A program made the position numbers and the translations under genes. This document shows, piece after piece, positions 1 through 64,000 of a stretch of 64,000 nucleotides of DNA (position 1 is the first letter of the stretch; each line of letters opens with the position of its first letter). Under the pieces are notes generated by a model. It made no database searches. It worked only from the letters and a program-made list of their open reading frames with translations, and was not told the DNA's origin. Source of the stretch: Ischnura elegans (lineage: Eukaryota; Arthropoda; Insecta; Odonata; Coenagrionidae). The stretch covers positions 74,995,992-75,059,991 of the forward strand of contig NC_060253.1 in the NCBI RefSeq assembly GCF_921293095.1, in the 5' to 3' direction.

Positions 1-1117
1 TAGAAAATAGTACAGTAGTATACTATAGCACCTCGATTTCTTGTTCTACTTTTGCGGATTGAAATAAGCTTCACACATTTTAATTTACTATCACAATTTT
101 TCTTCATACATTTACACTTTAATTGGATTTCGCTGAAAGCTATTACTTTACATTAAAATTATCTCTCGAACCCGGGCCTATTGGGAAGAAAGCCGAGAAA
201 TTTTATTTACATTTTTTATATAGTTGCAGAAAATAACATCGGGATTCAAGTCTCGAACATCGCTTTCGCGATGTCTCCTTTTTAGAGCTTTGATGACACT
301 CGGGGCAGAATTATAATTCTTTTTAATTAGAACCATTGCTTGGTCCATTTTGTGACTTTGAAGGTTAATGCAATGTCACTATATTATATCTTATCGCCAT
401 ATTAATTATCTCCATCAGCGATTGGCATTGATATTTTGAAAAAAAATCGTGATCTGGCGCATCGAAAATAAATTGGGTTTGTAACATGCTTTTCTATTCT
501 AATTAAATTTTATTGGATTTGTATCTTGTTGAAAAAGGGGCTAGGCCAATGAATGAAACTTGAAGTGTAAATTCTTTAAACACAGCAGGTAGCCTGAAAA
601 TAATTGAGATTTGTTGAATTTTTTATCACACATTTTTAAATCCATGCTAAAGAAAAATTTATTCTGTCGAAAAGAAGCCCGTAACTGGCAACCGAGCCAA
701 TAAAATTATTTGCTTAAATATTCTAGTTCTTTCTTGTGAGTAACTGCCGTCAATAATATGAGGATAAAATATGATCTAACTAAATACGAGATCGTGACAG
801 TTAAATTTCTATTAAAACGAGTAATATCATGGATCTTAGTACTGTGATTAATACGTCGAATAAGTGCGGATCAATCATCAAGTTGAAGGGGAAGAAATTA
901 ATCCAAGTAAATTTGCTCGACCTCTACATTCGAACGGAGAAGTCAAAATAAATGGCATTCTCTCAGTTCCAGAAAAGTTGAGGTCTCGTGAAAGCCTACA
1001 CTCCAAAGAGATTCAAATTTATCGATATAATTATTTAAATTATGATTTCAGTCCAATTTGATGCCTTCTAATGCATCAATAATTTCCTTATAAGAGAATA
1101 ACATTCCTGTTATCAGA
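1..1117. other. AT-rich stretch, no gene recognised
   Basis: I see no conserved coding region, RNA gene or clear repeat boundary here. The short open frame at 864-1061 (65 codons) has no recognisable domain and lies in AT-rich sequence, so it is not called as a gene. Confidence 0.5.
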
Positions 1118-1156
1118 CCGGGAAACGATTTCTCCTGCTGGAAAATCGTTTCCCGG
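1118..1156. repeat. Perfect 14-bp stem hairpin
   Basis: CCGGGAAACGATTT (1118-1131) is followed after an 11-base loop by its exact reverse complement (1143-1156). No T-run follows and no coding region is adjacent, so its role is unknown. It could be the core of a small palindromic element. Confidence 0.8.
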
Positions 1157-1424
1157 CGAATCGCAAAATGGTTATGGCAATATTCTTAATATCGATGAAT
1201 TTGTTCCTTTACAGAGAGATTCTCATGGATGGCAGGACGAATTATTGTGTGTGAAATCACGTACCTAATTATTATCAATATCGCAGTCTACAATAGGTGT
1301 CGATAGTTGGTACCTGAAAACAATGACACTGAAAATTCCATATTGGAATACGATGATTATTTAATCTTGATAACTGTCAATTAAAACATCTAATATGATG
1401 TCTAACGACGGGACGATAACAATC

Positions 1425-1592
1425 GCCTAATACGGCACGATGAAAATATCACGTAAAATTGCCTCCCGATAAAATATAACCCCTTAAAAATCGCTCCCTG
1501 ATAACATATCACGGAATACAGGATTATATTAGATGATATACCGTGATAATAGATGGTTATCGGATGATGTGTATATCGTGATATTTTAATCA
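1425..1592. repeat. Imperfect inverted repeat, about 165 bp
   Basis: Nested complementary blocks surround a centre near 1527: GAAAATATCACG near 1442 against CGTGATATTTT near 1577, CCGATAA near 1466 against TTATCGG near 1558, and TATCACGG near 1507 against CCGTGATA near 1539. The arms have diverged. It could be an old palindromic MITE; no target duplication is visible. Confidence 0.5.
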
Positions 1593-1923
1593 TGCGGACA
1601 TTTTTTTATGTTTTATCATCGGGAGATATATCGCTGTTTATATCGGACAGCCACATGTCCCCTAGACTCAAGACTCAATGTCGGATTCCCAATTGTTGAG
1701 ATATTTCGCGATTTTCGATATATCACCGCGGCTTACCCTCAAGAACCAGCTGGCGGTAATATTTTCATCTCCCGCGCCCATATCGGAGTCCCTCTCACCA
1801 ATGATAACACAGGCAATAATAATTCACGGTCGCCCTCATAATAATAATAACGTCCTCCCCCTCTTAATAGGCTCCACCAGTCGGGATGAGGAGTGGTTGG
1901 ATGTGTGGGTTGTTCGGTCTATA

Positions 1924-1977
1924 AAGGTGGAGGAGGGGGCGGCGAGGGGAAGGTAGGGGAGGGGGGATGGGACATTT
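1924..1977 (+). repeat. G-rich purine tract
   Basis: Almost pure purine sequence with at least six runs of three or more G within about 50 bases. It could form a G-quadruplex on the plus strand. No gene is recognised next to it. Confidence 0.6.
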
Positions 1978-3139
1978 TGGTCTCGTGGAGGATGGGCACG
2001 TGATAACCAAGTGATGATACACATCTAGCCCCCACCTTCCTCGCTCCTCAACCTACATTTCGTGCACGCGAGAGAAAGATGGTTTGAAAACGGCAACGGT
2101 GCAGTTGTGCATCGAAGCTAAAATTCATTGGACCCTCGCGAAACCTTACGGCGCACAGTGGATTAAATAAATCTGGCAAAATGTCCAAATCAAACCGCTT
2201 TTTTGGTTCAAAATTATTGCAGATAGTTTGTTACACAAGGGAACTAATACGTGACAGCATCCGAAGTCAGAAATGATTTAAATCAGCAGGTAACCACTTC
2301 AAAACCAGGCCAAAACTCCAAATTCAAATTGTTTTGAAGTAGTAAACGGTAGATGAGAGAAATGATTTTAGATTAGCTTTTAAAATTATTGACTGATTTT
2401 ATCGTGAATATTGTCATTTGAAATTTATGAATTTTGATGCACGCGGAAATCGGGCACATTGAATTGCTGTCTCCATCGGTGCGCTGCAGCTTAAATGCGG
2501 TCGGAACGACCCCAAAATTTCTCCTTCCAGTTTCAAGCATATTTTAAAAGTTTTCATCATAAAATTTTGCAATCTTAATATTTTTTTTGCATTTATTTCC
2601 GATCACGTAGTCGCCAACTTGCCTCGTTAAGAGGACGCATCACTCCTACCCGACCGGCTTAATATATTTTCGATTTCCTAACTCACTATTTGTTTAGTAC
2701 CATTTTATTATTTTAAATTTTTTTAGTTCAAAGCGAAGGCCATTGCCAAAAATCAGTTGTATATTTAAAGATGAAAGGTTTTCTGATTGAGAAAATTCTT
2801 AAGAAATGTTTACATTCGAAACAATGGTTCACTATGATCTTCTCTATTTACAATTTTATTTAATCATCAAAATGATATCGTAAGTTTATAGCGTATTATA
2901 CTTCACGAAATACTACTGGTCAAGGGGACTGTCCCCTTAACTGACTTGTTCCTTGTTAGTTGACGTCAGTTTTCCCAGTCGTTGCTTCGTCTTACCTCAC
3001 CCTTGTCCCTCTTACACTCTATACCAACCTTACCTTCCCTCCTCTACTCGGGCATGGCATATGAATGCGACTTGAATGGGAATAATATACTATGGTAATT
3101 ATAAGACAAGGTAATACGGGGGTCTAAAAACAGTCAAAA
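1978..3139. other. No gene recognised
   Basis: Non-coding by inspection in all frames. The only local structure noted is the near-perfect palindrome AAGGGGACTGTCCCCTT at 2922-2938, with a single central base. Confidence 0.5.
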
Positions 3140-3290
3140 TCACCTCAAGTGATTAATGGTCGCTCTCATGTTGTGTTGAGGGTAAGTAAATTCTGTAGTT
3201 GAAGTCAAAACACGATAGTCACAAGAAAATGGCTCTTAAGTCGGCTCATTATACTTGAAAAAGCATTTTAATACTACAAGCTATGAAGTA
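3140..3290 (+). repeat. Upstream copy of an imperfect direct repeat
   Basis: Resembles 4095-4240 in the same order: a TCACCTC..TTAATG block, then GTTGAAGTCAAA, then AAAATGGCTCTTA and CGGCTCAT. Roughly three quarters of the bases match by eye. It looks like an old tandem duplication about 950 bp apart; the interval between the copies holds a MITE. Confidence 0.55.
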
Positions 3291-3501
3291 TCAAACTTCT
3301 TAATACCATGGTATTTTTTCGTTCATGAATATCCTTGGTGAAAGTAACATTTCTTCAGAGGCATTTACATTCAAAAATACACTCACCGAATACTACATAT
3401 GTTATTAAATGACTTTAATAAAGAATTGGACTTTACATGTCATATTTTATTGAAATGGAATTTGCGAAACATAATTATCGCATGTTATCTAATGACCATG
3501 G

Positions 3502-3942
3502 TCAGGGGCGGATCCAGGATTTCTTTCTGGAGGGGGCACTAGCAAAACCGTATCCAGGATTTTGTTCTGGGGGGGGGGCACAAGGATATTTCATAATACA
3601 AAACGAACGCAATGATAATGGGACCGTATTAAAAATCTTGCATATTTTAAAAGCCTGTTCACACGGTACACTAACACGTACGGGTTAATGTCTGAATGTA
3701 TGAATGCGAAAATGAACGCCAAAATGCACCCAACTTGTGCGAATGCATGCACAGAAAATAAAACCTGTTCTTGTTTGGTTCATTCATTCGTACATGTTCC
3801 GTTCCGGTCCACCAAAATTTCACTCAAACATTCACGCAAACGTACATTAACTCGCACGTGTTAATGTATCGTGTAAACAGGCCTTTAGGGTCGGGGGGGG
3901 GGGGGGCACGTGCCCCCGTGCCCCCCCCCCCTGGATCCGCCT
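3502..3942. mobile_element. G-rich hAT-like MITE
   Basis: The element starts with CAGGGGCGGATCCAGGA and ends with TGGATCCGCCT. ATGACCATGG occurs on both sides (3492-3501 and 3943-3952), so the target duplication is about 8-10 bp depending on where the ends are placed. It contains two partial copies of a TCCAGGATT..TTCTGG..GGGGGCAC block and ends in long G and C runs around a CACGTG palindrome. It has no transposase. Related copies lie at 9396, 25115 and 59835. The hAT assignment rests on the CAGGG-type end and target-site length. Confidence 0.75.
3651..3886. repeat. Nested inverted repeat inside the MITE
   Basis: GCCTGTTCACACGGTACA near 3651 is complementary, with a few mismatches, to TGTATCGTGTAAACAGGC ending near 3884, and the similarity continues inwards through AACACGT and GTTAATGT. 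Arms are about 40 bp. It is a second palindromic element inserted in, or carried by, the hAT-like MITE; the other MITE copies in the window lack it. Confidence 0.65.
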
Positions 3943-4094
3943 ATGACCATGGCAGTAAAATAATAAGAATAATGCAGAATAGTGCTATCAGGACTAGAAT
4001 GTTAATGGCGATTACACAAAGAGCATTTTAAATTCTTCATAGCACAAGAATCATAATAACATCTCAAAAATGGATGGAAGGGGACCGATAAATA

Positions 4095-4240
4095 AAATCA
4101 CCTCGAATAATTAATGAACACCCATGCTAATTAAACGGTAAATATATGAATGCTGTAATTGAAGTCAAATTTCGGTAATCACATGAAAATGGCTCTTAGG
4201 CCGGCTCATAAAAATTGAAAACGCATTTGCATCAAAAAAA
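4095..4240 (+). repeat. Downstream copy of the 3140-3290 direct repeat
   Basis: Second, diverged copy of the block described at 3140-3290. No coding potential. Confidence 0.55.
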
Positions 4241-5452
4241 TCTTAATATAAAATCTGAATGTTAAAATGTTTGAACTGCAAACTCATTTTACAAAATTTT
4301 AAAAACATTTACACCATATTTTTTTTCAAATCCATGGCTATCATTGATAAAACTAAAAATCTTTCAGTAATATATGGGCCATAAAATCAATAATCACGGC
4401 GTAACGTCCGTAAGTCATTGCCAATTCAGCTTATACCTGATGGCGATTACACAGAACTATAAGGTACGTATTTCTGTGATATAAGGTAGTATTTGGCGAC
4501 TAAGCCGCAACATAAAAGCCGGGGTGGAAATATGTACACTGTGCAGGGGAGGCTACCCTCGTGAGAGGCAGAGTGTGGAATGCAAACACACACCTGCGTA
4601 AAATATTTCGCAAGCCTTGTAAATCCTTCCAGGATTTGACTCCAGTATCCTTCCCCCTGAGCCTCTTATGTCACAACGCGATGCGCCGAAACCCCATTTG
4701 ACGGAGCTTACGGAAAAATCATTCTAAGTATATTCACACACCGATATCCTGAATGACTACTCAAATATGAATGAATATTCTCAGGCAATTCATATTGCTA
4801 GCGGAACAGAATAATCTAGCATAGGGAAATAAAACTTTTATGAATTGAACACAAGATTTTCATTAACCGTATCGCAATTCAACTATTTAATATTGAAATA
4901 TGAATTTAAATCTTAGGATTTCGCATTTCAGGAGGATTTTCTTGGTTTCAACTGTTGAACACGTTGCGGAACTTATTTAAATGTAGAGAAATGGCGCACC
5001 TGGGTAGAGATATTGAGATTGAGTATATGTTCCAATTTGGGTGAACCATCTTTGGCTTAAGCACGGTTAAAAAGCGAATGATAGAAATATGACTTAACCT
5101 AATCAAACATTACGATACGCCCATTTGTAATAAACAACGAACAGCAACTGAAAATGTAATGCCAAATACTAATAGTATGCTTTAAAGTTGTTTAAATTGG
5201 CGCGCCTGAATGACGAGAATCATCGTCATCCGTCCCGAAAGCTGCGGAAAAAATTAAGAGTATTCATGCGATCCCCACGCAACGTGTTTAAATATATTTT
5301 TATAATTACTTGAATTTGAAAATTTGGGCCAATCTCAGTGATACTTTGACGAACTTCTTAGACAATAATTAGAGTAATAGTTCTGAACGTAGGTTTTCGC
5401 AGTGAGAGGATTGGTTGCTAACGGCTTCCGGGTGCAGCTGCGTGTTGCGCTT
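4241..5452. other. No gene recognised
   Basis: AT-rich sequence with no long open frame, tRNA or clear repeat boundary seen. Confidence 0.45.
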
Positions 5453-5494
5453 TGTCGTGCAAGCTTTCGCGTCCGTTACAGGGCGCATCATCAG
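5453..5494 (-). other. Ribozyme-like CTGATGA-hairpin-GAAA motif, copy A
   Basis: Read on the minus strand: CCTGATGAT, then GCG.CC and GG.CGC able to pair around a short loop, then GAAAGCTTG. The order CTGATGA, stem, GAAA matches the conserved core of hammerhead ribozymes, but one extra base (T) sits between CTGATGA and the stem, so self-cleavage is not established. The same arrangement recurs at 17245-17285, 18776-18817, 34624-34735, 46094-46133 and 55453-55494. Confidence 0.4.
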
Positions 5495-7089
5495 GCATTC
5501 ATCGCCTGGACAATCAGGACACACTACAATATTTCATTACTGAAATATATGCTAAATGTAGAAAAATATTAATAAAATCAAATAGTAATCATAGATAGAT
5601 AAGAAGTAATACGATAGATAGAATTAAGCGGCGAACGTTAGACAACTCGAACTACGCGAGGGTCAATAATATTTTTTCGATTTTTCACCTCTGAAATCAA
5701 CCCATTATCTCCTAATAAAAATTAAAAATATCAAGATGATTATTAGCATTTTTGAATATCAAGTTTACATTTGCTTGATCTCTTCCAAAGTAAAGCCCTT
5801 AAAGTACCTGCGATAAGTCAAATCTAACTGCTATACTAGGAAGCTGAATGATAGATGAAAGAATAATAAGAGAGGCCATTGTGATAGTCAAAAGACCAGC
5901 GAACTTTATCAGGGAGGATGGCTATCCTTTGCACAGCGCGTGGAAAAGGTATATTCGACGCAAATACGAGAACGTTCCCTGATTGGTCGTAAGAAATCCA
6001 CCGAATTGGCGCCAAAAATTGACTATATAAGAGAGGACTAAAAGCTTCACTTCATCCTTCACTTGAGGACGCTGGCAGGAGAGCTGGCGAAACTGTTGTG
6101 GTTCTTCGACAACGGACGCGGATGCAGCCCGAAAGAACGCTGAACTCAAGTAGGTAATCACCGCGGAAACCTGCGTACGAGCTGAATCTATTGATCTTAT
6201 CCGTTTTCTTTGAGATAGAATGGAACAAATTATGAATATAAAACCTTTACTTTTGCATTGTTTCCTTTTTATAACTTTTTTTTTAATTTTTTTATTATGA
6301 ACTCCCTTTGCCGTTTCTCATCTTGTTCGAGTCAAATCTTCAAATTCAATTTTAACCCATTTTACGATTAGCCATCAAACTTAAATTTTCAGGATAAGTC
6401 AGGACCAGATGACAATGCAATATTCTAACACTTTTAATGCGATTTTAACTGCCTCTCTATTATCATTCAGGATTTAAAATTAAATATTGAAATTAGTTGA
6501 ATAATGGCCACCAAAGTTCGATGGCGGCGCTATGATCATTGAACGAGAATGATAGAGAGTCAAAACAGCAAACTTGTTTAGATCAACATTCATTGAAAAA
6601 TTAATTGAACAAATATTTTCTAACAAAAGGAGCTGGAAAAAGAGGAGAAACATAAGGTTGGAAATTTACTATGCATTTTTGAAAAGTCAAATTCTTCTTG
6701 AATTCTGTACAAACATATGAATAATTCCTCGCTGAAATTTTTGTTTTTGTAATCACTTTAAACTCAATATTATCCTTTGTTTCGCAATTTTTACTCACTG
6801 AAACAATATTCGCGTACATATTTCGCCGGCTGCTACCTAAATTAAGCATCTGGATGAATTCGTAATGTGTCTTTATCTATATGTTTATATTTCAAGAGCG
6901 TTTCTAACCATACCGGAATTTGAAATTTACGATGCAATTTTTGAATTTAGTTTGCGATAAAAATGTTGTTTTTGTCAAAATTTATTTTTATTTTGTAATA
7001 TAACTAATCATTATATTTTTTTATTTAATGCACTTGTTACGTCGTATTTCGGAGGTGGGGGGCTCTGGTTAAAATTACCCAGGCTGGCC
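5495..7089. other. No gene recognised
   Basis: Short open frames at 5922-6161 and 6601-6849 (minus strand) have no recognisable domain, and codon use looks random. No RNA gene was seen. Confidence 0.45.
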
Positions 7090-7673
7090 CCCTTAAATTA
7101 TAATAATAATAATAATTTTATTACTCCATACACAAATTACATGACAATAACAAATTTGAGTAATTTTAGGTAGCCGCGAAGGATAACCTGTTTGAGGCTA
7201 CCATCCAAAATAATAATATTTATGCTTTACATATAGTGTAGCTCATTTTGTGTTACCTTGATAATCTATGCAACCAAAGCTTAAGTGCGTACACGAAAAA
7301 AACAACTAAAGTACTATTTATAATTCATTTACAACAATATTTGTTCTACACTTTCTTTAGTGAGAAGCCAAGAATGTACATTTTGCATAAACTTTTTTAA
7401 AGACTTTGAAATAAAACATGACTAGGGTAACAAATTAAAAACCTTTGGTCCTACGTACAAAAAACATCTTTTAAACACAGTCAAATTTGGTTGTGGTAAG
7501 GGCACACTTATTTTACGCAGGCTAAAGGGAGAAGGCAGGGACTGAAATATTTTAGAGTTGCCACTTCTAGCATAAAAACATCTTAGGACCTTATAAATAT
7601 ATAGATGCCTCAACGGAAGCAAACCCAAATTCGATGCTGACTTTTGCTCTCCATTCTGCAATGCATTGCTCAT
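7090..7673 (-). mobile_element. Non-LTR retrotransposon 3' end
   Basis: The minus-strand frame at 7422-7673 reads as the C-terminal tail of a LINE reverse transcriptase. It has a LRHLYIYKVL block, then VPLPQPNLTVFKR and GPKVFNLLP, the R-x-Y-x-x-K-V and GPxxFNxLP signatures that end many insect LINE ORF2 proteins. Downstream on the same strand is about 300 bp of UTR-like sequence ending in (TAA)n-type repeats near 7100-7125, typical of some LINE tails. The reverse transcriptase core is missing, so this is a 5'-truncated copy. Clade not assigned. Confidence 0.75.
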
Positions 7674-8139
7674 TTCTCACCGAATCACCCGTATTTTTTA
7701 CACCCTAAACGCTTGCGAAGCATCCATGTCCATCGCATTAACCCGGCATTTATGCTTATTCTGGCATACGCTTGTTCAACTTTCTGGCGATAAAGAAGAG
7801 CGAACTCAGATCTCGGCTATTTTTACTCTCCCATACAAACATCCGAATTTCTCTCACGGGACCGCGAGTGAATTTACTTCGAGCGACCGTGCGTCAGTTA
7901 TTTCCTATCTCTTTTTTTCTGCTTGCATCGCACATATGCCGAAAATACCGAACAGATTACCCGCGCGCAAATACGCTGGCCCCGTTTCCCAAGAGGAAAA
8001 GTTTTTCTTCCCTCCTTGGATGATTCTCTGCTTTTTTTTAAAGTGCCTACAAAATAAATAAAAATATTTGTATGCACAGGATATTTGTCATAGGTGCGAG
8101 CAATTATTCAATTTCACTTGCGTAGTTACCCAATAACTT
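7674..8139. other. Unrecognised open stretch
   Basis: A 131-codon plus-strand frame (7666-8061) overlaps an 83-codon frame in another register. Neither shows a known motif, a signal peptide or good splice sites, and the start overlaps the LINE remnant. Not called as a gene. Confidence 0.3.
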
Positions 8140-8142
8140 TGA

Positions 8143-8276
8143 ACCCAAATATGCATTATATACGTACTTATATAATGCATATATATGTGTTACATGCATA
8201 TGTATGCATATAATACATATATTATATGCAAACGTATATGATGCATATTTGGGTCCAAATATGCATCATATACGTT
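8143..8276. repeat. AT-rich palindromic repeat
   Basis: CCAAATATGCATTATATACG near 8147 is nearly the reverse complement of ATATGATGCATATTTGG ending near 8253; a third partial copy follows to about 8275. Between the arms, TATGCATA-type octamers repeat. Likely a cruciform-prone palindrome or MITE core. Confidence 0.6.
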
Positions 8277-8761
8277 TTAACGAAGCATTCATCGTTTCAT
8301 TCACCATTTATTCAAGGAGAGATCAAGCATCCAAATTAAAAAACCAATTAATGTATCATAAGAAAGGTAAGAATGTTATACAAATGGCTTCAACCATCTT
8401 CAGCAGGTAACCATGCAAAAAATTAATAACACGATTATTGGAATTAAGGTGATTTACCCCTTTTTACTTTTAGTAAGCACTTATAGCCTTTTAAGCTGAC
8501 TGTATAGCCATTTTTGTGTGCAAAAAAACTTTAATTTACTTCAACCATATTCATTTTTAAATAATTAATTAATGTAGTATAAAGATAAGGTTTGAATTTT
8601 ATCATAATAGCTGAGTTACGTGGCGCCTCGGTTCAGTATATCAGTTTTCAGTCGAAAATGCATATCCATTGTTGCATACGTCAACATTTTCCATATGTTG
8701 GGAAAATATTGCGTGGAAGAGCGCGCTTAAAAAACAGAATTTAAATTGCACTCTCCTGAAA

Positions 8762-9568
8762 TATACCATCTTAAGCTCCTTTTTTTTTAGCATATCTCGA
8801 TCAAGCACAATTTGAAGATCAAATTAAGCTATTTCCTTCCGAATGGCTTACATTTTTTACCTCGAACGATTTTAAAATAAGCAGTGATTGGTTCTTGTCC
8901 TACGCATATGCTCATATTGCTCTCAAGTTGACAACAGAGACTGCTACCAAAAGTTCATAAATAAGAACGGAAAACCCTTCGGCTAGAAGCCCAAAGTTGT
9001 ACCCATTATGCAAACACGTCCCGGGGTTAATATTTAGTATTTATCATGCATTTAGTATTTATTTATAGAAAACCAATGTGTTAGTTGTAGTATGCGATAT
9101 AATATTTCCTGGTATTAAACAAGGTCAAGAAAAGGAGAAAAAAAATAGTAGTAGTATGTAGCAAAAGAGAAGAAGTGAAGACTAACTTTAAAATAGGGAA
9201 GCAAAACCTGATAGATGAGGATGAATTTTGCTATTTGGGAAGCAGGAAAACAAGCGATGGGAGAAGCAAGAAATAAATTATCAGCTGAATAGCCCAGACA
9301 AAGAGAGCATCCACCAAAATCAGGGTAAATCAGCAGCGGGATATTTAACCATTGTAGTAAGGAAACAATATTTATCAGGATTTATATTTTGAGTACATAG
9401 GCGGATCTAGGGGGGAGCCCGGGGGCACGTGCCCCCCCACCCCCCAGACCCTCGAAACTATACAAGATTTTTAATATGGTCCCATTATGATTGCGTTCCT
9501 TTTGTATTACGAGGTATCCTTGTGCCCCCCAGAACAAAATCCTGGATACGGCCTTGCTTGTGCCCCCC
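8762..9568 (+). repeat. Segment copied at 24545-25290
   Basis: From TACCATCTTAAGC to CTTGTGCCCCC this segment matches 24545-25290 almost base for base. This copy holds about 64 extra bases between two ATAGTAGTAGTATG-like repeats near 9088 and 9155, which looks like a microhomology deletion in the other copy. It covers unrecognised sequence, the start of a LINE 3' fragment, and most of a G-rich MITE, so the copying happened after the MITE had inserted. The 24.5-kb copy has target repeats, which makes this the likely donor or a sibling of it. Confidence 0.85.
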
Positions 9569-9995
9569 AGAAAGAAATCCTGTCTCCATGCAGAGGTGAG
9601 GTAAAGGTATGACAGCAGCGGAGATATCAAGGATAGAGGCCTTCGAAATGTAGTAACACAGAGGAATGATGAGGAACAAATAGATCGACCGAGTTAGTAA
9701 TTAGGAAGTCCTATGAAGAGAATGGGAGAAGAATACTTCATGAGAACCTTGATTAGAAGACGGAACAACCTTATAGGCCATATCTTAAGACATAATGGCC
9801 TGATGAAGACAATCGTCGAGGGACAAGTGGATGGCAAGAACGTAAAAGGAAGACCTCGAACAAAATGTATGGAACAGGTCATGAAGGGTTTGAAAGAGAG
9901 GAATTACGTAGGTGTGGAAAGGTTTGCTAATAGGAGAGTTGAGTGGAGAGCTGCATCAAAATAATCTTATGATTGTTGACCAGTGATTATGATGA
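9121..9995 (+). mobile_element. Non-LTR retrotransposon C-terminal fragment, split by a MITE
   Basis: The frame around 9205-9300 reads FCYLGSRKTSDGRSKK and IISRIAQTKRA, the post-palm YLGS..I..DG.S..EI..RI..AK.A motif of RTE/Jockey-type reverse transcriptases, interrupted by a stop. After the MITE at 9396-9590 the remnant resumes, and 9713-9964 encodes the tail RRRNNLIGHILRHNG, GRPRTKCMEQV and VEWRAASK. It ends with a GATGAT-type tail near 9990. It is 5'-truncated and broken by several stops; no activity is possible. Confidence 0.8.
9396..9590 (-). mobile_element. G-rich hAT-like MITE copy
   Basis: CATAGGCGGATCTAGG at the left end and GGGGGCACGTGCCCCCC followed by a CTTGTGCCCCCCAGAAC block show this is the 3502-3942 family in reverse orientation. 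The right end has decayed (AATCCTGTCTCCATG). It interrupts the LINE C-terminal remnant between its YLGS and GHILRHNG parts. Confidence 0.75.
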
Positions 9996-10004
9996 TATGA
10001 AATG

Positions 10005-10330
10005 ACTGGGTGTTAGCAGAGTTGATTGGATAGCTATGTCAAATCAATAATAAGATTGCTAGCTTATGATGATGATTTTTAACGCTTGTCATTGTTTATA
10101 GAAACATAACATCCTAAAATGATGAATTCTTCCGCTTTCATCTTAGATATTGAAATTCGCTAGATGTGAAAAGATTATCTGAAGCGGACTTTGATGTCTA
10201 TGAAGAGCGACAAAATATATTATATGCAATAGAAAAAAGTAATTGAAGCCTTTCTAAATTGTAATTGAGTGGAGAGCTGCGCCAAACCAATCTTAGGATT
10301 TTTGACCAGTGACGATGATGAAGAGAGTGG
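10005..10330 (+). mobile_element. Two more LINE 3' tails
   Basis: 10010-10075 and 10255-10325 each repeat the end of the preceding LINE: a GTTGATTGGATAGCT or GAGTGGAGAGCTGCG block, then CAAACCAATCTTAGGAT or similar, then GATGATGA. They are short 3' fragments of the same family. Between them, 10205-10262 shares about 55 bases with 15280-15342 (AATAGAAAAAAGTAATTGAA core). Confidence 0.6.
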
Positions 10331-10484
10331 AGTTTCTGGCATGTATGGAGAATATCTGGCAATATATATAGGCAATATTTGGCAGGCATGAAGAGAGTGG
10401 AGTTGCTGTTTACAGTTGAATTTTTGGATGTTTCTTGTCGATTTCAGGGTGAATCAGCTCACAATTTCCAAGATCGAGGATGAC

Positions 10485-10960
10485 CCAGGCGAAACCGAAG
10501 CGTTGAGGAAGTGTTGCGGAAGCGTCGGACGAAGTGTTCAGGAAGTGGCGGGCGAGTGTTGAGGTAGCGTTGAGGATGTGGCTGGTTCAATTTCAAAGGA
10601 AAAGACTTTTACAAGGTAACGAAACCGGTCGTGGTGAGCGTTTCTTTTATTGCGGAAGACAACTACAATCGATCAGCTCTTTACACCAGGTAGTAGCCTT
10701 GGTAGCCTTGACCACGTTTACTGCTAGACGGTAGGCGTAGAACTCTCTGGCTGGTTGCTCCGACCGACCGGCCGTCTCCGCTCCACTGGCGGTGGCGTGC
10801 GGAACTACCAAACAGCCGACGATCGTATTTTGCGCGTCGTCTGCACCGACTCCACAAGGAGGTGTCGCGGAAGTGTCCGGGAAGCAGATTATGGCCCACT
10901 AGGAACGCTTCCGAAAGCGTTTCGGAAGCGTTCAGGAAGTGTCCATCCAACACCTGACGC
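10485..10960. repeat. Array of GGAAGTGTT/GGAAGCGTT-like decamers, block 1
   Basis: Short G-rich words such as GGAAGTGTT, GGAAGCGTC, GAGGAAGTGTTG and GGAAGCGTTC recur many times, at about 10490-10580 and again at 10855-10945, where a GAACGCTTCC copy lies in reverse next to forward copies. The words are partly phased at about 10 bases. They sit upstream of the THAP exon and may be subterminal transposase-binding repeats of a P-like element. Some overlapping open frames are by-products of the array. Confidence 0.6.
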
Positions 10961-11087
10961 TGCCACATTGCAGAAAAAGATTTCCTTATGGAAAAATAAA
11001 ATTTTAATTGTAAATCATGGAAATAATAATGAACAGCAGGTTTTTTTAAATGAAAGGTAGAAAAAATTTATAAATAAAATCTACCGC

Positions 11088-11165
11088 GTCCAAGAACCGA
11101 ACCTTAGACCTCCGGGTATGAGCCGGAGTTGGTAGACACCTGTCTACCGCTGTTCAATGTTTCTA
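11088..11165 (-). mobile_element. tRNA-like SINE head
   Basis: On the minus strand an anticodon-arm-like hairpin CTCCGG, CTCATAC, CCGGAG is followed by a B-box-like AGGTTCGGTTCTT. The T arm pairs poorly and the acceptor stem is not complete, so this is a tRNA-derived SINE head rather than a working tRNA gene. Confidence 0.45.
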
Positions 11166-11504
11166 TGGTAATTCTAAGGGATTGTATCAACTGCGACCCT
11201 CGCTGGCGGCGGTGGGACTCAGGAAATCTACGGCGGCACGTCCATCCTCTTCTCTACCATAAATTGCACTGTGTAAAGCCGTAGATGTTTTTAGTGTACT
11301 ACTGTGATAACATTTAAAATGCTCCCACAACACTCAGCCGCTACTTCCGTTCCCGAAATACTTCATCGACGCTCCCGTTTCACGTGGGTTGTTTGTGAAT
11401 TCTCTCAAATGCAACTTCAACTGTTATTTACCCTTTCTATAATACTTTATTAATTACAAATTAGTAATCCTTTGAGGAAGTCCTGTGACCAAAATAGCGA
11501 AGCC

Positions 11505-11745
11505 GAAGTATCGAGAGACGGGGAGTGTTCAGAAAGCGTCCGGGAAGTGTTTCAACCGGTTTCAACCACGAAGTGGCGAGGGAGCGTTCGGCAATCGAAG
11601 GGTCGACAGTCAGGTAGTGTTGAGGAAGTGTTCGGGAAGCTGCCGGGAAGCGTCGAAATACCGTTAAACGCTTCAGAACCCTCCCGCAACACTTCCCGGA
11701 CACTTCCCCGAACGCTTCCGTTTCGACTGGGGATTGCGTAGTTTT
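11505..11745. repeat. GGAAGTGTT-like decamer array, block 2
   Basis: The same words as block 1 appear at 11520-11660 in forward orientation (GGGAGTGTTC, GGGAAGTGTTTC, GAGGAAGTGTTCGGGAAGC) and at 11665-11725 in reverse (AACGCTTC, AACACTTCC, GACACTTCC, GAACGCTTCC). The switch of strand gives the block hairpin potential. It ends about 210 bp before the THAP start codon. Confidence 0.65.
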
Positions 11746-11957
11746 TTCAACGCTTCGCGCGATTTTCAGTGAACTGCTCTTAGAAGGGATTCAGCATGGA
11801 AGAAAGAGGGACAGCTTCAACATTTGTTCGTATGCCGGTAGATGTCTCTTTCTCGACAGTGCTGCCGCCAAGTCAATTCGAATTCGTTCACTTTCACCTA
11901 GGACGCCAACGTGTGTAGACGAATTGAAAGGTAACGGGAGTTGGGTGTTAGGCGGCC
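11746..11957 (+). promoter_or_regulatory. Probable upstream region of the THAP remnant
   Basis: About 200 bp between the decamer array and the THAP start codon. By position it would hold promoter and leader, but no TATA box or clear initiator could be fixed. Confidence 0.3.
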
Positions 11958-12351
11958 ATGATGGCGAAAACTTGCTCGGGAGCGAAGAGGAAGCGTGGTG
12001 TATATTGCGCTGCATTTTGGTGCAACAATTTTTTTGGGTGCCGGACAGATGAACCGGTATCTTTATTTTATTTTCCAAAAGATCGTAATAGGTAAGTGGA
12101 ATCTATGAAGTTGAACGTATCAATGAATTTATTGTTTCCTTATGCACACTCTCACGGCATGCTTTTTTCAAGGGCGGTTGAGTGGCTGAAGTTTGCTCTC
12201 CGGGAAGATTTGCTGGAGAAAGACATAAAAAATATGAGGCTCTGTAGCGACCATTTCGTTGAGAGAGATTATAAATGCAAGACGCCACGTGCACTATTGC
12301 GTGAAGATGCAGTTCCCAGCCGTTACGAGTGGAAACCAGGAGAGCGTTGTG
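11958..12351 (+). pseudogene. THAP zinc-finger domain, two exons of a P-like transposase or derived gene
   Basis: Exon 1 (11958-12091) starts at ATGATG and ends at a good donor (AG|GTAAGT). Exon 2 (12173-12351) follows a TTTTTTCAAG acceptor and ends at G|GTGAGT; joining keeps the frame. The roughly 105-residue product has the full THAP C2CH pattern: C17, C22, then W49, then C69 and H72 in LCSDHF, and the AVPS block at 91-94. SLFYFPKD precedes the junction. THAP domains bind DNA and form the N-terminus of P-element and THAP9 transposases. The next transposase-like piece (13144 on) is in a different splice phase and the catalytic middle is absent, so the full gene is probably broken. A short domesticated THAP protein is possible but untested. 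Confidence 0.75.
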
Positions 12352-12544
12352 GTGAGTACCTAATTATAATTTTGGTAGTGCACATTTATATGTAAATGCA
12401 TTTAAGTAACGGGAAATGACCGATTTCTTAATTCTATGGATTTCCTCGTGGTCACGCTTTGAAGTTAGAAGGACATACTCGGGCGAAGATGTGGCTTTGT
12501 TAATCCTATCTAATCAGGTTCCCACCTTTGTATTCGCCTACGAG

Positions 12545-13050
12545 TCCGTATTGCTCAGCCTAAATGTTATAATTAATTTTGTTCGGAAGAACGCAGTTCC
12601 ATGCTTGCGGTCGGCCGTCATTCCGTGCATGCACACCACGCCTTTTGATGGGCATGGGTACATTGGACGCTTTGGTTTATATTTTAGAATACGTACCTAG
12701 TTGGTTTCCGAAATGGTATTATTTCCCTTGAGAAACTATTGTGGAGCATGGTCCTTTGATTTCATTCACATAGTGTGTCCAAGAGACGCTGTCGTAAAAG
12801 TATTTCTCGGATGGTGATGTAAAGTTGGTAAAGCGGGGGACGGGTTCTAAAGAGTTCTTATTACTCAACGTAAATCTAATAATTAACTTTGCTCGGAAGG
12901 TCGCAGTTTTATGCTAGGGGTCGGCCGCCATTCCGTGCATGCACACCACGCGTTTAGATGGGCATGGGTACGTGGAACGATTTTTTTGTTAATATTTAAG
13001 AATAGGCAGTCGGTTTCCGTAATGGTATTATTTCCCTTGACAAATTAACT
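12545..13050 (+). repeat. Tandem duplication of about 305 bp within the THAP locus
   Basis: 12545-12740 and 12850-13045 share blocks in order: GCTCAGCCTAAATG or ACTCAACGTAAATC, GTCGGCCGTCATTCCGTGC or GTCGGCCGCCATTCCGTGC, GCATGCACACCACGC, GGGCATGGGTAC and AATGGTATTATTTCCCTTGA. Copies are around 80% alike by eye. The duplication occupies the space where the transposase core would be expected. Confidence 0.75.
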
Positions 13051-13143
13051 TAATTTTCTAATGTATCACCATAATTAAAAGAGATTATTCCGCAAGGGCT
13101 GAATGTGATTTCCAGCCATGCGATTTTAAAAAAATTGTTCTAG

Positions 13144-13643
13144 GATTAGGGCCACTGATTCCCACCGTGAGGTAGATGTAGGATTTAAAGACCATAATGT
13201 ATGTCCCGAAATTGAAGTGGATGAAATGAATGTCATGTATTATGTTGCGGGCTATGTTTGCCGCCTATTTCTGAAGAGGCACAACTGTCAGCAGTGCAAA
13301 GAGCATTTAGTAGATGAGAATGACATGCAACAAGTGGACATGCATCAAATTTTTGGCCACTTAAAAGGTCACAAGGAGCTGGGTGGTGATTATGGTCATC
13401 TTGTGCTGCCTCTGTCACATTCATGTCCTTCACGTGATTATGTGTTGGGAAAAGATTTTCCTATGCATTTTCAATGAGTGTATAAATGAGAACTTTGTTG
13501 GAAGGTACATTAGGAAAGTCCTGGACGAGAGTGGTCCTACATTAAGTCTGCCATGTCCTTCCTCGGCGAACTTATTCAAGGAGGTCTATGTGAGGGCCAG
13601 AATTTTCTGGGCCGTGAAATTTTTGAACAGGCAGATATGTTGA
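13144..13643 (+). pseudogene. P-like (THAP9-type) transposase C-terminal remnant
   Basis: After an acceptor (TTGTTCTAG at 13135-13143) the frame reads VDEMNVMYYVAGYVCRLFLK followed by RHNCQQCKEHL. This is the YVAGYV..K...C..C...L signature I associate with the C-terminal part of THAP-bearing P-like transposases. It stops at 13475-13477, while a second frame from 13450 continues NENFVGRYIRKVL and FWAVKFLNRQI, so a frameshift separates two halves of the domain. The catalytic residues are not present in the window. The stop and frameshift mark it as decayed. Confidence 0.6.
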
Positions 13644-13689
13644 AAGTGGTGCATATAGGTTATTGCATGGGGATTATTTTTGGTTAATG

Positions 13690-14115
13690 GTTGTATTGGT
13701 TAAGTATTATTCATGCCGATACATATTTTCATTTGCTTGGGCCAACCCATGGTTGGTACGATTTTATCTAGTTCATGTTAATTGCTATGTTTGGACCACA
13801 CTCGTATTGGTTAATTTTTATTCGTGCTGATAAATATTTTCATTTGCTTGGGCCCTCCCCTGGTTGGTTAGATTTTATCTTGGTCATGTTAATGGCTATG
13901 TTTGGACCACACATGTATTGGTTAATTTTTATTCGTGCTGATAAATATTTTCATTTTCTTGGGCCACCCCCTGGTTGATACAATTTTATCTTGGCCATGT
14001 CAATTGATATGTTTGGACCACACATGCATTGGTTAATTTTTATTCGTGCTGATATATATATTTTCATTTGCTTCGGCCAACCCATGGTTGAAACGAGTTT
14101 ACTCTTGTTAATAGT
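13690..14115 (+). repeat. 111-bp tandem repeat, about four copies
   Basis: TTGGACCACA occurs at 13791, 13902 and 14013, a period of 111 bp. The unit includes GTATTGGTTAATTTTTATTC, GATAAATATTTTCATTT and a GGGCCA..CCC..TGGTTG block. The apparent open frames across it (for example 13775-13978) come from the repeat, not from a gene. Confidence 0.85.
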
Positions 14116-15418
14116 AATTGCTATGGTATGTTTTTATTTTTGTAATATGCTGTGCCTTGGACCACCCATTTGTTGCATAACTCAAATTGTGAATCCATTG
14201 GTGTTTATGTTAAATATTTGTTCAGAATGTTATATTTTTTACATTTAATTTTCATGTTTGTCTATATGGGCTGGTTTGCATTGTAAAGACTTACTCTGAC
14301 GGTGACTTCAATGATGTTTTTGTTTCAATAAACATCTATTGCCGATTATAATTATTTCATTTTCCTCCACCATGCATCATGGTAGGGGCGTGTACTTTCG
14401 ACTGAATATACTCTTGTAGGCAGTCTCCTCCTAGTCTTGGTTCTTATTTGTCCATGGAATAGGTTATGTATCACTATTTTCCTATCTACCACCATTTTTT
14501 CCCCTTAGACATCATTGGTGATATTTCTGGTATTTCTGACCGGTGCTTCATTTTTCCCTCTATTAGTATGCATTTAATGTCTCATGTTTTTATCCCAAGT
14601 TATTTTAGAATAATAATGGCATATTTTAAATATGTCAAATAAGGAGAGGCATTATTTATTGTTGTTGTCTAATATAATTGCCTAGACAAATTAAGCCCAT
14701 TTGAGGCAGAGCCAAAGACTTAAAACCATTGAGTACACAGATTTCATTTCAACAGATCGAGATCATAAATAACTTTGTAATTATTTTGATGCCTTGGTGG
14801 TCCATATCTGGTAAAATATCACAACTGGAAGTTTTTGAGTACAAAGCCATTTTGAAATTGGCGCCGTTGAGGGAGAATTGGCCACCAGAGTGCAGCACTG
14901 TAAATTTATACCCATTAGCCTTAAGGGAGCTGCGCTTCTTCTCCTCCTTCTTCCATAGAATCAGTATATGAATGGCGCCAGTCTTCCACTGACAAATTTA
15001 CGCGCAACAGATTAGCGAGCCTTATCGCCTCCCTCTCTTTCTTTATCTCGTGTGTTTTTTTTTCCTATCAATGACTAATTTTTCCCGAAATATTGTCGCC
15101 AGACGAGAGGTGTACAAAGTTCCGAGGTGGAGAGACGTAGTTCATATTCCATTGATGCTATTTTCACACTTGCGACAGATAAAACCTCTCCCTATACTTC
15201 TGCCTACCTGCGCTCAGTCACTCAAAAAACTGATGATATCGGTAACCCTAAAAATAGCATTGCGGACTTAGATGGCGATGAGGATCGACAAATATATTAT
15301 TTGCAATAGAAAAAAGTAATTGAAGCATTTCTAAATTGTAAGCTTTCAAAAATTCTTCCCGAAAAAAGGGGGTTCAGGCATTTACGATAGAATTATAATA
15401 CGATATAATGTAACGTAA
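14116..15418. other. No gene recognised
   Basis: Contains short open frames (14729-14971, 15050-15271) with no recognisable domain. 15280-15342 repeats 10205-10262 at near identity over about 55 bases (ATATATTAT..TGCAATAGAAAAAAGTAA core). No RNA gene seen. Confidence 0.45.
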
Positions 15419-16129
15419 TATATGTAAGTCGTCTTCGCCGACGGTAAAGGGGTTCGGGGGAAACAAAGCTGGGAACAAGTCCAAACTCTCTCACACAAGC
15501 AACTTCCTTTATTCAGTCCCAAGCCATACACCTTGTTTCGCTGCACAACACCAACTGCCTCTCCTAGCGGCCACCAGCCCTGTCCAGTAGGGAGGATCGG
15601 AAAAATCGATTTTTTTCAAATCCATCTGGCCCAATGAAAAAAAGTTGTGGGACCGATCAAAAATAAGGCCTGAAAAATTTGAGACCTCTAGGTGAACCCC
15701 TGACCCTCGCTCAAATGCAATTTAGGGGGGGAAGGTTGAAATTCGAAAAATATAGTATTTTATGGTCATTTCCTATAGATTTTGCCAAGTTACTGCCCTT
15801 CTACTGCAAAAATTTCGTGCATTTTGACGTATCTGCCACCGTTTAGCCACAAAATGCCTAATTTGAGTCCGCGCCCGCGAAGAAAATATTCCAACGCCCA
15901 CGCAGCGTCGCGGATACAAGAGCCGCAGGCCGATCCCCTCCCCTCCCCGCTCGCTTCTACCCCTCCCACGCCTCCAATACAGCAAAATTCATCCCGCGTA
16001 TGCTGCTAGGAGGTCGTTTATCTTTGGTAATATAAATCGGAAGATGGTAGAAGGTAATAAAGGAAGCTTAGTGAGACGACTTGTCCCTTATTAGGCGCCT
16101 CGTCGGGGTTAAACAAATCGATGTTACCA

Positions 16130-17728
16130 ACTTTTAGAGAAGTGATGAAATATTTTTAGATCCGAGAACGCAGGAAAGGAGCCTACGGTTTATGAAAAGG
16201 CCTCTCGAGTGGCCATAAAGGTGTGCGAACTATGGTGACGCTTCCCTTCCATTATGTGTGTGACTAAATGGATTTAGCGGTACAACAGGAAGTACTAAAA
16301 GTTACGGAAAATGCGAATTGGCCAAAAGTAGGGTTTTTGCTAAAGAACAAACCTGAAGCACTTTTGAAAGAACATTTAAAATTATGCGATATTTTTGCGT
16401 GTAAATGCAAGAAGGAGCATAATGTTCCCCCCAATCAAGAAGTATGTTGAGAGACTAGCGGACGAAACTAAAGATGATGACTGCTGGATTGAGTCCTAAA
16501 GAAACTCGACGACTGAGGAAAAAAAAGAGAATCGTCGGAGAGTGTTAAGTCAACATCGTCAATTCTTGTATGGGAAAATAGTATCAAAATTTTTCTTCAT
16601 CAATTCATCCGAAGAAAATTAAACTGAAGATAAATCATCCGATTTTTATCTCTACGTTCCTCATCAAATAAAAATTCAGGACTAAACTCAAACTGGAACT
16701 TCTGCGCGGAAAATGCGATAGAGGTATATGCAAGAACCAAGAAACAGCAATGATCGTCCCCGCAACTTTAGTTGACGCAAAAATCATAACTTCGTAAGAA
16801 ACATCCAAGGTAGTTTGCAAGAATTACTTACGTAGACAGAAAAAGATGCTAATTATTGTGAATACGAAAAGAGAGGTATCAAAGGGTGTCATCAAAGGGC
16901 TACATTTTTATGGAGTGAAACACTATACTTTTGTCTGATGAAAAAAGGCAAGAGCACTTATCAATCCAAGTTTAGAGGGGAATGTGTGATGTTAGTTGAA
17001 GAAACAGGGTCCCACTTTTGGGTTTGCGTCCCCCGTCGGAGGATTAGCAAAAGTTATAAAATCTGCGATTCTCAATTCCTTTCCGAGTGAAAATTAGATA
17101 CACAATAATAAAAAGGATTTGAATGCGATGGTGAATACCGCCCAAAAAGGAGGCATCATCCCTATGCTACAAGCATAATTCCAACATCCCTTGCTATGCG
17201 AGTAAACTCTTCTCGGGATTCCCACCGGGTTAATTTTTCCAAAACGGCAAACGTTTCAAGCTCCGACTCGGGGCTCATCATCAGGGATAAATTTCGTTGA
17301 ATCCCTAGAGGAGTTTACCCACATTATTCGCCGGGAAAGCATCAAATCATATTTCATCCCTCACAGAGGTCTATTTGCTAATTGCACTAAGTTGACCTAG
17401 ATTTGCGGCATAAACATTGGGAGGGCAATCTAAGGACCGAATTTGCGTTGTTGCAAGTATGCGTTTGGCGGCCGATCCGATATTTTTTAAAGTGCTGGAT
17501 TTTAATATCAACTTTAAGGACTACTCGCTGATGACATATTGGAGAGAGACCACAGTACCTCCGGCTACATCTGACCTTAGTGCTGTGGATTTTCAAAAAT
17601 CTATTGATGAACTTTCAAATTTGAAGTTAAATATTTCTTTTTATTATAGATACGGACGTGAGATTCGTGAAGAAGTTCACCAAAACTTTGTTGACAACAG
17701 CGAAAGACGAGGAATGACACTGATGTAA
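16130..17728 (+). pseudogene. Decayed transposon-associated protein, left-arm copy
   Basis: Fragments in order: MLPTFREVMKYF near 16131, then 16268-16450, which contains LKLCDIFACKCKKEHNVP, then many stops, then 17417-17728, which ends with FVDNSERRGMTLM. From memory these resemble the start, the C-D-I-x-A-C-K-C block and the tail of a widespread uncharacterised transposon-associated family in insects; that match is unverified. At least eight stops lie between the fragments. It is not functional. Confidence 0.5.
17245..17285 (-). other. Ribozyme-like motif, copy B (left arm)
   Basis: Mirror copy of 18776-18817: on the minus strand CCTGATGATGAG, a hairpin with CCG pairing CGG and GAGC pairing GCTT, then GAAACGTTTGCCG. 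Because the arms are inverted, one of the two copies is in sense orientation whichever strand is transcribed. Confidence 0.45.
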
Positions 17729-17937
17729 AAAATACAGATTGGAAAGCAGGTAATTGAAAAATTCTTTCGTGATTGTTCCTCCACAGACGATACTGAAAAA
17801 TTAAATATTTAGACTAACGAAGTAAGACGCACTTGGTGTGAATTTTGGTGCATTTGGCGCGTGGGAGAGGCTTGAGGGGAGGGGGACGCGAGCGGCTTTC
17901 GTCCAAAATCCATTTAATCACATCTGTCGGAGAAAGC

Positions 17938-18123
17938 TTAGTGAGACGACTTGTCCCTTATTAGGCGCCTCGTCGGGGTTAAACAAATCGATGTTACCAA
18001 CTTTTAGAGAAGTGATGAAATATTTTTATATCCGAGAACGCAGGAAAGGAGCCTACGGTTTATGAAAAGGCCTCTCGAGTGGCCATAAAGGTGTGCGAAC
18101 TTCGGATATGCGCTCCAATTTCG
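17938..18123 (+). repeat. Spacer of the palindrome, with a third copy of a 167-bp arm block
   Basis: 17934-18100 repeats 16064-16230 with a single difference noted (TTTTTATATCC instead of TTTTTAGATCC); the inverted copy is in the right arm near 19831-19997. Only about 23 bases (18101-18123) are unique. The junctions therefore carry a piece of arm sequence in direct orientation to the left arm, as expected from a template-switch or break-repair origin of the palindrome. The open reading here keeps Y where the arm copy has a stop in MKYFYIRERR. Confidence 0.85.
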
Positions 18124-18332
18124 GCTTTCTCCGACAGATGTGATTAAATGGATTTTGGACGAAAGCCGCTCGCGTCCCCCTCCCCTCAAGCCTCTCCCAC
18201 GCGCCAAATGCACCAAAATTCACACCAAGTGCGTCTTACTTCGTTAGTCTAAATATTTAATTTTTCAGTATCGTCTGTGGAGGAACAATCACGAAAGAAT
18301 TTTTCAATTACCTGCTTTCCAATCTGTATTTT

Positions 18333-19960
18333 TTACATCAGTGTCATTCCTCGTCTTTCGCTGTTGTCAACAAAGTTTTGGTGAACTTCTTCACGAATCT
18401 CACGTCCGTATCTATAATAAAAAGAAATATTTAACTTCAAATTTGAAAGTTCATCAATAGATTTTTGAAAATCCACAGCACTAAGGTCAGATGTAGCCGG
18501 AGGTACTGTGGTCTCTCTCCAATATGTCATCAGCGAGTAGTCCTTAAAGTTGATATTAAAATCCAGCACTTTAAAAAATATCGGATCGGCCGCCAAACGC
18601 ATACTTGCAACAACGCAAATTCGGTCCTTAGATTGCCCTCCCAATGTTTATGCCGCAAATCTAGGTCAACTTAGTGCAATTAGCAAATAGACCTCTGTGA
18701 GGGATGAAATATGATTTGATGCTTTCCCGGCGAATAATGTGGGTAAACTCCTCTAGGGATTCAACGAAATTTATCCCTGATGATGAGCCCCGAGTCGGAG
18801 CTTGAAACGTTTGCCGTTTTGGAAAAATTAACCCGGTGGGAATCCCGAGAAGAGTTTACTCGCATAGCAAGGGATGTTGGAATTATGCTTGTAGCATAGG
18901 GATGATGCCTCCTTTTTGGGCGGTATTCACCATCGCATTCAAATCCTTTTTATTATTGTGTATCTAATTTTCACTCGGAAAGGAATTGAGAATCGCAGAT
19001 TTTATAACTTTTGCTAATCCTCCGACGGGGGACGCAAACCCAAAAGTGGGACCCTGTTTCTTCAACTAACATCACACATTCCCCTCTAAACTTGGATTGA
19101 TAAGTGCTCTTGCCTTTTTTCATCAGACAAAAGTATAGTGTTTCACTCCATAAAAATGTAGCCCTTTGATGACACCCTTTGATACCTCTCTTTTCGTATT
19201 CACAATAATTAGCATCTTTTTCTGTCTACGTAAGTAATTCTTGCAAACTACCTTGGATGTTTCTTACGAAGTTATGATTTTTGCGTCAACTAAAGTTGCG
19301 GGGACGATCATTGCTGTTTCTTGGTTCTTGCATATACCTCTATCGCATTTTCCGCGCAGAAGTTCCAGTTTGAGTTTAGTCCTGAATTTTTATTTGATGA
19401 GGAACGTAGAGATAAAAATCGGATGATTTATCTTCAGTTTAATTTTCTTCGGATGAATTGATGAAGAAAAATTTTGATACTATTTTCCCATACAAGAATT
19501 GACGATGTTGACTTAACACTCTCCGACGATTCTCTTTTTTTTCCTCAGTCGTCGAGTTTCTTTAGGACTCAATCCAGCAGTCATCATCTTTAGTTTCGTC
19601 CGCTAGTCTCTCAACATACTTCTTGATTGGGGGGAACATTATGCTCCTTCTTGCATTTACACGCAAAAATATCGCATAATTTTAAATGTTCTTTCAAAAG
19701 TGCTTCAGGTTTGTTCTTTAGCAAAAACCCTACTTTTGGCCAATTCGCATTTTCCGTAACTTTTAGTACTTCCTGTTGTACCGCTAAATCCATTTAGTCA
19801 CACACATAATGGAAGGGAAGCGTCACCATAGTTCGCACACCTTTATGGCCACTCGAGAGGCCTTTTCATAAACCGTAGGCTCCTTTCCTGTGTTCTCGGA
19901 TCTAAAAATATTTCATCACTTCTCTAAAAGTTGGTAACATCGATTTGTTTAACCCCGACG
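18333..19960 (-). pseudogene. Decayed transposon-associated protein, right-arm copy
   Basis: Minus-strand mirror of the left-arm remnant: 18333-18644 and 19611-19793 translate to exactly the same peptides as 17417-17728 and 16268-16450. The same stops are present, so decay predates the palindrome or was homogenised by it. Confidence 0.5.
18776..18817 (+). other. Ribozyme-like motif, copy B (right arm)
   Basis: CCTGATGATGAG (18776-18787), hairpin loop near 18793, then TTGAAACGTTTGCCG. Flanking bases also pair: GGGTAAACTCCTC upstream (near 18740) against GAAGAGTTTACTC downstream (near 18850), giving an outer stem around the core. This outer pairing is what a folded catalytic or protein-binding RNA would need, but it could also be a small palindrome. 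Confidence 0.45.
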
Positions 19961-20802
19961 AGGCGCCTAATAAGGGACAAGTCGTCTCACTAAGCTTCCT
20001 TTATTACCTTCTACCATCTTCCGATTTATATTACCAAAGATAAACGACCTCCTAGCAGCATACGCGGGATGAATTTTGCTGTATTGGAGGCGTGGGAGGG
20101 GTAGAAGCGAGCGGGGAGGGGAGGGGATCGGCCTGCGGCTCTTGTATCCGCGACGCTGCGTGGGCGTTGGAATATTTTCTTCGCGGGCGCGGACTCAAAT
20201 TAGGCATTTTGTGGCTAAACGGTGGCAGATACGTCAAAATGCACGACATTTTTGCAGTAGAAGGGCAGTAACTTGGCAAAATCTATAGGAAATGACCATA
20301 AAATACTATATTTTTCGAATTTCAACCTTCCCCCCCTAAATTGCATTTGAGCGAGGGTCAGGGGTTCACCTAGAGGTCTCAAATTTTTCAGGCCTTATTT
20401 TTGATCGGTCCCACAACTTTTTTTCATTGGGCCAGATGGATTTGAAAAAAAATCGATTTTTCCGATCCGCCCTACTGTCCAGCCCCACGCCCCTGGGGCC
20501 ACCGAGAGAGATCATTTCTCAAGCGACTCTCTCGATGACAGCAGGAACGTGCTTAATGGCTGGGTCTCAAAGGAAGTCCGTTCGAGGCGACCCTCGTCGT
20601 CTCACAGCTTATAATAATCTAAATGAAACCGCGCTTACATATAGCATAATATAATAATACATAGTAGGGGTGTATTTTTTTTAGATATTTTGAAATGGTA
20701 CCCACCGAAGGTCAGTTATTGTTTTGCTCCAAATTAAACCGTTAATTTATGCAGCCAGCTCTGATTTCATGTTGAAAATCACAATTGTAGACGTCGAACC
20801 TG

Positions 20803-22377
20803 GGGCCGTATTCTGTAACTCCAAACCGATCGGTGCGGCACCGATTCGTCGGGTGCGACGTCACACCGACTCCCGGTAAGAAGTCGTGCGATTCTGTACG
20901 AACCCGATCGGTGCGGCACCGACGAGAGGACGGGAGATCGTCGGTAGCCGTACCGACAGTAAAAAGGTGTCGGTACGGCCACCGACTAGTGGGTTTCATG
21001 AACTCCCCGGTGCGCATTGTACGTTTTATTTTGTTTTTACCTCATCACCGAGTAAATAATGAGGTTTTCTGCAATGTTATCTTTTTCTGCCCCTTCGAAT
21101 ACGCCTCTATAATTCACTGTGTCATCATCTATATTAATTACCTTGACAGAAATATAAGATAATGGTTAATAAACATGAGGTTTGCTAACATATAATGACT
21201 TTCTCTCATTTATGTTATCACTTAAGTGAAATTTCACTCGCTTGTAATAGGCTTTATTTCTCTCTATCATCATTTATTTGCTCCTTTGACATAAAAAAGA
21301 TATTTTTGATTAAATATGAGTTTTGCCGTAATGTTATCACTATATCTCACTCTGAATAGGCGACTGTTATTGCACTCAATCATCAATTTGGCGTTTCTCT
21401 CGGCATAGAAATAAGATCTTTTTATTTAAAAATGAATTTTGCCACAACGGTTTCAGTTTCTTTCATTTGTAACAGGCAACTATATTTCATTTCATCGTCA
21501 GCCATTGATTCCCTTGACGATAAAAGAAGATATTTGTTAATAAGTATGAGGTTTACCGCAATATTGTAATTTTCTCTCACTTGGAATGCGCAATTTATAC
21601 ATATGCATTTCACCCAATCACAATTTATTTACTTCCTCGTCATTACACTTCTTTTAATTACACCCAGCTCCATATTTTTAAAGCAATTTCCTAACTTGTT
21701 CCTCTAATATGACATTTACATTTGAATCCTACGTTCACGTTCCATGGTATGTTATTTTCGTCTGCTACGGTGCCAATGGCATAACCTTCCGTTGATAACA
21801 TTTAGACGGAACTTACTTAATGACAACTATATTACTAAATCATGAATAAATAGCATTATACGGAACCAATATTTAAAAAAAGAAACTACGATCTCAAGGA
21901 TAGTTTCAATAATTCATTCCAGCAACAACAATCTCCATCACATACCAACTTTATTGTGATGTTGTAATATTGTTTCCTTCGATTCTGTAGGTACAGCATT
22001 ACTACCACACATTATATAAGCATTGTTAACAACTTATCCAATATCGATTATCTTAATCTAGCAATAAGTAGTAATTTCCGCAAATAAAAAGATTGAGAAT
22101 GACGACAACAAACTTTGCCAATGAGTCTTCACTTGTTTTTACCCTTCTCATTGGTGGAGACACGTTAGATGACTTCCAACTTCGGATATATTCGGATTTT
22201 CCCTGTTTGGGAAGGAGAGGGAACCGTACCGACTGGTTTGATACCGACGACCATACTGAATCGCTGAATTAGCCGTCGTCGGTATGGAAACCGTCGTCGG
22301 TACGGAATGATGTGCCGTCGGTGGGCTGGGAAGGGAAACCGACCGGTGCGGTACCGACGAAATACAGAATACGGCCC
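20803..22377. mobile_element. Non-autonomous PIF/Harbinger-like element, 1.6 kb
   Basis: The ends are GGGCCGTATTCTGTA and TACAGAATACGGCCC, flanked by CTG (20800-20802 and 22378-22380), a possible 3-bp duplication. Subterminal regions on both sides are rich in ACCGACGA, CGGTACGG and GGTGCGGCACCGA-type words in both orientations. No transposase is encoded. The short frames near 20742-21162 follow the CG-rich words and are not genes. The superfamily is inferred from the end sequence and 3-bp duplication; CTG is atypical for PIF/Harbinger (usually TWA). Confidence 0.7.
21030..21650 (+). repeat. Internal diverged tandem repeat of about 110 bp, five units
   Basis: Recurrent blocks in order are ATAAGAT..ATATTTGTTAATAA, ATGAGGTTTGCCGCAATGTTAT, TTTCTCTCA, TTGTAATAGGC, TATATTTCA and ATCATCATTTATTTG, near 21060, 21165, 21310, 21425 and 21545. 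It fills the centre of the 20803-22377 element. Confidence 0.65.
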
Positions 22378-22380
22378 CTG

Positions 22381-23587
22381 GTTGACATGTAAGAGTTTAG
22401 TATCTACATCTTTACTGAGGACCTTTTATCATATTTTATGTTACCCCATTCTCGAAAATGTCAATTGAATATTTCAACTTGAAGGTTTTAAGTCATTGTG
22501 GCCTTAAAAATGTATTCAAATATTTTATGAATGTTAATGTTTTTTGTAATAAATTTTTTTGAGGTAAACTAATACATATTCGTATTCCAAGGAAACGTTT
22601 GCAAGATACGGTCTTCAGAGTATCACCACTACATTATGTTTTGCCATTAATCCTTCATACCATGCATACTCCAAAATCGGGAATAAAATATTTTGGTAAG
22701 CGTGAAATTTCTACGCCGAATTACCTCCACAATCGCCTTTCTCCATGGCTGGCACATATTCAATCATTGAAATATCTCTCATTTCAAATTTACCGAAGGT
22801 TAACTAATACCTTAAGAACAAACGCATCCGTTTTAATGCCACACAGTTAAAAAAATAATATTTCTTGATAAATTTTCTCTCCAGTATTAAATGAATTTCT
22901 TAAAGTAAGTAAGTAGGAACTGGGCTCGAACATAAACATACGTAACCTACTGCTATTTCCATTCGAGTTCACTGTCTTCGCAGCGGTAGAGGCAGCGATA
23001 TTTCATTCAACAAACCTAAAGGACAGTGGTGCACGCCAGGCCAGTGAATATCCCTGGAGGTCCATAATATTAAAATATGATGTTCAATTCCCAGATGGAA
23101 AAACCTAATTAACGGTAGTAGGTCACTTGTTCCTTACTCCGAAAAATGAGAAATCGCTCGATAGCACCACTAACTGGAAAAACATCTCACCGAGCACTGA
23201 ATAGAGAAGTAAATACAAAAAAATCTTCAATACTAATTTTTTATTTAAATTTAGGTGAATTGATTCCACTTAAATAAGAGAAAGCAGCGCCCACTTATTA
23301 TTTTTTTTAGATGAAAATATATAATAACGACCAAAAGTCTTGATTTTTAAAAGAAAAATTTCAAAAACAACTGGAAGAGTTTTATCCATGTAGACTCTGC
23401 AATCAAACTGTGTAACTAGGTTATTTGTCTTATAGCAACATTTATAGCATAAATTTTCGTTTATGCCAGAAAAATAACAAAATAAAAGCGAATTACTCTA
23501 TATTTTACCCTTCATAAACCATTACCCATTAGCAGGTAGAAGAGGTATGCATTTTTTCCCAAATTGCATGGCCACTGCCCTATCCAT
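22381..23587. other. No gene recognised
   Basis: AT-rich. An 83-codon plus-strand frame (22599-22850) has no known motif. Nothing else could be supported. Confidence 0.45.
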
Positions 23588-23910
23588 AGGCCGTATTCCA
23601 TAAAGCTAATTAAACAGGTGAGATGATTTTACGCATGTCATCCATACTATGGAAATCACAACGACCGAGATATCGACTGTTTATGGTGATAAATATGATC
23701 TAACGAGTCGAATCCAGATTCACTCACGTAAAAGTCACGCAATACGAAAAAATTATTTCAAATTTCGTTAGTCATCTGATTTATGACCATGTGTCGACGA
23801 AATCTATCGTATGTCGTATCGACCAAATCCATCGGCTATGATGACAATTGAAGCCGTGTAAGATGTATAACATCACATCCAATCAGGGGCCTCCTCTCAT
23901 GCGGTCCCTG

Positions 23911-24163
23911 CAGTGGCGGATGCAGAATAAAACTGAAGGGGGGGACGCAAAACATATCTTGATCTACCTTTACTTTTATCGTAATGAAAAATTAATCAAG
24001 TAACATGCAAATTTTATGAAATTTCTGTTTGAGCTGATTATACACATATGCAAGATAATGCCAGCTTATTATATAAAAAAGATACTATTCTGGTTCTGCA
24101 ATATACGGCAATGCGGAGGGCCCCGCAAGTGGGGGCCGCGCCCCCCATTTGCATCTGCCACTG
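23911..24163. mobile_element. hAT-like MITE (CAGTGGCGGATGCAG family)
   Basis: Starts CAGTGGCGGATGCAG and ends GCATCTGCCACTG, inverted ends of about 15 bp. Flanks GGTCCCTG and GATCTTTG agree at 5 of 8 positions, fitting an aged 8-bp duplication. The interior, with TTTATCGTAATGAAAAAT and GGTTCTGCAAT, matches the copy at 29383-29616. Confidence 0.75.
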
Positions 24164-24523
24164 GATCTTTGTGACATTTCCATCTCAGAGGATGTTTTTG
24201 AAAACAAATCAGTCAGCTAATCGCACTCCAAATATCGCTGAGAGCGATTTAACCCATTATAACCCAATGTTGCTTCTAAGCAACATCAAAAATGTACATA
24301 TCATATGCTCTGTTTAGGAAATATCTAAATATATAAAGTAGCTCTGGGTTAAAAAGGGTTAAATATCGCGATCAACTTGGCATATGTAAATATTGAGGGT
24401 GCAGCGCAAGTGGTGGAATATAGGAAGGTTGAAATGAGCGTGTGGACCCTTAAAGGACAGCTTGAGCTCTTGATAAGACATTGAAAAGCAACAACAGCAG
24501 CTAGCCTTTAAATGGGCAGTAAA

Positions 24524-25311
24524 TGATCGCGTGATTCAGGGTATACCATCTTAAGCTCCTTTTTTTTTAGCATATCTCGATCAAGCACAATTTGAAGATC
24601 AAATTAAGCTATTTCCTTCCGAATGGCTTACATTTTTTACCTCGAACGATTTTAAAATAAGCAGTGATTGGCTCTTGTCCTACGCATAAGCCCATATTGC
24701 TCTCAAGTTGACAACAGAGACTGCTACCAAAATTTCATAAATAAGAACGGAAAACCCTTCGGCTAGAAGCCCAAAGTTGTACCCATTATGCAAACACGTC
24801 CCGAGGTTAATATTTAGTATTTATCATGCATTTAATATTTATTTATAGAAAACCAATATGTTAGTAGTAGTATGTAGCAAAAGAGAAGAAGTGAAGACTA
24901 ACTTTAAAATAGGGAAACAAAACCTGATAGATGAGGATGAATTTTGCTATTTGGGAAGCAGGAAAACAAGCGATGGGAGAAGCAAGAAATAAATTATCAG
25001 CTGAATAGCCCAGACAAAGAGAGCATCCACCAAAATCAGGGTAAATCAGCAGCGGGATATTTAACCATTGTAGTAAGGAAACAATATTTATCAGGATTTA
25101 TATTTTGAGTACATAGGCGGATCTAGGTGGGAGCCCGGGGGCACGTGCCCCCCCCACCCCCGGACCCTCGAAACTATACAAGATTTTTAATATGGTCCCA
25201 TTATGATTGCGTTCCTTTTGTATTACGAGGTATCCTTGTGCCCCCCAGAACAAAATCCTGGATACGGCCTTGCTTGTGCCCCCGCGTTGATGATCGCGTG
25301 ATTGAGGGTAT
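24524..25311 (+). mobile_element. Relocated copy of 8762-9568 with about 22-bp target repeats
   Basis: The unit 24545-25290 is nearly identical to 8762-9568 but is flanked by the direct repeats TGATCGCGTGATTCAGGG and TGATCGCGTGATTGAGGG (24524-24544 and 25291-25311, about 21 of 22 bases shared). It begins and ends inside other elements: the start is not a transposon end and the stop is within a G-rich MITE. It lacks about 64 bases present in the other copy and has a few extra bases (GCGTT) at its right junction. Long target repeats suggest staggered-break repair or LINE machinery copying a chimeric RNA. Confidence 0.8.
25115..25281 (-). mobile_element. Truncated G-rich hAT-like MITE within the relocated segment
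   Basis: CATAGGCGGATCTAGG to CTTGTGCCCCC, same orientation and same neighbours as 9396-9568. Its far end is cut exactly where the relocated segment stops, so it moved as a passenger. Confidence 0.75.
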
Positions 25312-26289
25312 TAAGTTTTTTCACTGAAGACGTTTAAGAACATAAATGCTTTTCAGTGAAAATTTAAATGAAGAGCCATTAGTTGCAAGATTGAATCACG
25401 TAATCGTTTTTTTTCAGTCCCTAAAATGGTTAGCTGTTAGGTTATTAATTAGGTTAGAGATCGCCTTCCAACGAAATGAAGTAAACTGTATCGTATATTA
25501 TCAACTATTCAGCAAATTTGAAAGAAAAAGGCAGGCTTCTCTGCCCTTACATGCGAGATTGTTCAGTAAATCTTTTTTTGTGTAAACATTTTTTTCCATG
25601 AATAAGCAATATCGATGTAAAGAACACTTTCGAATAAAATTTTGGTTATAGGTAAGCTGACAAGGTATTTCATTTGATGAGAACGGGTGGTATAGCGCTC
25701 GCTATAGGTAAGCCGCTCAGTAGTAATAAGTTAAAGATCGGAAATCGAGTTCCTCTACTCCTAGGATTGAATGAATAGCTACAGGCATGATATTCCTGAA
25801 AAAAAGGAAATGTACCGCTTGAAAGGGGTGGTGCCGAACAGAATCGCTCCATACCTTTCCCGGTAGAATAGTACTTACAATGAGATCAAGGTTTTAATCC
25901 TGACAATCAAACGCAATGCATTGAGAAATATATAAGATAAACACAAATTCTTTATTTTTTGTGTAGCGTGACTTTTACTTTAGCGCGACTCTGGATTCGA
26001 CTCGTTAAATCACATTTATTAAAATAAACACTCGAGATCTGAGCCGTTGCCTTATAATTCTGTGCGTATCACAATATTAAAAATTTTGATTTCGATAGTA
26101 TGGACTACATGCGTAAAATTATCTCATCTCTTTATTTTCGATGGAATACTGACAGTCAATAGAATTGATTAAAAATATTACGATGAAATAAAAAAAATAC
26201 ATTCGTTAGTCCCCTCCCAACTTATCATTACTTAGCCAAAGTAGAGCAAAAGCACGCACCGACACAATCGATAGGGCACCGGAGGTAGG
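25312..26289. other. No gene recognised
   Basis: Contains the right inverted end of the 23588-26155 element. A 79-codon frame at 25346-25585 has no known motif. Confidence 0.4.
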
Positions 26290-26830
26290 TATTTCACGTG
26301 ACCGTAATCTTTAAACGATTCCCGAAACCTCGCCGCCACTGACCCCGCAGCGAGGGATACGAGCAGGAGCTAGCGGAAGGAAAAGGCCGGGCATGCGCGA
26401 TGTGTTGCGCCCGCACTTGGCAACGCTGCGCCGAGAGTCCCGCGTTCGTTTCTTCTTCCTCCCCCTCCGAACCCCGCCCCTCCGCTGCCGAGTCTCGCGC
26501 GGCGCTGCTATCGACGCCCGGACGAGGCCACCGATGCGCGACTTTCCACGTAGGGAGGCGGGAGAGGTTGTCAGTTGCGTAAGTATTGCGCCGGGGAGCA
26601 TACCATCCGAGCTGTCTTCGTTGTACGTCCTCCCTTCTTCGGGTGTCACCCAGTTCGAGTCCTTCGACGTGAACAGAAGCCAATACGCGTGTGTTTTTAT
26701 TATTGATATCAGGAGAAGTGTTACAGCAGAGTCGGGTGGAACTTATCTTGCGCTTTACGCTTCTTAGTCGCGTGATACCCGGTTATTGCAGCTTACATCT
26801 TCACGAATCAGCTGGTTCGAGTCTTGTTTG
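26290..26830 (+). promoter_or_regulatory. GC-rich, CpG-rich probable promoter region of the MADF-BESS gene
   Basis: GC and CpG content rise sharply here against the AT-rich surroundings, about 1.1-1.6 kb upstream of the MADF start codon. TCAGTT at 26571-26576 matches the arthropod initiator consensus, and GTAAGTATT just after it could be a donor for a short leader exon. The overlapping open frames on both strands (26294-26767) reflect the low stop-codon content of GC-rich DNA. The transcription start is inferred, not shown. Confidence 0.4.
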
Positions 26831-27944
26831 ACGTTGCCGAAAGATGGGGCGTGAGTTTTTTCGTTTTTACTTTCTGGAGACGAATTATTGTTGAGTTTGC
26901 CCAAACTAACTTGTGCTTTTCGTCTCATTAATTGGAGATTGTTGGTTGTTATTGTTCTACTGCTATGATATTGATCGTATTTGGTTGAAGCTCGGTAAAG
27001 ATATCTGCGTAAATGCGGGGTTTCAATTTTTAGGAAACGTTTTGACTTTGGCTACACTCGAGTTTCGAGCTATATACTGCCATTGCTGGAGGTGGACAAG
27101 CGAGTTTTAGGCTGATAAATGGTAGATAGGAAGTCGGCGGCGGACTGCAGTGACAACTTATCGAGCATTTCTTTTAACGTGATATTGGGTTTTAGTGTAG
27201 CAGCGTAGTTAACACCCGAAGTGACAGCCCGATGAAGATATCAGCAAATAGGCGGGATTACTCGATAGTCTTGTAGAAAATGTTGTGTCTTACCCTAGGG
27301 ACTCTCTCTAATCAGGCCTGCTGCTGGTATTATCGGGGGAAGAATTGGTTAGTCATCAAAATACACTCGTGATTTCAAGCATTGTGACGTGAGGACTTTT
27401 GGTGAATCACGCCTGGCTGCCTGCACCAACGTTTAAAACACGTGGCCATTTCCCATGGAAGCATTGTTTGTTTTCTCAACACTCAATTGTCGGGTCCAAT
27501 CCCTCCGTAGGCATTCGATTGAGGGTCTTAATGGCAAGTTCGACTGTGACAATACGCAGACCAATCCATTATCAATGGTGTTCATTTCGTGTGTGTTGGC
27601 CGGTTGGGGGTCCTCGTGCTGTCAGCAAGGGGATAAGTTACGAAAGTGAATCTGCGAAAATATTTTCGCACTCTCAGCCTCGTGGACAAAAGGCTGCAGA
27701 CGCGGGAGAGAATTCTCGTCGGACCACTACCACTACATAAGCCAGCGGTGGTTCCGCTTGGCCGGTCAACTCGTTTTGTCGCGTGGTTTGCGGCCTGCTG
27801 GAGGGGAGGGGGCCGTTCTCCCACGGTGCGTGGATGGGACCGCCAGTCCTTCCTCGACGCAAAAAGTGAACTTTTATTCATATACTTCCGTCGTCATCAT
27901 AATAGTGTATTTGTGCTCCGCTAGAACTGGTGCAGCCGTGAAAG
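26831..27944 (+). other. Presumed 5' untranslated region or intron of the MADF-BESS gene
   Basis: Moderately GC-rich sequence with several overlapping frames in both directions and no conserved domain. Which parts are leader exon or intron cannot be decided without transcript data. Confidence 0.35.
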
Positions 27945-28101
27945 ATGGAATCCAAGAACTTCACGTACAGCATGGACATCAGGCTGATATACCTGGTGAA
28001 GAAGCATCCGTACCTGTACAAGGCGTCCGACGCGGGTTTCAGAGATGCCAATCTGAAGAATCGAGTTTGGGAGGAGATCGCCAAGTCCATGTCTAAAACT
28101 G
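27945..28101 (+). CDS. MADF-BESS gene, coding exon 1
   Basis: The ATG at 27945 (context AAAGATGG) is chosen because the MADF helix starts eleven residues later and the upstream frame has no better start. It ends after codon 52 plus one base at G|GTGAGAAT. Encodes the first two thirds of the DNA-binding fold's helices. Confidence 0.9.
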
Positions 28102-31100
28102 GTGAGAATTTTTTATCACTCGGAAGGCATAAAGCAAGAATCGCTCCATCATTTTTTTTGAGGGACCGCTCCTGAGTGATAACTTAAACGGTTTCTCGTG
28201 TAAAATCGCCACTGCGATTGATTTTTAATGGCATATAAAATGCTTAAGCTATTATTTAGGTACATCACAGTCATTTTTACCGTATTAATGTCCATCCTTG
28301 TCCTCACATTGGAATATAGTCTGAGGTTTCAGGCGAGATGGAGTGGAAACGTGACATAATGAAAATGAATGGTACCAGATGATGCTGAAAAGCGAAACCG
28401 GTAGTATTAATAAATGTAAAATTGTGGAAATTGCTCCTGCTTTTTCATTTTCATTATCTCACATTGGAAGGCCGCGTCGAAGGTGCGTTCAATTTGGTCG
28501 TACCGATGAGCAGCGGCGGATCTAGATTGGGACGAAGGGAGGAGGGGGGGGGAGAAGAGAGGGCGAACCGGAGGTCTGGGGAATTCCTCCCCAGTCAAAG
28601 GGGTTTTTGTACCCGCTGAGTCAAATTACCTCTCAAAAGAAGTATTTCTTATAAACTACAGAATATTGTACCCAAAAATAATTGCTGTTTCATTTTATAA
28701 CCCATTGACGCTTGAGTAGACCATATTTAATTCTAAGGACAAATATGATCGTATGGACAAAAGTGGAGCGTATAAAATGAATTGTGAGGACTGTGGTACT
28801 GTTATCTTGGTCAGAATGGCAGTTTTACATACAGAGTGAAGAAACATAGAAGAAGTTTTATATATAGTGACGTAAAATCTTGTTTTGCCAATGATTTATG
28901 CCTGAGCCATCATTTTAGCAATTTTGACGTATATATTTTACATTGTAACGACCAAGAGCTTAAATTGTATTTTGTGGAAAATTTTGAAATTGCCAATAGC
29001 CCGGATGGACTTCGTTATTATGTTTTATTCTGTACTGACTCACCTTTGTTAAAGTTTAGCCTCCCTATCAGTGGCGTAACTAGGAATATGCTCTGGGGGG
29101 ATGAGGCGGCCCGGGGTGGCGACCCCCCCCTCCCAGGCAACGGGGTCCGGAAAAATTTTTTGAAAATGGCATGCCTGGAAATACATAATATATATTTTTT
29201 TTTAATTATTTTTTAAATACATCATTTTGGAACTAAAAATTTAAATTTAAACCGATGCAGTTATTAAATGCCAAAACTAAGCAATAGTTTAATTTTTTTT
29301 TCATTCCTTTTTCTCTGAGGCTTTGGGGGGATCTATCCCCTTACCCCCACCCCCGCATAGTTACGCCACCGCTACCTATGAGCTGTAGCGGATATAGAAA
29401 AAACTAAAAAACTTAAGGGGGGGGTGCAAAAGATATTTTGTGTACCTATGCTTTTATCGTAATGAAAAATATTATCAAGTTACATGCAAAATTTAATAAT
29501 TTATTAATTATTTAAACTGATTGTACATATGTACCAGACAATGCCATCTTATGTAATTGTGGTTCTGCAATCTTCGGCAATGAGCTCCCTGCGCCCCCCA
29601 TCTGTATCCGCCACTGCCTATGACGGATAAACCTTGACCTTCAGCCCATGTTGTCTGTTTTATGCTATCGGCCTTCATTCATTTGTTCACACAAATTGTT
29701 CCACCTTCCTCTCGTCTTTCTCCAATCCCATAAACCCCCACCTCCTTCCTTGGCTTTGGGTATATATACTGAGAGGGTGCTCGTTGTATCACCTTGAAAA
29801 TGACATAATATGCTGAAACCATGGTGGGTTGTGGAGTTTTATATTACAGACTGGATATTACCATTTGTTTTTCTATAATGTATATGTAATATGGCATTGC
29901 CACAAACTCAAGCCTGAAACGATTTTATATTTAAATGCCCATCCCAAACTGGCAAAAGAACGAAGTCAGATCTTCACGCGTTCCTATTTTTTGATGGCGA
30001 AGCAAATGTACCGATTCCATTTCATTAAATATAAAAATAATGCATTATCATTTTCAAAAAAAACTTTTGATTCCATTATTGATCCTGTGAGTAGTTATGT
30101 ATTAACCTCAAAAACACAATTGATGCGTGGAATTTATAATTTTATTCCTTTTTTCCTATTGCTAGTCTTTCTTGAATTTTAACTTAATTGGAGATATCGA
30201 ACATCGCGTGCTATTCTGGGGGGGGGGGGGGGGGGGTTTGGCATGACGCATGAAGTTTTTTTTTTATAAATCATGTTTCACACGTGGTTGAGGCTGAAGT
30301 TTGATATTTCCCGAACGATTTTGAAACAAGTGGATGGTCATTATTTAAGGCATTTTTTTCCATTTAACAGTCACTGAATGCAAAACCCGCTGGAGGACGA
30401 TACGAGACTCGTATAGAAAAAACAAGAAGAAAGCCAGGTTGGATGATGACGCACCCTCTAGGTCCAAATACGACGATGATAACCTGCGGTTCCTCGACGA
30501 TGTCCCCATGAAAGAGAGGTGAGTGTGTGTGCCTTATTTTTTTTACTCGTAGGCTTGTCAAAATGTAGTTTTTCTTGGAAATTCTTGAGGTGGTTAGATT
30601 TTTTTATTTGGGTCACGAAAGTTCGCTAGAAAAAATTGGCATTCAAATTTCGAACCAGCGCTCAAAAATATTTCAGAATTAATCAAAAAACCCTTACATT
30701 TTTCTTCCGAGGCCCTTTTTTTAAACATATTTTGACTCGAATATGAGGCAATCATCAATGGCGCTTTGCATTTTAAGTTCTTATTTTTGTTTATAAAAGT
30801 CAAGTCGTATGATTGAATATAGTTAGGCAATGTCATCAGCAGCTATATATACCCCATTTCAACGGCAACCATAGGTTAGCCTTTCCCATCCCACGGTTAT
30901 CCTAATGATAACTGAGATGCAGCTGCTGAACTTTGAGTTGCGAGACGTAGTAAACTAATTGTGTGGTTTGAAACGAACTTATTTAGTGTCGCAAATTCTA
31001 ATTTTTTGCACCAATTCTATCCGATTTATTGGTGGCTATCCAATGGTGATAGTTATCCAATTGTTGGTGGCTGCCGCATGTAAGCTTTATTTATAGAATT

Positions 31101-34100
31101 ACCTTCTTATGGTTATCTCTACATCGTTCTCCTTTACGATGAAACCGCCAAATAAGTTCGAATGCGTAAGGTTGTCCAAATACTGAACTATTTGTCACCA
31201 TGCTGCTAAAACTAAACTTACTTACTGCTAAAACACATTTGTTAACAACACTTTTTTGCTAAAATACACACAAGTTACTGCAAAAACACGTTTGAACTGA
31301 ACACCATTTGTAAAACTGAATACAGAACACACTGTTGATATTCAAATGAAAGTTCATTATTACACCATGCTAACTTTTCTCGTTTATGAACTCTTTTGAC
31401 ATTTTCAGAATAAAATTTTAAGGAACCAGTTTTATTATCACCGTTAGTGCAATTCTTTAAAGAAGCTGTAGCCCAAATCAGTTATTTTTATGTTACTTGA
31501 CCTATCTATTTTTTATGATTCCCAGTAAGGGGAACGAAACAATCCTTTATCAATAGTCAAAGGCTCTTCCCACTATCCCATTACGATTCCATTTGAGGCT
31601 CATGTTGAGCTTTTATGATGGTATCAACGTTAAACCTAGCAAAAAGGAAAAGTTGAAAGCCAATTTTCGGATTTTTTTTTACGGCCATGTCAAAATTAAT
31701 GCCAATGATAACCTTCCACTCAAATTTTATCTCTCAACCGAATAAGATATCGCGGATTATTGTTAATAATGACCCTTAGATCAATAAATCCCATTGAGGA
31801 GTCGTTCTGGAAACCAATTGACAAATTAAACAGGTTTTTTATTGTCTGTTATGGCAGAGATATAAAAATGGTGAGATTCGCCACGAGCTCGAATTAAGCG
31901 GTCCACTGCCTCTTTTAGATACTCCGAGACCTTGTGCAGAGGCTTCGCGTGGTTCGATTTTTTTTCTCGTGTGTGCCACTCATTCCTTCGATGAAAAGGT
32001 AGTTATATAATCAGAAGTTTAATGACGTCACCAACTCATTAAAAGTGGGCTGCAACTCGCACGTTCTTTTATTTTAAATTATGAGTGAGTGTAAAATAAA
32101 AGAATGACCATGACGAAAGAACGGCGAAATGACGAAGGTTTTTTTCGTCTTATCTCATCCTTCCCTTCCATTTTCCGATTTCTTTTAATTTCCAATCAGA
32201 AAATTTTCTACTTGTTATTGTGAAGATATTTACGTACGTTGCTCCTACGGTCGAATTTAGTAATCCCATGTCCAAATTTCCCAATTCAATCCAATTTTAG
32301 AATTATATCAACTTGTTTACTCAAAATGACCCGCAGCAATACTCTACACTGTGAGATAACGAGGTCATAATCTAATGTTGTTCAATTTCTACGAGTCACC
32401 TTGATATAATGGATGAACTTTCAGGGCAAGCATATTTTTGGGTGAAGGGAATTTCAAATAATCTTGACAGTGTCATTTCCTTTTTATTTTTACGATTATG
32501 AAGCAGATTTGAAGGGCTTTTTCAAATCCTATGTTGGTGATCCCGCGAAGATAGACATCAAAAATAGATTAAAAGAGCCGCACTATCTGACAAGAAAAGA
32601 TCAAAAGCACAAAATTCAACCTCCCAAGCAGCTTTCAACTTCTATGAAATGTTCTTTCCTGCATAGGGGAAAAGGGAATTGGAACGGTCTACCTAAGGTA
32701 GTTTTTGAGCCCTTTCCGCCCAACACAAGATCTTCATGAGCAGGTTAAATAATTTAATTAGGGTCTTTCTCTTTTTTCTATGTTCACTATTTTTAGAGTT
32801 AAGTTTATATTGTATTATTGTTTACCTATGTGTTTCCCCATGTATATGTTTTCTTATTGCAACGACATGAATTAACTTGGGTAAAACCAATATATGCCCG
32901 ATCGAATGGTCGACTTGTAACTTCATTTTTTTAATAATAATAATAACAAAAATAATAATAATTGCTTGTAATTTACGGACAGCAGGCGTCCATATTGAAT
33001 TTCCGTCTCATTACGTCAGAGGAAAGCTATGCACCAACATGTCCGTGACAGTTCGATAGCATAAAGGAATTTTTCTATAATTTTCCTAAGTGACATAATA
33101 AATGTATGCATTTTCAGCTCTATTCAGGAAAGACTTAAACTGCGTGTTCTTTTGTGCTGTAAAGTTTAATGGCGAAATTTGTAGCCGCCACAATAAATAT
33201 GATTGAGTAGAAATTTTTCGCTTTTTAAAAAATCAGAATTCTAGAAATTTAATTCCTCCGAGAAGGAGCCCTGGGTTAGAAAGGATTCAGAGCCAGTTCA
33301 TGATGTCAAGTTAAATTTTTTTCGGAGAGTGAAAAACATAATCAGCGAATACCTCCATTTGAAGTATCTAATGAAATGTTATTCTTAAATACTTCGCTCT
33401 TGGTTTCAAATATTCTACAGTTGAGACTACTGCTGTACCACATTCCGGTTGGCGATGTTTGTGTTGTTGATGATGTTTTTTCGGGCCCCGCCTATTTATA
33501 GGGTCACTTGCCCTAAGTTTCGTGGCCATTGCTGGACAGTTTTTCTTTGGGAACGAGGATAGTTTTTCAGTGGAGGGATAGTTTTTCAGTGGAGATATAT
33601 TTATAAGGGTATATTGAGGAATGGAGGCTGATAAGGGGTATTTGTCCAAAACATTATAAATGCGGTTCTAATTCTCTTTTGATCATTTTACAGGCGAAAG
33701 CTGCCTCCGAAAGCGGTGAGAGAACAGCAATCCCAGAACGGTCCCATATACGTCCAGGCTGCATCGTTCGCGGTCCAGTGCAATGAAGAGTCCTTAGGGA
33801 CGGAAGGTGCGGACTCCCCGGCCGAAATGATACCGGAGAACTCCGCGCAAGACGAGGAGAGCATAGACATCAAACTGGAGCACTATCCTTTATCGGAATC
33901 GGATCCTCTGATGCCGGACTGCGGCGAAGACAGTTCCGTCAGCTTACCGCACAGTTCCGTTAGCCTACCGCCACCTCAACCGTCCGTCGAACAGGTCGCT
34001 GGCCCCGGACCTGGGGCATTCCACGAGTTGAGGAGGGACATTGACGAGCGGTTTCATGTGCTTCAGGAGAAACTGTCGGTCGAGAGGAGGACTGATGGAG

Positions 34101-34255
34101 TAGAGCATCCTGTGGAGATATTTTTCCGGAGCATGGCTTCGACTGTGATGACGTTTTCGCCTCGTCTCATGGCGGAGGCCAAAGTGCGCGTTTGTCAAAT
34201 CATATCCGAACTCGAATTGAGGAATCTCGCGGAAGATCCTCGCAATTGGAAATAA
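27945..34255 (+). CDS. MADF-BESS domain transcriptional regulator, three exons
   Basis: Joining 27945-28101, 30371-30518 and 33694-34255 gives an uninterrupted 288-residue protein with consensus splice sites. Residues about 12-96 form a MADF domain: LIYLVKKHPYLY, VWEEIAKSM, CKTRWRTIRDSYRK and NLRFLDD. MADF domains are Myb-related DNA-binding folds expanded in insects (Adf-1 type). Residues 240-277 (HPVEIFFRSMASTV to IISELEL) form a BESS motif, which mediates protein contacts. The linker is acidic and proline/serine-rich with two near-identical SVSLP repeats; IKLE at 161-164 fits a SUMO-site consensus. The likely role is a nuclear DNA-binding co-regulator; target genes cannot be told. An AATAAA overlaps the stop codon, but the true polyadenylation site is unknown. 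Confidence 0.92.
29069..29371. mobile_element. hAT-like MITE (CAGTGGCGTAACTAG family)
   Basis: Starts CAGTGGCGTAACTAG and ends TAGTTACGCCACCG. The flanking CTCCCTAT (29061-29068) and CTACCTAT (29372-29379) are an 8-bp duplication with one difference. The interior block GGAAAATTTTT..GAAAATG..CCTGGAAATACAT matches the copy at 42924-43198. Non-coding, 303 bp. Confidence 0.85.
29383..29616. mobile_element. hAT-like MITE next to the previous one
   Basis: Starts CTGTAGCGGATA and ends TATCCGCCACTG, matching the family at 23911. Its 8-bp flanks CCTATGAG (29375-29382) and CCTATGAC (29617-29624) differ at one base. The left flank overlaps the right target duplication of the 29069-29371 MITE by five bases. 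Confidence 0.8.
30218..30236 (+). repeat. Run of 19 G
   Basis: Uninterrupted G homopolymer within intron 1. Length is uncertain because such runs are prone to sequencing and replication error. Confidence 0.8.
30371..30518 (+). CDS. MADF-BESS gene, coding exon 2
   Basis: Follows a TTTAACAG acceptor and ends at AG|GTGAGTGTG. Encodes residues 53-101 and part of 102: the CKTRWRTIRDSYRK helix, a lysine-rich stretch (KNKKKAR) suited to DNA contact or nuclear import, and the FLDD end of the MADF fold. Confidence 0.9.
30519..33693 (+). other. Intron 2 of the MADF-BESS gene
   Basis: 3175 bp from GTGAGT to TTTTACAG. Apart from a LINE 3' end at 32480-32965, no element or gene is recognised in it. Confidence 0.8.
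32480..32965 (+). mobile_element. LINE 3' end inside intron 2
   Basis: 32464-32739 encodes a tail with MKCSFLHRGKGNWNGLPKVV, the F..R....WN.LP..V signature found at the C-terminus of many CR1/Jockey/I-type LINEs. About 200 bp of 3' UTR-like sequence follows and ends in TAATAATAATAATAAC-type repeats near 32930-32962. The copy is 5'-truncated and in the same orientation as the host gene. Confidence 0.65.
33694..34255 (+). CDS. MADF-BESS gene, coding exon 3 with BESS motif
   Basis: Starts after TTTTACAG and ends at TAA 34253-34255. Encodes residues 102-288: an acidic, proline-rich linker, a helical stretch ELRRDIDERFHVLQEKL (coiled-coil-like) and the BESS motif, then a short NLAEDPRNWK tail. 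Confidence 0.92.
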
Positions 34256-34581
34256 AAGTTGTTTTGTTTATTTTTCTATCCGTTCTTTTGTTTATTTGTG
34301 ATAGTTCTTTTGTTTTTTCCAGTCTTTATTGTGCGAGGCGACCGACCCCCCGAACTTGCCCAGCGGTGTTACCATGTTCGAAAGGATATTTGGGGTAACA
34401 TGAGCGCATTCAGGTGTTATTTAGTTGAAATGAATGTTCATTTGAAAATAATTTGAGCCTGTCTACATTCATTAAACCATATAGGCGATTAAAATTAATC
34501 ACCGACATGAGCTTCAACTACTCCGTTGACTCGTTCAATTGTATTTGGCTCAACCATGTGGAAGTTAATACTCGACAATGA

Positions 34582-34778
34582 AAAGGAGACTTCGTTGATT
34601 TCCACTAATTTATTTTATCCGTACGACATGTTTCGAACCATAGAGGTCATTATCAAGTGACTTGATAATGATCTCTATGACTTATCTCTATGATCTAAGT
34701 GACTTGATAATGACCTCAATGATTCGAAACATGTCGTACGGACAAAATAAATTAGTGGAAATCAACGAAGTCTCCTTT
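34582..34778. repeat. 77-bp-arm hairpin carrying ribozyme-like motif copies C
   Basis: The arms 34582-34658 and 34702-34778 are reverse complements with only about three mismatches; the 43-base loop contains a further partial copy of ACTTGATAATGA. Each arm, read toward the outside, gives TTGATAATGACC, a short loop, GGTTCGAAACATG and GTCGTACGG, a weaker form of the CTGATGA-stem-GAAAC motif. It sits about 330 bp past the MADF stop codon. Such paired copies are common in Penelope-like elements and MITEs. Confidence 0.75.
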
Positions 34779-34811
34779 ACTCCGTTGACATTATACAGCC
34801 TGAAATATCTG

Positions 34812-34958
34812 CAGTGTAGTAGTTGGGGAAAAAAATTAGGTGGTACTCACCAAAAATTGCCAACAGCTTAACATGCATTATACATCCGGTTTAACCGGTA
34901 CGCTTATCACGAGTTTGGATTTTAGGGGGTATGCCTTACCGGCCCAACGACACCACTG
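34812..34958. mobile_element. Small MITE (GTAGTTGG family), copy 1
   Basis: Starts CAGTGTAGTAGTTGGGG and ends CCGGCCCAACGACACCACTG. Shares CTCACCAAAAATT, CAACAGCT.AACAT, ATACATCCGG and GAGTTTGGATTTTAGGG with 39314-39471. Non-coding; hAT-like by its CAGTG ends. Confidence 0.7.
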
Positions 34959-35563
34959 CCTTTACTTTTATAAATAATCGAGTCACATGCAAAGTCAGTG
35001 ACATAGCCATGAATTTTTTTCCGGGGGGGGTCCAAAACCAGGGAGGGGAATTTTTGAAAAACAGGGTACAAATACCTTATTAATCCGAGATCTCCTACTA
35101 CCGCATCAAAATCTCACCTCAAAATTGGGGCTCCCATGTCATCTGTATCCACTCCTCCTTCGTTTTTCATCGATTTCATTCTTATGCTTTTTCCTTTGTA
35201 TAAATCTTCCAGATATTCTTGAGATGATAGAAGCAGTGGCAGATCAAGGGTAGGGGACTAATGGAAATTCACCCATCCCAAAATTAAAGAAATACTCTTT
35301 TCCTGAGCATATAATGGTATTCCAGTGGGAGGTAATTTGGCGAGGGGAGGGGCCTCGAAGTGGGGCTAGACGACGCGGAAAAGGTAGTCAAAATTCACTC
35401 CACAGCCAACTTCCCAAATGGCTATGCAATATAGGAGTTGAATTTCCACAAATAAGTAAGTGCGTAAGAATCCAATAGTTATGCAACATCCTCCGGACCT
35501 TGTGATAAGTTTTTCGAATTTTTAAGATCAGAAAAATGTCCGCAGTGCGTGTGCATCATCTAA
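34959..35563. other. No gene; scraps of G-rich hAT-like repeats
   Basis: Fragments such as CAGTGACATAGCCATG (near 35003) and GCAGTGGCAGATCAAGGG (near 35232) resemble MITE ends, but no partner ends or target duplications were found. Confidence 0.4.
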
Positions 35564-35619
35564 TCATCCGTCACTCTGACTTGATCCGTGGAAACTATGA
35601 TTCGTTGCATGATACTTAC

Positions 35620-35794
35620 CCACTACACCACCGGAACGGTGGTGCTCCGAGGCAGTCTCAATGCCAAATACGTCGCCTGTGTCCACAGTTGTCCCGGCGA
35701 GAGTAAACTCCATTCTAGTAGGTGAGTTGTAGGCGAAGCACACTTCGGAGGATATGGGGAAGAATTCGTTGCCGGATCTTTTGCGCGTTGTCAT
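35620..35794 (-). CDS. Candidate first coding exon of an unidentified minus-strand gene
   Basis: ATG at 35794, 58 codons, then a strong donor GGTAAGTATC. The peptide begins MTTRKRSGNEFFPISSEV and has balanced, non-repetitive composition and fairly GC-rich third positions, unlike the surrounding noise frames. No family was recognised. Downstream exons on the minus strand would lie at lower coordinates, toward or within the MADF gene, and none was identified. It may be a first exon, an exon remnant or chance. Confidence 0.35.
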
Positions 35795-36016
35795 AATGCG
35801 ACGGATGTGATTATTTCCCCGGTATAAGGGGCATATAGCTTTTAAAATTCCTGGCTGTATGAGAGCATTACGTGGGCAAAATTTTGGAAAACAAGTAGTT
35901 CCCGAACTGGCCGCTTTCAGACGCTAATGAGCTTTGCGTTAATTTTTTCCGCCACTGTACAACTCCATAAAAACCCTCGCATTGTGAGGTTGGTCAGGGA
36001 GAGGAATTTTTCCTCA

Positions 36017-36247
36017 CTAGGCCCTAATGTGTACATCATCGTAAATCGACAATCCCAAGCTTGGTTTGGTGCAGGTCTCCACTCCTCTCTCCCATCCGCT
36101 AGCCTTTACATAGTGACGCATTTCCTTTCTTTTACTTCCTTTACGACCTTTCCCATGTAACTCATACGGAGCGTCCCTTGCCCTTCTTCCCTCCACCTGT
36201 CCTACGATCGTTTTCCTCAGGCCATCATGTCTCTTGATGTGGCCCAC
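36017..36247 (-). mobile_element. LINE C-terminal scrap
   Basis: Minus-strand reading GHIKRHDGLRKTIVGQVEGR matches the tail GHILRHNGLMKTIVEGQVDGK of the 9.7-kb LINE remnant. No other LINE part is adjacent. Confidence 0.65.
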
Positions 36248-36281
36248 TAAAACGGAATTCGTGATCAGTAAACCTACAGTC

Positions 36282-36542
36282 CAGGGACGCCGACTTACAA
36301 AAAATATTGGGGGGGCCCAAACCGGGGATCTTGCCCCCGGAAATTTTATAAGTAGTGAGTTTTAAGTTTTTTAAGCATTTTAGAAGAGTAATATGATCAA
36401 CATTAGAACCCTGATTACTCGAATCTCGATATCTGGACACTCCGGGGAAAATCGTCAAGCCTGACACATTTTTACCTCACACCCATAACGAATTTTTGAG
36501 GGGGCTTATACCCCCTCAAGCCCCATGAAGTCGGTGCCACTG
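36282..36542. mobile_element. hAT-like MITE (CAGGG.GCCGACTTACAA family), copy 1
   Basis: Starts CAGGGACGCCGACTTACAA and ends TCGGTGCCACTG. The interior closely matches 63480-63741, including ATTAGAACCCTGAT, CTCGAATCTCGATATCTGGA and TCCGGGGAAAAT. No clear 8-bp target duplication is left here. Confidence 0.75.
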
Positions 36543-36694
36543 ATAAAATCCAAAGGCGTTATCCACTGGTTCAAGGCATTTTTACAAGGGAAATCAAACA
36601 AGCATTCTTTATACGCTGAAACTTTGTTCGTCAACGAAATGTTTTGCCTGCTTATGGGACGGCCAATAATTGCTTTGGACGATTATGTTAGGAG

Positions 36695-36870
36695 GGGGTA
36701 GAGCCGCTCGATGGCGGTGGGGTAAAGTCCTCAACTACCAAACCGTAGGTCGTGGGTTCGAATCCCACCTGGGTAGGTGGTCCCTATCCAAGGCATGGAT
36801 ATTTGTGTTGTGTATTATTTATCCTCCATTGTAAAGACCTTCAAGTGCTGGAAATAAATAAAAAAAGAAG
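36695..36870 (+). mobile_element. tRNA-derived SINE
   Basis: The head has an A-box-like GTAGAGCCGCTCGATGG and a perfect B box GGTTCGAATCC (36755-36765) inside a fully paired GTGGG..CCCAC T arm. A roughly 90-bp tRNA-unrelated body and an A-rich tail (GGAAATAAATAAAAAAAG) follow. The D and anticodon arms do not pair well, so it is a SINE and not a tRNA gene. RNA polymerase III promoter elements are retained. Confidence 0.75.
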
Positions 36871-39313
36871 CCGATTATCACCAAATGTCACGTGAGGGAG
36901 GGAAGGTTCCAGACAAGTATCACGTATTTTTTCTACATGAAACAGTGTAAAATGTGATTGTAGACTACGATCTTAGTATTCTTAAATACTAGTTTTGACG
37001 TATATTAAGTAAAAATAAATGAACAAATTGTTATTTTTTTTAAATCCAACGCAATGAACCATAGATTAACACATTTACACTGAAAATAGGCATTTTGAAT
37101 TATTACACGTGAGATTAAGAGGGTGGAGGGGGTCGAGCCAACACTCACGATATATGACGAAGGGAAAAAAGGGAGGGGGTTCAAAAATCACCGCACCTTA
37201 TTAATCGATGATCCCTTATACTTTAAGTATCGTTAGTACCGACCCGCGGTTTTATAAGAGGTTGGTAATCTCTCTATGCTCGTTCTGTTATGTTCATGTT
37301 CGTAACGTGCAATGTAAAAGATTATCTTGACTATCTCATGATTTTTCAAGGATTATACGAAGCAAACGCCATGCTACCAGGAAATATTTGATGGGGTTTC
37401 GTCGCTACGAAGTCATATTGTCCTCATTTATTAGCAACCTTATTGTCTGACCACCTGTGGAAAGAAAAGCCTTCCCCTCCGGCTCAATCGTTAGCTTCTA
37501 AATCTCGATTTATGTTACCTAATTCTAAGCACTTCAGCTAGTGAAATTTCCTAAATCGCTAAAACCGCTTAGAGAAACAAATAAGGACAACTATCTTAAG
37601 ATGTATGAAAAACTGAGGTACCGATTGTACTTTAAATTCTTTATTGGCTTAAACGCATCAGACATGATTTAGAATTATATTTTGTGATAAACACTGTTTT
37701 TGAGTTTCATTTTGAAAATATACTCGTCTACCATGACTTTTCATTAATATTTTAATGAGGAAAAAGTGGGGAAAAATTTCCACCTTTCAAGTCGTCAGTG
37801 GGGCTCGATCCGGTGACCTCCGTATTGAAAAATTCTGACCTTGCTTTCAATGACAAGAAATGAAAATGAAATAAGAAATGAAATGGGTGAGGACGACGTG
37901 GTTCCACAAGTTGTGAATTCCCTGGAGCGCGTCCCCGTGGGGGCCGGAAGACTTCAGGGAACTCCCACCAGCCTGAAATCCTCCGACATCCACTGGGCCG
38001 CAGAACCAAGACCACGCCGCCCTCAAACGATAAAGGCGAAAAATTAGGCATATAAACACCGATCCAACCGGTGACCATGGTAATCCTTCTCAAGTAAAAG
38101 GCCCAGTCACGAGGCTGGCGTTTTCGCGCAAAATTTACTTCACCAATCTATAATGTGGACGAGACTGTACCGAAGGAGATTAAAAAATTAAGATAATCTA
38201 ATTTCGATTTGTACGTCACACATTTGGCGTGTATCTCACGTTCGTATAAAATTTCATATCGCCGTAGCAAATCAATACATAGTGATGGACCATTGTTACC
38301 CACTTGAGATCCAGTAATTAGAGTAATTTCATTATGGTGCTTCAGTTCTTGATTTCATTGTGGTTAATCTGGAAACTGAAATGTAATGCAAAAATAAACG
38401 CGGAAAAACTAGGACTGCCCATTATTTTCCTTTTATTATGACGTATTTCTCGTAAAAAAAACTGCCGTCATCTTTGTGCTCACGTATAACATTTTTCAGC
38501 ATTTTGCCTGTGCCTCAAGGTTTAAAATACGTATGATAAAAATCCGAAAAAAATTTCAAATTTGAGATGCAGGAAAATTTTGGCGAGGGTGAAATTTACA
38601 CCACAGGGAAAAATAAAATTATAGCACATATTTGAATCAAGTGTTAAGCCAGAAAACGAGACAGTCCAGCTTGAGTGATGCATCTTCGCATATGTATATG
38701 GGGGGACGGTGGTACGTTCCCCCCAAAACTCTTTTAAAACAGGCAAGATATTTTATAGGGTTATCATTACGTTCGTTTTGTTTCGTGTATTACGGAGCAT
38801 CAAGCATTTAATTTTATATTAATAACTTTCATATTAAAATAGAGAGAAAATTGCGCGCGCGGCTAAAACATCGATTTTTATTTCGCTTCATGCTAACGGT
38901 CGTAATTGCTTTATTTGGATGGACACTCTAAAACATTTTATGTAATTTAACGTAAATATCTCGAGGCAACTCTGTGATCCTTTTCTTATAATCCCAAATA
39001 AACACAAAATTTCGACGAAAATGTCCTCCAATTTGTATCGTATCGACGAAAAATATCGCAAGACAGCGAAAAAATTAGGCTATAAGAAATTTAAAATAAT
39101 GCGGCACTAAACAAACTATATCTTATACACAATTCACTTGGTAAGAGATCCACTTTCCAACGTCCGTCGAGCACAGTATTCCCCGTGGCCAGCAGCAAGC
39201 TCCGAACTGTGCCGCACGTTCGAAAAAATCGATCTTAACTTCGGCGACGAAGGTGGTCGCAATTCTCCTTTAGGTATCATACTCTATAGGTTTTGTTGTA
39301 TATGTGGTGTAAA
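36871..39313. other. No gene recognised
   Basis: 2.4 kb without supportable genes. Overlapping short frames at 37752-38093 lie in a GC-richer patch; its minus strand has GGATCGAGCCCCAC near 37805, a weak B-box-like word that may mark a SINE scrap. Confidence 0.4.
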
Positions 39314-39471
39314 CAGTGATGTAGTTGGAAAAAAAATTTAGACGGTGCTCACCAAAAATTCCAACAGCTGAACATTTGTAATACATCCGGCCGCGAAGGT
39401 ATTTTAACCGGTGGGCTTATAATGAGTTTGGATTTTAGGGAATACGCCGTACCGGCCCAACTACAGCTCTG
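39314..39471. mobile_element. Small MITE (GTAGTTGG family), copy 2
   Basis: Starts CAGTGATGTAGTTGG and ends CCAACTACAGCTCTG. Flanks GGTGTAAA and AGTGTAGG agree at 5 of 8 positions. See 34812-34958 for the shared interior. Confidence 0.7.
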
Positions 39472-39929
39472 AGTGTAGGGGATGCATACGTTACTGGTTA
39501 AATACATATTTTTGTGGAATATACAAGGTATTTTGATATTTCACTAAACACGCCACACCCTGAAAATGTCTACGGAGTGTACAAAACCCAGTTCAGTGAA
39601 TATTTTTTTTTAAATACACAAGCTATTTTTTATTTCAATCAGGGTAGGTGGATTTAAATTGTACCATGAATGGTTCAAATAGGACACTAACTTCAAGATT
39701 TAAAAGAAAATTAATATTTAAAGATGAAAAGTAAGCTGATATGAGAATCGAATTGACACTAGTGTATTCCAGATCGAGAATGAATATAATACATCAAGTA
39801 AATAGCAACTCACAACCGATAAACCAATTTCAATAATTGAATCTATAAAGTAGGTACTCTCATTTTCAATAATATGTAGACACCCATGAATCCCACTTTG
39901 CTGGCGGGGCCGGGTCGGTGAAAACTTAG
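39472..39929. other. No gene recognised
   Basis: AT-rich, no supportable feature. Confidence 0.4.
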
Positions 39930-40012
39930 AATGTTGGCACATAAAGCGATCTGCATCCTTTGCCCTCACGGCTCCAAGAGCCGACCGTACCAACCGCGCT
40001 ACAGGATTCAAA
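39930..40012 (-). mobile_element. tRNA-like 5' half (SINE scrap)
   Basis: On the minus strand TGTAGCGCGGTTGGTACGG looks like a D arm and A box, followed by CGGCTCTTGGAGCCG, a well-paired anticodon-arm hairpin. No B box follows, so this is a truncated tRNA-derived element. Confidence 0.5.
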
Positions 40013-41190
40013 CTTCAGGGGGAAAAGCCCTTGTGGATTTAAAATTAGCGAACGGAATGCACTGTGGAAACTCACGTCCACGCACAGTTGTGCCGTCGAA
40101 GCGTTTTCTTTCGGGCTCTGTGGCGAGGTTTTTCCTCTCTTTAGATTCATATTTGGACTCACCGTTTATGTCTCACGAAGACGTAGGCTGATTAGGTGAA
40201 TCCCATGCGCGATAATTGCGGTCAAGTTCTGTTCCGTTTCGTATCCGAAGGAATCATTTTTTTTTATTGTGTAAAAGATGCATTCCTAACACCAACACAA
40301 TCGATACAGATGGCTCAAGAAGAAGTAAATGGTGAGTTTTCTTAAACGACTAAATTTATGAAAATGATGACTCTATCCACATTAATGCATTTATTTCAAA
40401 TCAGATTCATTCCATGAGAGGAAATAAGCGTGGAAAGTGGCACAGTATCCTCCTGTTTGGAGGCTAGTAACAGCCAAATCTCAGACGAATGAAATTTTTA
40501 CTCATACTATCGACAATTCTTCCGTCCAAGTTTTTGATCGACACGGTCCCATCTGTGAAAGTGGACACGTGGGTGTTTACGTATTATTGAAAACAATAGG
40601 GCCACAGACGTTGAAGTCTCCGGCGGTTTTTTTAAATCGTCCCCTGCAGTTCTGATGCTCACTCCCCATTTGTTTAGACTGTAGTATAAAATTTTCGGCT
40701 GATTCCTAGATTTCTTTGGTATTTAGGAAAAGTTAATAAACAAAATTTTGAATATTTTATTTTAACAATAATACATGAAATGACGTCAAGTCAAGGTTAT
40801 GGCTACTTACTTAATTGAAAGCTTGGCGTTAAAATAATCCAAAAATTATGGCTTTATGGCAATTGAGTGGAGAGAGAGAGATAAGGATTTTTATTATGAA
40901 AGACACGCTTTCTAGTAAATGTGAAAAAGAAAAATCGCGTATACCATGCTATTTCTTCGCGAAACGGTCGTCGAAATTTTAGTTTGAGATAAATATACAG
41001 CCATTCGGAAATTTTAATCAAAATTTGAGACCATAAGGGACCATGGCGTATTGAATTTCGATGTAATGACCGAAAGTCTTGTCTTCAACGGAAGCTTTTG
41101 CGATGACTCCTAATGTAATTGGGTCGAATTAGTCTGTTTGCAAATTAGCGAGGAAGGGCAGAAAAACATGTGTAAAGAATATCTCTTAAG
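40013..41190. other. No gene recognised
   Basis: Short frames only; no RNA gene or repeat boundary seen. Confidence 0.4.
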
Positions 41191-42920
41191 AATTACAGAA
41201 CAATATTTTGCGCGCAGAAGTAAAGACCGCCTATGGAATGGTGACGAACCACTTCGAAGAAAGATTTAGCACCCTGAGGGACAAAAATGGAGAACTAATA
41301 TTTGAAAGCGAAGACAAAATAAAGAAATGGAAAGAATATCTGGAGGATGTATACAACGGAAACATACTGAGAACGAAATCTATCGAAAACGATAGGAAAG
41401 TGAATAAAGATGACACGAGAACTCCAGTTTTAAGATCATAATTTAATGCGGCCGAAAGAAACCTGAAGATGACTAAAGCGTCTGAAATTGACGATATTCC
41501 ATGAGATATTGTTAAAAATGCAGGAGGAAAGACATGGAAAAAGCTGTACAAAGTCGTGTGATGTATTCAACGGGTGTGAAACAAAAGGACTCTGTGCCGC
41601 AGGTTGTAATCTCAATTCCCAAAAAGAAAAGAGCGGAGAACTGAATATTTTAGAACCCTAAACCTGAAAAGAAATGCGTTGAAGATACTGGCTAGGATCA
41701 TCTGTACCTATATGAATATAACGAAGAGCAGACGGCCTATCGGGTTCAGAAAAAATAAGTGCACTGGGGAATCAATATTGGCCCCTAGCCTGCTCATTGA
41801 GAAGACAATGGAAAAGACAATCCAACGTTCGTAGACGTTTTATCACGTGGATCGGAGAAGGCGTTTTATCACGTGGATCGGAACACAATGCTGGGAATCC
41901 TGAAAGAAGTTGAAGTTCATTGCAATGGCAGGAGAATCATCTACAGTTTTTAGAAAAACCAAGCATCGGTGATAGGATCAGGACCCAGCTGGGGAGAAGC
42001 AAGAATTATGAATGAAGTGAAACAAAACTGTGCTTTGTCACCCGTTTTTTTTTTTTCGTTTACATCGAGAAAGCCATTAATTCAATCAAAGAAAACGCCC
42101 CTGGAGTGAATATCAATGAAGAAAAAATGAGCAAACAACGATTTGCCGATGGCACAGCTGTCATAGCAAAGACGGATAAGGATTTGATAAAGATTCTGAT
42201 TAATATGGGTAGGGTAACGGGAAGATATCAGCTAAAAATAGTCACAAAGAAATCAAAGTTATAAGTTAGCAACAGAAGAGATAAGCCAAGACTAACACTA
42301 AAAAGTGAAACATAAGCTGGAAGAGGTGATGGAAAATGAAATCTGTTTTTAGGGAAGCAGAATAACTAGCGATGTAAGAAGCGAGAAAGAAATTATCAGC
42401 CGAATAGTCTAGGTGAAGAGAGCACTCCACCAAAAGAAAGATATAATTACTGCGGGAAAATTTAGGTTATAGATAAGGAAACAACTTATATTCCAGAACA
42501 TACATTAGGCGTATGCTTCACAAAGGAAGTGAGGCATGGATAATGACAGCATTGGAGAAATCAAGGAAATAAGAAATGTGGTGCTACAAAAGAAAGATGA
42601 GGATCAAATGGTCGACCAAGTAAGTAATGAGATAGTTAAGAAGAGTAAGAGAGAAGAGAAACGTCATGAAAACCTTGATAAGGAGACGGAACAATCTTAT
42701 AGGCCATATCTTGAAAGGTGATGGCCTGATGAAGACAATATTCGAGGGACAAGTAGATGACAAGAACGGAAAAAGAATACCTCGAATAAAATGTATGGAA
42801 CATGTACAGAAGGAAGTAAAAAAAATAAGAATAACGTAGGTGCGAAAAAATAACTGATAGGAGAATTGAGTGGAGAGCTCCGTCAAACTAAACTTAGGAT
42901 TGCTGACTAGAGATGATGAT
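41191..42920 (+). mobile_element. Decayed non-LTR retrotransposon (ORF2 3' two-thirds)
   Basis: In order: AEVKTAYGMVTNHFEERF and KIKKWKEYLEDVYN (linker before the reverse transcriptase), SEIDDIP and KILARII, GFRKNK near 41745, an RFADGTAVIAKTDKDL palm motif near 42140 (FADG where active enzymes have FADD), FLGSRITSDVRSEKEIISRI near 42350, and the tail ending RVEWRA..K near 42880. A GATGATGAT tail follows. It has many stops and frameshifts and a replaced catalytic Asp. Same family as the 9.1-10 kb fragments; RTE- or Jockey-like, clade not assigned. Confidence 0.85.
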
Positions 42921-42923
42921 GAT

Positions 42924-43198
42924 CAGTGGCGTAACTAGACATAAGCTTTGGGGGATGGGGGAGCCTGGGAGAGCGACCCCCCCTAGTTACTAGTTGTCCG
43001 GAAAATTTTTGAAAAATGAGATACCTGGAAATACATTATATATCATTTTGTCACTTAAAATATAACTTGAATCAGACGCTGTTATTTCATGTCAAAACTA
43101 GACAATATTTTATTTTTTAGATATATTTTTTATATTTCTTTGAGTCTTTGGGGGGTGGGGATCTATCCCATAGATATCTCTCCATAGATACGCCACTG
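42924..43198. mobile_element. hAT-like MITE in the LINE tail
   Basis: Starts CAGTGGCGTAACTAG and ends TACGCCACTG, with a perfect 8-bp duplication ATGATGAT (42916-42923 and 43199-43206). The target is the GATGAT tail of the LINE, so part of the apparent duplication may be the pre-existing repeat. Family as at 29069-29371. Confidence 0.85.
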
Positions 43199-43206
43199 AT
43201 GATGAT

Positions 43207-46093
43207 GGATACATTTATCAAACCGCTAAGACTATGACCGAAAGCAAACGTAGGGCGATTTTATGCAAAGGGGAGAATTCCAATCGGCAGCGTCAGAAAT
43301 ACAAAGTACAACGTTTAAATTGTAGAGTTCTGATATTGATTCTATTATTGTTACTAATTATACTACTCTGGATATTATAACGAAAGGGTAAAACGCGGTA
43401 AATCTGTCAATTTCAAACAATCATATTGAGTCCTTTGTTCCCCGACGAGGCCTTCTTGGATGGCTTCAGTAACTATTGTCGTGACTTTAGAGTACCTACT
43501 CATTTCCTCTCAATATAATACTTTTCCGCAAACCTGCGTTGAAATATGGCTTCAACCGTGGGGCGTTCAAGCCATAAGGCTTCCTGTAGCTTACTGAGGT
43601 CTCAACACTCCAATACCATTCTTCACACCTCTTAAGCCTTCATTTTATTCTATGGATGTGAAATTAACGTTTCATTGTTAATTATTTCAATTAATTTTTA
43701 ATAATTATTTTATTTAATTAATTTTGACGCGGAAGAGTTGAAACTGGTCGAGATTGTACCAGATGAAGCGGAGTAGAATAGACAAAATCATCATTACAAT
43801 TACTTAACCATGAGTAAGATCCACAAAGTTAGCTCGAAAATAATTGAAGATAACGATTCCTCATCTCATATTATTAGAAATCCTTGGATTTCGATCGAGA
43901 TGCTATAAACGGCAATTGAAAAGTAAAATTTTGAAAGCCGCTCGTTTTGGCTAAATATAAAGATTGGTAACAAAGGTCCATACTTTATGTAGCTGTATTG
44001 CTTGTAACTTAAATATTAACATTTATTTAAACGCCTGAAACCACTAATTGCCAAGAAACTCTCAGTAGACAGCCATAACAGCTGGGAACTTGAGACCAAA
44101 TAAAAGCAGCGAAAAATCAGCGTAGCGTATTAACATATAATTATAGTTAGTGTTTTACTGAGGCCATCACGAACAAACTAGAAAAGTGAGGCAATAATTA
44201 ACAACATGAATCAGGAGATGAGATAATGCAGTTTTCCTCTCATGTGTGAATCATCTTGTGTGTAATGCAGCAGATTATCGTGAATTTCATGTAACTTAAT
44301 CAAATAACAATCACCCTTCATCAAGTAACTTAATCAACCTAAAAAAAGATTACAGTACAGTATAAAATCTTAAAACGATCCAGAACAAGAAATTGGAAAT
44401 ATTTTTTCAATAAAATAAAATTTAGGTATTAAACGTCCCTTTGATACTATCGTGCGTAGGCACTGATCAATACTCGTGCAGTTTACATTCATAATCAGCA
44501 AACGGCATTTGCGTAAAATTCACCAAAAAATAGTTCTTACTCAGTTCTTTGATCCAGGGCAACCTTCAAAATATAAGCTTTGTTGCATATTATTTTATCA
44601 GTAAATGTCTAAGGAAATGGTGCGTTGTTGAACAAGTCTGGAGTATAGCAAGGAAAACATTTATCCGTGGCATACTCCTAGCACCACGCGTATTTTTAGT
44701 TATTCAGGCCCTCAAACTTTCCCCTCATTTATTCATCCGCAATTCTCAGACTCAGATTGCCCTAAAATGATATATTACATCAGGGGTCCATTCTCACAAA
44801 TACTTGATGGGAGTAGTCCTAGATCATAGTTTAAGGGGGATCGATTCTTTTTCTATTTCTCTGGAAATCCTCTTCACTATGTAGGCTTTAAGACATGATC
44901 AATCTCTTTTTACGTTTTATTTCAAGCATAATAGATCTTCCGTGGACAACAAGTTTTTCCCTCCCTAGGACGCTTCCTCTCCAATATTTCTTACTCCCAA
45001 ACTAGGAAGAAAGTTTTCATCGATTTTTCGATCTTTTCTGCGGCTCTTTCCACACATTCTCGATGAGCAAAAACATCATCTAAAAAAATCATCCCAAAAT
45101 CTACATGAAGGTACTATGACCTTCAGTCTTTAACACAGCAAATATAATATGTTGCAAAAAGAAAAACCTCCACATAAATTGTACATTTTACCGTCCATAG
45201 GCTTTGAAACTGTATTAAACTCCCCGAATTAACAGTGAATCAATACATTTATTAATTTTTGTCAATATGAAGATTAATATTGGAGTGATTTTTTTTATTC
45301 AAATCGAAGTTTTATGGATTTTTGATAAATATGAACGATCATTCTTGTACCATTCTTTTCGTATAAGTAAAATTTAGTTGGTTTTGTCCTTTTTTCATAA
45401 GCATACATTTTGTGGATTAACCCAGTTTGTACCAATTAATTCCTCTGCCCCGTCATATGGTCGGCTTGTATAAATTATGTCATAATTATGATACTATAAT
45501 TAATAGTATCATAAGTTACATGGAGGCCTGAAGCCATCGTATACCCCGATTTGTACCCTATGACCCTTTGAATTAGCCTCTCTCCAGTTCGCATGTTATA
45601 TTAAAACCTCTCTCCTACACAAAGCCATGTATAATGCATACACACATTTAAGGTCCACATCCTCTCTGTCCTCGCTTGCCGCACCCAAACTGTCGCACCC
45701 CACATCCAATGCCGCGCCCCCTCAAATTAAAGAAGAGAGTCCTCCAACTGAGAGGACGGAGGGAGGAGTATCCTCTCGAAATTAATCATTCGCACACGCT
45801 CAGGCCTTCATCCTCACCAACTCGATTTCGGCGGATGACAGCGATCTCCAGCAATCAAGCATTAAAAGGACCTTTTTGAAAATTTCAACATTGATAATGC
45901 TTCGCATCAGTAGGGTAAGGGACTCCGCAGAAGAGTAGGGTGGTCCGTAGGACAGAGTTGGAGTAGAACGGATACAAAAAGAGCGGGCACATTCGCAATT
46001 TTTTGTTACCAATTGTCATAGAGTTTGAAGAAGAAGGAGTGTAATGAAGGTATGATTCTCGGGTTTTCAACCGGGTACGGTTTTGGGCAATTG
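43207..46093. other. No gene recognised
   Basis: Nearly 2.9 kb of AT-rich DNA. The only structure noted is the hairpin ATGATACTAT, AATTA, ATAGTATCAT at 45487-45511. A 73-codon frame at 44549-44770 has no known motif. Confidence 0.45.
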
Positions 46094-46133
46094 ATGTCAA
46101 CGTTTCGAAGGGTGAGTTTGCCATCGCCTTCAG
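46094..46133 (-). other. Ribozyme-like motif, copy D
   Basis: On the minus strand: CTCCTGAAGGCGATGG, an eight-base loop, CCCTTCGAAACGTTGACAT. Further downstream on that strand lies ACCCGGTTGAAAACCCGAGAA (46045-46075), close to the ACCCGG.GGGAATCCCGAGAA that follows copy B, so B and D come from the same repeat family. Confidence 0.45.
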
Positions 46134-47580
46134 GAGTAGAATATTGTGCCAAATTCTTGTCGGTATTTTGTTTATTAATTTGTCTATTTATTTGGTTTAT
46201 TTATCTAGATAAAACCGCAGCCGATGGGAAACCCGATAATTATTCCATCAAACTGTACGCCGAGAAAAACTGAAATTCTAAAAATCATTTTATTTCATTT
46301 CTTGAGCTATTCACGACGAAAAATCGACGCATATTGCGACGAATAACTGAAATAAGACTAAAAAATTAGAGATAATTTATTTATTCTGTATTGAACACAC
46401 TGCTACATTTTTTAATTCAAAATTTTAGTTTTCCTAGAGTAATAAAAGTTTCCACGCAGTATAGTCCTCATACACGCAGAAGTGCAGGAATATTCTTGAA
46501 TTGAAGGACTTTCAATAAAAATGTGGAAATTATTTTAAATGTGCGATAGAGACTCGTTCATTGGAAGCTCGTGCGAACATAAACGTTCTGTTGCATTGAA
46601 TAGATTATCCAGTAAGGAAGCTTGTTAGCATCTGGTGAGCGATACAAAATCTGGACTTGCCTATGCTATCCGTATTCTGGTCCAATAACTTAATTTTTCC
46701 TTAGGGAGATGTGTTTTCAAGTTGGTCCATTCTTCTCGGCGAAGTTTAAGGGATAGAGGTCCGGAGACGGGTCTGGAGCTCTTGTCCTTTGAGAGATTTA
46801 GATCTCCGAAATGAACAAAAGAGGGAAAAAGGGAAACGGATGTTTCCAAGCCTGGAAGAAGACAGCACTTGAGTTAGCGAATGGGGAAGGGTAGAAGAAC
46901 CAAGGCCATGGAAAGGGATTTGAGAAAGGACAAAGAGCATGTCCGGGAATGTATGCAGAGTGGATGCACAGAGTTGGTCGCTTTTTATGTATATAAATAA
47001 TTAGAAGGGTTTTGCGCTCAAAAATTTCTTTTACACCCTTCGTGTTATTCTATTTTCTCACTACGAAAAACAAGCAAATAATAGTTATTCTTCCATACAC
47101 ATATACATACAGATCCTTATTTCTGTTAAAGGGAGTAAGGTGACATGTAGCGCAATAATCCTGGAACTAAACTTACTTCAAAATCCTTAAATGCGGAAAT
47201 GATGAAAACAAAAAAATGCTCGTTTCCAAAAGGAATTCTTTGCGTAAAAATAAATTCAAAACTGTATCGGCTTTAAAATTAATTATAGAATGTACAACAC
47301 ATACGAAGTTAAGCATAATGTACATGATATACAGATACTATAATATCGATAATATAAAATTAAGGAATACCCTATTATTATCAGGTAGCATGAGGAATAG
47401 TGGTTGCTAAGTGGACAAAGAGCTCGGCAGCTGGCCCGAGGTCGAAGGGTTATAGTGAAACCTCAGACCACCTCTAACAGAAATCTTCGAAATGCGGGGC
47501 GAACGTCTCCATTTCATACCTTGGGTGTCAGAGATGACCTCTACTCTCAATTACCCATACGATTCTTGACGCAGAGAGGA
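46134..47580. other. No gene recognised
   Basis: Short frames only (for example 46661-46940, 47216-47410), with no domains and no RNA gene. Confidence 0.4.
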
Positions 47581-47584
47581 TGTG

Positions 47585-47770
47585 TACTCACTTCGCTGTT
47601 GCCTTAATGTTAATACCATCCGCAGCATAAACAAGGCTATAGTTGGACGAACTCTGCAAAACATGTTTCATTGCCGTGCATTTGCTCAGGTTAAGTTCGA
47701 GTCCCCACTCTTGAGCATAGAAGAGGTCGCCGTAGACTACGGCAAATACGTTTGTAGTTCACACTACCAG
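47585..47770 (-). mobile_element. LINE reverse-transcriptase scrap
   Basis: A minus-strand frame near 47590-47760 reads AQEWGLELNLSKCTAMK, matching the W....GL.LN..KC..M block that follows the catalytic loop of non-LTR reverse transcriptases. The preceding YGDLFY stands where FADD is normal. Isolated and decayed. Confidence 0.5.
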
Positions 47771-48419
47771 GGCAAGGGGAGGGGCAAACTCCTTCCCCTG
47801 GACCATTTTTCACCCCGAGGATTTTGGTGTGGAGTGTCTGGAGGCTTCACCCGCAATGTGAACCTGCGAGCATCAAGCGTCAAGTGCTTTACCTAACCAC
47901 ACGGTCTTGTTTACTCAACGCCGGCTCTCCGCCCCAAATATAAATACTAGAGGTGTCAAATTTTTGTGAATCGTTCGCGTAAAGCCATCAGTTTATTTCA
48001 GCAACCTTTACCATCTTTATTGCAATGGGATCTACAAAAACTTTTGCGGAATTTGTAAGAAAAATTAACTGTTTCCTGTAAAAAATTATGGGAACACATT
48101 GTTGAGATAAACTGTGAGATATCGCAGATCAGAAAAATTCGATTCCTCTTCTATGGTTCATATAAATATTACATTCAACATACTCATACCAATTAATATA
48201 AGAAGAGAGGAGGAAAATTGCAATGCTATTATTCATGAAACGACCATAGGGTAGTAGTGATTAATGACTGAATCTTTTTTCTGCGAATTTTTAAGTTATA
48301 CTTTCTTTCATCATTTCAGTTCAAATTATCACTTGTTATCTTTAATTTATTAAACTATTCTACCGATAAAGGTAGGCTTTAATAGAATACTTAATAAATA
48401 TTCTGCCAGTATCACCTCA

Positions 48420-48870
48420 CCTTATGCACTCCCCTCTTCAATTCTTGGTTAGACCTTTCATCGAATCCAAAAATCATATTCTTTTCCTACCTCTCTCTCT
48501 CTCGTTTACCCAACATTCTGCCCGCGAACACCGTTTTCAATATGCCCTCCCCGCTACGTACTTGCTCCATCCATAACTCCTGTCTCTTCCATATCTCACC
48601 TGGAAGCTACCATTCCTCACCCACCACGTCCAGCACTTCGTCGTTCCACCTCCTCCCCGTTAACTTCAACTTCTCCATTCTTCCCCGCATCTAAATCGCG
48701 AGCGACTCTAGTCCTCTCTTATCCTCCTTCCCAATAGTCCACGTTTCCGCATCGTAAAGCGCTACACTCCATATCACACTTTCCACTAGTCTTTTCTTTA
48801 AATTTTTATATATTGATCCTCTCTTAAGCTCCTTTCTGTTCATGAACGCCTCTGCTAACGCAATTCTCAT
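48420..48870 (-). mobile_element. LINE C-terminal scrap
   Basis: Minus-strand reading contains KRLVESVIWSVALYDAETWT followed by KEDKRGLESL, then GRMEKLKLTGR. This is the L..SV..Y..E.W......R.LE.....RR.L pattern of LINE reverse-transcriptase thumb regions. At least one stop interrupts it. Confidence 0.65.
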
Positions 48871-51185
48871 CCTGATTCCCTTACTGTTATATCCGTGTGG
48901 GTAGAAAATAAGTGAGGTAAAAACCTATAGTAAATGATTTTGCCCTGATATTCCTGAAAAGGTCATGTAATTACAATATTTAAGTGTAGCGGACAGCTTA
49001 CTAGGAAGAGGTAAGTGCAGAAAGGACTCGCGAATACCCGCTGCGTAATTTCGTTGAGTAAAAAGTGTTTGGTCATTGTAATGGGGGTACGAAGAATAAT
49101 CACACGAGGGAGGAGGCAATTTTGCCAGTGACTCACTTGAAAATTGACGGGCCATTATGAGCTGAGTGACCAGAGGGTCAAGTGAAGGGAGAAGCGAGTA
49201 TTGGGAGAAAGAGAGAGCATTGTAGGACAAAGGAGAAGTAGAAAACTGGAATAGAGCTGACGACGATTGGATCGACCTTTAAGTCGGACTCTAAGGAGCA
49301 ATTTTTTAAGGATTTCCTGCGAAATTATTTTAAAAAATTTAAAATGTGGAGAAATTGAATCAAAATTTCCCATGTAATAGTAGTAATGCCAATTAAGCCA
49401 GCAATAAACATACATGCATTATTAGAATTCTAACCTTTAAGTAAGTAATTTTAAGATAGATAATTCCTTTGATTCCTTAGTGATCACACTGAAAGACTAA
49501 ACTTAAAATGCAAACGAAGAAACTTCCAATGGGGAAGAATATGAAAATGAGGCGTTTCATGCAAATACGTAAGAAAAGTGTAATACTTACCCGTTACCAG
49601 ATCAAAAATATGTTTATATGCTTAAACTCCTTTCGAAGTTAAAAGAAAAAATTGATTTTTTTATACTTAAACACGTGCCAATCTTCAATGCATCCATGCT
49701 TTCCATAACAATAAAATACACTTAAGTAACAAAGTGACAATTATACATATGCATTTGTTTTGATATTTATCCAGTGAGCGATGTGCTCTAGAGTTAAGAT
49801 TCTATCCATGATATCTATTTTATACAGCAAAACTGATTGCTAAAAGGCTATTCATATCAATGTTAAACCAACATATTTTCACGGATTAAGCGGCTTTACA
49901 TGTGGTATATTCCTCAAGTGCAGCGAAGGATAAGGACGAAGAGTAAGTTTTACCCACGTCAACTGTGATATTAATCGGTGGTGAAACAACTATTCTCGTA
50001 ACTTCCAAGTTCTTAACAGTCGCAACGATTGGACGTTTGCAAACTAATGATTCGTTAAATGACTTACAGCAGCTGTTTTTCAGTGTCTAACTGTCACCAA
50101 CGGCATTCGGTGATTTTCGATGCTAGCGGGTTCGGAAGCTCTTGAGAGCCATCTTTCATTCTCTGAAAAAACTCAATCTCTCGAAGGAAAGTCACAATCC
50201 ATCAGCTATCGTCCCCATACAGTTCCTAAATGTCAAATTTCTCAGTATCACCTCCAGTATTTAACAAGTTTGGAAACTCAGCATAGCAATATGAATCTAC
50301 GAAGCAAGTGACCCTGTAATTGGGAATACGTTACCCTTATTTATGTCTTAATTTCAAAGGATCTTTTGTGGAGATATGTTTTGTTTTTATTTGCAAAAAT
50401 TAAAACATGCCGACATGTTTATTTGGGCTTCATGTTGATTGTAAGTGTATTTGCAGTAATTAATCTTCAACATTGAAGAAAAAGAAAAATTATTTGATAA
50501 ACAGTTGAATATTAATGAAACACACTTCCGAATTTTGAGGATGAAAATGATTTGAAACTGGAATTGATTATTAAATTTGTATCATTACTTATCAATTAAA
50601 ATGCCAGGGACATCTAAGATGTGGATTTATTGGCGAATTAAGTCGAACAAAAAATAAATTTCTATATAAATCCACTTACCTGAATTAAAATGTTACTTAC
50701 CATCGGATATAAATTTATTTTTCTAAATACAAAGACATGCACCGCCTTTTTTCAGCATGCCAACGGGAAAAGAATCGACCCACAATCTACTTTTGAAGTC
50801 TATAATATGCATATTGGTTTCCTTATCTCTAATAAGCAACGTTTCTAACCCTTTTATTAGCCATGAATTCTTCTTTTTTATCAACTGAAATGGAAATTGC
50901 AGAAAAGATTGGAAGATGATTGGTATTTCTGTAAAGGGAGGAAGATAAATATCGGTAGGGTGCCTTATTATTTTGGCAAAATAAGATGAAACTACAAGCT
51001 GTTGAAATTTGAATTATTTAAAATCGAATTATTGCTGTTGCAACTGGGTCAGTCTAAACAGTCAATTTTTTAAAATTGAAATGAGTAGGCAGTAAAATAT
51101 CTTAGTGAATCTTTTCTCATTTAAGAAAACTTATCTCAGTGTTCGAGTCTTATTTGATAAATTTACCGGCTCCCTTAGATTGAAG
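48871..51185. other. No gene recognised
   Basis: 2.3 kb of AT-rich DNA. Minus-strand frames at 48925-49415 overlap and lack known motifs. Confidence 0.4.
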
Positions 51186-51187
51186 AT

Positions 51188-51300
51188 AGGTAAAAGATGA
51201 TGAAGCCTTCACTGTAGAAAGACTCTATGAATGCAGATATAGTCATAAAAATGTAATTCGATTTTCGTCAAAAGGATAATACGAAGTTACGTGATTAAAA
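51188..51300 (+). repeat. Dispersed repeat, copy 1
   Basis: GATGATGAAGCCTTCACT, CTATGAATGC, ATAGTCATAA and TCGTC.AAAGGATAATACGA recur at 52983-53075 (direct) and 53400-53475 (inverted). Confidence 0.6.
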
Positions 51301-51670
51301 ATGTTATTTAAAGGCTTACATTTAAGGCCCATAAAGGTCTACGCTCAACATACTTTGGTCTCAAAGTTGATCTTAAATCTAATTTCAAGGTTAAAAATAA
51401 GAATTGGTCTTAATTTCATATTGATGCGTACTCAGATAAAAATAAAAGAATTCGTAAAATATTTTTATTGCAAAAAGTATATCCGATAGAGTTATGTAAA
51501 AAAGTCTTCAGATATTGGCTATTCAGTTTGTAATTGATCGACTGTTCTAAGGAATACCAAATAAAATTTCAGCGGCAGAGAATGAATTCACAGACAGACT
51601 GTTTCTCATCTATTTCTTATGAATTTGGAGTAATAAATGAATTTGTGGGATTTCTGTGATTAGATTATAA

Positions 51671-52092
51671 TTTGAAATCCCTATTTCATCGCCTAAAAAT
51701 AAATTTCCCCCCTAAGTTGCGGCAATTTTTTTTCTGTCGATCTGCTTCCGGCATCAGCCTTCTTCTTTTCATCTTATATAAGAGATCTTCTTACTCTTTA
51801 TTTATTTTGGCAGGTCTCTTAAGAGGAGAAAAACGCTTCTATATGACAACCAAGCAATAAAGTTAAAGCCTATTTTAAATCATAGGTTTCGTTTTTCACA
51901 TCCAGATGTTCAAATATCGTGCGTGCTTGATTTGTCTCATCAGTATAATTGTATTAAATAATGCTCGCAATCCTCAATGATTTTAGCTCAAATTTTTGGA
52001 GTAAAAATTCAGCAGTTGCTGTTTAGAGCAATAGCCATGTCGCAACTTAGGGGGAAAATTTATTTTTAGGCGATGAAATAGGGATTTCAAAT
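51671..52092. mobile_element. MITE with about 45-bp inverted ends
   Basis: TTGAAATCCCTATTTCATCG, CCTAAAAATAAATTT and CCCCCTAAGTTGCG at the left are repeated in reverse order and complement at the right (52038-52092). No transposase in 420 bp. The target duplication is unclear because the flanks continue the palindrome (ATTTGAAAT). Confidence 0.8.
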
Positions 52093-52982
52093 TTCATGAC
52101 CGCGATGACAAGATATGGTGTAAATATCAAAGAAATTCCGCACTTATTAACTAAAATATAAGCTAAAAGTTATTTAAAAAACAAATATTTATCCTTCACT
52201 TAAATGAATGAGGATAAATTTTAATTTTATAAAGTTTAAAGCCTTTCTAATACGAAATGTGACAGAGAAATTGCACAATATACTACGTAATGGGTAAACC
52301 ATAGATCTTCTAAAACCACCCCACACCTCTCCCTCTATTGATCCTTACCTGTTCAGAGCAAAGACGAATTATTTTGTATTTAACCCTGTATTCTTGAGTT
52401 TTTTAAAGCATTTTTCTTGTAATTTCAGTTGCGATAGCTTATTTATATTTATCTCTCGCATGTAGTGGTTTTCTCAAAAAAATCTTTTTTCCTTTCCTTA
52501 TCTTCTAGAAAAGTTTTTTCGGAGTGGGCCATTTGCGTACTTTCTTATTGGACATTTTTTGTGGAGCACGATAATGTAAGAATCCTTTAATAGCAACAAA
52601 ACTTTGTGAATTTTAATATTATGAAATGCTTTGTGCTGTATTATTTAATAAGCCTTTAAAAATAAATTGTAGCTGAATTTTTGTATGAAGATATCCAGTG
52701 AGGTCATGATTTACGAGATGGAAAAGGTCTATTTGTGTTGGGGAAAGTCAGAGGGGATAGGTTGGCTTGCAATTATTAGAGGAGAGGCTTTTATTATGTA
52801 GATAAGAGCTTAGTAGGATGAGATCTATTTCCTTTTCTCCTGAATGGTCGACAGGTAAAATTAATTCCATCAAAGTTTTTTCTTCCAATGATCAGGATTT
52901 TCGATTTGTTTTCCCTCGTAAATTGTAAGGTGATTTAAATTTGATAAATTCACTTGATCGCTTCGATTGAATATAAACTAGT
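52093..52982. other. No gene; short repeat shared with 55.5 kb
   Basis: 52685-52755 (CCAGTGAGGTCATGATTTACG, GAGATGG.AAAGGTCTAT, GGGGAAAGTCA) recurs at 55515-55572. Nothing else supportable. Confidence 0.5.
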
Positions 52983-53475
52983 GATGATGAAGCCTTCACT
53001 TAATGATGATTCTACGTAGATGTAGTCATAATAATATACTTGAATTCTCGTCTAAAGGATAATACGAGGTTTGAAGTGTTTATAATTTTAATAATAAAAG
53101 ATGAAACAAAGTAATAACTTCTCCATCTTCAATTCTGTTCTCACAATCAGTCTCAAAATTTTCAACCCCTTTTCTTTCCTTGCTTGACATTACCCGCCTC
53201 TCCAACAAGACCATGATATAGCACAAGAGAACTTATGGTCATGATATAGCACAAGAGAACTTTTAATCATGGTCACGCTTGAGAAGCGGGTAATATGTTG
53301 TGAGAAGAACTTTTTAGAGAAATTTAAAGACTAAGAACAGAGTTGAAAATGAAGAAGTTACTGCTTTGTTTTACCTTTCATGAATTAATTTAATCATTAC
53401 TTCCAACCTTTTATTATCCTTTCGACGATGACTCAAGCGTATTAATATCACTACACCAGCATTCATAGAGTCAGG
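52983..53475. mobile_element. Inverted-repeat element of about 490 bp
   Basis: Outer arms: GATGATGAAGCCTTCACTT to GGATAATACGAGG (52985-53075) against its diverged reverse complement at 53400-53475. Inner arms: ACAAAGTAATAACTTCTTCATC-like at 53105-53145 against GATGAAGAAGTTACT..TTTGT at 53345-53370. The centre has two direct copies of CATGATATAGCACAAGAGAA. Non-coding. Confidence 0.6.
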
Positions 53476-54104
53476 AAATTATATAAGGATATAATAATAA
53501 AGAAAATTTATAAAGAAAAAAAGCATAAGTTTTCTTGCGCTATATCATGGTACTCCTTGAGAGAATATGGAAAATTTTATGTCATATCTTGGTCGATCAA
53601 TTTCATACAAGGTTTTTGGTTCGTGAGATAATTTGTATTGAAACGTACGTCTTTAAGCCTATGATAAGAGGCGGCTGGTATGAGGAGAGTGAATAGGACG
53701 GGGTGAACGGAGGGGTTGATGGAGTGGGGTGGTGAAGAGGAGGGTGGACGACTATTTCTGGAGGGATGGTGCTGGAGGGACGCCAACAAGGACAACGCCT
53801 TCTCTGTCCTTCCCCTCCCTAACTCTCTTCAACTACCCCGCTTTCACCAAGTCCATCCTATATCGCCATCCAACGCTCGTTTGATGTTTCGATAAATCGA
53901 AAGCATCATTGACGATTCGATAAATAGAGGCCATCAAAGGGAATCGGATTGGTGTGGTGCAAGGGGACTGAACAGTTGAGGCCCAATTCCATGCCAAAGA
54001 CGGCTGATTTCTATTGCCACTTCGGCCGCATGTTAATCGGTTTTCAAAGATGTCCGCGGTGTGTTGACAACAAATTTAGAGGGCGATTTGGGGATCCTCT
54101 TTTG
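53476..54104. other. No gene recognised
   Basis: A minus-strand 72-codon frame (53577-53795) lies in GC-richer DNA without known motifs. Nothing else supportable. Confidence 0.4.
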
Positions 54105-54400
54105 TAATAATCATGGTGTGGTTGCTAGAGTGTTGGCTTCCCACTCCTTGGGCTCCGGTTCAAATCCCGGCGGTGGCAGAAAATTTTCATACACTGTCCG
54201 ATCCTTGCTTGAATGTTGTGTGGAGGATATTTCAAGCGCCTCACTTTGTCCGTCGGAGGGACGTTAAGGCGCGATCCCCTTGGCGCCCTCCATGCAGACG
54301 CCGGGTTTCTCTCCACCCTTCCTTCCATACCCTTCCCTTATGGCGCAAATGACCTCAGCTGTCGGTCGCCTCCTCCAAATACCATACCGTAGCGAAACCA
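54105..54400 (+). mobile_element. tRNA-derived SINE
   Basis: A-box-like GGTGTGGTTGCTAGAGTG, then B box GGTTCAAATCC (54157-54167) inside a CCGG..CCGG paired T arm, followed by a roughly 200-bp body with GGACGTTAAGGCGCGATCCC and CTTGGCGCCCTCCATG. The tail region near 54395 is AT-rich. A 68-codon frame across it is by chance. Confidence 0.75.
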
Positions 54401-55159
54401 TCATCAAATTATATAGATAAATCGAGACTATAGTCCATGTTCCGAGTACCAAACGGAAAATGTCTTTCTCACAATCTATTTCTCCTCAGCTGTCAAGTTT
54501 TCACCACATCCACCCCATTGTACGAGGCTCGCCCAATTTTTAAATATATTGAAATCTTAATAAATGCTTAATACATCATCGACGATTCGTTAAATTCCTA
54601 CCACAAGCAATGACATAAACATATATAATAATACCAGGCATCGATTATGCGATTATTCATTTTCCTGGCAGCATCAATTTCTCCTCTTGCTTTTAATGGT
54701 TGTCCCCTATTGGTGGCCATTCAATGTTCAAATTACAATTGGAAAATGAATGCGAGTGATGAAAATAATGATCCGTGAAAATCGATGACTTTAGATAAAT
54801 TTGGGCTGTGGATGGCTCAAACTTATTATCATTCAATCCATCCTTGGACTGTTTTGCTAGTCAATTCCTTAATATCAACTAAAAAGTCGCCGTATTTTCA
54901 TAACTGAAAATATATCAAAACTCCTCATAAAGGATGAAAGTATTTGAAAATGAATTCTTCACATTGAAGCTCATGACTTCCAGATATATATTGCCAACAA
55001 AGCTACTATTATAAGGAGATCATCCTCTTTACGTAATCAACTGTGCATGGACAAAAAAGGAGTTAAAATCTTTTTTTTTTCAATTCTTAAAAAATAAAAG
55101 CAATTTCTCATTTCCATATTATGTACCGCCTCGAACAGCAACTCATTGTTTATGATGTC
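54401..55159. other. No gene recognised
   Basis: AT-rich, no supportable feature. Confidence 0.4.
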
Positions 55160-55245
55160 CGATGGCTTTACCTGGATTTTAACTCGGGACCCTTGGGTAA
55201 GTAGCCGAGATATCTAACTCTTCGGCCACTACGCTCCATGACGTC
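55160..55245 (-). mobile_element. tRNA-like SINE head
   Basis: On the minus strand GTAGTGGCCGAAGAGTTAGA fits an A box and D arm, TCGGCTACTTACCC an anticodon region, and GAGTTAAAATCC a decayed B box. The acceptor stem is not paired, so not a functional tRNA. Confidence 0.55.
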
Positions 55246-55452
55246 GAAAGTTACTGCGTAATTCCGAAGAGGTAGGAAGGAGAAGTTCCCTTTCTGAATA
55301 GTTGAATGCTCGCAACGAATTCTATTTTTGCTCCTTAAATTACGGAATTTTATGAATTCTGAATGGTACGCAATAAATTGGTTAACTTTACTCATCCAAG
55401 TTCAGATTATTTCCGCATTTTCTTCTAGTTCTCACCGCGTCCGTTGGCTTTA

Positions 55453-55494
55453 GTTGACAACAGTTTCGCTGACATTGCAGTCAGCGTCTTCAGG
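55453..55494 (-). other. Ribozyme-like motif, copy E
   Basis: On the minus strand: CCTGAAGAC, then a perfect six-base stem GCTGAC / GTCAGC around TGCAAT, then GAAACTGTTGTCAAC. This is the best-paired hairpin of the set. A repeat shared with 52685-52755 follows directly at 55515-55572. Confidence 0.5.
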
Positions 55495-55961
55495 TCGAAG
55501 GACGCCTGTATACATATGTCCAGTGAGGTCATGATTAACGAGATGGCAAAGGTCTATGCTGGGGAAAGTCATTGCAAGTTCGTGGATGAGAGGCGGTGAG
55601 AACCCGAAGAAATTTTAAGCCGAGAACCCGAAATTCCTTAGGCCGTGTCCCAATCCAGAAGGGTGCACCCTGCGCCCTGTGCCCTACCCGCCCTTGGGGT
55701 ATCTTGCGCCCAAGGGGACTCCATTACAGGAGTCTCCAGAAGGGCCAATGGGTAGCCTTTCACCTGTTGCCGTTTGGCGCGCATTTTATTCGATCGCCAA
55801 CATTGGCCGTAGAGCGGCGCCACTAGGCATTGATATCTGTGTCAGTGTAATTTTCCCCATTAAGCTTAATGGAAGTGGGGCGACGCGCTCCGTCTTTAAT
55901 CGGATTTTTGCAGTAATTTTTGTAGTGAGAGTCGTAGATTCAGTTTTATTCGGCTTTAGCA

Positions 55962-56702
55962 ATGAGGCCTGACCGGCGTTGCTGTGTCCCTGGGTGGAAA
56001 GGAGGCTACTATTGCCAAAAGAGACGTAGTAAGGAGCTGGGCGTACGCAACGAAAGCCTCTTCCAAGCAAGGGTAAGTAAATCACCTATTTTTGGTAGAT
56101 TTTGATGAAATTATTAAAAATTGAAACTATTATTTATTACCGGACTCAAGGTTAATTCCATGAGCCCAACAAGTGATTGTGCCGTGAAGCTTTGGATAGA
56201 AATGCAATGTAGCGGCGTGTCTTGGTCGCTGTGTGTGGATGCCGGCATGATTACAATGTTCCTTTATGAATATGCTTTCAAAGACCAGGAGAATGCAAAG
56301 AAATTGGTTTTATCTTTTAAAAAAGCTGTGATTATAGTTTAATACTGCTCATTATTTGGAATTATCATGTAGAAACTCACGTGGTCTAGATTCTGGCATT
56401 CGTAATATGCTAATGGCGTCGTTGGTCGTCTTGCATTGTGGCAGGATTACTATTAATTTGCGCGTGAGCTTTGGAGTTATGTACTTGTGTTATTTTATCG
56501 GAGCTGTTATTGGATGAATTTTTTTCAGAATGTTGCCCAAATGCAGAAATGGTGGCGGGTGATACCACGTGAACAGGGAGTTATCGGAACGAGATGTTGG
56601 CTTTTAGGACCACTTTCCAGAGGGATCAATTGAGCGGTGTACCGACATTAAACTTTTAGACGGTTCCATCGTCAAGTGGCCGGGGTCCAGTGCGAAAAAA
56701 CA
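55962..56702 (+). pseudogene. Broken THAP domain of a P-like transposase
   Basis: Exon 1 (55962-56072) reads MRPDRRCCVPGWKGGYYCQK and ends with SLFQAR at a GTAAGT donor. The expected second zinc ligand of CCVPGC is Trp (W12). After a TTTTTTCAG acceptor (56528) the second part reads MQKWWRVIPRE, then needs a frame change to continue ELSERDV, meets a stop (TAG at about 56608), and resumes DHFPEGSIERCTD and LLDGSIVKWP. Three lesions (lost Cys, frameshift, stop) show it is not functional, although the splice sites are intact. More decayed than the 12-kb THAP copy and of a different subfamily. Confidence 0.7.
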
Positions 56703-56871
56703 GTGGTGATAAATAAAAGCAGCGCTCTCCTAAAAGTTAAGGTGAAGTCCTCGTTTGTCGCTGATTTGTGGTTTTCCGCCTATGAAGTGTGCTTAATGCA
56801 ATATATACATGTAGTGTCTGTGCTATCGCAAGCTGTGCTTTGAGTCAATATATTTTTATGGGATTTTTCAG

Positions 56872-56961
56872 GTGTTATTCTATGGAAGAGAGATGTCTAT
56901 TCCTGAACTCAAAATTCTTAACCTCGCTGTTTTTCGTCTCATTGATGATGTGAATGAGTAA
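56872..56961 (+). other. Possible terminal exon after the broken THAP
   Basis: Follows a GATTTTTCAG acceptor and stays open for 29 codons (VLFYGREMSIPELKILNLAV...) to a TAA. The composition is protein-like but no family is recognised. It may be part of the same decayed transposase. Confidence 0.3.
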
Positions 56962-58325
56962 CAGATATGTGCTGGTCTGTCTGTTCAAGCCGTCAATGGT
57001 GAAAGGTAATCACATTACTGTATTTGTTTACTGTAGTGTAGTAATTAAGTGAGCAGTTTCAAAAATACTCTTTCACTTCTGATGAATTTAATGCTGTTGG
57101 AGTGTCCTAATTCTGGTCTACATTTGTTATGCTACACCCACTGATTCTTCTGGTGTACCATGCAGTCGACGTTGGATTTACTAATGCGGCGTCATTTGTC
57201 CTATTCCTTTCTTGCCTCTTATATCCTTTTAAATCATGTTAGTAAATGTTCATGAAGTAATGGAGCTGGTGAAGAAATTAATTTCGTATTGTAATAGAAG
57301 AAATATAATCTATTGTAGATTATGTTTCTTCCCTTCTAATGTCAAATTTACTTTTACGTGGGAGGATGAAGGCAATACTCAGTAGCCTGTTGATGGGTGG
57401 GGCGAAATTACTTGATTTTGTTTGCCTTAAGTGCGTGAAATGCGATGCACATGATATGGTAATTGGCTTTATAATATTTCACGAATTTTTCCCAACATTT
57501 CCAACAAATTTCAGCAATCAATATCATGACTTAGGCCTGGTCTACAATGGGGTATAAGCTGTTAGTCATTTTTGTCTCCATTCACAGACTTAACCATAAG
57601 AGGGAAACAGTTAAAATTTGAGTGCCTGTATTATGTCTGACTCTGAATGCTTGTGTTTTCATAGTGCTTTTTTTTCATGATACAGAAGTTTGCAGAGTTA
57701 CTTTTTGTGAATGTAAGTATTCCACTCTATTAATGCTCTTATTATATTACTTATACTTACATACCAACTATTAGTTTCAATGCTTTTCACTTTAAGTGGC
57801 ATGGTACAAGTATTTTCAGTGTTATCTACTCAGGATGATGATATTTTTTCCTTCTTATGTGTTAATTTCATTAAAATTCATTAAGTTATGAAATATTGCC
57901 CTCCCTGAAGGCTGAACATATATTCCCTTGGACGCTTATTTTTTATGCATTTCATATACTCTACGCCTTCACCTTTTTCTCAGTGTTTATTATGTAGACA
58001 TAAGGCTACAGTTAACTGAAATTCTTACCACCTGCATTCAGTTAGGTGTGGTACTGCATTGATCACATTGGTTTCCAGCATGTGCTCTTATTGGCTAACT
58101 GTATGCCATAAAGATGAACATTGTCCATCTTTTTTATGGCTGAAGTCCATCGTGGAATTCTATTTTGGCTCCTTATGGCTTATGTCCTTTGACTTATGTC
58201 TCACTGAACCAGCTCATTCACAGTGAATGCAAGTGTTGTCTGTGAAGGCCATGGTAATGTGTGTAGAAATTAGAATTTTCATGCCATCATATAATATATG
58301 ATACTACATTTAAGCTATGACATGT
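56962..58325. other. Interior of the P-like region, no gene recognised
   Basis: T-rich plus strand with short frames only (57339-57557). A block at 58085-58200 (TTGGCTAAC..., AACATTGTCCAT, CGTGGAAT.CTATTTTGGCTCC) has a diverged copy at 60378-60475. Confidence 0.4.
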
Positions 58326-58665
58326 TAGGGTTGATGATATGTGCGGATTCTTTGTTTTGGTGTTCCTAATATCTTGTCATTCATTCAGTTCCGTCTAGTA
58401 TCTATTTCTTTTTATTTCAGGTTTATCTCTTTCATTTGGCACGAAGTGGAGTCATGTGGTACATCTACTACTTATTTGAAAGCATCAGCTATTGCCCCTC
58501 ATAGTTGTTTCAATTGATAATGGATTATGCCGTTCCTTCTCTTTGGCATTTAAGCTATTGGATGTCAGGGTTGATGGTATGTGTGCATTCTTTGTTTTGG
58601 TGCTCTAAATATCTTGTCATTCCATCTTATATCTATTTCTCTTTATTTCAGGTGTGTTTCTTTCA
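58326..58665 (+). repeat. Tandem duplication of about 235 bp including a splice acceptor
   Basis: TGTTAGGGTTGATGATATGTG (58325) and TGTCAGGGTTGATGGTATGTG (58563) begin two copies that share ATTCTTTGTTTTGGTG, AATATCTTGTCATTC, TTATTTCAGGT and TTTCATTTGG. Both copies keep a TTTATTTCAG acceptor. Confidence 0.75.
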
Positions 58666-58748
58666 TTTGGTATGAAGCATATTCATGAAACGCTACTCCG
58701 AAACATTTCAAAGGACAAAGATTCACCATCTATGCTGGTGTTGTTCAG
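58652..58748 (+). CDS. Candidate internal exon, unidentified
   Basis: Between TTTATTTCAG and CAG|GTACGTGG one frame is fully open for 32 codons and reads VFLSFGMKHIHETLLRNISK onward to MLVLFR. Splice signals are strong on both sides. No protein family is recognised and no joined exon could be shown, so it may be a remnant of the P-like transposase or a real exon of an unknown gene. Confidence 0.35.
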
Positions 58749-58969
58749 GTACGTGGAGATGTGAGGTCAAGGCAGGTTATGGTAGCAACTAAGAAATATG
58801 TTCAATGAAAAAATGAGCAGTGAAATTTTTAATAAAACCACTCTTCAAGCAAATATTGCTCTGCTAAAGCTGCCTCATCAATTGCACTTTGATTGTAAGT
58901 TGAAATTTTGTTGAGACTTATACTTTTGATTTTTAAAATTGATTATGATCAAACCAAGTCTATAGCGCT

Positions 58970-59035
58970 ACAGTAAAACCTCTATGTAGTGAACCTCTTT
59001 ACATCATAAACCTTCATACCAAGGATACACCCCCG
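58970..59035 (+). mobile_element. Possible pogo/Tigger-type end
   Basis: TACAGTAAAACCTCTATGTAG followed by TGAACCTCTTTACATCATAAACC resembles the terminal repeat CAGTAAAACCTCTATATAG known from pogo-type mariner elements, preceded by a TA target. No matching inverted end was found, so only one end is present. Confidence 0.4.
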
Positions 59036-59828
59036 AGACGGCCTAACTATCTCCGCAAATCATACGGAGACAACTAGAGACCATTAATGCAGCCACGATT
59101 ATGTATATGGATATTAGAAAAAATAATTTGGCTTGATTCACATATTGCCTCAGGTCAAAAATTGATGTTTTATAGCACCATGTTTTTGACGAAAAATTTT
59201 CTAAATTTTAGTGAAACATAACAGTTTAGAGAGTTTTTCAATATCACTTAGCATAACTTTCAATAAGTATTTGGAATCCTCATGACTTCTACAGTAGACG
59301 TGCAAATTTTCATAAGAATTTGATGAAAAGTATGGCTGAGACAAATTATTTCCCACTGGAAGTACAAGTGCCTCTGGAGACCGCATTCATTGATAAACTG
59401 TAGTTTCACCCAGACTTCAAATGTCGTGAAAAAAAACGAGTAGACATAGGCAAGAAATATTTTACACTGTTTCATTCCTACGTGGAAGAATGAAAATTGC
59501 CAACTTTCATCAAACTGCGAGTCGGTGGTACTGGTTTTTCATTGGAGGCCATTGTTATGGTTCTTACAGACTTGGGCCATGTTTACGTAAAATGGACAAT
59601 AGAGGGGAAATTTCTCACCATTGACGTGTTGAGAAAGTATTGGTTTTGCCTTTATTCATAAGTTTTCATTAGTAAGTAGAGTTTTTCAAATTTTTGAGTC
59701 TTTAATTTTCTGTTGGTGGCGGTGGTTATTGGTGCCACTGTCCCTTCAGTCATATGTGAAAATAAAACTTTTCCTGAGCATTCAAGTGGTGATTAACACT
59801 CATATACCCTTTTGTGAAGTGGTAGCGT
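59036..59828. other. No gene recognised
   Basis: No conserved frame; minus-strand frames at 59201-59475 are short and lack motifs. Confidence 0.4.
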
Positions 59829-59834
59829 ATCAGA

Positions 59835-59993
59835 CAGGGGCAGATCCAGGATTTTGTTCTGGGGGGCACAAGGATACCTCGTAATACAAAACGAATGTAA
59901 TGATAATGGGCAACAATATTAACGCAATTAAAACTTTTGCATATTATTTAAGGGTCTGGGGGGGCACGTGCCCCCCCTGGATCCACCTATGAC
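59835..59993 (+). mobile_element. G-rich hAT-like MITE, short copy
   Basis: Starts CAGGGGCAGATCCAGGAT and ends CTGGATCCACCTATGAC, flanked by ATCAGA on both sides (59829-59834 and 59994-59999). Contains the CAAGGATACCTCGTAATAC block and the GGGGCACGTGCCCC palindrome seen in the 9.4- and 25.1-kb copies. It is the shortest and most complete-looking copy. Confidence 0.85.
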
Positions 59994-59999
59994 ATCAGA

Positions 60000-61489
60000 T
60001 TGTTACTTGATAGATTCCTGTGATAATTATGTAAAGTATGCATCTTTGGTAGTTATGTTTTCCGTGCTCTTCCTCCTTGATGGTTTTAATCATTGCTAAT
60101 CAACTTTGCAACCTACCTCGTATTACCTTGAGTGAACTAACTCCTGCTTTGCATTGCTTAAAATTGCTGTTCATTATATGCATGCCCATGGTGTACACAT
60201 TCTTATTTGCATTTTCCATATTACAGATCAATGTTACTAGCACCCGTTGGCATTGTGAGACTCCTGCACCTTTCTTGAGCATATCTGTGGCTGTGGTGAA
60301 CTGAGCTGAATCACATCCCACCCACTTCTGGTTTGGCAAGAGGCTACACAAGCAGCAGTTGCTCTAAGATATGCTTTGATTGGCCAAACATCGTCTATAA
60401 GAAAGAACATTGACTATTTTTCTTACAACTTATGCCCATTGTGGAATAGTATTTTGGATCCCTTCTGGAATATATATCATTGTAGTTCTACCATGAAAGT
60501 GTACATTAATTACGGCTGACTTCAAAAATATGGAAATGGAAGGGCTATTGTATGAGATAATGCTGGGGCAAGAAGAACCTTGATTGTGTCCGTGGAGTCA
60601 AAATTTTTGTGCTACATTTTTGTGAACTGTCTTTTGCACCACCTTTTATTATGTCAAATAAATATTGAGCATGATCTTCTATTTGACTTTATCTTTTGCT
60701 GCTCTTCTGTATGAGTTAACTTTTTTCAGCAACTTATTGTTGTAGAAGAATTTCACTTGAAGTGAAAGAACTATGGTTCGTTTATTTAAAAATTGTTCTG
60801 ATAGGTTGCACTAATCTTCTGTAATTATTTCGCATTGCCATCAACTTCCTGCTACTCACTAATACTTCCTCCTTTTATGAATCAAGTTCTAAGGGTACTG
60901 TTTTTATATTAAATGGGTATCAATGTTCTGTGAAATCATAATTCGTATCCTTCCTAATAAGTGGATTACATCAAGTAATGTGATAGCTGTCTTTATTACA
61001 TACCGTCTTGGTTGTTGTGCAGTCTTGAGGTGCTAGTATTGGAATTATTGGGAGGCATCACCTCTTTGTTGAGGAGAGTTGTTCATCTATGGCCATGGAT
61101 CCATTGATCACAGTATAGGATATCAAAATATGTTATATTATATATATGTTTCCAGCTTAGGAATATTATTGATGCTTACATGGGCGTAGCCAGGACTACC
61201 TGGAGGGGCAGGGGGTGGGAGAAGGATACCTTCCTCTGGGGAAAATGATAATATTTTATGCTATTTTGGGCCTTTAAATTATGAAATTTGTGGGTTGTCA
61301 TGAAGCTGTTTTGTGAACAATGGTTAAGTAGAATAATTTTTTTACCTCGGTATTTTTTCCTTCAAAAAATAATTTGTTTGGGCAGGACGTGACACCGTGG
61401 CTTCTCCTTAGGAAGCTGAAATGCCCATGGTATGATGTAAAAGTTCTGGGCGTGATCAAGACGTCAGACGGTAGGGAGATAGCCAGTGC
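60000..61489. other. No gene recognised
   Basis: 60077-60351 carries short overlapping frames without motifs. 61182-61215 (ATGGGCGTAGCCAGGACTACC) looks like one end of another hAT-like MITE without a partner. Confidence 0.4.
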
Positions 61490-62215
61490 GTTAAATGTGG
61501 ATGCGTCAAAAAATTGCTAATAATAGATTCCCCCTTGCTTGTCAGCTCTGATTTTTCATTTTGGTCAATGGTAGAAGTGGTCGGATTGTTTCATTTCAGT
61601 TGATAATGGCCTCAAATGCTTTACTTGCGTGGTTAACATGATTTGCTGGCTCAGTTCAGGAATGCTGCCGTGTATGTGAATGCGTCAAAAAAAAATGCTA
61701 ATAAGAGATTCCATCTTGCTTGTCAGCTCTGATTTTTCGTTTTGATCGATGGTAGAAGTGATCGGATTGTTTCATTTCAGTTGACAATTGCCTCACATAC
61801 TTTACTTGTGTGGTTAATAGTATTTACTGGCTCAGTTACGTATTGCTGCCGTGTATGTGAATGCGTAAAAAGTTGCTAATAACAGATTCCCCCTTGATTG
61901 TCAGCTCTGATTTTTCGTTTTGATCGATGGTAGAAGTGATCGGATTGTTTCATTTCAGTTGACAATTGCCTCACATGCTTGTGTGGTTAATATGATTTAC
62001 TGGCTCGGTTACGTATTGCTGCCGTGTATGTGAATGCGTCAAAAAATTGCTAATAACAGATTCCCCCTTGATTGTCAGCTCTGATATTTCGTTTTGGTCG
62101 ATGGTAGAAGTGGTCGGATTGTTTCATTTCAGTTGGCAAATGCCTCACATGCTTTACTAGTGTGGTTAATGTGATTTACTGGCTCAGTCCCCTATTGCTG
62201 CCGTGCATTTCGTCG
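61490..62215 (+). repeat. 178-bp tandem repeat, four copies
   Basis: ATGCGTCAAAAAATTGC-like starts lie near 61502, 61680, 61860 and 62036, periods of 174-181 bp. Units share AGATTCCCCCTTG, TTGTCAGCTCTGAT, GGTAGAAGTG.TCGGATTG, TTTCATTTCAGTTG and TGCTGCCGTGTATGTGAA. Copies are about 90% alike, so the array is fairly young. It abuts the right inverted end of the P-like element. Confidence 0.9.
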
Positions 62216-62400
62216 TGAAAGGTAGATCTTAATGCCTAGTGGCGCCGCAGGTGGCGATATTTGAAAACTGAATATAATGCGCGCGGAGCGACAACAATTC
62301 TAGCGGCGGACTTGAGAATCCTCTATTGTAATATTCGTGCTTGCGCCCTTCGTGCTCTTCGAACCGACGCCAGCGCCAAAGATGGAATTGGTCATTTTGC

Positions 62401-63479
62401 GAATCATAAACAAATGAGCCACGGTTTCCAAAAATTCTGATTTTATGCTAACATAACCACGGTCTTAGAATATGAGAAGGTCTGGACACTCTCCGTTCAG
62501 GCATGGTCATTTAATGAAGCCGTTTCCCGTTGAGGCCGGTAGGGGCGCCACCTATCCTGAAGGGCAAGTTTCCTACGTATCTGTATACGATACTTCAGTA
62601 ATTATGAACTAATTTATGGCAAAAATGAATATAAACACATCGACAGTGGTTACTAGTTAACAAGTTCATATGCACTTAACATCTTATAGCGAAAAATACC
62701 TAGAAATCGTTCTCATACGTGAGTATTAATCAAATGGAAGGCGTTGGATTTCAGCTTCGTCTGCTTCCATACCTTTGTAAAATCAGTTACAGCCATAACG
62801 AAAGATTGTCAGCAGTTAAAGCCTTATGTAGTGAGGAAAGGTATTTTTAAGGAAATAATTATTTATAGCTATCTTGTGGTAAACGTTAATATAAGTTGTC
62901 ATAGAAGCTACGTACGCACCATTGCCTCTGAGCCCATCGGCATGTTTCCACGGCCTTATAAGAATATAGATGTTATTCCTTGCTTTCTAACACTATTAAC
63001 AAATATAATATCAGAAACGCAAACGGCTTCTTACCAAGGCCGAAGTGAAATACTTCTTATGAAGTGACGTGTGTTAATGTTTTTAATCTCCTGAGTCTCG
63101 ATCAAGTGATAATAATAATGGCAGGGCACAGCAAACCTAAAAAATGATTCTATCCTAGGGACGTTTTGCGGGTATAGAATAGGCATACTTAATCTTTGAA
63201 CAGGGTGAATAATTTCCGGAAGTACCATTATTACCGTTCAAGGCTATTTTATAACGATGCTTGACTACTCACCAAAGGAATAATTTGAGATTTAAGGAAG
63301 TAAAATACCATATGAAAGATAAGAACGAAAGAGATTTTGCAAATAATTTCCGAATAAACTTCCACGAAAACAGTGCAATGGATATAATCCGAGGGATTCA
63401 CGGATGTCTGATCACTTTCAGGTGCTGGCAAATCTGAAATATTATCCCTCGCCCAAAAATAAGATGAGTAGTACGACAG
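62401..63479. other. No gene recognised
   Basis: A 107-codon plus-strand frame (62744-63067) has no known domain, and the opposite strand is also open for parts of it. Not called as a gene. Confidence 0.35.
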
Positions 63480-63741
63480 CAGGGGTGCCGACTTACAAAA
63501 AATACTGGGGGGGCCCAAACCGAGGACCTTGCCCGGGTAAATTTTATAAGTTGTGAAATTTAAGTTTTTTTAAGCATTTTAGAAGATCCATATGATCAAC
63601 ATTAGAACCCTGATCACTCGAATCTCGATATCTGGATACTCCGGGGAAAATTGACTTGCCTGACACATTTTTTCCTCACGTCTGTTACGAATTTTTGGGG
63701 GGGCTCGGGCCCCCTCAGGCCCCATGGAGTTGGCGCCACTG
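63480..63741. mobile_element. hAT-like MITE with perfect target duplication, copy 2
   Basis: Starts CAGGGGTGCCGACTTACAA and ends GTTGGCGCCACTG. TACGACAG is repeated exactly on both sides (63472-63479 and 63742-63749). Interior as at 36282-36542, including GGGGGGGCCCAAACC and GGGCCCCCTCAGGCCCCATG. Non-coding, 262 bp. Confidence 0.9.
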
Positions 63742-63749
63742 TACGACAG

Positions 63750-64000
63750 AAACCACAGGCTGATACTGCTAATACGTGGTAAATGTACTTTTCATGAGAG
63801 TTGCACGCACCATCGATAACAGCTGCATTAAAAGAAATCATCGAAAGAGGTATTAAGAATGAAAACGATTCACATTTTTCCAACTTATATAATGTACACA
63901 CACATCAAATCTACATTTCCAGAATGATTACACAATGCTATTGAAACTGAGATTATTTATGCAATCAATGCAAGGTAATGTCATGAAAAATAAATTTTAA
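63750..64000. other. No gene recognised
   Basis: The window ends in AT-rich DNA with no supportable feature. Confidence 0.4.

Follow-up and report, generated by a model that had tools for sequence, protein, structure and literature searches.

The closest described counterpart of the structure reported here is provided by the recombinant-TIR (2RT) copies of the transposon Galileo in Drosophila mojavensis, for which the passages of the paper used here propose a break in TIR2 that was repaired from TIR1, resulting in the order TIR1-F1-F1-TIR2 (PMC3573991). In these copies, internal sequence beside TIR1 was recruited in inverted orientation beside TIR2, and the two TIRs of a copy are 98-100% alike. 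Galileo belongs to the P superfamily and produces 7-bp duplications, and the longest TIRs given in those passages measure 1,260 and 1,241 bp at 95.2% identity (PMC3573991). The passages used on Mu killer of maize, a member of the Mutator family, name mudrA as its coding target, report silencing and mention a centre that resisted PCR (PMC3440606). The foldback Tetris, in the corresponding part of its description, combines long inverted arms and a short middle with 8-10-bp duplications and no coding capacity (PMC4079207). The origins of fold-back transposons and giant palindromes are usually inferred from such end products.

The window considered here, a 64,000-nt stretch of the Ischnura elegans genome, contains a near-perfect 4.9-kb palindrome. 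An exact alignment of its arms (15588-17937 and 18124-20474) yielded 4 differences in 2,351 columns, which confirmed the preliminary description of two inverted arms of about 2350 bp with few differences. These comprise three substitutions (A15593/C, T15814/G and G16170/A) and a 1-bp T indel (15610/20452; right-arm letters are those of the minus strand), and the substitution divergence between the arms is 0.13%. The TAGGG..CCCTA borders given in the same description are correct as to TAGGG at both element ends, but base 6 differs between the ends, being A on the left and C on the right. The preliminary description had overlooked that arm positions 474-644 recur a third time, in direct orientation, within the 186-bp centre (17931-18101), together with a spacer of 22 bp. 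No homology above shuffled sequences was detected between the flanks, direct or inverted (400 bp each side), and no tandem arrays were found within 15588-20474; repeated 11-mers in the arm numbered 2 compared with a shuffle mean of 1.06. TIRs built of internal direct subrepeats, which characterize FB-like elements, were not found in the window arms. The features of the locus are as follows.

15580..15587, no strand: left copy of the target-site duplication CTGTCCAG, fitting the family preference (T at 2, A at 7)
15588..17937, plus strand: left arm, element 1-2350, probably the new copy that replaced the parent's short-side TIR
15588..15616, plus strand: outer terminal repeat TAGGG(A)GGATCGG..., with a base-6 change absent from the other copies examined
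17417..17728, plus strand: at 103 aa the longest relic open frame of the arm, without recognised domain; its mirror image lies at 18333-18644 on the minus strand
17934..17937, plus strand: AAGC microhomology, element 2347-2350 = 477-480, at the junction of left arm and remnant
17938..18101, plus strand: direct piece of the element (481-644), apparently left over from the short-side TIR that the parent first had, ending at the inner edge of the 644-class TIR
18102..18123, minus strand: 22-bp spacer in the form canonical for the centre of 644-class elements; L003 and L042 carry it unchanged on the opposite strand
18124..20474, minus strand: right arm, element 2350-1, probably the original long side of the parent
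20446..20474, minus strand: outer terminal repeat of the putative original long side
20475..20482, no strand: right copy of CTGTCCAG, abutting the right arm

In the 1.72-Gb genome from which the window comes, the arm is part of a large non-autonomous family with 313 counted central-spacer sites (100 of these places were listed, most of them not looked at individually). One genome search scored 40 of 4,684 candidates. The 40 other copies that were examined closely are loci L001-L044 less the window (L001, L002); L005 and L009 form the dimer L031, which entered the count as two units, and L008 is the same locus as L044. L046, L047, L051 and L052 were added later and examined in part. Most of the examined copies are 3.0-3.3 kb in size and have 8-bp duplications of the NTGTACAN type, their TIRs measuring about 640 or 890 bp, and TAGGGCGGATCGG represents the ends of family elements. 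TAGGG was found at both ends of 38 of the 40 other copies, the exceptions L040 and L041 being cut at one end. The 8-bp duplications are exact in 32 of the 40, with T at position 2 in 27 and A at position 7 in 29 of these 32. Divergence from the window arms is 3.1-4.9% in 39 of the 40 copies and 10.6% in the rearranged L043, and the median identity over pairs of other copies is 95.7%.

Duplications of 8 bp of the nTnnnnAn type, with T at position 2 and A at position 7, and terminal repeats of the YARNG type are traits of the hAT superfamily. The P superfamily is characterized by a THAP-type transposase, and 8-bp duplications also occur there, so that duplication length does not separate P from hAT. 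The best explanation of the locus is a single copy from a family of hAT-like DNA transposons that are non-autonomous and have long TIRs. This family shares the nTnnnnAn-type 8-bp duplications and TAGGG ends with hAT non-autonomous elements, but no hAT transposase was found in it (Pfam on stop-free arm pieces; 150 scored matches). TIRs as long as those of this family are unusual among hAT non-autonomous elements.

Several observations indicate that the palindrome was made from a single element. Both arms share 22 substitutions that are absent from the 40 other copies when both TIRs of each copy are counted (23 when the comparison is made with 42 long sides). In a tree computed without L043, the two arms group at 100/100 support. 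This grouping, together with the three substitutions and one indel that separate the arms, argues that one arm was copied from the other. Moreover, the direct central copy carries both private substitutions that fall in its span (603 and 627) in addition to the rare T at 604, and it therefore belongs to the same element as the arms. Its end at 644 and the adjoining 22-bp spacer equal the centres of L003 and L042, match L051 and L052, and, apart from a single changed base in the spacer of each unit, equal those of L031A and L031B, the two units of L031. Judged from these sequences, the centre is a fossil of the parent that retains the edge of the old short-side TIR (164 bp) beside the 22-bp canonical spacer. 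The preliminary description had regarded the arms as recent or as being homogenised. The copying indeed looks recent relative to the divergence of the element (4 arm differences versus 22 shared private substitutions; a stem of 0.013 versus 0.0009 in the tree), and homogenisation between TIRs acts in the family, since 77 of 165 private TIR changes in 35 copies are present in both TIRs of a copy (L040-L044 were left out of these and of the long-side private counts).

From this anatomy we infer, with a probability of roughly three in four, that a broken TIR was repaired in place by strand invasion of the opposite TIR and that copying overshot through the interior. The parent would have been an ordinary 644-class element of about 3.03 kb, lying in reverse on the plus strand with its short-side TIR (1-644), the 22-bp spacer and its long side (2350-1), and inserted at CTGTCCAG. 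A later break in the short-side TIR near 477-481 would have left a flank-side broken end with TIR sequence that may have paired with the matching TIR across the same element, be it on its own chromatid, the sister or the homologue. Copying would then have run inward, past the TIR edge and through the whole interior to 2350, and the copied end would have been joined via AAGC to the leftover inner piece of the old TIR. The outcome would be a 2.35-kb palindrome whose inverted repeat swallowed the whole interior and whose centre fossilised the old TIR edge and spacer.

Some points count against this repair reading. The copying stop at 2350 coincides with the spacer edge, and the reading offers no reason for a stop there. 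Additionally, the remnant has T at 18029 (position 572), whereas G is found in 77 of 79 other TIRs that retain this position; an ancestral origin of this T was rejected on the same count.

Other derivations of single parts of the structure were also considered. Duplication of a truncated monomer, with the outer ends made alike by loss of the right end, was rejected since the family copies represent a normal long-TIR element. An original status of the right TIR's outer 23 bp was likewise rejected, because every one of the 38 other long sides that retain base 6 has C at it; among the intact TIR ends listed for the 40 other copies none has A at base 6, and one other TIR (L030) is listed with a run of eight T like that of the right arm. 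An origin of the 22-bp spacer from the left subterminal region was rejected for want of a match, and template run-off at a shared break was superseded by the recognition of the canonical spacer.

The exact 8-bp CTGTCCAG adjoins both ends of the palindrome and fits the family-type duplication (T at 2, A at 7). It occurs three times in the window versus 0.58 expected, and a chance match of two abutting 8-mers has a probability of about 2e-5. The 8-bp target duplication of the preliminary description is thus real and supports insertion of a TIR transposon. The further claim that the duplication makes the palindrome a mobile fold-back element, formed elsewhere and moved here as a unit, was not borne out, since insertion of an ordinary parent already explains the CTGTCCAG pair, which consequently does not show that the palindrome itself jumped. 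Such a mobile unit is unlikely, even though its ends are intact, its duplication is exact, and extended-TIR forms can multiply, as shown by exact duplications in 8 of the 11 copies of the 886 class. With up to 2 mismatches allowed, the 26-bp junction of left arm and remnant was located once in the 1.72 Gb (control 0), and in-place conversion accounts for the structure. Moreover, among the matches listed for the 1830-2138 frame (148 other places from 150 scored of 1,889 candidates, an incomplete set that misses the second unit of the C19 dimer), no two were seen by eye within 10 kb. A single transposition of the finished palindrome would, for its part, give the same picture as conversion in place.

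Comparable scars are present in two other classes of the family. In the 886 class (11 of the 40 copies), the spacer is followed by 25 bp of inverted 644-620 and then by inverted 886-1, which is the scar topology of the window copy with other endpoints. In L046 and L047 (695 class), the spacer and inverted 2350-2319 lie on the long-side TIR, representing a reverse overshoot. An extended-TIR (2RT-like) structure, with inverted internal sequence inside the opposite TIR, is present in the window (2350), the 886 and the 695 classes.

A dimer of the kind found at C19 (L031), where an 8-bp word lies between and around two inverted elements, might also have served as a precursor. If two elements had inserted back to back, a deletion that removed both inner TIR ends, extending from 2350 in one element to 477-481 in the second, would generate the window order. 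The L031 units are 97.1% identical and other pairs have a median of 95.7%, whereas the window arms are 0.13% apart in substitutions; this route hence needs very strong later homogenisation and is very improbable. Palindromes are prone to assembly chimeras, and the contig might in principle contain a collapsed inverted chimera. This is scarcely credible here, as a plain inverted chimera would mirror the flank too but the flanks differ, the target duplication is of the family type, there are 4 differences between the arms, and a scar like that of 11 other copies lies in the centre.

The arms do not visibly encode a transposase. Stop-free arm pieces gave no Pfam matches, hAT included, and no THAP domain was matched in the short arm pieces searched, which cover part of the arm. 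No frame over 132 aa was present among the 150 scored of 1,889 genome candidates, and the longest frame in the 40 other copies comprises 165 aa. The relic frames show no codon pattern, with variable sites at codon positions 1/2/3 numbering 26/31/24 and 19/21/19 (L040-L044 left out). A PDB search with one relic frame, Rfam on the window at gathering scores, the TIR pattern in viral contigs and a comparison of the arm with phage records gave no matches.

The preliminary description had also expected a transcript to fold into a hairpin, and a very stable fold was predicted for the central 662 nt, the part that was folded. A transcript of both arms would fold into a hairpin whose duplex is for the most part perfect. 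It is conceivable, and compatible with the repair reading, that the palindrome was kept because its putative hairpin RNA yields small RNAs against the family, a role of the kind proposed for Mu killer in maize. Two same-side TIRs with an inverted internal copy correspond to the layout given for Mu killer in the passages used (PMC3440606), the predicted fold is stable, and 76.5% of the 21-mers in the arm have an exact match in one or more of the 40 other copies. The lack of a codon pattern in the relic frames and of any frame over 132 aa among the 150 scored matches speaks against such a role and implies that the silencing target would be the non-autonomous family, and we regard this explanation as quite improbable. 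Distinctly unlikely as well is the wider proposition that repeated TIR-to-TIR repair with overshoot turns long-TIR transposons into fold-backs, with, as the extreme product, a self-made hairpin locus that makes small RNAs against its own family as a counterpart of Mu killer outside plants. On this view, overshoot would have happened separately at least three times in the family, in two directions, and each event would have left a scar that shows its orientation.

Since the family keeps its scars, the old TIR edge, the spacer and the microhomology joint remain legible both in a single recent copy and in a subfamily that has multiplied, and the break-and-recopy model becomes testable by sequence alone across hundreds of copies. 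The locus is also a natural place to ask whether a self-made hairpin silences its own family. In the titles and abstract openings surveyed, no palindrome with such a scar was described, which does not prove its absence from the literature.

Compared with the parts of the published descriptions used here, the window element resembles Tetris-type foldbacks (PMC4079207) in its long inverted arms, short middle, 8-bp duplication and lack of coding capacity, but its arms are without tandem repeats and its junction was found at one locus only. With Mu killer (PMC3440606) it shares two ends derived from the same element end, two inverted partial internal copies and the possibility of hairpin or antisense RNA, whereas no coding target was seen here, although an unfound autonomous partner could match, and the centre is assembled. 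The inverted recruitment of internal sequence and the proposed repair of one TIR from the other are common to Galileo (PMC3573991), which differs in its 7-bp duplications from the exact 8-bp duplications of the window and 32 of the 40 other copies. In contrast to Galileo, the inverted repeat extends here over 2,350 bp at 99.8% identity, the whole interior was consumed and the old TIR edge was kept as a scar. The palindrome is most likely the product of TIR break repair, a process that had been proposed before for other transposons and of which it is a striking example.

The two arms of the palindrome (15588-17937 and 18124-20474) differed by three substitutions and one 1-bp indel over 2,351 aligned columns, and the 8-bp word CTGTCCAG directly adjoined it at both ends as an exact copy, so that the palindrome claimed in the preliminary description is borne out. 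The structured centre of 186 bp had been overlooked there: positions 17931-18101 represent a third, directly oriented copy of arm positions 474-644, which is connected to the left arm via AAGC and separated from the right arm by 22 bp. The flanks, compared over 400 bp per side, showed no relatedness to each other. At position 18029, the remnant of the third copy outside the left arm (17938-18101) contains a T, compared with G in 77 of 79 other terminal inverted repeats (TIRs); this T creates ATATCCGA, the complement of TCGGATAT at 18102-18109, and is perhaps a templated mutation.

A search of the same genome identified the arm as a member of a large transposon family (87 matches from 40 scored of 4,684 candidates), and the central spacer was detected at 313 places with at most three mismatches (control, 0). 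Most of the 40 copies examined were about 3,027 or 3,294 bp in length, with a usual layout of a long side (element positions 1-2350), a short spacer and an inverted short-side TIR beginning at 637-639, 644 or 886. Exact 8-bp target duplications were present in 32 of these copies; 27 of these duplications have T as their second base and 29 have A as their seventh. The family is best called hAT-like, according to traits typical of hAT elements, and an affiliation with the P superfamily is possible as well; a search for a transposase of the family yielded none. Since frames of more than 165 aa were absent from all 40 copies, the relic frame (the longest open frame in the arm, 103 aa; 17417-17728, + strand) gave 150 scored matches that all lacked frames of more than 132 aa, and no codon pattern was found among variable sites, the family looks non-autonomous. 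Three copies (L042, L043 and L044) are rearranged, showing losses from the interior, duplicated ends or insertions, and a further locus carries three near-identical 8-bp words, GTGTACAT, GTGTATAT and GTGTACAT:

L031:854-6926 (C19:94674753-94680825): 6-kb dimer of two family elements, back to back and inverted

Read on the other strand from 20474 to 17938, the window copy is an ordinary element of the class with a TIR edge at 644, comprising the long side, the canonical 22-bp spacer and the inner short-side TIR from 644 down to 481. The AAGC at element positions 480-477 is common to both sides of the joint, and outward of it the remainder of the short TIR is supplanted by a complete long-side copy. 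Substitutions between the arms amounted to 0.13%, compared with 3.1-4.9% between the arms and 39 of the 40 other copies and 10.6% for the rearranged L043. In a tree, the two arms clustered with full support beside copy L003; two copies chosen as closest by the protein of the relic frame (L051 and L052) were not nearer to the arms than other copies (96.4-96.5%). Both arms share 22 substitutions found in no other copy (23 when set against 42 long sides), and the remnant carries both arm-private substitutions within its span, plus a rare T at 604. Thus, left arm, right arm and remnant derive from one element. The arm copying was apparently late, since the tree stem measured 0.013 before and 0.0009 after it; subsequent arm-to-arm conversion could make the copying seem younger than it is, and no absolute age is claimed. 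The palindrome is real, relatively recent and was found at one locus, and it is most likely the product of overshooting TIR repair within a non-autonomous family, the window copy keeping unusually legible scars of its making.

Similar joints were detected in other copies. In 11 of the 40, the spacer is followed by 25 bp of inverted 644-620 and then by inverted 886-1, with about 1 bp of microhomology at the joint by our own reading of the alignment; the old TIR edge persists within a newly lengthened TIR, an arrangement that matches the window copy in topology and differs from it in the endpoints. As eight of these 11 carried exact duplications, an extended-TIR form has multiplied. The reverse arrangement, in which the long-side TIR carries the spacer plus a 32-bp piece of the far interior (inverted 2350-2319), resulting in two inverted spacers about 1,725 bp apart, was found in two copies, the first with the exact duplication CTGGATAG and the second without an exact duplication at the ends used:

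L046:1786-4810: reverse-overshoot copy
L047:1820-4845: reverse-overshoot copy

The spacer positions listed include one more such pair, likewise 1,725 bp apart (C8:23571356/23573081). Among 165 private TIR changes in 35 copies, 77 were shared between the two TIRs of a copy, a pattern that requires conversion from one TIR to the other at some point. The most extreme outcome of this recurrent overshoot process is the window palindrome. An older round of TIR replacement in the family may be traced by a decayed inverted match within each arm (348-404 with 2252-2308), with a local score of 56 compared with at most 44 in 500 shuffles:

15935-15991 with 17839-17895: decayed inverted match, 70-76%
18166-18222 with 20070-20126: its mirror

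The left-arm junction occurs at one place in 1.72 Gb at up to two mismatches, and no relic-frame places within 10 kb of each other were seen by eye among the 148 other places listed, an incomplete set from which the C19 dimer's second unit is absent. With a single junction and no such pairs among the places listed, there is apparently no sign of the palindrome moving as a unit. It possibly moved once as such; most simply, the target duplication is the parent element's own.

The window contains further repeats, among them another young one (the direct copies), and a THAP fragment that is possibly a P-type transposon relic or a host gene exon:

8762-9445 and 24542-25161: direct copies that agree at 98-99% over stretches of 300 bp
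12096-12392, + strand: THAP domain fragment (Pfam PF05485, E 2.9e-07)
13692-14125: tandem array, 111-bp units
34582-34778: MITE-like short inverted repeat, 82-bp arms, 95% complementary, 33-bp loop
36282-36542 and 63480-63741: repeat pair starting CAGGG, 85-88% alike
61495-62205: tandem array, 181-bp units

A transcript of the palindrome, if made, would fold into a duplex whose mismatch-free stretches between the arm differences measure 1,767, 355 and 203 bp; the predicted fold of the central 662 nt reached -507 kcal/mol, compared with a mean of -173 in 20 shuffles. Of the arm 21-mers, 76.5% were present in one or more of the 40 other copies (median per copy, 42%). A silencing role of the window palindrome is a possibility.

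A TIR2 break repaired from TIR1, with the tract entering the interior, is proposed to yield the TIR1-F1-F1-TIR2 structure of Galileo, whose longest reported TIRs are about 1.25 kb and 95.2% identical (PMC3573991), and Mu killer of maize is described as two same-end TIRs with an inverted partial transposase copy (PMC3440606). Classic Foldback elements possess arm subrepeats, whereas the window copy does not. Since the duplications are 8 bp in the window copy and its family but 7 bp in Galileo, and no coding target was seen, the window copy is assigned to neither system. The likeness to Galileo lies in the origin and that to Mu killer in the layout.
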